DNA of 36,512 nucleotides from Planctomyces sp. (lineage in GTDB: Bacteria; Planctomycetota; Planctomycetia; Planctomycetales; Planctomycetaceae), in assembly GCA_005798445.1 (NCBI GenBank), contig SYJG01000008.1, forward strand, positions 1-36,512. The letters are read 5' to 3'. Position numbers and translations under genes: made by a program. The notes beneath the pieces were generated by a model. It saw nothing but the letters and a program-made list of their open reading frames with translations, ran no database searches and was not told the DNA's origin. Of the stretch, positions 1 through 36,512 are shown in pieces (within the stretch, counting starts at the first letter, position 1; the number at the start of each line of letters is the position of its first letter).

Positions 1-18
1 CCAAAAGCCGCAATTCGT

Positions 19-44
19 GGTGGGTCTCGATGACTCGACCCACC
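19..44. repeat. palindromic intergenic hairpin downstream of xdhC
   Basis: An 8-bp inverted repeat, GGTGGGTC and GACCCACC, encloses a 10-base loop just past the xdhC stop codon. It looks like one of the short palindromic elements found in most gaps of this window. It has no T-run, so a terminator role is not shown. Confidence 0.55.
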
Positions 45-64
45 CTACATTTCTGCGATGACGG

Positions 65-1168
65 CTACGTTGGCGATGCCGCGAGTGACTCCAACAAGCT
101 GGGCCGGCGATACCGTTCTGGGATCTCGCCGAGATTTCGGTGCGCGATCAGTTCCGCCACGATGCTGACGGCGATCTCTGGCACGGTTTGCGATCCGATG
201 TCGAAACCCAATGGAGCGTACACGCGAGACAGAGCTTCGCGCGAGATGCCGTCGCGCAGCAAGTCCTCGAAAATCATCTTGATCTTTCGCTGACTGCCAA
301 TCAAACCGACGTATCGAGCGGGTGTCTCGGCGAGGTGATACAACGCCTCTTCGTCATGCTGATGTCCACGAGTTACGATCAGGCAATAGGTGTTGTGATC
401 GATGTCGAGTCCGCTGAGCGCAGCATCGATCTCGCCGACGATCAGCCGCTTCGCCTGCGGGAAGCGTTCGGCGTTGCAGTATTGCTCGCGATCATCGATG
501 GCCCAGACATCGAAGTCGCACGCGGAGGCCAGTTCGCCAACTTTTTGTCCGACGTGACCGGCTCCGACGATGACCAATCGGCAGCGACGCAGATGTGGCA
601 AGAAGGACACACCACCGGAGACATACGGCCGAGGCCGCTGCGACAACGGCCGCAAGCGCTGGCCGATCGAACTCGGTAGCGGCTTCGTCGTGCCGTCCTG
701 GCTGGCGGTCGCGATCACCTCGCCAGAATCGTTGAGCAGGAAACGATCGGTCGCTTGCCCGCCGGATTTCTCCGGGTCGAGGATCACGGCTTCGGTGCAG
801 CCCTGATCGGTGGCGAGCAGTTCCAACAGACGGCGGTAGTAGCCGAACTCCGCTTCGCTGCGAACAGGATCGACCAGCATCTTCATCCGGCCGCCGCAGA
901 TCAGTCCGTCGTCCCAGCCGTAATCGCTGTCGAGATTGAACGTCATCAATTCCGTTTGACCGGCATCGAGCAATCGCAACGCGCGCCGCTTGACCTCCGC
1001 CTCGACGCAGCCTCCGCCGAGCGTTCCGACTTGCGAGCCATCCGGGAAGACGAGCATCGTCGCCCCCGCCTTCTGCGGCGTCGAACCGCGAGTCTCGACG
1101 AGTGCCGTGTACGCAACCGGCTGATGACGCAAAACCGCTTCGCTCAATTGTTGAAGAACGTGGTGCAT
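65..1168 (-). CDS. xdhC: XdhC/CoxI family protein
   Basis: This protein belongs to the XdhC/CoxI family, whose members bind molybdenum cofactor and help insert it, after sulfuration, into xanthine dehydrogenase or CO dehydrogenase-type enzymes. From the ATG at 1168 it has 367 residues. The N-terminal XdhC domain carries ETRGSTPQ (25-32) and the glycine- and cysteine-rich GTLGGGC (48-54). The C-terminal Rossmann domain carries VGAGHVG (201-207), TRGHQHDEEAL (266-276) and GSQRK (291-295). An in-frame extension to 1225 exists, but it would run toward the terminator at 1239-1266, so the internal ATG is preferred. No molybdoenzyme subunit is in the window, so the client enzyme is unknown; it could lie to the left. 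Confidence 0.9.
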   Translation of the reverse strand: MHHVLQQLSEAVLRHQPVAYTALVETRGSTPQKAGATMLVFPDGSQVGTLGGGCVEAEVKRRALRLLDAGQTELMTFNLDSDYGWDDGLICGGRMKMLVDPVRSEAEFGYYRRLLELLATDQGCTEAVILDPEKSGGQATDRFLLNDSGEVIATASQDGTTKPLPSSIGQRLRPLSQRPRPYVSGGVSFLPHLRRCRLVIVGAGHVGQKVGELASACDFDVWAIDDREQYCNAERFPQAKRLIVGEIDAALSGLDIDHNTYCLIVTRGHQHDEEALYHLAETPARYVGLIGSQRKIKMIFEDLLRDGISREALSRVYAPLGFDIGSQTVPEIAVSIVAELIAHRNLGEIPERYRRPSLLESLAASPT

Positions 1169-1238
1169 GACGGATCGGAGGCTCCTGCGAATGTCTGCGG
1201 GCGTCGGTACGAGGGAATCAAACACATTCCAAACAAAA

Positions 1239-1266
1239 AGGTCTTCTCACGCGAGCGAGAAGACCT
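1239..1266 (-). terminator. intrinsic terminator after the small acidic gene
   Basis: A perfect 10-bp stem (AGGTCTTCTC / GAGAAGACCT) closes an 8-base loop. On the minus strand a T-rich tail, TTTTTGTTT, follows directly. It lies 30 bases past the stop of the small gene at 1296-1511 and upstream of the chosen xdhC start. The plus strand also has a T-run a few bases after the stem, so it may act in both directions. Confidence 0.85.
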
Positions 1267-1295
1267 ATTGTTTTTTGGCGATGTCGAAACCACGG

Positions 1296-1511
1296 TCAGA
1301 ATTTCGCGGTGTCTTTCAGGGATTCGAGTTCCGAATTGAGTGGCAGGTCCGACGCGAGCAGTGAATGGCACTCCAAATCGGAGTAATCCAGTTCTTGCTC
1401 GGATGCGTCCCACTCAAATTCGTGTCCGAGCGACACCGCATCGAGATCAGAAATTGGAACTGGAGGGCGATCCGTCGCCGTTAGCTCCTCGGTCGAAAAA
1501 ATGACGGACAT
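1296..1511 (-). CDS. small acidic hypothetical protein (71 aa)
   Basis: I do not recognise this 71-residue protein. It begins MSVIFSTEELTATD and is rich in Asp, Glu, Ser and Leu, with a single Cys and no membrane segment. The ATG at 1511 has a purine-rich ribosome binding site (GAAGAGG) about seven bases upstream. A strong intrinsic terminator (1239-1266) follows the stop, and another terminator (1563-1593) separates it from eboE, so it looks like an independent transcription unit. Its A/T-rich leader contrasts with the GC-rich surroundings. The signals around the frame are the main reason to call it a gene; the function is unknown. Confidence 0.6.
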   Translation of the reverse strand: MSVIFSTEELTATDRPPVPISDLDAVSLGHEFEWDASEQELDYSDLECHSLLASDLPLNSELESLKDTAKF

Positions 1512-1562
1512 GAAAAACCTCTTCAAAAGAAACGAGAAAAGAACGGAACACCAAAACGAACA

Positions 1563-1593
1563 AAATAAAAACTGGCGGACAAACTACCCGCCA
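1563..1593 (-). terminator. intrinsic terminator downstream of eboE
   Basis: The stem TGGCGG / CCGCCA (1573-1593) has a 9-base loop and is followed on the minus strand by GTTTTTATTT. This is a canonical rho-independent terminator placed after eboE and before the small acidic gene. Confidence 0.75.
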
Positions 1594-1612
1594 AATCTGA
1601 AGGGAAAATGAA

Positions 1613-1660
1613 GCTCGGCCTCCGTGCGAAGAAACAAAACCAAAAACACGGCGGCCGAGC
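1613..1660 (-). repeat. long hairpin just after the eboE stop
   Basis: GCTCGGCC-T-CCGTG pairs with CACGG-C-GGCCGAGC, giving 13 of 14 paired positions around a roughly 20-base A/C-rich loop. It begins 17 bases past the eboE stop codon. It could be a first termination or RNA-stabilising hairpin, with the T-tailed hairpin at 1563-1593 following it. Confidence 0.55.
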
Positions 1661-1676
1661 GAAAAATCGGGAAGGT

Positions 1677-2855
1677 TCACCGTCCGGCCAGCAATTCGCG
1701 GGTGGCGGACAGTTCGCGGGCTAAGCCAGTAACCAGGTCGGGCTTATCGCCGCCGGGGAGGACGTTCCAGGTGTAAGTCTCGACCTCCAAATGGGGGGCA
1801 TAGGCCAACTTTGTGACCGCGTCCAACGCAATTTTGAGATCGGCCCGCGTCGTCTCGAGCGGTCCGACCCGCTCGGCATCGACCGGAACGTGAAAATGAA
1901 TCCGCCAGCAGTCAGCGTCGGCGAACTCTGAGGGGGGAGTCCGAGCCAACTCGGTCGTCAGGTCCAACACTCGCCGCACCTCGCCAGACGGTGACCGAGC
2001 AAACGTCTGATGCAGATAGCGCGGCTCGACAAAATGAGCCAGCGCCTCGCGTGCCGCCGGGTTTGCGCCGGGATTCGTCATTTGCAGAGCACAGGTGATG
2101 TGAACCTTGTTGATCTGGATGTCCTCGCGAGCCAGCGACGCGATCGACTCGGCAACATCCTCGAACTCGACCGACTGATGGCAGACGTCGTAGCAGACAC
2201 CCAAATGCCGCTCGACCGCTTCAAGAGCGCTTTCGTTTGCCGCTCGGTCGCGCAGCCGACGGAAGAAGGCGATCGTCTCGGCCGTCGTTTCGAGCACGCA
2301 GCACGGCTCCGGTTCGATCGCCAATCGAATCGTCTGCCCGGTCTCGGACTCCAACCGAGCCAACCGCCGCGCGAACTCGATCAGATTGCGAATGCAATTC
2401 GCCTCGAAGTCTGTCGCCGTCGCGAGCGATTTGAACCCGAGCGGAACCGTCGAGAGGCTCCCCTCCGCGCCGTCCGGCAACGTCGCGCGAATCAGCTCGG
2501 CCAGCACGCGAGCGCAATCCCACGAGTACTCCAACCGGCTGGGCTGAGTCCAATCAGGCAAATAGACGTTCTCTTTGACCCGCTCGCTGTGAAAGTCGCC
2601 GAACGGAAAGGCGTTGAGCGTGTAAGTACACAGCCCCAATTCCGCGACGCGCGACGCGAAGCGTTTCGAACCGTCTGCCTGTGCCAACAATTCGCGGATC
2701 ACCGGCTGAGCCAACCACAATCCCGCCGCCAGCGGCGAGCCAAATCGCTGTCCGGCCGGCACCGTGAACTCGGTTAGTCCACGCTCGACCTGAGCCACCG
2801 TCAGGCCCGGATGCACGTTGGTGCAATAACTCAGCGGCAACGAACTCAACGACAT
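1677..2855 (-). CDS. eboE: metabolite traffic protein EboE
   Basis: This 392-residue protein has the EboE hallmark near its start (PLSYCTNVHPG, about residues 8-18) and is expected to adopt a xylose-isomerase-like TIM barrel. EboE belongs to the ebo gene set known from cyanobacteria and other bacteria, which has been linked to export or trafficking of metabolites to the periplasm. The biochemical reaction is unknown. The frame starts 13 bp after the stop of the upstream ABC-type permease (2869-4209), so the two are probably co-transcribed. No other ebo gene (eboA-D, eboF) is visible, so this copy is an orphan. Two hairpins follow the stop. Confidence 0.82.
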   Translation of the reverse strand: MSLSSLPLSYCTNVHPGLTVAQVERGLTEFTVPAGQRFGSPLAAGLWLAQPVIRELLAQADGSKRFASRVAELGLCTYTLNAFPFGDFHSERVKENVYLPDWTQPSRLEYSWDCARVLAELIRATLPDGAEGSLSTVPLGFKSLATATDFEANCIRNLIEFARRLARLESETGQTIRLAIEPEPCCVLETTAETIAFFRRLRDRAANESALEAVERHLGVCYDVCHQSVEFEDVAESIASLAREDIQINKVHITCALQMTNPGANPAAREALAHFVEPRYLHQTFARSPSGEVRRVLDLTTELARTPPSEFADADCWRIHFHVPVDAERVGPLETTRADLKIALDAVTKLAYAPHLEVETYTWNVLPGGDKPDLVTGLARELSATRELLAGR

Positions 2856-2868
2856 GATGCCCCCTCGA

Positions 2869-4209
2869 TTATCCGCGCCGAATCGCTTCCATCGGCGACA
2901 ACCGCATCGCCCAGACGGCGGGATACAAGCCCCCTAGCAACCCGACGACCGTGCTGAAAACGACACTGAATGCCAGCAGGCCCGGACTTGCGAACAAATT
3001 CACTCGGTCGGGCCAGCGAGCGTTGACGACCACCGTCACCGTCCAACCGATCGCCGCACCCAGCGCTCCGCCTCCCAGGCCGAGCGACGCACTCTCGACC
3101 GTGATCAGCTTCAACACGTCCCACGGCGACCAGCCGTTGGCTTTGAGGATTCCGAATTCGATGACCCGTTCGGTGACGCTCATCAGCATCGTGTTGACGA
3201 TGCTCAGGACGGCGATCGTCATGCCGATGCCGGTCAGCAGCGCGAGGATCAGATTCAAATCCTCGCTCAGCTCCTTGAAGCGATCGGAGAAATCGGAAGC
3301 ATTGCGAACTTCGACCGGCGACGGCGTCTTCGGCTTTGCTTTCGGTGGCGCGGATGTTGGTTCGGTTTCCGGCGAAGCGGTCTCGGAGTTGGCCCCCGCG
3401 AATGTGTTCGCCAACCAGGCAACGACGCTCTTCGATTCGGGCTTGTTCGACCCGCTCGGCTGTCCCAATCCCGCCAGCGCCAGCAGCGACATCGGCGAGC
3501 CGGTCGTCAGCGTGCGATCCTGCAACAGCTCTTTGACCCGACGAGCGAGTTCTTCGTTCGAGACGCTTCCGTCTGGTTCGATGTAAAACCCGCTGACTGC
3601 TTGTGGGTCGAACCAGCCAAGCTGCCTCAGCGCGTCGGCATCGACCAGGATCGCGATATCCAGCAGTAGCGAGCCGACGTGGTACAAGCCGACGACCTCG
3701 AACTCGATCCCATTGACGCTCAGCGTGTCGCCGATTTTCTTGTGATGTTCCTCGGCGATCTGCCGGCTGATGACGATCTTCCGCTCGCCGACGTCGTCCG
3801 GTTTCAAGAACCGCCCCTCGATCATCGACTCGGTGTAGACCCCTTTCCGCAATTTGATCCGCGAGGGGATATCGACTCCGAACAAAAATCGCGGCGGAGC
3901 CATCACTGGTTTCTCTTCGATGATGTTGGCTCGCATCCAAACTTCAGGAGCCACGACATGCACGCCGGGGACGCGCTCCATGTCCGACTTCCAGTCCTTC
4001 GGCAACCGCGAGAACAACGGAATCGGTGCCCCCGCCTGCATCACGATCAAACCGGGGATGCTCTTGAAGCTCCGGTCAAACGTCTGTTCCAGCCCGCGAG
4101 CGACCGAGAACAGCCCCACCATTCCCGCGATCGCGACCGTCAGCCCCAGCAACGACAACGCCGAACGCGCCGGCCGGCTGAGCAAATTGCGAAGGGCGAA
4201 TTTCCACAT
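2869..4209 (-). CDS. ABC transporter permease, MacB/FtsX family
   Basis: This 446-residue inner-membrane protein has the MacB/FtsX layout: a first transmembrane helix after a basic start (about residues 15-40), a large periplasmic domain with the MacB-type core (about 45-320), then three C-terminal helices ending in YPAVWAMRLSPMEAIRRG. That ending is typical of lipoprotein-release and MacB-type permeases. A Pro/Thr/Lys-rich linker interrupts the periplasmic region at about 285-305. Proteins of this type use ATP hydrolysis by a partner ATPase to move lipoproteins, peptides or drugs across the envelope. No ATPase gene adjoins it on either side, so the partner must be encoded elsewhere. It precedes eboE by 13 bp. 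Confidence 0.88.
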   Translation of the reverse strand: MWKFALRNLLSRPARSALSLLGLTVAIAGMVGLFSVARGLEQTFDRSFKSIPGLIVMQAGAPIPLFSRLPKDWKSDMERVPGVHVVAPEVWMRANIIEEKPVMAPPRFLFGVDIPSRIKLRKGVYTESMIEGRFLKPDDVGERKIVISRQIAEEHHKKIGDTLSVNGIEFEVVGLYHVGSLLLDIAILVDADALRQLGWFDPQAVSGFYIEPDGSVSNEELARRVKELLQDRTLTTGSPMSLLALAGLGQPSGSNKPESKSVVAWLANTFAGANSETASPETEPTSAPPKAKPKTPSPVEVRNASDFSDRFKELSEDLNLILALLTGIGMTIAVLSIVNTMLMSVTERVIEFGILKANGWSPWDVLKLITVESASLGLGGGALGAAIGWTVTVVVNARWPDRVNLFASPGLLAFSVVFSTVVGLLGGLYPAVWAMRLSPMEAIRRG

Positions 4210-4284
4210 GTTTTTCGTCCCGCGACCGAATTGGAATCCTCAATGTGAGTCTCTTGCCGCGAGGCAGACGATCCAACTTTGATC

Positions 4285-4302
4285 GCGAGCGGTTTAGCTC
4301 GC
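4285..4302. repeat. short palindrome containing the leuD stop codon
   Basis: GCGAGC and GCTCGC enclose the loop GGTTTA, which holds the TAA stop codon of leuD (4294-4296, minus strand). It has no T-run. It may be a minimal member of the palindromic repeat class of this genome. Confidence 0.4.
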
Positions 4303-4890
4303 CGCGAAGTGATTCAGGTACGGCAACTTCGCCGCCGTCGCCGCGATGCCCGGCTTGTTGTCGAGCAGTTGGCCAAGGAAATCCCACTGCCCGGTCGTCA
4401 ACGACTGCCGAGCGCTGTCCGGCATCGTCACCTTGGCACAGATCGAGCCGGTGCGAACTTCGCTTGCCATCAGATCGACGGTCACCGCCAGCTTCGGATC
4501 GGCTTGAATCGCCGCGCCCATTTTGTCGAGGTCCGCTCGCGTGGCGCAGACGCACGGAATTCCCAGCGACGTGCAGTTGCCGAAAAAGATTTCCGCGAAC
4601 GACTCTGCCACGATCGCCTTGACACCCCAACGCAGCAGCGACTGCGGCGCGTGCTCGCGAGACGAACCGCAGCCAAAGTTCCGGCCGGCGATCAACACGT
4701 TCGCCCCGGCGAATCGCGGATCGTCGAAGGGATGCCGCGAATCCTGCTTGCGGTCGTCCTCGAAGGCGTGTTCGCCCAACCCGTCGAACGTCACGCAACG
4801 CAGGTAGCGGGCGGGGATGATCCGATCGGTATCAATGTCATCCAACAACAACGGCACGGCGGTGCCAGAAACAGTTTCAATCGTTTGCAT
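4294..4890 (-). CDS. leuD: 3-isopropylmalate dehydratase small subunit
   Basis: LeuD is the small (swivel-domain) subunit of isopropylmalate isomerase, which converts 2-isopropylmalate to 3-isopropylmalate in leucine biosynthesis. The 198 residues match the family length. Family motifs are [13 protein letters not shown] (18-30) and the swivel loop [14 protein letters not shown] (69-82). The large subunit leuC, which carries the 4Fe-4S cluster, is not in the window. The gene is transcribed divergently from the DUF1501 gene, and the 183-bp gap between them is half filled by the palindrome at 4936-5027. Confidence 0.95.
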
Positions 4891-4935
4891 GATTCTCGTC
4901 GCAGGCTAGAAGTTCTCGAAAACGTCGGCAAATAG

Positions 4936-5027
4936 TAACCCGAAGCGTCAGCGAGGGCGAACGCTCCAGAACGCTTCGCCGCAAACCAAGTCCGCAAAAC
5001 ACTCGCCCTCGCTGACGCTTCGGGTTA
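4936..5027. repeat. palindromic element, family A copy 1
   Basis: Two perfectly complementary 25-bp arms (4936-4960 and 5003-5027, beginning TAACCCGAAGCGTCAGC) flank a 42-base loop. Family A recurs at 13138-13226 and 17903-17990 with the same arms and different loops. This copy lies between two divergently transcribed genes, where a terminator would have no obvious use. Confidence 0.9.
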
Positions 5028-5073
5028 GTCTGACGGCGATTCCAACGCCACAACCGGACTCCGTGAGTTGCCG

Positions 5074-6513
5074 ATGCCCGCCTCCTGGCCCGATCACCAG
5101 CCGCCCCTCACGCACCGACCGCGAGTCTCGCGGCGCGAGTGGCTGCGTGTCGGCGGACTGAGCTGGCTGGGACTGAACGAATTCCTGCTCCGCAGTCTGC
5201 GTCGTGAAGCGACGGCCCTCGGCGACGACCAGTCGAAGCCTGTCGGCAAAGCCAAACGCTGCGTGTTCATCTTCCTCTTCGGCGGGCCGAGCCACATCGA
5301 CTTGTGGGACATGAAGCCGAACGCGCCGGAGAACGTGCGCGGCATCTTCCAAACGATTGCCACTTCGGCGACCGGAATTCAACTTTCCGAGTTGCTACCG
5401 AATCTCGCAAAGCAGACGGACAAGCTCTGCCTGTTGCGGTCGATGACTCACGGCGATCCCGTTCACGGCACCGCGTGCAGCCAAGTCATCACCGGCCGCC
5501 CGCATCGCCGTCCCGGTACGACTGACACGCTCGCCCCGGACGATTGGCCGTCCCTCTCGGCAACGGTGATGCGCTACGGCAAGGCCGTCGGCGGGATGCC
5601 CTCATCCGTCGTGCTGCCGTGGTACTTGATGTTCCCCAGCCAAGGAGCACGCATCGCCGGTCAGTCGGGGGGCTTGATGGGGGAGATGCACAACGCCTTC
5701 CTGATCGACGGCGATCCGAGCCGCACCGACTTCTCGGTCCCCGGCATTCGTTTGCCGAGCGACGTTCCCGCCGCTCGACTGCTGCGCCGCGAGGGACTAC
5801 TCCGCGAAGTGGACGACGTGCGGCGAGTTCTCAACGAAGGCCCGCGCAGCCAACTGATCGGCGATCAATACCGGCAAGCCTTCTCGATGATCTCCGGCGA
5901 ACAAACCGCCGCCGCGTTTGACCTCGACCGTGAGACACCGGCAACTCGCGAACGCTACGGCCCGCACAAATTCGGACAGAGCTTGTTGCTCGCGCGGCGA
6001 CTGGTCGAACGGGACGTGTCACTCGTCACCGTCAATTGGGACGACGAAACCCGCGACGAAAAGCAGTCGCCGTTTTGGGACACGCACCACGACAACTTCA
6101 ATCGGCTGAAGAAACTCGCTCCCGTTTTCGACCGAGCGTTCGCCGCGTTCCTGTTTGATCTGCACGAGCGCGGATTGCTCGACGACACGCTGGTCGTCGC
6201 GCTCGGGGAGTTCGGCCGCTCGCCGAAGATCGGCCAGTTCACGCAGAACGCGGCGACGGAAAAGACCGGCCGCGATCACTGGCCTCACGTCTTCACCGCG
6301 CTGGTCGCCGGCGGCGGCACTCCGCGCGGGCATATCTTCGGAGCGTCCGACCGGTTGGGTGCCTACGTCGCCGACAAACCCGTCTCCCCCGCCGACCTCG
6401 CCGCCACGATGCTGACACATCTCGGCGTTGATCCGAGTCAACGCTATCACGCTCCGTTGCTCGGCGAATCGTTCCCGATCTGCACCGGGCATCCCATCCG
6501 CGATTGGAGCTGA
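5074..6513 (+). CDS. Tat-exported DUF1501 protein
   Basis: DUF1501 proteins are exported, alkaline-phosphatase-like proteins that are strongly expanded in planctomycetes, often beside DUF1549/DUF1553 cytochrome genes. Here a twin-arginine signal SRREWLRVGGLSWLGL begins near residue 19. Family signatures follow: FLFGGPSHIDLWDMKP, GDPVHGTACSQVITGRPH and a C-terminal ALGEFGRSPKIG followed by GRDHWPH. The ATG at 5074 is chosen; a TTG two codons earlier is possible. The 479-residue length is normal. No DUF1549/1553 partner is in the window. The substrate is unknown. The next gene starts two bases after its stop codon, so translation is probably coupled. Confidence 0.9.
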   Translation: MPASWPDHQPPLTHRPRVSRREWLRVGGLSWLGLNEFLLRSLRREATALGDDQSKPVGKAKRCVFIFLFGGPSHIDLWDMKPNAPENVRGIFQTIATSATGIQLSELLPNLAKQTDKLCLLRSMTHGDPVHGTACSQVITGRPHRRPGTTDTLAPDDWPSLSATVMRYGKAVGGMPSSVVLPWYLMFPSQGARIAGQSGGLMGEMHNAFLIDGDPSRTDFSVPGIRLPSDVPAARLLRREGLLREVDDVRRVLNEGPRSQLIGDQYRQAFSMISGEQTAAAFDLDRETPATRERYGPHKFGQSLLLARRLVERDVSLVTVNWDDETRDEKQSPFWDTHHDNFNRLKKLAPVFDRAFAAFLFDLHERGLLDDTLVVALGEFGRSPKIGQFTQNAATEKTGRDHWPHVFTALVAGGGTPRGHIFGASDRLGAYVADKPVSPADLAATMLTHLGVDPSQRYHAPLLGESFPICTGHPIRDWS

Positions 6514-6515
6514 TC

Positions 6516-7316
6516 GTGATCCGACTGCAAGAGGTCGTCTCGTTTCTGCGCGAATTCGCACCGCCGGAACTCGCCGAAGATTGGGACAACGTCGGCCTGC
6601 TGATCGGCGACCCGGTCGACGAAATTCGATCGATCCTCACCTGCCTGACGCTGACACCGAACGTCGCCGACGAAGCGATCGCGCGCGGAGTGCAATTGAT
6701 CGTCACGCACCACCCGGTGCTGTTCCGCCCCGTCCAGCGACTGACCGCCGAGACCTCCGAAGGCCGGATGCTGCTTTCGCTGATCCGAGTCGGCATCTCG
6801 GTCTACAGCCCGCACACCAGCTACGACAGCGCGGCCGACGGCATCAACGCCCAACTCGCTCGGCTGCTTGAACTGCAAGACACTCAACCGCTGCGACCCA
6901 ACGCTGCGATCGCCAGCGACTTTTCGCCGATCGGTTCCGGTCGCTTCGGCACGCTGCCGCACACGACGTCACTGCGCGATTTGATCGAGCGCATCAAACT
7001 AGGGCTGGGCGTCTCGACCGTGCAATTCGTCGGCGACTTGGACCGCCCCATCAAAAAGCTCGGCATCGCCTGCGGTGCGGCGGCCGAGTTTCTGCGCGAC
7101 GCCGCCCAGCACGGCTGCGAGGCGCTGCTGACCGGCGAGGCTCGATTCCACTCGTGTCTCGAAGCCGAAGCCGCGAACATTGCCCTCATCCTCCCCGGCC
7201 ACTTCGCGACCGAGCGTCCAGCGATGGAGCAACTCGCGAACGTCTTGCACTCCCGATTCGCCGAGCTGATCGTCCAAGCCAGCCAGACCGAGTACGATCC
7301 GGTGAAGTTCGCGTGA
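6516..7316 (+). CDS. Nif3-like dinuclear metal-centre protein
   Basis: This protein belongs to the Nif3/YbgI family of toroidal hexameric proteins with a two-metal site. Some members are annotated as GTP cyclohydrolase I type 2, but the general function is unsettled. The expected metal ligands are visible: the His pair in THHPVLF (64-70), an Asp in SYDSAADGIN, and the C-terminal GHFATE (His and Glu). The N-terminal EDWDNVGLLIGDP is diagnostic. The GTG at 6516 is chosen because GGAG lies about eight bases upstream; a TTG at 6504, inside the previous gene, is the alternative. It starts two bases after the DUF1501 stop. Confidence 0.88.
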   Translation: MIRLQEVVSFLREFAPPELAEDWDNVGLLIGDPVDEIRSILTCLTLTPNVADEAIARGVQLIVTHHPVLFRPVQRLTAETSEGRMLLSLIRVGISVYSPHTSYDSAADGINAQLARLLELQDTQPLRPNAAIASDFSPIGSGRFGTLPHTTSLRDLIERIKLGLGVSTVQFVGDLDRPIKKLGIACGAAAEFLRDAAQHGCEALLTGEARFHSCLEAEAANIALILPGHFATERPAMEQLANVLHSRFAELIVQASQTEYDPVKFA

Positions 7317-7334
7317 TCGCCAACAAAAACCCCA

Positions 7335-7440
7335 CCCCACTGGGCTTGTCCCAGTGGCTCGTTGGCTTTTGCACTACTCCGTTTTCAACGGTCAGAAGTA
7401 GTGCGAAATCCAACGAGCCACCGGGACAAGCCCGGTGGGG
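7335..7440. repeat. palindromic twin-hairpin element, family B copy 1
   Basis: Two 31-base arms (7335-7365 and 7410-7440) are complementary at 29 positions, and the pairing extends into an inner GCACTACT / AGTAGTGC. Each arm is also a hairpin on its own: CCACTGGG with CCCAGTGG on the left, CCACCGGG with CCCGGTGG on the right. The two arm differences are compensatory within each half. Family B recurs at 12022-12128 and as a single half at 35579-35602. Confidence 0.9.
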
Positions 7441-7460
7441 TCTTCTCACAATCGAACCTC

Positions 7461-7874
7461 ATGCCCGAACGCACTCCCGCCACACTCTGGACACGAGCGA
7501 TGCGTCTTCGCTGTCCGCGTTGCGGCGAAGGGAAGCTCTTCGTCGGCTGGTTCGACATGCACGAGCGTTGCTCCGCCTGCAACCTGAAGTACGAACGAGC
7601 CCCTGGCTATTTCCTCGGTTCGACGTACTTCAACTACGGCCAGACAACCGTGACGATGGCAGCCGCATACATGATCCTGCACTTCGGCTACGACGTCCCG
7701 AAGAATTGGATCGTCCCGCCGCTGGCCGCCTATTGCGTCCTCTGGCCGCTGTTCTGGTTCCGCTACGCTCGCGGTCTGTGGCTGGCCTTCGACTGCTACT
7801 TCGACTCGACCGATTTCGAGTCCGATGACGGCGGCGGCGATGACTACGACGACTCAATGCCACCGCAAGAATGA
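7461..7874 (+). CDS. DUF983 membrane protein
   Basis: This 137-residue protein has the DUF983 plan: an N-terminal zinc-ribbon-like segment with two CxxC pairs (CPRC and CSAC) and GKLF between them, then ERAPGYFLGSTYFNYG, two hydrophobic helices and a very acidic tail (DDGGGDDYDDS). The function of DUF983 is not established; genes of this family are sometimes found near cytochrome oxidase genes, and here the oxidase cluster follows on the opposite strand. The ATG at 7461 is chosen because an upstream in-frame extension would be translated from repeat B. Confidence 0.85.
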   Translation: MPERTPATLWTRAMRLRCPRCGEGKLFVGWFDMHERCSACNLKYERAPGYFLGSTYFNYGQTTVTMAAAYMILHFGYDVPKNWIVPPLAAYCVLWPLFWFRYARGLWLAFDCYFDSTDFESDDGGGDDYDDSMPPQE

Positions 7875-7908
7875 TCCATATCCCAATTGAAAACCGCGCC
7901 TAGATTCG

Positions 7909-7988
7909 GGAGGGCGAGGCTCCTGCCGAGCCGGTGCGTGAATCCCGCGTTCTCTCCGACCCGGCTCGGCGGGAGCCTCGCCCTCCCC
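7909..7988. repeat. palindromic element between convergent genes, family C
   Basis: Two 27-bp arms (7909-7935 and 7962-7988) match at 26 positions and flank a 26-base loop. The element lies between the convergent DUF983 gene and the small CPMCK gene, so a bidirectional termination role is plausible. There is no clear T-run. Confidence 0.85.
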
Positions 7989-8026
7989 GCAATGAGCGCT
8001 GCTTTTATTGGAAACAGGATGAGCGT

Positions 8027-8347
8027 TCACGCGGTCGCCGGTTGCGCACCGTCGGGCAACAGATTCAGTGAGTTCGCGTCGGCCGTGAATCCACCGTATT
8101 GGCCCAGTGCTTCGAGGGCCGCGTTCTCCCGGCGGCTCAACGAGTACACGCAGAACGCGACGCCCCCCGCCAGACTGAAGATCATCCCCATCATGAAGAG
8201 GATCGAATACATGTAAGCCTTCGGCAGCAACGAGTCCTGCTCGTTGGCGATCTTGCACATTGGACACGCCTGAACTGGCTGAACGACCGGGCCGAACATC
8301 CCGATCCCCAACACCAACGCGGCCAGCAATAACATTTTGCGAGTCAT
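8027..8347 (-). CDS. small membrane protein with CPMCK motif
   Basis: This 106-residue protein starts with a signal-like hydrophobic stretch (residues 4-24), then CPMCK (28-32), then a second hydrophobic helix (about 48-70). The CxxC pair would face the periplasm and could bind a metal or act as a redox pair. I do not recognise a named family. It is the last gene of the oxidase cluster, 37 bp after a DUF420 gene and close to a Sco-type copper chaperone. A role in oxidase or copper-centre assembly is therefore an inference from position only. Confidence 0.7.
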   Translation of the reverse strand: MTRKMLLLAALVLGIGMFGPVVQPVQACPMCKIANEQDSLLPKAYMYSILFMMGMIFSLAGGVAFCVYSLSRRENAALEALGQYGGFTADANSLNLLPDGAQPATA

Positions 8348-8384
8348 CTTGAGTTCCTCTGTTCCTCTCGAAGCGGCACGGAGT

Positions 8385-8876
8385 TTACGAACTCGGCCAG
8401 TGATACGCCAAGAAGTAAATCACCACTCCCGTCACGGACACATACACCCAAATCGGAAACGTCACCTTCGCGATCTTGCGATGTCCCGACCAATCCACCG
8501 GTTGACCCAGCCGCTCGGCCTTGTCCGCCAACAGCCCTTTCCAAATCGTCAATGGAGCGAGCACCGCCACGAAGAACGCCAAAAACACATGGCTGATCAG
8601 AATCGAGTAATAGACCGGCCGGATCAGTCCGACACCTTCAAACTTCTTGGACCCACTACCGGTGTAGTGCTGCAACGCCGCGTGATACACGAGGTAGCAG
8701 GCCAGAAACACCGCCGACACTGCGAACGCCCCCAGCATCGTCCGTTTGTGAGCGTCCCGCTTCCCGCGATGGATCAGCCACCAGCCAAGCAGCAGCAACA
8801 CCGTCGCCAAACCGTTCAGCGACGCATTCAGCGGCGGCAACCACAGCACCCAGTCGGGAACGTCAGGCTTCATCAT
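8385..8876 (-). CDS. DUF420 membrane protein
   Basis: This 163-residue integral membrane protein of the DUF420 family has four or five predicted helices: about 13-33, 48-66, 85-107 and a C-terminal one at about 138-158. Conserved histidines lie in the helices (YHAALQHYTG and SHVFLAF). DUF420 members commonly sit in cytochrome oxidase clusters, and some have been proposed to assist oxidase assembly. It overlaps the end of the Sco gene by one or four bases depending on which of two adjacent ATG codons is used, so translation is coupled. Confidence 0.88.
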   Translation of the reverse strand: MMKPDVPDWVLWLPPLNASLNGLATVLLLLGWWLIHRGKRDAHKRTMLGAFAVSAVFLACYLVYHAALQHYTGSGSKKFEGVGLIRPVYYSILISHVFLAFFVAVLAPLTIWKGLLADKAERLGQPVDWSGHRKIAKVTFPIWVYVSVTGVVIYFLAYHWPSS

Positions 8877-9706
8877 TCGGACTTCGCCTTTTCTACGTCA
8901 GCGGGTGTTTCGTCCTTCGTCGTCTTCGTCAACCGCTTCTTCAGAGCGCGTCGCAACTGAGCGAACTCCGCCTCATTGGTCGAGAGCCACTTCCCTTGCA
9001 CGACCCCGTGCTCATCGACCAGCAGCACGTTGTTCGTGTGGATGAACTCGAAACCGGGCCCGCGCATTTCTCCCGTCGCCTCTTCGACCGGCATCAGGAA
9101 ACTGCGATTGATCAGCGGATAGATCTTGTCTTTCTTGCCGGTCGGATCGGTCAGAAACAACCAACGTTCCGAATCCGCTTCGTACCCAGCGGCGTACTTG
9201 GAAAGCTGTTCCGGCTGATCTCGCTCCGGATCAACGGTGATCGTCACAAGCCGCAGATCGGTCTCAGCGAAGAACTCCTTCTGCAACCGCTGCATCGCTG
9301 CCGAGACCTTCGCGCACGGCCCCGCGCAGTTCGTGAAGATGAAACTGACGACCCACGGATGCCCTTCGAGGTCCGACTTGTGAACCACTCGCCCGCTGCG
9401 CTCGGTCAGTTCAAAATCGGAGATGCCGTTCTCACTCCATTTCATCTCGATCTTCACGACCTTCGGCCGGCCATCGCCGGGGTCTTCCTCTTCGATTGTG
9501 TCCTTTCCGCGAGCGAACGGATTCAACCCGGCGTTGTCCGAATCTCCGCGACCGCGCATCCCGAACGCGACCCAAGCTCCGATCAACACAAAGCAGAACA
9601 AACCGTTGATCACGAAAAACCAACGCAGCACGCTCGGCGGGCCATTCATCGGTGCCGGAGTGTCGTTCGCCAGCGACGACTTCTCGGACGAAAAACTATC
9701 GGACAT
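8873..9706 (-). CDS. Sco1/SenC-type copper chaperone
   Basis: Sco proteins deliver copper, and probably reduce cysteines, to build the CuA centre of oxidase subunit II. This 277-residue protein has an N-terminal transmembrane anchor (about 28-50), an acidic linker and a thioredoxin-like domain. The copper ligands are visible: the cysteine pair in CAGPC (127-131) and His223 in FEFIHTNNVLLVDEHG. It overlaps the end of the preceding ABC-2 permease gene by 11 bases and the following DUF420 gene by up to 4. Placement downstream of coxII fits CuA assembly. Confidence 0.93.
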   Translation of the reverse strand: MSDSFSSEKSSLANDTPAPMNGPPSVLRWFFVINGLFCFVLIGAWVAFGMRGRGDSDNAGLNPFARGKDTIEEEDPGDGRPKVVKIEMKWSENGISDFELTERSGRVVHKSDLEGHPWVVSFIFTNCAGPCAKVSAAMQRLQKEFFAETDLRLVTITVDPERDQPEQLSKYAAGYEADSERWLFLTDPTGKKDKIYPLINRSFLMPVEEATGEMRGPGFEFIHTNNVLLVDEHGVVQGKWLSTNEAEFAQLRRALKKRLTKTTKDETPADVEKAKSE

Positions 9707-10562
9707 TGATCACGCTCCTGCGGTGAGTCAGCCAGCAGGCCAGCGTCACCGTCAACACACAGAACCCACATGTCGCCGCGACACACATCCAAAGGCTCGG
9801 CAGCGAACTGCTCGCCGATACCTCGGCCAGTGTCGGCGACATCAACCTCCGCAGGCCAGCAACTCCATAGGTCAGCGGGTTCAACCGCATCACCCAGGAC
9901 AGCCAGCCCGATTCCGGCACCGGAAAGAACGACCCGGACAACAACCACATCGGCATCAGAAACACGCTCATCAACGCATGAAACCCCTGCGTCGAATCGA
10001 GCGACCAAGCCATCGAGTATCCCAACGCCGTCAGTGCGAACGCCACCAACCCCAAGAAACCGACCATCCCCAGCCAACCAACCGGCGAGAGATGCCAACT
10101 CAGGCTCGGCCCCAATCCGACAAAATGCAGCAGCGGCCCGATCACCAAAAATAACGCCGCCTGAATCAGAGCCAACAACGTCCCGCCCGACAACTTCCCC
10201 AACACCAACGCCAATCGCGACACCGGCGCGACGAGCACTCCCTGCAAAAATCCCTCGCGGCGATCCTCGATGATCGAGATCGTCGAAAAGATCGCCGTGA
10301 AGAGGACGATCATCACTGTCACGCCAGGAAAAAAATACTCCTGGTAACTCATGCCGCTTGGTGCCCACTCCGGAGCCTGAAACGATCCACGCAACCCCGC
10401 TCCGAACAGCACCCAAAAGATCAACGGTTGTCCCAACGCCCCGACCACGCGCGTCCGCTGCCGAAAAAACCGCAGCAGCTCGCGCCACGTCAGCGTCCAG
10501 ATCGGCAGCCAGAAGGCCATCGCCGATTCACTCGTCGATTTGTCGGACAAACTCGATGACAT
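9696..10562 (-). CDS. ABC-2 type transporter permease
   Basis: This membrane subunit has the ABC-2 plan of about six helices, with an amphipathic N-terminal segment (WRELLRFFRQRTRVVGAL) and the family core IEDRREGFLQGVLVAPVSR. The ATG at 10562 gives 288 residues; the frame also stays open upstream to 10700, but that extension runs through a palindromic element and into the upstream ATPase gene. The ATPase gene precedes it, so the pair forms a DrrAB/NosFY-type exporter. Within an oxidase cluster such exporters are candidates for moving a metal-centre, heme or sulfur-related factor, but the substrate cannot be read from sequence. Confidence 0.88.
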   Translation of the reverse strand: MSSSLSDKSTSESAMAFWLPIWTLTWRELLRFFRQRTRVVGALGQPLIFWVLFGAGLRGSFQAPEWAPSGMSYQEYFFPGVTVMIVLFTAIFSTISIIEDRREGFLQGVLVAPVSRLALVLGKLSGGTLLALIQAALFLVIGPLLHFVGLGPSLSWHLSPVGWLGMVGFLGLVAFALTALGYSMAWSLDSTQGFHALMSVFLMPMWLLSGSFFPVPESGWLSWVMRLNPLTYGVAGLRRLMSPTLAEVSASSSLPSLWMCVAATCGFCVLTVTLACWLTHRRSVINVR

Positions 10563-10604
10563 CTCGCGTCTCGTGAAAATCGAAATCTCTTCGTGCAAAC
10601 GGCT

Positions 10605-10681
10605 GGCGGAAAATGGAGGGCGAAAAATCAAAACAACGGACGACATTCTGATCCGCCATTTTCCGCCCTTCATTTTTCGCC
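10605..10681. repeat. palindromic element inside the operon, family I
   Basis: Imperfect arms of about 24-29 bases (10605-10628 and 10653-10681) consist of GGCGGAAAAT- and GGGCGAAAAA-type blocks. It fills most of the gap between the ABC ATPase and permease genes. The right arm encodes the last residues (GEK) and the TGA stop codon of the ATPase. Confidence 0.75.
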
Positions 10682-11608
10682 TGCTTCCCCTTCCTCCCAA
10701 AACCGATGTCCCGTCTTTGCGATGAAGACGTCCTCCAGCGAAGGTTTTCCCAACGACACGGAAGAAATCTCATTCGGAAACGCTTCGACAAGTTCTCGCA
10801 ACAGTTCGTGTCCCTGAGCACGCTCGATCCGCAGTGACTGACCGAGCAACTTGGGTTCAATCCCAAACTTCTCCGTGATCCGTTGCGACAACCGCGCTGG
10901 TTCCTCCGCAGAGATCGTCAGACAATCGCCGCCGATCTCGGCTCGTAATTCGGCGGGAGTTCCCAACGCGACCAACTGACCCCGATCCAACAGGCCTAAC
11001 CGATCGCACTTCTCCGCTTCCTCCATCAAATGCGTCGTCACCACGATCGTCACACCGCTCTCGCTCCGTAGCTGTTGCAAGTACCGCCACAGATCATGCC
11101 GCGCACCCGGATCGAGTCCCGTGCTTGGCTCATCGAGCAACAACAGCTCCGGATCGTGCAGCATCCCCTTCGCGATCTCCGCTCGGCGTTGCAGGCCGCC
11201 GGACAGGGAATTGACCGAGGCGTGCATTCGATCAGTCAAACCCAGCCGATCCAGCCGATCGTCAATCCGCGCTGCCAACTCCCGTCCACGCAGTCCATAA
11301 AGATGCCCCTGATGGACGAGGTTCTCCCGCACCGTCAATCGCCGATCCAAACTGGGTGCTTGAAACGTGACTCCGATCCGCTGTCGAATCACCGCCGAGT
11401 TTGTCGCGACGTCGTGATCGAGCACACTCACCCGCCCCGACTGAACCGGCAACAACGTCGAGAGAACTCGAAACAGAGTCGTCTTGCCGCCACCGTTTGG
11501 ACCGAGCAGTCCGAAGATCTCGCCGCGCCGAATCTCCAACGTCACTCGCTGGAGCGCCGGCCGTTCGCCATAGGCATGAGACAAATCATCAACACGGATG
11601 GCGATCAT
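10670..11608 (-). CDS. ABC transporter ATP-binding protein (DrrA type)
   Basis: This 312-residue nucleotide-binding subunit has all catalytic motifs: Walker A GPNGGGKTT (36-44), signature LSGGLQRR (135-142), Walker B LLLLDEP (155-161) and the H-loop in VVTTHLMEEAEKC. The C-terminal 80 residues form the DrrA-type extension ending near PSLEDVFIAKTGHRF. It powers the ABC-2 permease encoded next, and begins 21 bp after oxidase subunit IV. Its last codons lie inside a palindromic element, so the extreme C-terminus (EEGEAGEK) may be partly repeat-derived. Confidence 0.93.
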   Translation of the reverse strand: MIAIRVDDLSHAYGERPALQRVTLEIRRGEIFGLLGPNGGGKTTLFRVLSTLLPVQSGRVSVLDHDVATNSAVIRQRIGVTFQAPSLDRRLTVRENLVHQGHLYGLRGRELAARIDDRLDRLGLTDRMHASVNSLSGGLQRRAEIAKGMLHDPELLLLDEPSTGLDPGARHDLWRYLQQLRSESGVTIVVTTHLMEEAEKCDRLGLLDRGQLVALGTPAELRAEIGGDCLTISAEEPARLSQRITEKFGIEPKLLGQSLRIERAQGHELLRELVEAFPNEISSVSLGKPSLEDVFIAKTGHRFWEEGEAGEK

Positions 11609-11629
11609 GATGCGGGACAGCGACCGATC

Positions 11630-12004
11630 TTAGTGCTCGGCGGCGGCCGATCCGTGATGCGCCGCCGCGCGGGCTTCGTGCTCCGCATAATCCGCCGACT
11701 GCGGCACATCCTGAGTGTAGTAGTGCTCGCCGATGTCGGGAGTCAGAGCCAGTGGCAGCCCCAACGCGAGAATCGTCGTCGGTGCCAGAAGCACATATTT
11801 CCAACCCCGCTCGAACTTCAAGTGCATGAACCACGCCATGACGCATAACGCCTTGCAGGTCGCCACCGACAGCACGGCCACCACTTTGACACCCCAAGAC
11901 AGATCGACCACGTCCGCCATGATCGAGATCAGCGTGAAGACACACAGCGCGCCGAAGATGACCGCGTACTTGGGATGCTCGTGCTGAGAATGATCGTCGT
12001 GCAT
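11630..12004 (-). CDS. cytochrome c oxidase subunit IV
   Basis: This 124-residue protein has three transmembrane helices (about 13-32, 38-60 and 70-88) and the family core CKALCVMAWFMHLKFE, the small-subunit IV signature of bacterial aa3-type oxidases. The N- and C-termini are His-rich (HDDHSQHEHPKY; HEARAAAHHGSAAAEH). It follows coxIII after a 137-bp gap that contains repeat B copy 2. It is probably an oxidase assembly or stability subunit with no redox centre. Confidence 0.9.
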   Translation of the reverse strand: MHDDHSQHEHPKYAVIFGALCVFTLISIMADVVDLSWGVKVVAVLSVATCKALCVMAWFMHLKFERGWKYVLLAPTTILALGLPLALTPDIGEHYYTQDVPQSADYAEHEARAAAHHGSAAAEH

Positions 12005-12021
12005 GACTGAAATCCTTCAAA

Positions 12022-12128
12022 CCCCACCGGGCTTGCCCCGGTGGCTCACCGGATTCTGCACTACTCCAACCGACTGGCAGAATGAGTTGTGCAAAATCCT
12101 AAATCCACCGGGACAAGCCCGATGGGGG
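12022..12128. repeat. palindromic twin-hairpin element, family B copy 2
   Basis: The left half (12022-12044) and right half (12105-12128) carry the same CCACCGGG / CCCGGTGG-type hairpins as copy 1 at 7335-7440. The loop keeps the TGCACTACTCC and GTTGTGCAAAATCC segments of the family. It lies between coxIII and coxIV inside the respiratory operon. Confidence 0.88.
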
Positions 12129-12141
12129 ATTAGTGGTTGTT

Positions 12142-13110
12142 TCAAACGATGTAGAGCAGCGGGAACAGGAAGATCCACACCAAATCGACGAAGTGCCAAT
12201 ACAGGCCGCTGTTCTCCAAGAAGTCATGCCAGCCTTCCAAGTTGGACTGCTTCAGCAAGATCCAAAACAGCAACATGCCGATCAGCACATGCAGCGCGTG
12301 GAAGCCGGTCATCAGGAAGTAGCACGACGCGAAGATGTTGCCGTACAGAATCGGATGCGGCTCGTGGACCGACTTGAAGACATAGCCCCATTGCTCGTTG
12401 GACTTCAGCGCCGTCAGTTGCGTTTCGACGTCGTGCAGAGTGACGTCTTCACGCAGGATGCCTTGCTTCATCAGATCAAACTGCTTGAACATCTCGCCGA
12501 AGCCCCGGTACTCCTCTGCCCCTTTGACTTCCGGGTTGCTGGCGGCTTCCGCGAGCAGTGCTTTCAACTTCGTCGCATCGTCTTTCGGCTCCGGCAATTC
12601 CTTGGCCGCTTTGGAGCTGACCGCTTGAGCGGCCAGGCTTTGCATCCGGTGGACAACCGCCGATTCCGATTCACGGAGAACCTTCGCCTTCGCCTGTTGG
12701 TCATTTTCCGCGATGTGCCCCGGCAGGATGTCGTGATCGATCTTGCCGTAGTACTCGTAGGATTTGATGCCGAGAAACACGAATGCCAACGCGAACGTCC
12801 ACTGCAAAAACTTGCGGGCCCTCGCGAAGTCGTGGTTCCCCATCGCCTCGTGCGCGACGACCACGAAGTAGCTCGACAAGATCAGCACGAACGTGTTGAT
12901 GCCGCCAGCCGCCACGCGAATGTGCGTCACGTCGGGATCGGTCGGCCAGCCTTTCGACCCCATTCGCAGCACGATGTAGGTGCCGATGAACGCCGTGAAG
13001 AACATGATCTCGGTGCCGAGGAACAGCCACATACAGAGCTTGGCGTTGGAAATGGCCAACCCCATCTTGATGGGCGGAACCGCGTGACCGGCAGTAGGTG
13101 AGTGCGACAT
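12142..13110 (-). CDS. ctaE: cytochrome c oxidase subunit III with a large insertion
   Basis: Subunit III is a membrane subunit of the heme-copper oxidase without redox centres. The family cores are present: KLCMWLFLGTEIMFFTAF (24-41), the helix around FVLILSSYFVVVAHEAM, and FLMTGFHALHVLIG (265-278) with ENSGLYWHFVDLVWIFLFPLLY at the end. Between the helix ending near 120 and the helix starting near 254 lies a hydrophilic, Lys/Glu/Ala-rich segment of about 125 residues, far longer than the usual loop. The ATG at 13110 is chosen over an upstream TTG because GGAAAGAG precedes it. The protein has 322 residues. Confidence 0.92.
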   Translation of the reverse strand: MSHSPTAGHAVPPIKMGLAISNAKLCMWLFLGTEIMFFTAFIGTYIVLRMGSKGWPTDPDVTHIRVAAGGINTFVLILSSYFVVVAHEAMGNHDFARARKFLQWTFALAFVFLGIKSYEYYGKIDHDILPGHIAENDQQAKAKVLRESESAVVHRMQSLAAQAVSSKAAKELPEPKDDATKLKALLAEAASNPEVKGAEEYRGFGEMFKQFDLMKQGILREDVTLHDVETQLTALKSNEQWGYVFKSVHEPHPILYGNIFASCYFLMTGFHALHVLIGMLLFWILLKQSNLEGWHDFLENSGLYWHFVDLVWIFLFPLLYIV

Positions 13111-13137
13111 TTCTCTTTCCAAATCCGAAGAACCAAC

Positions 13138-13226
13138 TAACCCGAAGCGTCAGCGAGGACGAGCGTTTCTGAACGGCTCGCATTCAAAATCGGTGAAGCG
13201 TTCGCCCTCGCTCACGCTTCGGGTGA
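13138..13226. repeat. palindromic element, family A copy 2
   Basis: The arms at 13138-13162 and 13202-13226 match at 22 of 25 positions, and the loop differs from the other copies. It fills the gap between ctaB and coxIII, ending exactly one base before the ctaB stop codon. Confidence 0.88.
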
Positions 13227-14162
13227 CTAGCTCAACAATCTCCAATGATCCCAAGTCAGCGCCAGCAACAGTGCCGGCAGATACACCAACGAAAACCACA
13301 ACAACTGACGAGCAGTTCTCACCGACTCATCCAGCAGAAAGCGAACGGAAAACGCGACGTAGCCCAAACCGAGCACCACCGCGATCAAAGCAAACACATC
13401 CCCCGCAAGCGCCGCGTCCTTGAGCAGCAAGCTGACCGGAATCAACGCCAAGGCGTAAACGACACACAACCAACCGGTAACTCGCGGAGCCGGGCGTGTT
13501 TGCGGCAACATCCGCAATCCGGCTGCCGCGTATTGCTCGCGATAGAGCCAAGCGATCGCCAAGAAGTGCGGGAACTGCCAGACGAACAACGTCGCGAAGA
13601 GCGCAAACGCGCCGGCATCCAATTCACCACCGGCCGCGACCCAGCCGAGCACTGGTGGCATCGCGCCGGGGATTGCTCCGATCGCCGTGCAAAATGACGT
13701 TTGACGCTTCAGCGGCGTGTAAACGGCGACGTACAACAGCAACGTCGCCGAAGCCAGCACCGCTGAGAGTCCATTCACAAAACAAATCAACTCAACCATG
13801 CCGACGAGCCAAAGGCCAAGCCCGAACGCCAGCACTTCGTGCGGCGACATGCGGCCACTCGGCAGCGGACGATTCGCCGTGCGAGCCATCAGTCGATCCG
13901 AGTCTCGCTCCAACCACTGATTGAGCGCGCTACAACTGGCTGCGACCAAGCCGATCCCCAGCAACGAATGCCCCAACGTGACCGCTGACCATTCGCCGGT
14001 GGTTGCCAGCAGAAAGCCTAGAGCAACCGTGACCAAACCCATCACCGCGATGCGCGGCTTGATGAGCACGAGGTACTCGCGCCAACGCGGAATGGCATCG
14101 GCACGCGCCGTCAGCGTTGCACCGAGTTCGAGTGTTCCTTGTGGATCGAGGAGGACGCTCAT
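13227..14162 (-). CDS. ctaB: protoheme IX farnesyltransferase (heme O synthase)
   Basis: CtaB adds a farnesyl group to heme B to make heme O, the precursor of heme A. The 311-residue UbiA-type membrane protein carries KPRIAVMGLVTVALGF, the first Asp-rich motif NQWLERDSDRLMARTANRPLP, and the second aspartate-poor loop around YTPLKRQTSFCTAIGAIPGAMPP, all family hallmarks. About nine helices are predicted. The ATG at 14162 overlaps the TGA of ctaA by one base (TGATG), so the two heme A genes are translationally coupled. A longer upstream frame to 14867 has no family similarity and is not used. Confidence 0.94.
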   Translation of the reverse strand: MSVLLDPQGTLELGATLTARADAIPRWREYLVLIKPRIAVMGLVTVALGFLLATTGEWSAVTLGHSLLGIGLVAASCSALNQWLERDSDRLMARTANRPLPSGRMSPHEVLAFGLGLWLVGMVELICFVNGLSAVLASATLLLYVAVYTPLKRQTSFCTAIGAIPGAMPPVLGWVAAGGELDAGAFALFATLFVWQFPHFLAIAWLYREQYAAAGLRMLPQTRPAPRVTGWLCVVYALALIPVSLLLKDAALAGDVFALIAVVLGLGYVAFSVRFLLDESVRTARQLLWFSLVYLPALLLALTWDHWRLLS

Positions 14163-15157
14163 CACACAGGTCCTCCCGCCAACGTGGAGCACGTTTCCAA
14201 CGTGCTCGGCCGACTGACCGTCTGATTGGCACGTTGAAAACGTGCCCCACGATCGAGCCAATTCAGACGCAGCACACGAGCCGCCAACTGCGCCGACGTC
14301 ATCAGCACGAACATGGCCGCGACCGCGTGTGCCGTCCGAAACAGAATCTGCTCTGGAGCCTGCTGCACAGCGACGTAGCCGGTTGTTGGAAAACCAAACC
14401 GAGTCACCCACGCACCCGCTCCGAGCACCAATTGCACCAGCAACACGATCAGCAATCCGACCGACGCCGAGCGAAGCCACGCGAGACCGGATCGCCAGCT
14501 CGAGACGATCAGCGCGACTGACAACACCGTTGCCAGAATCGCGCCTCCCAAATGTTCGTGCAGCGCGAAACCGAGATGCCGGACGAACCCACCGAGCAAC
14601 GATTGGCTGAACACGACCACAAGATTCGCGATGGCCAGGAATTTCAAACCGCTCGAACCGGACACGCTTGGACGTGGGGCCTGTCCGCCGGTCGTCCACT
14701 TGGAACCGGTCACGAGAGCGAACAGAGTGATCGTCGAAAAGATCAGCGAAGCGAACAAACCATGAACGAGCGCGGCGACGCGAGCATCCGCGATGACTCG
14801 GAATCCACCGAGCAGTCCCTGCAAGACGACAGCACTCAGAATGCCAATCGCCAAACGGCGCACCCATCCGCGAGATTCGCGTTTCAGCGTCAACGCAACC
14901 AGGCCGATCGAGAACATGCCGATCAGGCTGCCGGCCAAGCGATGTCCGTGCTCGACGAACTTGTCACGGTTCGCGTGGAAGTCTTGCAGCCACGGGTACA
15001 GAAACATGTTCTGTCCGTCGGAGGTCGGCCAATCCAGAAACGCCATCCCCGCGTCGAGCGTGGTCACGAGCGCGCCCATCCCAATCGGGAACAACGCGAT
15101 CGCCGCCGTCAAAACGGCGTATCGCGAAAGCCAGCGATCAGAGGATGCGGTCGTCAT
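14162..15157 (-). CDS. ctaA: heme A synthase (COX15/CtaA)
   Basis: CtaA oxidises the C8 methyl group of heme O to give heme A for the oxidase. Eight helices are expected. Family segments visible are GALVTTLDAGMAFLDWPTSDG, the first heme-ligand region VEHGHRLAGSLIG, LVHGLFASLIFS, ALHEHLGGAI and the C-terminal RTAHAVAAMFVL. The ATG at 15157 is used; a TTG at 15175 six codons earlier is an alternative. The last 30 residues (from DRGARFQRANQTV) are encoded by the palindromic element at 14183-14251 and are therefore probably an acquired tail. It starts 24 bp after coxI and overlaps ctaB by one base. Confidence 0.93.
   Translation of the reverse strand: MTTASSDRWLSRYAVLTAAIALFPIGMGALVTTLDAGMAFLDWPTSDGQNMFLYPWLQDFHANRDKFVEHGHRLAGSLIGMFSIGLVALTLKRESRGWVRRLAIGILSAVVLQGLLGGFRVIADARVAALVHGLFASLIFSTITLFALVTGSKWTTGGQAPRPSVSGSSGLKFLAIANLVVVFSQSLLGGFVRHLGFALHEHLGGAILATVLSVALIVSSWRSGLAWLRSASVGLLIVLLVQLVLGAGAWVTRFGFPTTGYVAVQQAPEQILFRTAHAVAAMFVLMTSAQLAARVLRLNWLDRGARFQRANQTVSRPSTLETCSTLAGGPV
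14183..14251. repeat. palindromic twin-hairpin element in the 3' end of ctaA, family G
   Basis: The left half (14187-14207) is the hairpin GAGCACGTT-TCC-AACGTGCTC, and the right half (14228-14246) is GGCACGTT-GAA-AACGTGCC. Outer CGTGG and CCACG bases pair across the element. It lies inside the reading frame of ctaA and encodes its C-terminal tail. Confidence 0.85.
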
Positions 15158-15181
15158 GTCAAGCGTGTGATCCAACGAAGA

Positions 15182-17044
<1,863 letters not shown>

Positions 17045-17045
17045 G

Positions 17046-17864
17046 TTATTCGTCCTTCTTCGCAACGGCGCTAGGGGTCGCATGGCCGTCGTAGTTCTGC
17101 TCGGCTTGCAGCTTCTTCAGGTAAGCCTCGTACTCGACTTCGCGTTCCGCGCTCAGTTGAGCCCGCATCTTGTAGTGTCCCCAACCGCACAGTTCGGCAC
17201 AGGTCAGATCGAAGATTCCCTGCTTATCGGCCTGGAACCAGATCGGAATGATTTGGCCGGGGACGGCGTCTTGTTTGACTCGCAAGTGGGGCAGGAAGAA
17301 CGAGTGCTGCACGTCTTCACTGCGAAGCTGGATCATCACCGGTCGATTGATCGGAACGTGCAGGTCATTGACGTCGTACAAGTCGTCCGGCTGTGGCTTG
17401 AGTTGCAGTTTTTTCCCCGGAGCCGGATATCGAATCCGCCACTCGAACTGCCGAGCGGTCACCTCCGCCACCGGAGCCTCACGAGCTTCCTTCGGGAAGT
17501 ACACCTGGACTCGGAATAGCGCCCAAACATCCATTTGATACAGGGCGAGGAACAGCAGAATCACCGACGGGACGACCGACCAAATCACTTCCAAGCTGTG
17601 GCTGCCGTGACTGAACCAGGACCGCTCTTCCTTGCTGTGCGACGCACGCCACAGAACGTAGGCCAGCGCGATCTGCGTACCGATGAAGACCGCCGTGACG
17701 ATGTACAGAATCAAATAGAACAGGTTGTCGATTCGCTGTCCCAGCTCGGTGACGGACGGACCGGGAAACCACCAGCCCAACGAGGGGACCATCGAGGAGA
17801 TGATCGAATAGATGATCGCCACGATCGGCCAGAAGACAAAGAACGCACACCAAAACTTACGCAC
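17046..17864 (-). CDS. ctaC: cytochrome c oxidase subunit II with CuA centre
   Basis: Subunit II accepts electrons through its binuclear CuA site and passes them to subunit I. Two N-terminal helices (about 5-25 and 50-75) precede a cupredoxin domain containing FEWRIRYPAPG and VQHSFFLPHLRVKQDAVPG. The CuA ligand motif CAELCGWGHYKM is complete. No fused cytochrome c domain follows, so a separate donor is needed. The GTG at 17864 is chosen because GGGAG lies six bases upstream; a TTG at 17885 is the alternative. It ends one base before the coxI start. Upstream lies repeat A copy 3. Confidence 0.95.
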   Translation of the reverse strand: MRKFWCAFFVFWPIVAIIYSIISSMVPSLGWWFPGPSVTELGQRIDNLFYLILYIVTAVFIGTQIALAYVLWRASHSKEERSWFSHGSHSLEVIWSVVPSVILLFLALYQMDVWALFRVQVYFPKEAREAPVAEVTARQFEWRIRYPAPGKKLQLKPQPDDLYDVNDLHVPINRPVMIQLRSEDVQHSFFLPHLRVKQDAVPGQIIPIWFQADKQGIFDLTCAELCGWGHYKMRAQLSAEREVEYEAYLKKLQAEQNYDGHATPSAVAKKDE

Positions 17865-17902
17865 GGTAAACTCCCGTTTTCGCAACTTCGTCCGCAGCCA
17901 AG

Positions 17903-17990
17903 TAACCCGAAGCGTCAGCGAGGGCGAGCGCTCCGATCAACGATGATTGAGGACCGATGAAGCGTTCGCCCTCGCTAACGCTTCGGGTTA
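17903..17990. repeat. palindromic element, family A copy 3
   Basis: The arms at 17903-17927 and 17966-17990 match at 24 of 25 positions. Its loop contains GATTGAGGACCGATG followed by AAGCGTTCG, which is nearly repeated in reverse complement in the otherwise different element at 28951-29031. It lies between coxII and the diheme cytochrome gene. Confidence 0.9.
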
Positions 17991-17997
17991 GTGTCTG

Positions 17998-19434
17998 CTA
18001 CTTCGGATGCCCTTGCTCGACCGGATGTCCCTCGACGCTGCTGCCCGTTGCCGCTTTGGGAGCTGCCGACTCAAAGGGGACCGACAAGACGTAGTTGACC
18101 AAGTCCCAAATTTGTTCCGGAGTCACCGTCGCTGGCGTGGCCGGCATCGGAGTCCCTTTGATCCCTTGCGAGATGCGGCGATAGATGTCGATGGGCCGCC
18201 GACCGCCACGATAAATCCCGCGCGTCAAATCGCGCGGTTTGATTTGCTCACCCCAGGCGTCGTGCAAACCCCGCTTCTCGAACAGCCCGCCCGTGGCATC
18301 GTTCTTTTGATAGTCTTCCGTCTGAAAACCGTTGCCCTTGCCGGCTGGCCCGTGACAGTTCACGCACTTGCCGTCTTTCAAGAACATCAGCTTTCCACGC
18401 TCACGAGACTCCTTCGAGTCGAGAACGCGCGGTACTGGCGGGACGATGACCGTCTCCGGCGCTTCGGCACCTTCCCACGCTCCGGCGATGTCGCCGGACG
18501 CCGATTCCAAAAACGCCGGCAGTCCTTCCGCGGCGTTCGCTTCATATTCTTCAAGCTGCTTGGCGATCTGTTTTTCGATCTCGCTGGTGCTGGTGTTGGA
18601 CTCTTTGGCTTCCTTCTTGGCTCGGTCGGCCGCGAAGTCGTTCTTCAACTCCTTGAGCAACTGCACCTCGACCTCGCCACGCATGGCCAGCCAGCGGATG
18701 TATTCGATGAGCGACGTCAGTTCGTGGTCCTTGAGCATCGGCACGAACGCCGGCATGTAAGTGCCGGGGATGCCTTGGCTGACGATCCGCTTCAAGTCCT
18801 CGCGAGAGGCCTTCGTGTCTTTGTTCGTCGAGGTGAACTTGAAGACTCCCAACCGATAATCGCGCGGCCGTGGATTCAGGTACTGCGCCGTCGGCCCTTC
18901 GCCATCACCGCTGACTCCGTGGCAGTGCTGGCAATGCCGAGCATACAGCTTCCGGCCGTGTCGCAGATTCTGTCCCGCGACTACGAATTGGTCGCCGTCC
19001 GCCGGAGCCGCTTCAAATGCCGTCAACGCTTCAAAGGACTTGTCGCTGGCATCGTAGCTGGCGAGCAAAAAGGACTTTCCCTGGTTGGCTCCCGACTTGA
19101 ACAGCAAACCCGCGCGTGTCAGTTCCGGAGATTTCAGGCTTTCGAGATCACTCGCTTCGGGATTGAACTCGACAATGAATGACCGACCGTCGACCGACTT
19201 CACGGTTCCTTCGGCCTTGCCGTAGTTCACGGGCAGCTTCAACCAAGCGACGCTGTCGAGTGGCGTCCCGAAATGTTCGACCAGCGTTTTTTTGACGGCC
19301 GCTCGCGCCTTGTGATGTACTGGCTTGGCGACGGTGGTGTTCTCGGCGAACTGCATCTGTGACGCATCACCTCCACACCCGGCCACGGCACTTGCCAGTA
19401 CCACGACCAATGTTTGCCACACTCGCGCACTCAC
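17998..19434 (-). CDS. diheme cytochrome c lipoprotein
   Basis: A 478-residue probable lipoprotein: a hydrophobic signal ending in AVAGCGG, a first domain without heme (about 30-150), a cytochrome c domain with CQHCH (near 166), a charged helical linker (about 235-310) and a second cytochrome c domain with CVNCH (near 355). Met in TYMPAFVP and TPMPATPA are likely distal ligands. The GTG start at 19434 has GGAGG about seven bases upstream. It lies just before coxII, so it is a natural electron donor to CuA, possibly carrying electrons from the octaheme protein. The identity of the N-terminal domain is not clear to me. Confidence 0.9.
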   Translation of the reverse strand: MSARVWQTLVVVLASAVAGCGGDASQMQFAENTTVAKPVHHKARAAVKKTLVEHFGTPLDSVAWLKLPVNYGKAEGTVKSVDGRSFIVEFNPEASDLESLKSPELTRAGLLFKSGANQGKSFLLASYDASDKSFEALTAFEAAPADGDQFVVAGQNLRHGRKLYARHCQHCHGVSGDGEGPTAQYLNPRPRDYRLGVFKFTSTNKDTKASREDLKRIVSQGIPGTYMPAFVPMLKDHELTSLIEYIRWLAMRGEVEVQLLKELKNDFAADRAKKEAKESNTSTSEIEKQIAKQLEEYEANAAEGLPAFLESASGDIAGAWEGAEAPETVIVPPVPRVLDSKESRERGKLMFLKDGKCVNCHGPAGKGNGFQTEDYQKNDATGGLFEKRGLHDAWGEQIKPRDLTRGIYRGGRRPIDIYRRISQGIKGTPMPATPATVTPEQIWDLVNYVLSVPFESAAPKAATGSSVEGHPVEQGHPK

Positions 19435-19455
19435 GGGAACATCCTCCGGTTCAAC

Positions 19456-19507
19456 GTAGGTTGGGCACTCTTGCCCGACCCACGACGGGCAAGAGTGCCC
19501 GTCCTAC
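19456..19507. repeat. palindromic twin-hairpin element, family E
   Basis: GTAGG and CCTAC ends enclose two halves that share a perfect 15-base core, GGGCACTCTTGCCCG, in opposite orientation. The left half folds as GTTGGGCA-CTCT-TGCCCGAC (one wobble pair) and the right half as GACGGGCA-AGAG-TGCCCGTC. It lies between the lipoprotein and diheme cytochrome genes. Confidence 0.88.
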
Positions 19508-19517
19508 GGAAACTTGA

Positions 19518-20402
19518 TCACAGTCCGAATTTCTTCGCGTCCGCCTTGATCTCGACGGCCGGATTGTCGCCACCTTTGATGGTGACTTTGTACTTCGATT
19601 CCAACAGCCCCGGCTTCCCGCCGTCACCACGTTCATGCCAGACCTTGAACTGGTAGGTTCCAGCCGGCAGGTTGTCGATCTTGAAGTTTCCATCCGCATC
19701 GGAGACCGTGGCGAAGGGATGATCCAAAACGAGATGGTACGCCGTCATCCACGAGTGCAAGTCGCACTTCACCGGGAAAGGTTCACGTTCGGCCTTTTTG
19801 TAGACCAGCTTGATTCCCGTTCGGTCATTGGCACCAACGGTGTTACTGATGTTTCCATTGCGGTTTCCGACACAGCGGGTGTTATGCAGTGCGGCGTCGT
19901 CGTTCAAGATGCGGATGGTTTGCCCGACCTGGCAAAACAGAGCGTGCGTCGTGAAGCGGCAGTTCTTCTGGTCAAAGAGTGTGTCCTCCGTTGGAGGCGT
20001 CGCTTTGAAGCCAGCAGGAACCTTGTCGAGAAACACGAATACATTCGCGACGCCATTGGACTCGCTGACCACCAAGTCTTCCTTGGGGATGTCGCCATCC
20101 TTCGAGCAGACCGTCGGGTCCTTGTCCGCCATCCCCTTCTTGTAGATCACGCCCGGCGCGGGGCGTGTCCCGTCAAAAACTATTCGACCGACGAACGCTC
20201 CTGAGCCACCAGCGGGAGCACCGGGATCAGCCTCGGCCGCCTTGCCCCGTTCGACTTTGGCCACGGCTGATTCCGCAGGCTTCACTCGCACAGAAGGCTC
20301 AGCGTATGCACCGGTATCGAGCTTGGCACAGCCGGCCGAGAGCATCAGTAGTCCGCCGCAAGCCGTCATCGTCCAAAACAATTTTGAGTCAACCGTCTTC
20401 AT
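19518..20402 (-). CDS. cupredoxin-like lipoprotein with a carboxypeptidase-regulatory-like domain
   Basis: A 294-residue probable lipoprotein (lipobox LSAGC at 21-25). Residues about 68-228 look cupredoxin-like: a partner His in NDDAALHN (His173) and, near the end of the domain, KCDLHSWM with Cys213, His216 and Met219 in the order and spacing of a compact type 1 copper site. Other cysteines (148, 157, 177) could form disulfides. Residues about 232-255 (SDADGNFKIDNLPAGTYQF) resemble carboxypeptidase-regulatory-like repeats. It starts at the stop of the octaheme gene (TGATG overlap) and precedes the diheme cytochrome. A role as copper electron carrier is inferred; a structural role is the alternative. 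Confidence 0.7.
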   Translation of the reverse strand: MKTVDSKLFWTMTACGGLLMLSAGCAKLDTGAYAEPSVRVKPAESAVAKVERGKAAEADPGAPAGGSGAFVGRIVFDGTRPAPGVIYKKGMADKDPTVCSKDGDIPKEDLVVSESNGVANVFVFLDKVPAGFKATPPTEDTLFDQKNCRFTTHALFCQVGQTIRILNDDAALHNTRCVGNRNGNISNTVGANDRTGIKLVYKKAEREPFPVKCDLHSWMTAYHLVLDHPFATVSDADGNFKIDNLPAGTYQFKVWHERGDGGKPGLLESKYKVTIKGGDNPAVEIKADAKKFGL

Positions 20403-23400
20403 CAGTTGCCTCCTTCCTTCGCATCGCCCTTGGCGGGAGCCGCATTAGCGGGCGCGGGAGCCGCCGCCAACGGTAGTTTCCCTTCCCTCTCCAGGAGCCG
20501 CGTGTAATTCATCAACGCGTCGCGCACCCCCACCACTTGATCAAGCGGATTGGTATCCATCAGCGGCGGGAATTGTTTTTGATCCTTGCGGAACACCGGC
20601 GGCATCGAGGTGTACGGCGTGATCCAAAGCGGTTTGTAGAGCCACAACATGACCCAATCCGGCCGCAAGCGATCCGCGACGTATTCCAGGTTCGGTCCTC
20701 GAATGTCTTTCGGGTCCGCACTCTTCTTGTATTCGTGACCGGCGACCGAGTGACACTTCACGCAGATCGGCGCGTTGAGCACTCGCCACGATTCCTTCAG
20801 GTAGTCTCCGGTCTTCGCGCGATCCGGGTGATTCTTCTCGAACTCGGCATTCGCGACGGCCAAGTAGTCTGGATTTCGCTGCGGCACGTTTTGATACGGA
20901 TAAGGCACTCCGTCATACGCGGCGAAATAGTTTGCCAACGTTTGAGCTTCCGCATCGGTCATGTTGAACTTCGGCATTCGCAGCACGGTCGCGTGCCGCA
21001 GTTGAGCCGGATTCTTCAAGAAGGAATACAGCCACGGGGTCTGCACCTTGATCCCTTCCTGATACAGCGCCGGTGGTGACATTTGCCAGGCATTCGAGTC
21101 GGCATCACGTCGCTTGATGTCCCCGACCAACCATTCGGCAAACGCTCCACCACGAGCCGGCTTCTCGGAAACGAGCTGCGGTTCGGGAACGATGATTCTC
21201 GCGGGTGCCCACTGGACCTTGCCACCGACGTCGATCGTCTCCCAAAGGTCGTAGCCGTACTCGCGCTCTTCCGGTTCGTCCTCCGGCTTCGGCCGAGACG
21301 ACGGGAGTCCCTTGAACATCACAACCGGCAGCGTCTCCGTGCCGTCGCTCTTCTTGACGACGTGCGACTTTCCGGTCAACGCTTTGCGCGGCGGCTTGAG
21401 CTTCATCAATAGCTCGAAGCCCTCCGGATGATCCTCGACACCGAGTTCCGACGGAGCGACTTCTTCCAACTTGGTCGCGTAAGAAATCTCCGGCAAGTCG
21501 ATGATATGGCAGCCGGTGCAATTGAATTTCTGCAACAGCTTCTCCCCTTCGACTTTCGCAAGCTCCGCACCCCTCGGCCGGTACTGATACTTCTCGGCGG
21601 GCGGCCGCGCGACGAGTCCCAGCACGAACGTCGAGATCGCTTCGATCTCGTGTTCGTTGAGCGGGAACTTCGGCATTCGCAGACGTTCGTCGTAGAACTT
21701 GGTCTCGGTCTTCTCGTAGTCGTAGCTGCGCGGATCGCGGAGCTTTTGCCAAATGAAGCCGGGGCGGCCGTGGTGCAGCAGGCTTTCGTAGAAGAACGCG
21801 GCACCGAGTTCCTTTTCTTCCTGTTCGTGACTGTCGTAGTCTCCGGTCGCCGCTTTCTTGATGGCGTTCTCGACGCGGGTCTTCGTCGAACTGCCGTCCG
21901 GTTCGCCGTGATGATGCAGGTATTCTTCGATGTGCTCCGGCGCGAGACGAGACGGGTCTTTCAAACCCCAGTCCTGCAACGCGGTGCCGATCGGCCGAGC
22001 GGTTTCGAAGTTCGGGATGTCGTGGCAGCCGTAGCAGCCGTAGCGCGAGATCGTCACACGGCCGAGGTAGTTCATCTTCCGTTTGCGCCACTCATCGTCG
22101 GTAAACTTGACGTCGGCGGTTTCGGCCACGAGCTCAATCTCGTCACCTTTCACCGTCTCGCGAGCGAGCGGGTACTTGCGATCCTTCATCACGTTCTTGG
22201 CTTGCTCGGGTGTGACCGTCTTGCGTCGCCAGAGCAGCATTTCGACGAGCTTGTCTAGCTCGGCATCGGTGATTTCGATGGCGTCGTACTTCGCCGTTTC
22301 GCCGGTCAGCAAGTAGGCTGCGATATCGGCCGCCGGGTCGATCGACGTCCCATCAGGCTGTGTGACGGCGTCGAGGAACAAGTCTGGCATCTTCGTGCGC
22401 GGGTGATGTCGTTCCGGCTCGCGAATCCAGGTGTAGAGCCAGTTGAACCCGTCGTCTCCCGGCTTAAGCTTGGCCTTGATCTTCGACAAGTTGGGACCGA
22501 ACTCCGCCTTGGTCCCTTGGAATCGCTCGGCGTCGTGACTGTGACAGGCGAGGCAACCCTTCTGCGCGAACAACGTTTCGCCACGCTTCGCGTCCGGCTT
22601 GTAGTCGGCGGCCGGCTTGTCGTACTTCAACTCCTTCGAGTTGTCGAACAGGTAATGCGCGATGCCCGCGAGTTCGGCTTTCGAGAACTGTTTGCCATGT
22701 TCGTCGATGTTGTTCGTCAAGTTGAAGAATTGCGGCATCGTGGTCTTGGGCCGGAAGCGTTTCGGCTCCTCGGTCCAGTGCGTCAGCCATTCGCGAGTCG
22801 TCTTGCTGGCGATGTGCTTGAGGCTCGGCCCGACTTTGCGTTCGACTCCGGCCACTGCCTTCGGATCGTCGGCAATCTTCTTGGCTTCGGCGAGCGTTTG
22901 CGGTTCGAGCCGCAGGTCGGGGCCGACCGGTTTGCCGGCATCGAAGCCATTGATCTCGTGACAGCCAAAGCAGCCGTACTTCTTGATGAGCTGCCAGCCT
23001 TCGTAAGCCTTCGGCGCGGTCGCTCCGAACTTGGTGTTCTGGCCGAGTTCGACGACAGAGTGGTGGCACTTCAAGCAGGCGGACTCACGCAACCGAGCCG
23101 GCTGCATCGGATATTCCCAGAAGTGATTGTTGAACCACTTGAAGTCGTGCTCCCATTCGTGAGCCTGATGCGGGTCGTTGGGCGTATGCGACGCATTCTG
23201 GAAACTGGTTCCCGAACCTTGCCCGTCATGGCACGACGTGCAGCCGAAATCGTTGAGCGGGTGCGGACTGGCGGCGGTCAGATAAACGTCCGGCCGCGGG
23301 TGCGTCGAGAACGGATGCGCGAAGGTTCCGTTCTTGCCGTCGCCGTGCGGGAAGTCAGGAACGTCGCCGGCACCGACACGATCAATCGCCAGATGGCAGG

Positions 23401-24259
23401 TGCGGCAACGATCGAAGCGTGCCGTCTTAGCCATGCCGAGCGTGATCTTCATGTCCGGCAGCCAGTCCTGCTGGATTTTGATGTGCGAGTTGAAGCCGTC
23501 GACGATCGGCTGCTCCATGAGCCAGCGTTTGAACGTCTTGACTGCACCGGCCATTGAATTCGGTTCCGGTTCGATCCGGCTCTTGGCAGCCTCCAACCGG
23601 AGCACGTCCGCCTCGAACGCTTTCACCGCCGCCACTGCGGCGTCGCGATCTTTGGTCTGTGCTTTCAATTCGTCAGTGGCTGCTTTGCGAGTGGCCTCGA
23701 TCCGGTCAAGCTCCGCCTCTAGTTCATCGACGGCTTGTCGCTTCTCATTGAAGTCCTTCAACAAGGCGGCCATTTTCTCTTCGGGGACTTGATCGCGAAC
23801 ACTAAGGTCGTAGTTGGCGCTGGCCACCCCCCGATAGGATCGGCTCTCGCGCACCTTCCGCATCTGCATCAGGTGTTCGTTGTCGAGCGTCTTGACCGTG
23901 TCTTCTCGCTTGGCGAGATCGTGCTCCGTCTCTTTCAATCTCGCTTCCAATTTTTTCTGCTGGGCTTCCTTCGCCTCGTTCAGTTCTTGGAGCTTGGTTT
24001 CGTACGACTTCTGCAACTTCGCGGCGGACTTGGCTCCATTGCCCAAGGCCACGTTGGTGAGTTCCGCCTTCTTGGCGGCTTCTTCGGCATCGATCTTGTC
24101 CGCTTCCAATTGGAAGAACTGATGCTGATACGCTCGCCACTCGTCGTGGTGGTCGAAGTACATCATCAGCAGCGTCGCTACGAACAGCACGATCATGCTG
24201 ACGGCGAACCACCGGTGCATCTTGGGAAGCGGACGTAGATAGTCTTCGGTCGCTGGCAT
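20402..24259 (-). CDS. membrane-anchored octaheme cytochrome c (1285 aa)
   Basis: Residues about 15-35 form one N-terminal transmembrane helix. Residues about 45-235 are rich in Lys, Glu, Ala and Gln and should form a long periplasmic coiled coil. Eight CxxCH heme motifs follow: CRTCH (about 284), CTSCH (339), CLKCH (394), CFGCH (428), CLACH (567), CYGCH (740), CTGCH (912) and CVKCH (1163). The first four lie within about 150 residues and the last four are widely spaced in cytochrome c-like domains, several followed by MP motifs that may provide Met ligands. The tail is Ala/Pro-rich. It is encoded directly after the cytochrome b genes, so it probably takes the place of cytochrome c1 or f. Apart from its hemes I do not recognise a named family. 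Confidence 0.9.
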   Translation of the reverse strand: MPATEDYLRPLPKMHRWFAVSMIVLFVATLLMMYFDHHDEWRAYQHQFFQLEADKIDAEEAAKKAELTNVALGNGAKSAAKLQKSYETKLQELNEAKEAQQKKLEARLKETEHDLAKREDTVKTLDNEHLMQMRKVRESRSYRGVASANYDLSVRDQVPEEKMAALLKDFNEKRQAVDELEAELDRIEATRKAATDELKAQTKDRDAAVAAVKAFEADVLRLEAAKSRIEPEPNSMAGAVKTFKRWLMEQPIVDGFNSHIKIQQDWLPDMKITLGMAKTARFDRCRTCHLAIDRVGAGDVPDFPHGDGKNGTFAHPFSTHPRPDVYLTAASPHPLNDFGCTSCHDGQGSGTSFQNASHTPNDPHQAHEWEHDFKWFNNHFWEYPMQPARLRESACLKCHHSVVELGQNTKFGATAPKAYEGWQLIKKYGCFGCHEINGFDAGKPVGPDLRLEPQTLAEAKKIADDPKAVAGVERKVGPSLKHIASKTTREWLTHWTEEPKRFRPKTTMPQFFNLTNNIDEHGKQFSKAELAGIAHYLFDNSKELKYDKPAADYKPDAKRGETLFAQKGCLACHSHDAERFQGTKAEFGPNLSKIKAKLKPGDDGFNWLYTWIREPERHHPRTKMPDLFLDAVTQPDGTSIDPAADIAAYLLTGETAKYDAIEITDAELDKLVEMLLWRRKTVTPEQAKNVMKDRKYPLARETVKGDEIELVAETADVKFTDDEWRKRKMNYLGRVTISRYGCYGCHDIPNFETARPIGTALQDWGLKDPSRLAPEHIEEYLHHHGEPDGSSTKTRVENAIKKAATGDYDSHEQEEKELGAAFFYESLLHHGRPGFIWQKLRDPRSYDYEKTETKFYDERLRMPKFPLNEHEIEAISTFVLGLVARPPAEKYQYRPRGAELAKVEGEKLLQKFNCTGCHIIDLPEISYATKLEEVAPSELGVEDHPEGFELLMKLKPPRKALTGKSHVVKKSDGTETLPVVMFKGLPSSRPKPEDEPEEREYGYDLWETIDVGGKVQWAPARIIVPEPQLVSEKPARGGAFAEWLVGDIKRRDADSNAWQMSPPALYQEGIKVQTPWLYSFLKNPAQLRHATVLRMPKFNMTDAEAQTLANYFAAYDGVPYPYQNVPQRNPDYLAVANAEFEKNHPDRAKTGDYLKESWRVLNAPICVKCHSVAGHEYKKSADPKDIRGPNLEYVADRLRPDWVMLWLYKPLWITPYTSMPPVFRKDQKQFPPLMDTNPLDQVVGVRDALMNYTRLLEREGKLPLAAAPAPANAAPAKGDAKEGGN

Positions 24260-24278
24260 GTTGGCGAATTTCTTGGTT

Positions 24279-24326
24279 GGAGTCCCGGCTTGAGCCGGTC
24301 GAAAAACCGCCTGAAGGCGGTACTCC
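24279..24326. repeat. palindromic twin-hairpin element, family F
   Basis: GGAGT and ACTCC ends flank two hairpins with unrelated sequences, CCGGCT-TG-AGCCGG (24285-24298) and CCGCCT-GA-AGGCGG (24307-24320). It lies between the cytochrome b and octaheme genes, beside the stop codon of the former. Confidence 0.85.
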
Positions 24327-24328
24327 AG

Positions 24329-25744
24329 CTAGACGTTAAAGAACCACTCCGGGATCGCGATGAAGTACTTCAGATTGGCGGCCCAGCGAAGCACCATCTT
24401 CAAAGGCAGAGCCGCCATCATCAGCACCAAGTTCGAGAACACCATGAACCGCAGGAAACCCATGCGGAGGAAAAACTTCTTGAAGACCGTCATCGCCATC
24501 ACCATCGGCAGCACGCCGAGATAAACGCCGATGGCCACGAACCCGACGAACTCGCGCGCCAAGATGTACGGAGCCTGCGTCCAAAAATCGGAACCGGCGG
24601 GAGCCATCGGCAGCGGTTGGCCCAGCCCGTACCAGAAGTACTCGGACAAGTTGACGTTGTTCAGAGCTTCCAGCTTATGGACGTCCCAGTATTCGTAGAT
24701 GCCGAAGACGTTCCAGTTCGGGCCACGCAAGAACGTTCCCAAAATGATCATCCCGACCCACAGCGGCAGGAAGCCAAACATGAACGTCGAGATCGCGAAC
24801 TTGCGTTGGTTGAACGTGTAGTAACCGTTGCCGAGCTTGTTGAAGTCGATGTACGGGATGGCCATCATCCCGCCGAGAATGACGCTCGGAAACACCACAC
24901 CCGCCAGCCACGGATCGTAGTACACCAGCATTTCTTGGAGACCCAGGAAGTACCACGGTGCCTTCGATGGGTTCGGAGTCTTCACGGCCGAAGCGGGTTC
25001 TTCCAGCGGAGCCTGCAACGCGATGCCCCACAGAATGAGCAGCGCCGTCACCGCGATCATGCAGATCATTTCGGTGTAAACGAGATCCGGCCAGGTCAGC
25101 ACTTTCTCGTTGTTCTCCGCTTCGATCGGCCCTTGGCCCAATGCCGCGCGGCGGTCGTTCTCGTTGGCTCGGTAGAAGAACAGCCAAGTGAAGTAGCCGA
25201 CGATGAACAGCATCGCCACGATCGGCACGTTGTCCGGCTTGCCGACGATCTGCCGAAAGTCCCAGTCGGTCAGACTGACGCACAGAAACAGCAGCGACAG
25301 GTTCAGCAGCACCCAACCGACATTCGGTTTTGCCAGCCAGTTCCGCAGGGCGATCATGGCGATAAAGGCAAAGGTCGTGACCGCGAAGTAGGTGCGTGCA
25401 TCCGCCACGACACTGTCGATGGCCGCCTTGGCAAAGTCCGGCATCACGAACCAACGCAACGCTTCCGGGACACTCGCGCAGGTCAAGTGAGTCACTGAAA
25501 CGAGCAGCAACGCGATCGTGTACGTCGCCCAAATGGAAGCACTCGGCATGTCCATGCCGCCCATGAATTCGGGCAGCCGGAAATGACGACCTTTGTGATA
25601 CGACCTCCAAGTCCAAACCACGTTCATGGCGGCCAGAATCAGATACAGCCACCCCAGCCCGAACAGGACGCTCGGCGTCACGTTCGGATGCGGGTCGGTC
25701 GATCCGAGGGTCAAGCAGGAAGTGATCAGCGACAGCGCGTTCAT
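24329..25744 (-). CDS. cytochrome b subunit IV-like protein with extra N-terminal helices
   Basis: A 471-residue membrane protein. Residues about 25-190 carry five helices with no counterpart in subunit IV of cytochrome b6f. The subunit IV-like part starts near 222, with a helix followed by the quinol-site segment PNPSKAPWYFLGLQEML (257-273). Aligned to the PEWY motif of the Qo site, this reads APWY, so the conserved Glu is missing. Several further helices follow. It lies 23 bp after the b6-like gene and is expected to complete the quinol-oxidising site. The extra helices may anchor the other subunits or the oxidase. Confidence 0.85.
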   Translation of the reverse strand: MNALSLITSCLTLGSTDPHPNVTPSVLFGLGWLYLILAAMNVVWTWRSYHKGRHFRLPEFMGGMDMPSASIWATYTIALLLVSVTHLTCASVPEALRWFVMPDFAKAAIDSVVADARTYFAVTTFAFIAMIALRNWLAKPNVGWVLLNLSLLFLCVSLTDWDFRQIVGKPDNVPIVAMLFIVGYFTWLFFYRANENDRRAALGQGPIEAENNEKVLTWPDLVYTEMICMIAVTALLILWGIALQAPLEEPASAVKTPNPSKAPWYFLGLQEMLVYYDPWLAGVVFPSVILGGMMAIPYIDFNKLGNGYYTFNQRKFAISTFMFGFLPLWVGMIILGTFLRGPNWNVFGIYEYWDVHKLEALNNVNLSEYFWYGLGQPLPMAPAGSDFWTQAPYILAREFVGFVAIGVYLGVLPMVMAMTVFKKFFLRMGFLRFMVFSNLVLMMAALPLKMVLRWAANLKYFIAIPEWFFNV

Positions 25745-25767
25745 CGAGAGTTCCGTGTTCCGAATTC

Positions 25768-26541
25768 CTACAACGGCTGTGAAATCCCGCCGTCTTTGCG
25801 GACTCGCCAGAAATGAATGGCGATCAAGCCAGACACCGCCAGCGGGATCGCGACGCAGTGCAGGATGTAAAACCGATTCAAGGTTTCCTCACCGACGAAG
25901 CGGCTCCCCAGCAACAAGAAGCGAGCATCGCTGGCGTTGGTGATGAGGTCGTATCCACCGAGGTTCAAGAACTGGAAGCCAGGGCCTTCGTGCCCCAGCA
26001 CCGGCGTCGCGCGTGCCATGTTCGAGCCAACGGTGATGGCCCAAATGGCGAGCTGATCCCACGGCAGCAAGTAGCCGGTGAACGACAGCAGCAACGTCAG
26101 CTTCAGCAAGATGACGCCGACGACCCAGTTGAATTCGCGTGGCGGCTTGTAACTGCCGGTTAAGAAGACGCGATACATGTGCAACCAAACGGTGATCACC
26201 ATCGCGTGAGCACCCCAGCGGTGAATCTCGCGCATGATCCCCAGCGTCGTCACATCGCGCAGAGCGAGGATGTCGTTGAAGGCCCACTCCAGCGTCGGCC
26301 GGTAGTAGAACATCAGCAGCACGCCGGTGATGGTCTCGACCAAGAACAGGAAGAAGGTGATGCCCCCCATGCACCAGGTGTAAGACAGCGCGATGCCTTG
26401 CTGCTTGATCGACACCGGATGCAGGTGCAGAAAGAAGTTGGTGAGCATGACGACCACGCGGTTGCGGCGGTCGTACGGAGCCGGATGCCGGAAGATGCTC
26501 TTCCAGATCTGTGAATCGCGAATGTAATCGCCAACCGACAT
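25768..26541 (-). CDS. cytochrome b6-like subunit
   Basis: This 257-residue protein aligns along its length with cytochrome b6. The heme b ligands are His107 and His121 (HRWGAHAMV, VWLHMYRV) and His228 and His243 (ILHCV, AIHFW). LLPWDQLAIWA and FYYRPTLEWAF are further b6 hallmarks. Cys57 in TWCMGGITF falls where b6 has the Cys that binds the extra heme c (heme ci or cn), so a covalently bound heme near the Qi site is predicted. It is followed by the subunit IV-like gene and preceded by the Rieske gene with a 29-bp gap. Quinone type is not determined by the sequence. Confidence 0.93.
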   Translation of the reverse strand: MSVGDYIRDSQIWKSIFRHPAPYDRRNRVVVMLTNFFLHLHPVSIKQQGIALSYTWCMGGITFFLFLVETITGVLLMFYYRPTLEWAFNDILALRDVTTLGIMREIHRWGAHAMVITVWLHMYRVFLTGSYKPPREFNWVVGVILLKLTLLLSFTGYLLPWDQLAIWAITVGSNMARATPVLGHEGPGFQFLNLGGYDLITNASDARFLLLGSRFVGEETLNRFYILHCVAIPLAVSGLIAIHFWRVRKDGGISQPL

Positions 26542-26570
26542 GACTTCAGACTTTCCGTGGGTTCAATCGC

Positions 26571-27671
26571 CTAGGCCAGAGTCCCGTCGACAAAGGAGTT
26601 CGAGTCCGCCCACTGACCCATTTCTTCCTGGAACTTGACGCTCTTATCCACTTCCAATTGACCATCCGACGCCAGCTTGATCCCCACTCGCTCCAGCGGT
26701 CGCGGAGCCGGGCCTTCAAAGTTGATGCCGTTGATGTAGAAGCCCGAACCGTGGCACGGGCATTTGTATTTCTGCTCCCCTTCGAGCCAGTTCGGCGTGC
26801 AACCGAGATGCGTACAGACCGAAGCCAAGGCGTAAATCAGATTCTGCCCCTTGTACTGATCGGTATGCACGATCCAGACACCGCGAGCCGCCAGCCACTT
26901 CGTGCTGACTCCACCCAACGGATAATCGCTGGGCGGACCAATCTTGAATTTCGTCGGCGGCTCAACCAGCACGTTCGGGAACATGAAGCGAGCGAGATCG
27001 AGCAACCACAACAGCGACGTCGCCGCCATTGACGTAAACGCGAGCACCAACGGTGAGAAACAAATCACAAGCAAACTGCGTCGGCCAAGCTCGACGGTGA
27101 GCTTCTTATCTTTTGCTGCGGGAGGCTTGACCGGAATCGGCGGCAGCGTGGGCTTCACGGGAATCACCGGCGATGAGGCTGCAACCTCGGCAGCGGCTTT
27201 CTCGCCACGCACTGCCTTGAGCATCTCTTCGACGGAGGGCTTCGGAGCGCCGCTCGCGACCGCTGCCGCAGGCTTCGCAGCCGGAGAGGCAGTCGCGGCT
27301 GGTGCGTCGCCAGCCGGTGCTGCTGCACCTGTTTTGCCGGCGCGGATCGCGGCGAGAATATCGGACGTTCCGCTCGGCTTTGCAGCGGCCGGTTTCGGAG
27401 CCGCAGCCTTCGGGGCATCTGCCGCCGCCGGAGCCGCTGCTCCCTTCGCGCCTTGAGCGCGAATCGCTGCGAGGATGTCGCCGGTTGATCCGGGCTTCGC
27501 AGCCGGTGCGGGCTTGGCCGCAGGCGTCGGAGCAGACTCAGCGGGAGGCGTTGCCGCAGTCGCCGGAGCTTCCGCTGCCGGGGGTGCTGCAGGCGCGTCG
27601 CTGCTCGCCGCGGGTTTTGCAGCTCGGATCTTGGCGAGGATATCAGCCGTTGACAGTTTTGATTCAGACAT
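26571..27671 (-). CDS. Rieske iron-sulfur protein with an N-terminal motif array
   Basis: The C-terminal half is a Rieske subunit: one transmembrane helix (about 198-230), then the 2Fe-2S ligands in CTHLGC (286-291) and CPCHGSGF (304-311). It would take electrons from quinol at the cytochrome b site. The N-terminal 190 residues are unusual: an Ala/Pro/Lys-rich, probably disordered region holding four copies of a short motif, ADILAKIRA (9-17), GDILAAIRA (64-72), SDILAAIRA (103-111) and VEEMLKAVR (147-155). This region lies before the membrane helix and should be cytoplasmic. It is the first gene of the respiratory cluster. A similar array occurs in the unrelated protein at 30576-31250. Confidence 0.93.
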   Translation of the reverse strand: MSESKLSTADILAKIRAAKPAASSDAPAAPPAAEAPATAATPPAESAPTPAAKPAPAAKPGSTGDILAAIRAQGAKGAAAPAAADAPKAAAPKPAAAKPSGTSDILAAIRAGKTGAAAPAGDAPAATASPAAKPAAAVASGAPKPSVEEMLKAVRGEKAAAEVAASSPVIPVKPTLPPIPVKPPAAKDKKLTVELGRRSLLVICFSPLVLAFTSMAATSLLWLLDLARFMFPNVLVEPPTKFKIGPPSDYPLGGVSTKWLAARGVWIVHTDQYKGQNLIYALASVCTHLGCTPNWLEGEQKYKCPCHGSGFYINGINFEGPAPRPLERVGIKLASDGQLEVDKSVKFQEEMGQWADSNSFVDGTLA

Positions 27672-27863
27672 GACTCTTCACGCACTCAAAACGAACCGCG
27701 CACACTGGGCGCGGTTGAGGGGCGAGGTTAAGAGGGGGCGGATTCTGGCGACCGGGTCGCGCGCCGGCAACCTTTGTGAATCGCGACGACGCCAGATTTC
27801 CCAAACTCAGGACCGACCAAAAATCGACGTTCCCAGGCATGGGAACTCGGATGGCGAAGCACG
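27672..27863. promoter_or_regulatory. divergent intergenic region of the respiratory cluster
   Basis: This 192-bp gap separates the Rieske gene (minus) from the glutamate cyclase family gene (plus) and must contain the promoter of the respiratory cluster if that cluster is one operon. I see no convincing -35/-10 pair or operator. The only structure seen is the small palindrome at 27829-27846. Confidence 0.35.
27829..27846. repeat. short palindrome upstream of the glutamate cyclase family gene
   Basis: GTTCCCA and TGGGAAC flank the loop GGCA, 17 bases before the ATG at 27864. It resembles a single half-unit of the palindromic elements in this window. Confidence 0.5.
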
Positions 27864-28973
27864 ATGAACGTCGAGCAAAACCAACTCGATTCCCGCCGAA
27901 CTCCGCCGCAAATCGAGCCGGCGATGTCGGTGGCTCACGCCGAACTGCTCGACGAGTTCGAGCGATTCATTCACCGCGATCCGGCTCGACGCGGCCTCTG
28001 CGCCAGCGAACTGGACCAGTCCGGTCAACCAACGTCGCAGCGGCTCGGTGCCGGCCAACTCGCTGCCGCTGCCGCCGATCTCGCCCAGAACGCGCGGCGA
28101 GTCGCCATTGTCACCGGCTTTTTCATTCCGCACGCCCAGCCGCCGTGTGCCGAGACCGACGGACCACCCGGCAGCCTCTTCCTGGCTCATTGCCTGCGCG
28201 AACTCGGAGTTGATGCCGCGATCATCACCGACGGCCCGTGTGCTCCCGCCGTCCGAGCGGCCGCCGCCGGAATCGACTTCCCCGCCGATCGACTCTTCAT
28301 CGCCCCGCTGAAAGCGGAAACTTGGTGCGACGAGTTCTTGCAGTCCGAGTTTGCTCGCGGACTGACACATCTGGTCGCGATCGAACGAGTCGGGCCGAGC
28401 CACACTCGGGAGAGTGCGGAGCGGGGGGTGCGAAGTGCGGAGCCAGAAGAATGTGCAGCCAACTCGCCACTCTTCGACGTTGCTCCCGAACATCACAACC
28501 GCAGCCACAACATGCGCGGCGTTTGCATCGACGCACACACTGCTCCGCTGCATCTGCTGTTCGAGCGGCTGCCGACATTTCATCCGACCGCGCGAACGAT
28601 CGGCGTCGGCGACGGCGGCAACGAAATCGGTATGGGGGCGATCCCGTGGGCCGAATTGCGTCGCCGACTGACCGGCGAGCACGCAGGGCGAGTCCCGTGT
28701 CGCATCGCGTGCGACTTCAACATCGTCGCGGGCACCAGCAATTGGGGCGCGATGGCGCTCGCTGCGGGAGTCTGCCAGTTGCGAAATCGCCTCGACGTGT
28801 TGCAGCCTTGGACCCAAGAGAGGCATCGCGAGTGGCTGGAGCATCTCGTGGAGAACGGTCCCGCAGTCGACGGCGTCACCGGCCGCCGCGAAGCGACCGT
28901 CGATGGCTTACCGTTCTTGACGTACATCCAGCCGTGGGAGGGAATCCTCCGTAGGTCAGGCTATCCAGCCTGA
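27864..28973 (+). CDS. D-glutamate cyclase family protein (DUF4392)
   Basis: Members of this family include the vertebrate mitochondrial enzyme that converts D-glutamate to 5-oxo-D-proline. This protein has 369 residues with VAIVTGFFIPHAQPPCAETDG (about 80-100), GPSHT, HNMRG (215-219) and the diagnostic VGDGGNEIGMG (248-258), then ACDFNIVAGTSNWGA. A stretch at about 182-204, rich in Arg, Ser, Ala and Glu, replaces a usually different loop and is encoded by a tandem-like sequence (28409-28450). The last residues (RRSGYPA) and the stop codon come from the palindromic element at 28951-29031. It is convergent with the Mrp-type gene. The substrate in this organism is inferred. Confidence 0.87.
   Translation: MNVEQNQLDSRRTPPQIEPAMSVAHAELLDEFERFIHRDPARRGLCASELDQSGQPTSQRLGAGQLAAAAADLAQNARRVAIVTGFFIPHAQPPCAETDGPPGSLFLAHCLRELGVDAAIITDGPCAPAVRAAAAGIDFPADRLFIAPLKAETWCDEFLQSEFARGLTHLVAIERVGPSHTRESAERGVRSAEPEECAANSPLFDVAPEHHNRSHNMRGVCIDAHTAPLHLLFERLPTFHPTARTIGVGDGGNEIGMGAIPWAELRRRLTGEHAGRVPCRIACDFNIVAGTSNWGAMALAAGVCQLRNRLDVLQPWTQERHREWLEHLVENGPAVDGVTGRREATVDGLPFLTYIQPWEGILRRSGYPA
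28409..28450 (+). repeat. repeat-like insert within the glutamate cyclase family gene
   Basis: Near-repeats of AGTGCGGAG (at about 28413 and 28434) with purine-rich spacers are translated as ESAERGVRSAEPE. The G/A-rich composition differs from the flanking codons. It lies in a loop between the conserved GPSHT and HNMRG segments. Confidence 0.5.
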
Positions 28974-29027
28974 CCCGAACGCTTCACAGACACCGGTCCT
29001 CAATCGGTTCGGCCTGGAAAGGCTGAC

Positions 29028-29031
<4 letters not shown>
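28951..29031. repeat. palindromic element spanning two gene ends, family D
   Basis: GTAGGTCAGGCT at 28951 pairs with the imperfect GGCTGACCTAC ending at 29031; the left half is also a hairpin (GGTCAGGCT-ATCC-AGCCTGACC). The TGA stop of the glutamate cyclase family gene (28971-28973) lies in the left arm, and the TAG stop of the Mrp-type gene (29028-29030) lies in the right arm. Its loop resembles that of element A copy 3. Confidence 0.85.
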
Positions 29032-30077
<1,046 letters not shown>

Positions 30078-30164
30078 GGTCTCTTTGCTGGCAAGTTTCG
30101 AGGAAGGATTCGGAGGCTTTGAGTTGTAGCGGTCTCAACGGTGACGAACAACGAGCACCATCCA

Positions 30165-30542
30165 TTACTCAGGATTGGAGATGAGCCGTCGGCAAATTCG
30201 TGCGAGTTGTTCACCGGACGAATCACCGACCAGGACTTCGCGGACTCCGACGTCGCGCAGAGTCCACTCCAGATCAGCCGCCTCGGACGAACACAGCACG
30301 ATCACCGACGGGACTCGCGGTGGTGCGACCAGTTTGCTCAGCCATTGCAGGCATTCGGTCATGTCTTCCGGGAGGTCGATGACCAGGACATCGGCGATTG
30401 GCGGAAACGCGAAGGACGAGAGTTCGCTCAACGAGCGGCAGCCACGCACACGCACCGATTCGTTTCGGAACTGGCGCTGCAACTCAGACTCCCAGCGGGA
30501 CCGAGACTCGAAGACCACAATCGTCCGCACGGAGTTGGACAC
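30165..30542 (-). CDS. degenerate receiver-like protein
   Basis: A 125-residue protein with a receiver-like pattern: a first strand TIVVFESRS, a central ADVLVIDLPED with Asp56 at the phosphoacceptor position, PSVIVLCSS and a last strand VREVLVGD. The N-terminal acidic pair and the C-terminal Lys of true receivers are missing, so phosphorylation by a histidine kinase is unlikely. The start is a GTG at 30542 with only a weak upstream purine stretch. It lies 33 bp after the motif-array gene and before the Mrp-type gene, so it is probably co-transcribed with them. The role is unknown. Confidence 0.6.
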   Translation of the reverse strand: MSNSVRTIVVFESRSRWESELQRQFRNESVRVRGCRSLSELSSFAFPPIADVLVIDLPEDMTECLQWLSKLVAPPRVPSVIVLCSSEAADLEWTLRDVGVREVLVGDSSGEQLARICRRLISNPE

Positions 30543-30575
30543 GGCAGGCTCGTCGGCGATGAGAAAGCTCAGCCG

Positions 30576-31250
30576 CTACTTGTTGCCCTTGAACGCACCT
30601 TGCATGCGGATCAATTCGAGCGGCGACAGTTTCTTGCCATCCGCCGCTGCCGCCGGCTTCGGTGCTTCAACAGCCGGCGCGGGTGCGGCCTCCGCTGGAG
30701 CAGCCGCTTCAGTCTTCGTCGCTTGCTGCTGGCGGATCATCTCAATCGGCGACAACTTCTTGCCTTCACCACTGGCCGCTGGAGTTGGCGCGGCCGCCGC
30801 CCCACCCGCTTTGGCGGCACCCTGCTGACGAATCAAATCGAGCGGGCTGGGCTTCGCACCACCGGCTGCGGGTGCTGCTGCTGGCTTCGCACCGGCCGCA
30901 CCTTGCTGTCGGATCAAATCCAGAGGACTAGCCTTCTTTTCGGAAGCCGCTGCGGGCTTCGCCGCCGGAGCAGACTTGGCAGCGGGCGATTCCTTCGCCG
31001 GCTTCTCCTCGGCCTTCTTCTTCGGAGCCGGAGCATCCACCACTGTCAGGAATGCCGGATCAATGTCGTACCAGCCGATGTCCGCCGGGCCGTCGAACAG
31101 CACGAGTGCTCGGCAACTCATGTTGACCGTCTTCACGACGCCGGTCAGACCGTCGAATCGGCGAAGCTCCGGCACTCCGGATTTCACGACGACGTACTTG
31201 TCGGTGTACTGCTTCTTCAGCAACTCGGCTTGTTCAAATCGAGCAGACAT
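30576..31250 (-). CDS. hypothetical protein with a small N-terminal domain and a C-terminal motif array
   Basis: I do not recognise the family of this 224-residue protein. Residues 1-72 form a compact, probably beta-rich domain (KYVVVKSG, LTGVVKTVN, RALVLFDG, DIGWYDIDP) resembling a KOW/SH3-like fold. The rest is Ala/Pro/Lys-rich and low-complexity, with four copies of a short motif: SPLDLIRQQG (108-117), SPLDLIRQQG (135-144), SPIEMIRQQQ (167-176) and SPLELIRMQG (209-218). The array resembles in plan, and loosely in sequence, that of the Rieske N-terminus. No signal peptide is seen, so it should be cytoplasmic. Confidence 0.75.
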   Translation of the reverse strand: MSARFEQAELLKKQYTDKYVVVKSGVPELRRFDGLTGVVKTVNMSCRALVLFDGPADIGWYDIDPAFLTVVDAPAPKKKAEEKPAKESPAAKSAPAAKPAAASEKKASPLDLIRQQGAAGAKPAAAPAAGGAKPSPLDLIRQQGAAKAGGAAAAPTPAASGEGKKLSPIEMIRQQQATKTEAAAPAEAAPAPAVEAPKPAAAADGKKLSPLELIRMQGAFKGNK

Positions 31251-31342
31251 GGCGGTGCAGCGGTCTCTTGAAAGGACAGTGGAAAATCAAAGGGCCGGAT
31301 AATACTGAGGCCTCTGGCGGATGAAAACCAATCCTAAGAAAT

Positions 31343-31465
31343 CCCAAGTTCCAAAACCCAATGTCCAAGGAAATTTCAAACTCCAAATCTCAAGGTCTCA
31401 TGGCGGCGTCAATTTTGGACTTTGAGATTTGAGATTTCCTTGGACATTGAAGCTTGGGACTTGGA
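31343..31465. repeat. long AT-rich palindromic element, family H
   Basis: Arms of about 45 bases share ATGTCCAAGGAAAT and ATCTCAA blocks in opposite orientation, at about 31343-31393 and 31422-31465. It lies in the 234-bp gap between the motif-array gene and the TPR gene, and is far more AT-rich than its surroundings. Confidence 0.8.
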
Positions 31466-31484
31466 CATTCGCGGCCTGGCCGCG

Positions 31485-32303
31485 CTACGGCTTTGGCTTC
31501 TCGGCCAGCCGCTCGTAATGCACGCGAGCGACGTGCCACATGTAATTTGGGCCGTAGCTGGCCGTGCGTCCCCAGCGGTTGGCGGTCGCGGCTCGGAAGT
31601 GCGGCAACGCCTCCTTCGGACGTTTGTAGGCGTCGTGCCACAAGCCGAGATACAGCTCGATGTAAAATAGTCGTTGCTCGCGGACGTTCTGGGGCAGTTT
31701 GGCATCGACCGACTTCAGCAGATCGTCCGGCGTGAGCTCGTCCTCGAACAGCCGATAAATCGTCGGCATCGGTTCGCGGTCATCCTTTTTGTACTTGAGC
31801 AGTCCGGCTCGTGCTTTTTCGGTGCCCAGCGTTGGAGCTTGAGCGATGTACTTCCACAAGCCAGCTTCGCGATCCACATCGTCGGTGACGAAAAACTTGT
31901 CGAACTGCTTGGCCGATTTCTGTGGCTGTTCGGCGTAGAAATATGCGATGCCCAGTCGCCAATGAGAAGCGTCGAGCGTCGGGTTCAACTCGCTCATGCG
32001 TTCGTAGTCGCGAACCGACTTGGCGAATTCTCCTCGAAAAAAGAGCACATCTCCTCGCTTGGAAAGCAGCGACACGCTGTCGGGCGTTGCTTCGAGCTTT
32101 TTGGACACGTCGGCCAGATCGTCGTCCCATTGCTTACGCAACTTGGCTTGTTCATCGGCACTGAGCGGATGCTGGCGAGCATCGCTGCTGTCAACTTTCG
32201 GCTCATCGGCAGTCACCGCCGGCGTGTGTGCGAGATGTCCGAGGACAACCAACAGAATGATCGTGGCTGGCACCCTCCAAAAAATAGTCCTGCGTTTGGT
32301 CAT
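31485..32303 (-). CDS. exported TPR-repeat protein
   Basis: A 272-residue protein with an N-terminal signal peptide (basic start then a hydrophobic stretch at about 13-32) and helical repeats of the TPR type: VSLLSKRGDVLFFRGEFAKS, ASHWRLGIAYFYAEQPQKSA and a C-terminal FYIELYLGLWHDAYKRPKEA with ALPHFRAA. TPR proteins bind other proteins. The likely location is periplasmic. No lipobox is obvious. It lies 27 bp after the ZIP transporter gene, so the two are probably co-transcribed. The partner is unknown. Confidence 0.8.
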   Translation of the reverse strand: MTKRRTIFWRVPATIILLVVLGHLAHTPAVTADEPKVDSSDARQHPLSADEQAKLRKQWDDDLADVSKKLEATPDSVSLLSKRGDVLFFRGEFAKSVRDYERMSELNPTLDASHWRLGIAYFYAEQPQKSAKQFDKFFVTDDVDREAGLWKYIAQAPTLGTEKARAGLLKYKKDDREPMPTIYRLFEDELTPDDLLKSVDAKLPQNVREQRLFYIELYLGLWHDAYKRPKEALPHFRAATANRWGRTASYGPNYMWHVARVHYERLAEKPKP

Positions 32304-32330
32304 TGATCTTGCTCCCTGATTGGCAACGAG

Positions 32331-33287
32331 TCAGATTTCGATCTGGATCACGGAACCCAGTTGGCGAACAGGTGGGAGTTCGCGCGAGTGTCTTGGCTCA
32401 ATGAAAACCAGCCCCCCAGCAATCAGAACTCCCGCCAACAGCGCCAGCGACAATTGCAGACGGTCGTGATGGTGAAATTGGATTTCCGGCAGCAAGTCGC
32501 TGAGCGAGATGCAGAGAAAGACTCCTGCCGAGACGGCCAGCGCGGCTCCCAGGAAAGTGTCGTTCGCGGGCAGCACGCTTTCTACGGCGAAGAACAAAAT
32601 CACTCCGATGGGGCACATCGCCGCGAAAGCCAGGTTCGCCGCCATCCTGGAACGGCGCGACCAACCCGACGAGGCCATCAACGTCGTGATCGACATCGCA
32701 TCCAACGGCTTGTGCAGCGCGATCGCCATAAACGTCGCGACCCCCGCAACCCAAGTCGTCCCTCCCAGCGACATCTCGGTCTGGACACTCGCGGCCAGCG
32801 CCATACCGTCGATCAACGTGTGAACCGTCAGGCCGAAGCCGATCCCCACCCAGCTCAGCTTGTGAGCAGAGGGCGGTTCATTTCCGTGGCCCGCGTGGCC
32901 GTGCGTCCCATCGTGATCGTGATGATGGCCGTGATCGTGGACGAGGCAGCCAGAATGCTCGCTCTCGGCGTTGGTGCCCGGAGCTTGCGCATCGTCCGGT
33001 TCAAGCGATGCGTGCTGGTGGAAGTGAAACGCACGGATCAGGAAGAACATTCCCAGCAGGCCCGCCATCAACCAGCCGGCGGTGGCGTGAACGTCGTAGT
33101 TCAGCTTCTCGGTCGCATGCGGCCACAGGTGAAAAACACCAACCCCCAACATCAATCCGGCCACAAAACTCATCAGCAGGTGCAACGCCCGATGCGTGAA
33201 TCGCATCATCGCCGGAGCCAACCCGCCGGCCAGCGACGCCGCCATGATGAGCACGGAAAAAAACGCCAAGTGAAAAACCAGAGCCAT
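32331..33287 (-). CDS. ZIP family metal transporter
   Basis: ZIP proteins move zinc or other divalent metals into the cytoplasm. From the ATG at 33287 the protein has 318 residues and about eight helices. The metal-binding helices carry VHTLIDGMALAASVQ (helix IV) and IALHKPLDAMS (helix V), the family signature. A cytoplasmic loop between helices III and IV is very His/Asp-rich (HDHGHHHDHDGTHGHAGHG), typical of ZIP regulatory loops. The ATG at 33287 is preferred because the upstream frame has no hydrophobic or conserved sequence. The transported metal is not determined. Confidence 0.9.
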   Translation of the reverse strand: MALVFHLAFFSVLIMAASLAGGLAPAMMRFTHRALHLLMSFVAGLMLGVGVFHLWPHATEKLNYDVHATAGWLMAGLLGMFFLIRAFHFHQHASLEPDDAQAPGTNAESEHSGCLVHDHGHHHDHDGTHGHAGHGNEPPSAHKLSWVGIGFGLTVHTLIDGMALAASVQTEMSLGGTTWVAGVATFMAIALHKPLDAMSITTLMASSGWSRRSRMAANLAFAAMCPIGVILFFAVESVLPANDTFLGAALAVSAGVFLCISLSDLLPEIQFHHHDRLQLSLALLAGVLIAGGLVFIEPRHSRELPPVRQLGSVIQIEI

Positions 33288-33411
33288 CGTCGCCTCGCAC
33301 GCCCTGCAAAAGCGGCGCATCTTCCGGGGCAACACGCTCGATTTCCAGCGACCTCACGAATTTACCGTCGGTCAGCCTCGAAAACCTGATCGACGAGGAC
33401 ACGGCAATTGC

Positions 33412-34389
33412 TCACTGGCAGATCACTTCCTCGATGATGTCATAGGTGGTCACCGGAACTTGTTCCGTGACAGTCTTCGCGACCATCTTGGTCACCGGAA
33501 CTCGAATCTCGCTCGTGACGACGTGCGGCACTCGTTCCGTGTAAGTTTCTTTCTGCTCGCGGGGCACCGATTTCATCTCGGTCACATCGTGTGAGCGAGT
33601 TTGGAGTTTCCTCACATGGACCGTCTCTGGGACAGCACGTGTGCGAGTTTCAGTACGATAATCGGTTTGCTGCACCAAGCGAGTCGTCGTGGCTGGCCGA
33701 GCGACAGCCACGTCGTATTCGTAGGTCTGCTCGACGATTTGACGGACTGTCACCGGAACGGCAACTTGCTTCTCGCAACCGCCAACCACCGTGGCCTTCG
33801 CCTTCACTCCACCGCGATCCGAGACCTCTCCCCTGCGGACAAGTTCACCGCCGGTCACTACGGTTTGCAACTCGGTCCCAGGGACATAACGAGCGATTCG
33901 CCGAGTCCCCACGCGAGTTTCCATCTGGACATTTTGCACGGTGACGTTCTGCCGAACGGTTCGCACGACTGGTACCTGCACCGTGTATTCTTCGGTGCGG
34001 AGCCGAGTCTCCGGAACCAGAACCGTTTGTTCGGTCGTGATCCGTTTGGTTTCGGGGACTTGGTCATAAACCGTGACGGCTCGTTCGCGGACTTCAACGC
34101 GGTACTCGACCGACTGCGACTGCCGAGTCTCCAGCGTCGTGGTCGGCACCATGATGGTTTTCGTCACGGTTTGATACGTTGTGCGCGGCACGACTCGTTG
34201 CACCTTCCGCAGTTGGGGTGCCGCGACGACCGGAACCTCGCACTGCACTTGCACGGGAACAGCCTGGGGACAGTTTTCGACGGGCGCGGAATCCAACACG
34301 ATGAAACTGGGGAATCCGTGCTCGTCTGAATAGACGGTCGTGCCAAAGGCCAAACTGGGAATCAACGCGAGTGCAATCAAACGCTTCAT
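33412..34389 (-). CDS. secreted Val/Thr/Arg/Glu-rich protein, YTV-like
   Basis: A 325-residue exported protein with a signal peptide directly after the chosen ATG at 34389 (KRLIALALIPSLAFG). AGGAG lies six bases before this ATG, which decides it over upstream starts. The mature part is built of many short beta-prone segments ending in a VP, such as EEYTVQVPVVRTV, TVYDQVPETKRITTE and ETYTERVPHVVTSEIR. Alternating Val, Thr, Arg and Glu dominate. The style resembles the YTV proteins reported in planctomycete cell walls. Two cysteines lie near the middle and C-terminus. A structural envelope role is inferred. Confidence 0.7.
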   Translation of the reverse strand: MKRLIALALIPSLAFGTTVYSDEHGFPSFIVLDSAPVENCPQAVPVQVQCEVPVVAAPQLRKVQRVVPRTTYQTVTKTIMVPTTTLETRQSQSVEYRVEVRERAVTVYDQVPETKRITTEQTVLVPETRLRTEEYTVQVPVVRTVRQNVTVQNVQMETRVGTRRIARYVPGTELQTVVTGGELVRRGEVSDRGGVKAKATVVGGCEKQVAVPVTVRQIVEQTYEYDVAVARPATTTRLVQQTDYRTETRTRAVPETVHVRKLQTRSHDVTEMKSVPREQKETYTERVPHVVTSEIRVPVTKMVAKTVTEQVPVTTYDIIEEVICQ

Positions 34390-34499
34390 AGCCATCTCCT
34401 GGGAGTCAAACATTTGGGGAGCGAATCAGGGGTGCCAGCTTCGTAAAATCGACGCAGTCTTCGCATTTATCCTATTTAGACATCAACAACAGAGTGACC
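34390..34499. promoter_or_regulatory. divergent AT-rich intergenic region
   Basis: The 110-bp gap between the divergent YTV-like and Ldh-family genes contains an AT-rich block at 34464-34481 (TTTATCCTATTTAG) that could hold promoters for either side. No clear -35/-10 pair is seen, so this is only a location. Confidence 0.3.
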
Positions 34500-35561
34500 A
34501 TGACAATGAATAAAGTCCAGTATTCCCCGGAAAAACTCACAAAATTTGTGGTCGACCTTTTTCGGGCCGCTGGTGTTGGAGAGTCCGAAGCGACCGAGGT
34601 CGCCACCAGTTTGGTGGAGTCCAACCTGCGCGGCCACGAGTCGCACGGCGTGCTCCGCGTGGGAGATTATCTCGCCGCCCTGCGAACCGGCGAACTGTGT
34701 GGTGGGGTCGAGTGGCAGGTGCAGACAGAGACCCCCGCTGTTCTAGTGGCCGACGGCCGACGCGGTTTCGGGCAGGTTTTGGCTCGCAGATTGGTCGTCG
34801 CACTGGTGGAGAAGTGTCGGCCTCTTGGCATCGCGTGTGGCACTCTGAAAAACTGCGGCCACGTTGGCCGGTTGGCGGAATGGGTGGAGCTGGCTGCTCG
34901 ACTCGGCTTCGCGGCCATGATGACCGTGAATGACAACGGCGTGCTGAAGTGTGTCGCTCCGCCCGGAGGACTTGAGGCGCGGATCAGCACGAATCCACTC
35001 GGCCTTGCGGTGCCGACGAGTGGCGAACCACTGGTGCTCGACCTTTCGACCAGCGTCGTGGCAAACGGCAAAGTCAAAGCCAAGTTGTTGGCGGGCGAGC
35101 CCTGCCCTTCCGGCTGGTTGCAAGATGCCAGTGGAAATCCCACGACCGATCCGGCCGCTCGGTTCAGCGAAAACCCCGGTACGTTGCTCCCGTTGGGCGG
35201 CGAAGCTCACGGCTACAAGGGCTTCGGCTTGGGACTGTTGTTGGACGTGCTGGTGGGGGGATTGTCGGGAGGCTGGTGCCCGCCGGCAGATCCCTCCGAG
35301 ACCGGGACCAACAACGTGTTGTTGGTCGTGTGGGACCCCGCGCGATTCGCTGGCACGTCGCACTTCCTGGGTGAAGCGGACAAGCTGATCCAGTACGTTC
35401 GCTCGACACCGCGCAAGCCGGGTGTCGAATCCATAACGCTACCTGGCGATCGCAGTGCGGCGATCCGTCACGAGCGAATCGCGAGCGGGATTCCGCTCGA
35501 CGCCGGAACGTGGACAATGTTGTGCGGCGCGGCGAAGGAACTGGGGGTTGCGCTGCCGTGA
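34500..35561 (+). CDS. Ldh family NAD(P)-dependent oxidoreductase
   Basis: The malate/L-lactate/ureidoglycolate dehydrogenase family reduces or oxidises 2-hydroxy acids with NAD(P). The 353-residue protein has the family cores ESHGVLRVGDYLAAL (about 47-61), the active-site region NCGHVGRLAEW (His near 121), ISTNPLGLAVPTSGEPLVLDLSTS and HGYKGFGLGLLLDVLVGGLSG. The ATG at 34500 is used; GTG 34494 and ATG 34506 are alternatives, and no strong ribosome binding site distinguishes them. The substrate cannot be told from sequence. It is followed after 55 bp by eutB, though a metabolic link is not evident. Confidence 0.88.
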   Translation: MTMNKVQYSPEKLTKFVVDLFRAAGVGESEATEVATSLVESNLRGHESHGVLRVGDYLAALRTGELCGGVEWQVQTETPAVLVADGRRGFGQVLARRLVVALVEKCRPLGIACGTLKNCGHVGRLAEWVELAARLGFAAMMTVNDNGVLKCVAPPGGLEARISTNPLGLAVPTSGEPLVLDLSTSVVANGKVKAKLLAGEPCPSGWLQDASGNPTTDPAARFSENPGTLLPLGGEAHGYKGFGLGLLLDVLVGGLSGGWCPPADPSETGTNNVLLVVWDPARFAGTSHFLGEADKLIQYVRSTPRKPGVESITLPGDRSAAIRHERIASGIPLDAGTWTMLCGAAKELGVALP

Positions 35562-35578
35562 CGAACAATCGAAATCAT

Positions 35579-35602
35579 CCCCACCGGGCTTGACCCGGTG
35601 GC
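35579..35602. repeat. solitary half of a family B palindrome
   Basis: CCACCGGG-CTTGA-CCCGGTGG is a single hairpin identical in plan to the left half of family B (7335-7440, 12022-12128). There is no second half. It ends 15 bases before the ATG of eutB, so it lies in the leader and could overlap or mask the ribosome binding site. Confidence 0.75.
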
Positions 35603-35616
35603 ATGGAGTTCCATTC

Positions 35617-36512
35617 ATGCCGTATCGCGCGACGATCCGCAACGAGTCGTTCAACTTCGCCGACCTGCGCGAATTGCTCGCAAAGGCGAACGAAGAAAAG
35701 TCGGGCGATCAGCTCGCCGGTTTGGCGGCGTCGAACGCTCGTGAACGCATCGCGGCGAAATGGGCGCTGGCCGATGTGACGCTTGGCGAGATCGTCGCGA
35801 ATCCGGTGATTGATCCGGATCGAGATGATGTTTCGCGGCTGATTGTCGAAACGCAAGACGGAGTCACGTTCGAGGAACTCCGCTCGCTGACCGTCGGTGA
35901 ATTCCGCGAATTCTTGCTGTCCGAATGTGCCAACGAAGCCACGTTACGGCGGCTGAACTGGGCGATCACTCCTGAGGTTGCCGCCGCTGTCGCGAAGCTG
36001 ATGAGTAATCAAGACCTGGTACTCGCCGCAGCGAAGATTCGTAACGTGACCCGCTGCCGCAACACGCTGGGCGAATGCGGCGTGTTGGCAATCCGTGTGC
36101 AGCCGAATCATCCCAGCGACGATCTGCGCGGAATTGTGCTGTCCGCCTTGGACGGTTTGTTGTTCGGCTGCGGAGACGCGGTCATCGGCGTCAATCCGGC
36201 GGCCGAGTCGGTCGAGTGCGTCGCAGCAATCGAGCACACGTTGCAGCGGTTGATCGAAGTGCTGGGCGTGCCGACACAGTCCTGTTGTCTCGCGCACATC
36301 AGCACGCAGTTGGCGGCACTCGATCGCGGTGCTCCGATTGATTTGCTGTTTCAGTCGATCGCAGGGACGCAAGCGGCGAACGAATCATTTGGTGTGACGT
36401 TGGCAATGCTGCGAGAGGGACGAGAACGAGTCGTCGAGCATCATGCGGTTCGCGGGCTAGAACTCGCGAGTGAACGTCGAACGAATCAAAACCCTCACCC
36501 CAGCCCTCTCCC
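35617..36512 (+). CDS. eutB: ethanolamine ammonia-lyase large subunit (partial, cut by window edge)
   Basis: EutB is the catalytic subunit that uses adenosylcobalamin to convert ethanolamine to acetaldehyde and ammonia. The frame opens at ATG 35617 and stays open to the edge (298 codons of an expected 450 or more). Family segments are MPYRATIRNESFNFADLREL, AKANEEKSGDQLAGLAA, GDAVIGVNPAAESVE, CCLAHISTQLAALDRGAP and LLFQSIAGTQAANESFGV. No microcompartment or eutC gene is in view. From residue 289 the frame reads NQNPHPSPLP, encoded by the repeat-like sequence at 36491-36512. That does not match EutB, which has a segment leading to YFETGQGS here, so the gene may carry an insertion. Confidence 0.9.
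   Translation, partial: MPYRATIRNESFNFADLRELLAKANEEKSGDQLAGLAASNARERIAAKWALADVTLGEIVANPVIDPDRDDVSRLIVETQDGVTFEELRSLTVGEFREFLLSECANEATLRRLNWAITPEVAAAVAKLMSNQDLVLAAAKIRNVTRCRNTLGECGVLAIRVQPNHPSDDLRGIVLSALDGLLFGCGDAVIGVNPAAESVECVAAIEHTLQRLIEVLGVPTQSCCLAHISTQLAALDRGAPIDLLFQSIAGTQAANESFGVTLAMLREGRERVVEHHAVRGLELASERRTNQNPHPSPL
36491..36512 (+). repeat. CCCTCACCCC-type repeat reading in frame in eutB
   Basis: CCCTCACCCCAGCCCTCTCC runs into the right edge of the window. It is a low-complexity C/T-rich sequence of a kind often found as dispersed repeats between bacterial genes. Here it lies inside the open eutB frame. Confidence 0.6.

Follow-up and report, generated by a model that had tools for sequence, protein, structure and literature searches.

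A probable octaheme c-type subunit in the place of cytochrome c1 or f, with a predicted helical hairpin, in a planctomycete Rieske/cytochrome b operon

The window analysed here, a 36,512-nucleotide stretch of Planctomyces sp. DNA, encodes at 20402–24259 (minus strand) a 1285-residue octaheme cytochrome c whose gene follows those for a Rieske protein and a split cytochrome b. Judging from gene order and homology, we consider it highly probable (roughly 0.8) that a b6f-like Rieske/cytochrome b complex has this protein as its c-type subunit, the equivalent of cytochrome c1 or f. As a design, the replacement of c1 or f by an octaheme cytochrome c is not novel, because it has been published for Nitrospina, Methylomirabilis and Kuenenia. 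What is new is the predicted division of the hemes into groups of three and five, and the reading of a long coiled coil as an antiparallel hairpin.

The sequence-only reading of this DNA had described a 1285-residue octaheme cytochrome with a single N-terminal helix, leaving the strand unstated. Both features hold up. The open reading frame starts with ATG on the minus strand, the plus-strand translation of the same interval contains several stops, and a single hydrophobic helix is found at residues 17–35 by hydropathy and at residues 11–37 in the AF2 model. A motif scan placed the starts of the CxxCH motifs at residues 285, 340, 395, 430, 569, 742, 914 and 1166. All 16 cysteines of the protein lie within these motifs, and shuffled versions of the sequence contained on average 0.007 of them (maximum 1 in 5000 shuffles). 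The operon runs on the minus strand in the order Rieske, b6, subunit IV (SUIV), octaheme, cupredoxin, diheme cytochrome c, COX2, COX1 and further oxidase genes:

26571–27671, minus strand: Rieske [2Fe-2S] protein with an Ala/Pro-rich repeat N-terminus (open reading frame, domain and family matches, conservation)
25768–26541, minus strand: cytochrome b6-like subunit with His 107/121 and 228/243 (domain and family matches, conservation)
24329–25744, minus strand: enlarged subunit-IV-like protein of 471 residues (cytb6_f_IV and ExtQ matches, conservation)
20402–24259, minus strand: octaheme cytochrome c subunit of 1285 residues (open reading frame translation, motif scan, homolog alignment)
19518–20402, minus strand: predicted lipoprotein cupredoxin (conservation, co-location downstream at 68 of 78 loci)
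17998–19434, minus strand: diheme cytochrome c with a lipobox-like N-terminus (open reading frame, domain match, co-location, conservation)
17046–17885, minus strand: cytochrome c oxidase subunit II with the CuA motif CAELCGWGHYKM (open reading frame, domain and family matches)
15182–17083, minus strand: cytochrome c oxidase subunit I (sequence, co-location)

At 471 residues, SUIV greatly exceeds its b6f counterpart, for which TIGR01156 has 160 positions; it has extra hydrophobic N- and C-terminal parts, and its Qo motif reads APWY in place of PEWY. In the b6-like subunit, the conserved Cys57 suggests a heme cN, which in b6f complexes is bound by such a cysteine. The product of 19518–20402 shows only weak similarity to CarboxypepD_reg and has a conserved type-1 copper ligand set, in which the candidate ligands His173, Cys213, His216 and Met219 are at least 90% conserved, and it is likely to be an unrecognised cupredoxin electron carrier. 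Cupredoxin genes often form tandem pairs and lie between the octaheme and oxidase genes. Short linear repeats that resemble one another, DILAAIRAxxxxA and SPLDLIRQQGAA, occur in residues 1–130 of the Rieske protein and in a 224-residue protein encoded at 30576–31250 (minus strand), where they perhaps represent shared binding motifs.

How widespread is this arrangement? Within the same family, 94 of 101 genomes contained octaheme matches, and a phylum-wide sample gave matches in 164 of 294 genomes. Both figures are upper bounds for true homologs, since some matches are short and single-domain. Exactly eight CxxCH motifs were counted in all full-length homologs examined across the phylum. At least 489 relatives were returned by a scan of named genomes. 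Nearly every one of the best 80 carries a Planctomycetota label (Planctomycetaceae, Isosphaeraceae, Thalassoglobus, Adhaeretor, Paludisphaera and others), the exceptions being one MAG labelled Nealsonbacteria and one labelled only 'bacterium'. In several homologs PDZ domains, odd in a respiratory cytochrome, are inserted at differing inter-heme positions (816–867 in L049, 658–743 in L051, 755–831 in L052 and 206–262 in L054). These inserts match Pfam PDZ_2/PDZ_6 at or above cutoff, and another was recognised by eye in L148.

The gene order is conserved as well. Rieske, b6 and SUIV lie directly upstream of the octaheme gene at 93 of the 97 loci with enough upstream sequence, so that its position after the cytochrome b genes recurs in other genomes. 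Among the 78 loci with enough downstream sequence, COX2 and COX1 are found at 54 and a cupredoxin gene at 68. The oxidase partner is not universal, since COX2 and COX1 matches are missing from the examined flank at 24 of these loci and none of the listed downstream partners is found at 10. Divergence of the octaheme subunit tracks that of SUIV (r = 0.78), b6 (r = 0.70) and COX1 (r = 0.95, 13 loci), correlations to which shared species history contributes.

The sequence-only reading had cast the protein in place of c1 or f and had seen neither gene beside the cytochrome b genes. The first proposal agrees with the order at 93 of 97 loci, and the second observation extends to the whole assembly (90% complete, 553 contigs), which yielded no convincing gene for c1 or f, either beside the b genes or elsewhere. 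The only matches to these families are two fragmentary ones that were rejected as chance or local: a c1 match in contig C247 that covers 32 residues inside a 1390-residue frame, and a sub-threshold f match in contig C400 that covers 60 residues inside a 975-residue frame. The phylum-wide alignment of 25 octaheme sequences was too diverse to serve as a query for the genome scan. The same genome contains two further Rieske/cytochrome b operons, C510 (L084:4628–8710) and C339 (L085:6423–8985). One combines an unsplit b, a 228-residue protein and a different octaheme cytochrome of 534 residues (Multi-haem_cyto/Cytochrome_C554 matches); in the other, cytochrome b is fused to a diheme cytochrome c. 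Because of these two additional complexes, the octaheme-type complex need not carry all quinol oxidation.

The Pfam matches of the octaheme subunit include neither PF02167 (cytochrome c1) nor PF01333 (cytochrome f). Both of these proteins carry one heme rather than eight, and they are anchored C-terminally, whereas the octaheme subunit has an N-terminal anchor. A sequence search against PDB gave no significant relative of the subunit. Foldseek returned no significant fold. The list of the structural aligner was filled by coiled coils and so says little about the cytochrome part. Identity as a SoxX equivalog was rejected: the score of 62.2 against a cutoff of 61 covers parts of single class-I domains of this 1285-residue protein. 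Within the protein, we distinguish the following regions:

24149–24229, minus strand: N-terminal transmembrane helix, residues 11–37 (hydropathy and AF2 helix)
23573–24034, minus strand: predicted antiparallel coiled-coil hairpin of helices 76–155 and 160–229 (AF2, hairpin matches, heptad period, constant arm segments)
23060–23413, minus strand: triheme module with CxxCH 285/340/395 and invariant extra His 320, 333 and 358, predicted bis-His (alignments)
20495–23008, minus strand: five class-I monoheme cytochrome c domains, predicted His/Met (alignments, Pfam Cytochrom_C)

By motif starts, four CxxCH motifs are indeed clustered (285–430) and four far apart (569–1166), as described earlier; the candidate sixth ligands point to a 3+5 rather than a 4+4 layout. 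In the class-I domains, the motifs at 430, 569, 742, 914 and 1166 are paired with Met 508, 624, 862, 1095 and 1219. The Met after each of hemes 4–8 is invariant, mostly as Met-Pro, in 25 phylum-wide sequences, a pattern that was repeated in 54. Met-Pro after CxxCH is a mark of class-I cytochrome c domains, and the Pfam Cytochrom_C matches fall in the second part of the subunit. Alongside hemes 1–3, His 320, 333 and 358 are invariant in the 25 sequences and again in the 54. In the 25-sequence alignment heme 1 of L054 is misaligned owing to the missing coil of that homolog. Because Met follows hemes 4–8, the fourth heme of the apparent cluster is assigned to the class-I series, which leaves a predicted triheme bis-His cluster plus five His/Met domains. 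Bis-His hemes usually have lower potentials than His/Met hemes, and we infer two such potential groups here.

With this assignment each of the eight hemes is matched to a conserved candidate sixth ligand, so that no site would be free. The absence of a free site weighs against the idea that the protein is an enzyme, an octaheme oxidoreductase of the nitrite or hydroxylamine type merely co-located with complex III. Other octaheme enzyme families are common in the phylum (PMC11266412), and the different 534-residue octaheme sits in another Rieske/b operon of the same genome. However, no HAO/Onr-type family is among the Pfam matches of the window protein, and taken together with the ligands this makes an enzymatic identity highly improbable.

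We next turn to the helical region. Residues 41–240 have a helical composition (72% A/E/K/L/Q/R/D/M, P+G 3.5%). In the window protein taken alone, heptads were no clearer than in shuffles. Averaged over 46 homologs, the hydropathy period is 3.50 for residues 159–232 (reached by none of 500 shuffles) and 3.54 for residues 41–136 (reached by 3 of 500). Composition and averaged heptads fit the coiled coil of about 190 residues that had been predicted from the sequence, but AF2 divides it into two helices instead of one stalk. Given the protein chain alone, as a monomer without hemes or partners, AF2 modelled residues 1–560 (pLDDT 78.8) with long helices at 76–155 and 160–229 separated by a turn at 156–159. 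The same helices and four-residue break recur in the model of residues 56–1255 (pLDDT 83.6, pTM 0.78). In the hairpin arms, pLDDT is about 78–98 in the 1–560 model, which has a further small break at 112–113, and 59–93 in the 56–1255 model.

Structure comparison aligned residues ~112–201, centred on the break, with the antiparallel hairpins of MacA, the SipB N-terminal region, seryl-tRNA synthetase and the LSD1 tower (1.2–3.1 Å over 79–91 residues, Z 10–12; for MacA and SipB, 1.2–2.1 Å over about 88 residues). These matches reflect a common arrangement, not relationship. Most arm segments are of constant length in 72–82 of 85 homologs, with indels mainly confined to the base and the surroundings of residue 110 and a few insertions in the arms (L148, L158). 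Because insertions fall mostly at those two places, the length correlation between the arms (r = 0.22) is uninformative as a test of the hairpin. In the homolog L128, an insertion in the first arm carries an EF-hand-like sequence, DKNKDGKISYEDI, recognised by eye. Two homologs are without the hairpin: in L159 the spacer has 99 residues versus about 222, and in L054 only 86 residues separate the membrane helix from heme 1. Neither has lost the membrane helix or any of the eight CxxCH motifs. Such a loss from otherwise complete proteins, an observation independent of AF2, is expected if the two ends of the hairpin lie close together.

These observations bear on the earlier suggestion that the region is a rigid stalk which projects the hemes or oligomerises the protein, thereby fixing how far complex III lies from the oxidase. 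A stalk would accommodate the helical composition, the averaged heptad periodicity and the constant length of most arm segments, but not easily the turn between two long arms in the AF2 models, the matches to antiparallel hairpins centred on that turn, or the two homologs that keep the remainder of the protein. A hairpin cannot set a through-distance. As both of its ends return to one place at the base, and as it is missing in two relatives, the modelled hairpin probably does not define the distance between the complex and the oxidase, and we regard a stalk as quite unlikely. In the antiparallel-hairpin reading, the element most likely lies near the membrane and acts as a clamp or scaffold packed alongside the complex. 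This idea draws on the published model of Kustd1485, in which long helices embrace the complex together with the Rieske protein, reaching halfway round (PMC12954380).

The comparison with known systems places the window protein in an existing group. In Kustd1480–1485 of Kuenenia stuttgartiensis, a hexa- or octaheme cytochrome c replaces cytochrome f (PMC12954380). In Nitrospina gracilis, an atypical octaheme protein is encoded by the only c-type subunit gene adjoining the Rieske/b6/SUIV operon, and this type of operon is also present in Kuenenia and Methylomirabilis (PMC3578206). Among the homologs found here, L065 encodes a 948-residue octaheme protein (E 6.5e-55 to the window protein) in a 4.4 Mb single-contig genome. 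Its gene order, Rieske, b6, FAD/Fe-S NAD(P) oxidoreductase, SUIV and octaheme, matches the published Kustd1480–1485, and the genome is probably that of Kuenenia. The homolog in L066 matches the window protein with E 6e-69. Four MAGs titled Candidatus Kuenenia stuttgartiensis (L089, L090, L110 and L129) carry a gene of the window type (46–86% identity) and look mislabelled.

Through L065, the window protein is homologous to Kustd1485, with which it shares eight CxxCH motifs, the N-terminal membrane helix, the long helical region and a gene position after Rieske, b6 and SUIV, as a multiheme cytochrome c in the place of cytochrome f. On the other hand, it is about 340 residues longer, and its operon has cupredoxin, diheme cytochrome c and aa3 oxidase genes downstream, while b6 adjoins SUIV (gap of 23 bp) with no gene for an NAD(P) oxidoreductase in between. 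With N. gracilis and Methylomirabilis oxyfera, which belong to other phyla, it shares by published description the combination of Rieske and split b6/SUIV with a single c-type subunit gene, that of an octaheme (PMC3578206). By gene context, eight alignable heme motifs and sequence homology alike, it belongs with the Kustd1485/Nitrospina-type octaheme subunits. QcrC of the actinobacterial bc1-aa3 supercomplexes is similar in that a multi-domain class-I cytochrome c replaces c1 and wires complex III to the oxidase. However, QcrC is diheme and has no hairpin, and the match is weak, sub-threshold and limited to one domain (E 2e-4).

The anammox relatives raise the question of whether the octaheme subunit could be a multi-exit electron hub, serving soluble or outer carriers or reverse flow, with the bis-His triheme module directed to a low-potential partner and not to the oxidase. 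Their complex includes an NAD(P) oxidoreductase subunit for which a bifurcating role has been proposed (PMC12954380). Two ligand classes among the hemes and the missing downstream oxidase genes at part of the loci would also suit a hub. Against it, no such oxidoreductase gene separates b6 from SUIV in the window, and a standard oxidase set lies downstream in the window and in close relatives. We therefore treat the hub as a tentative possibility, well short of even odds.

If the protein is the c1/f equivalent, as we prefer, it would be anchored through its N-terminal helix, quinol would be oxidised at b6/SUIV, and the Rieske protein would pass one electron to a heme of the octaheme subunit. 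The His/Met hemes would form the natural high-potential route linking Rieske with the oxidase, the class-I chain delivering electrons to the cupredoxin or the diheme cytochrome c and these in turn to CuA of the aa3 oxidase. A point against this route is that it has no obvious need for low-potential bis-His hemes. A more elaborate version, which we consider unlikely, would be a two-compartment wire, in which the five His/Met hemes connect Rieske to the oxidase and the bis-His hemes form a low-potential branch, while the hairpin clamps the mobile Rieske head or docks the oxidase in a fixed complex III–IV supercomplex without mobile cytochrome c.

The finding adds nothing unusual in kind, yet it usefully extends what is known of a little-studied complex, for which, to our knowledge, no experimental structure exists. 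It means that other Planctomycetota commonly encode the octaheme-type complex III already described for anammox and nitrite-oxidising bacteria, in most cases beside an aa3 oxidase. Since the window has an adjoining oxidase and lacks the NAD(P) oxidoreductase, the octaheme subunit is not confined to the part in NAD(P)H formation that has been proposed for the anammox complex. The predicted 3+5 heme layout and the dispensable hairpin offer concrete predictions for this complex.
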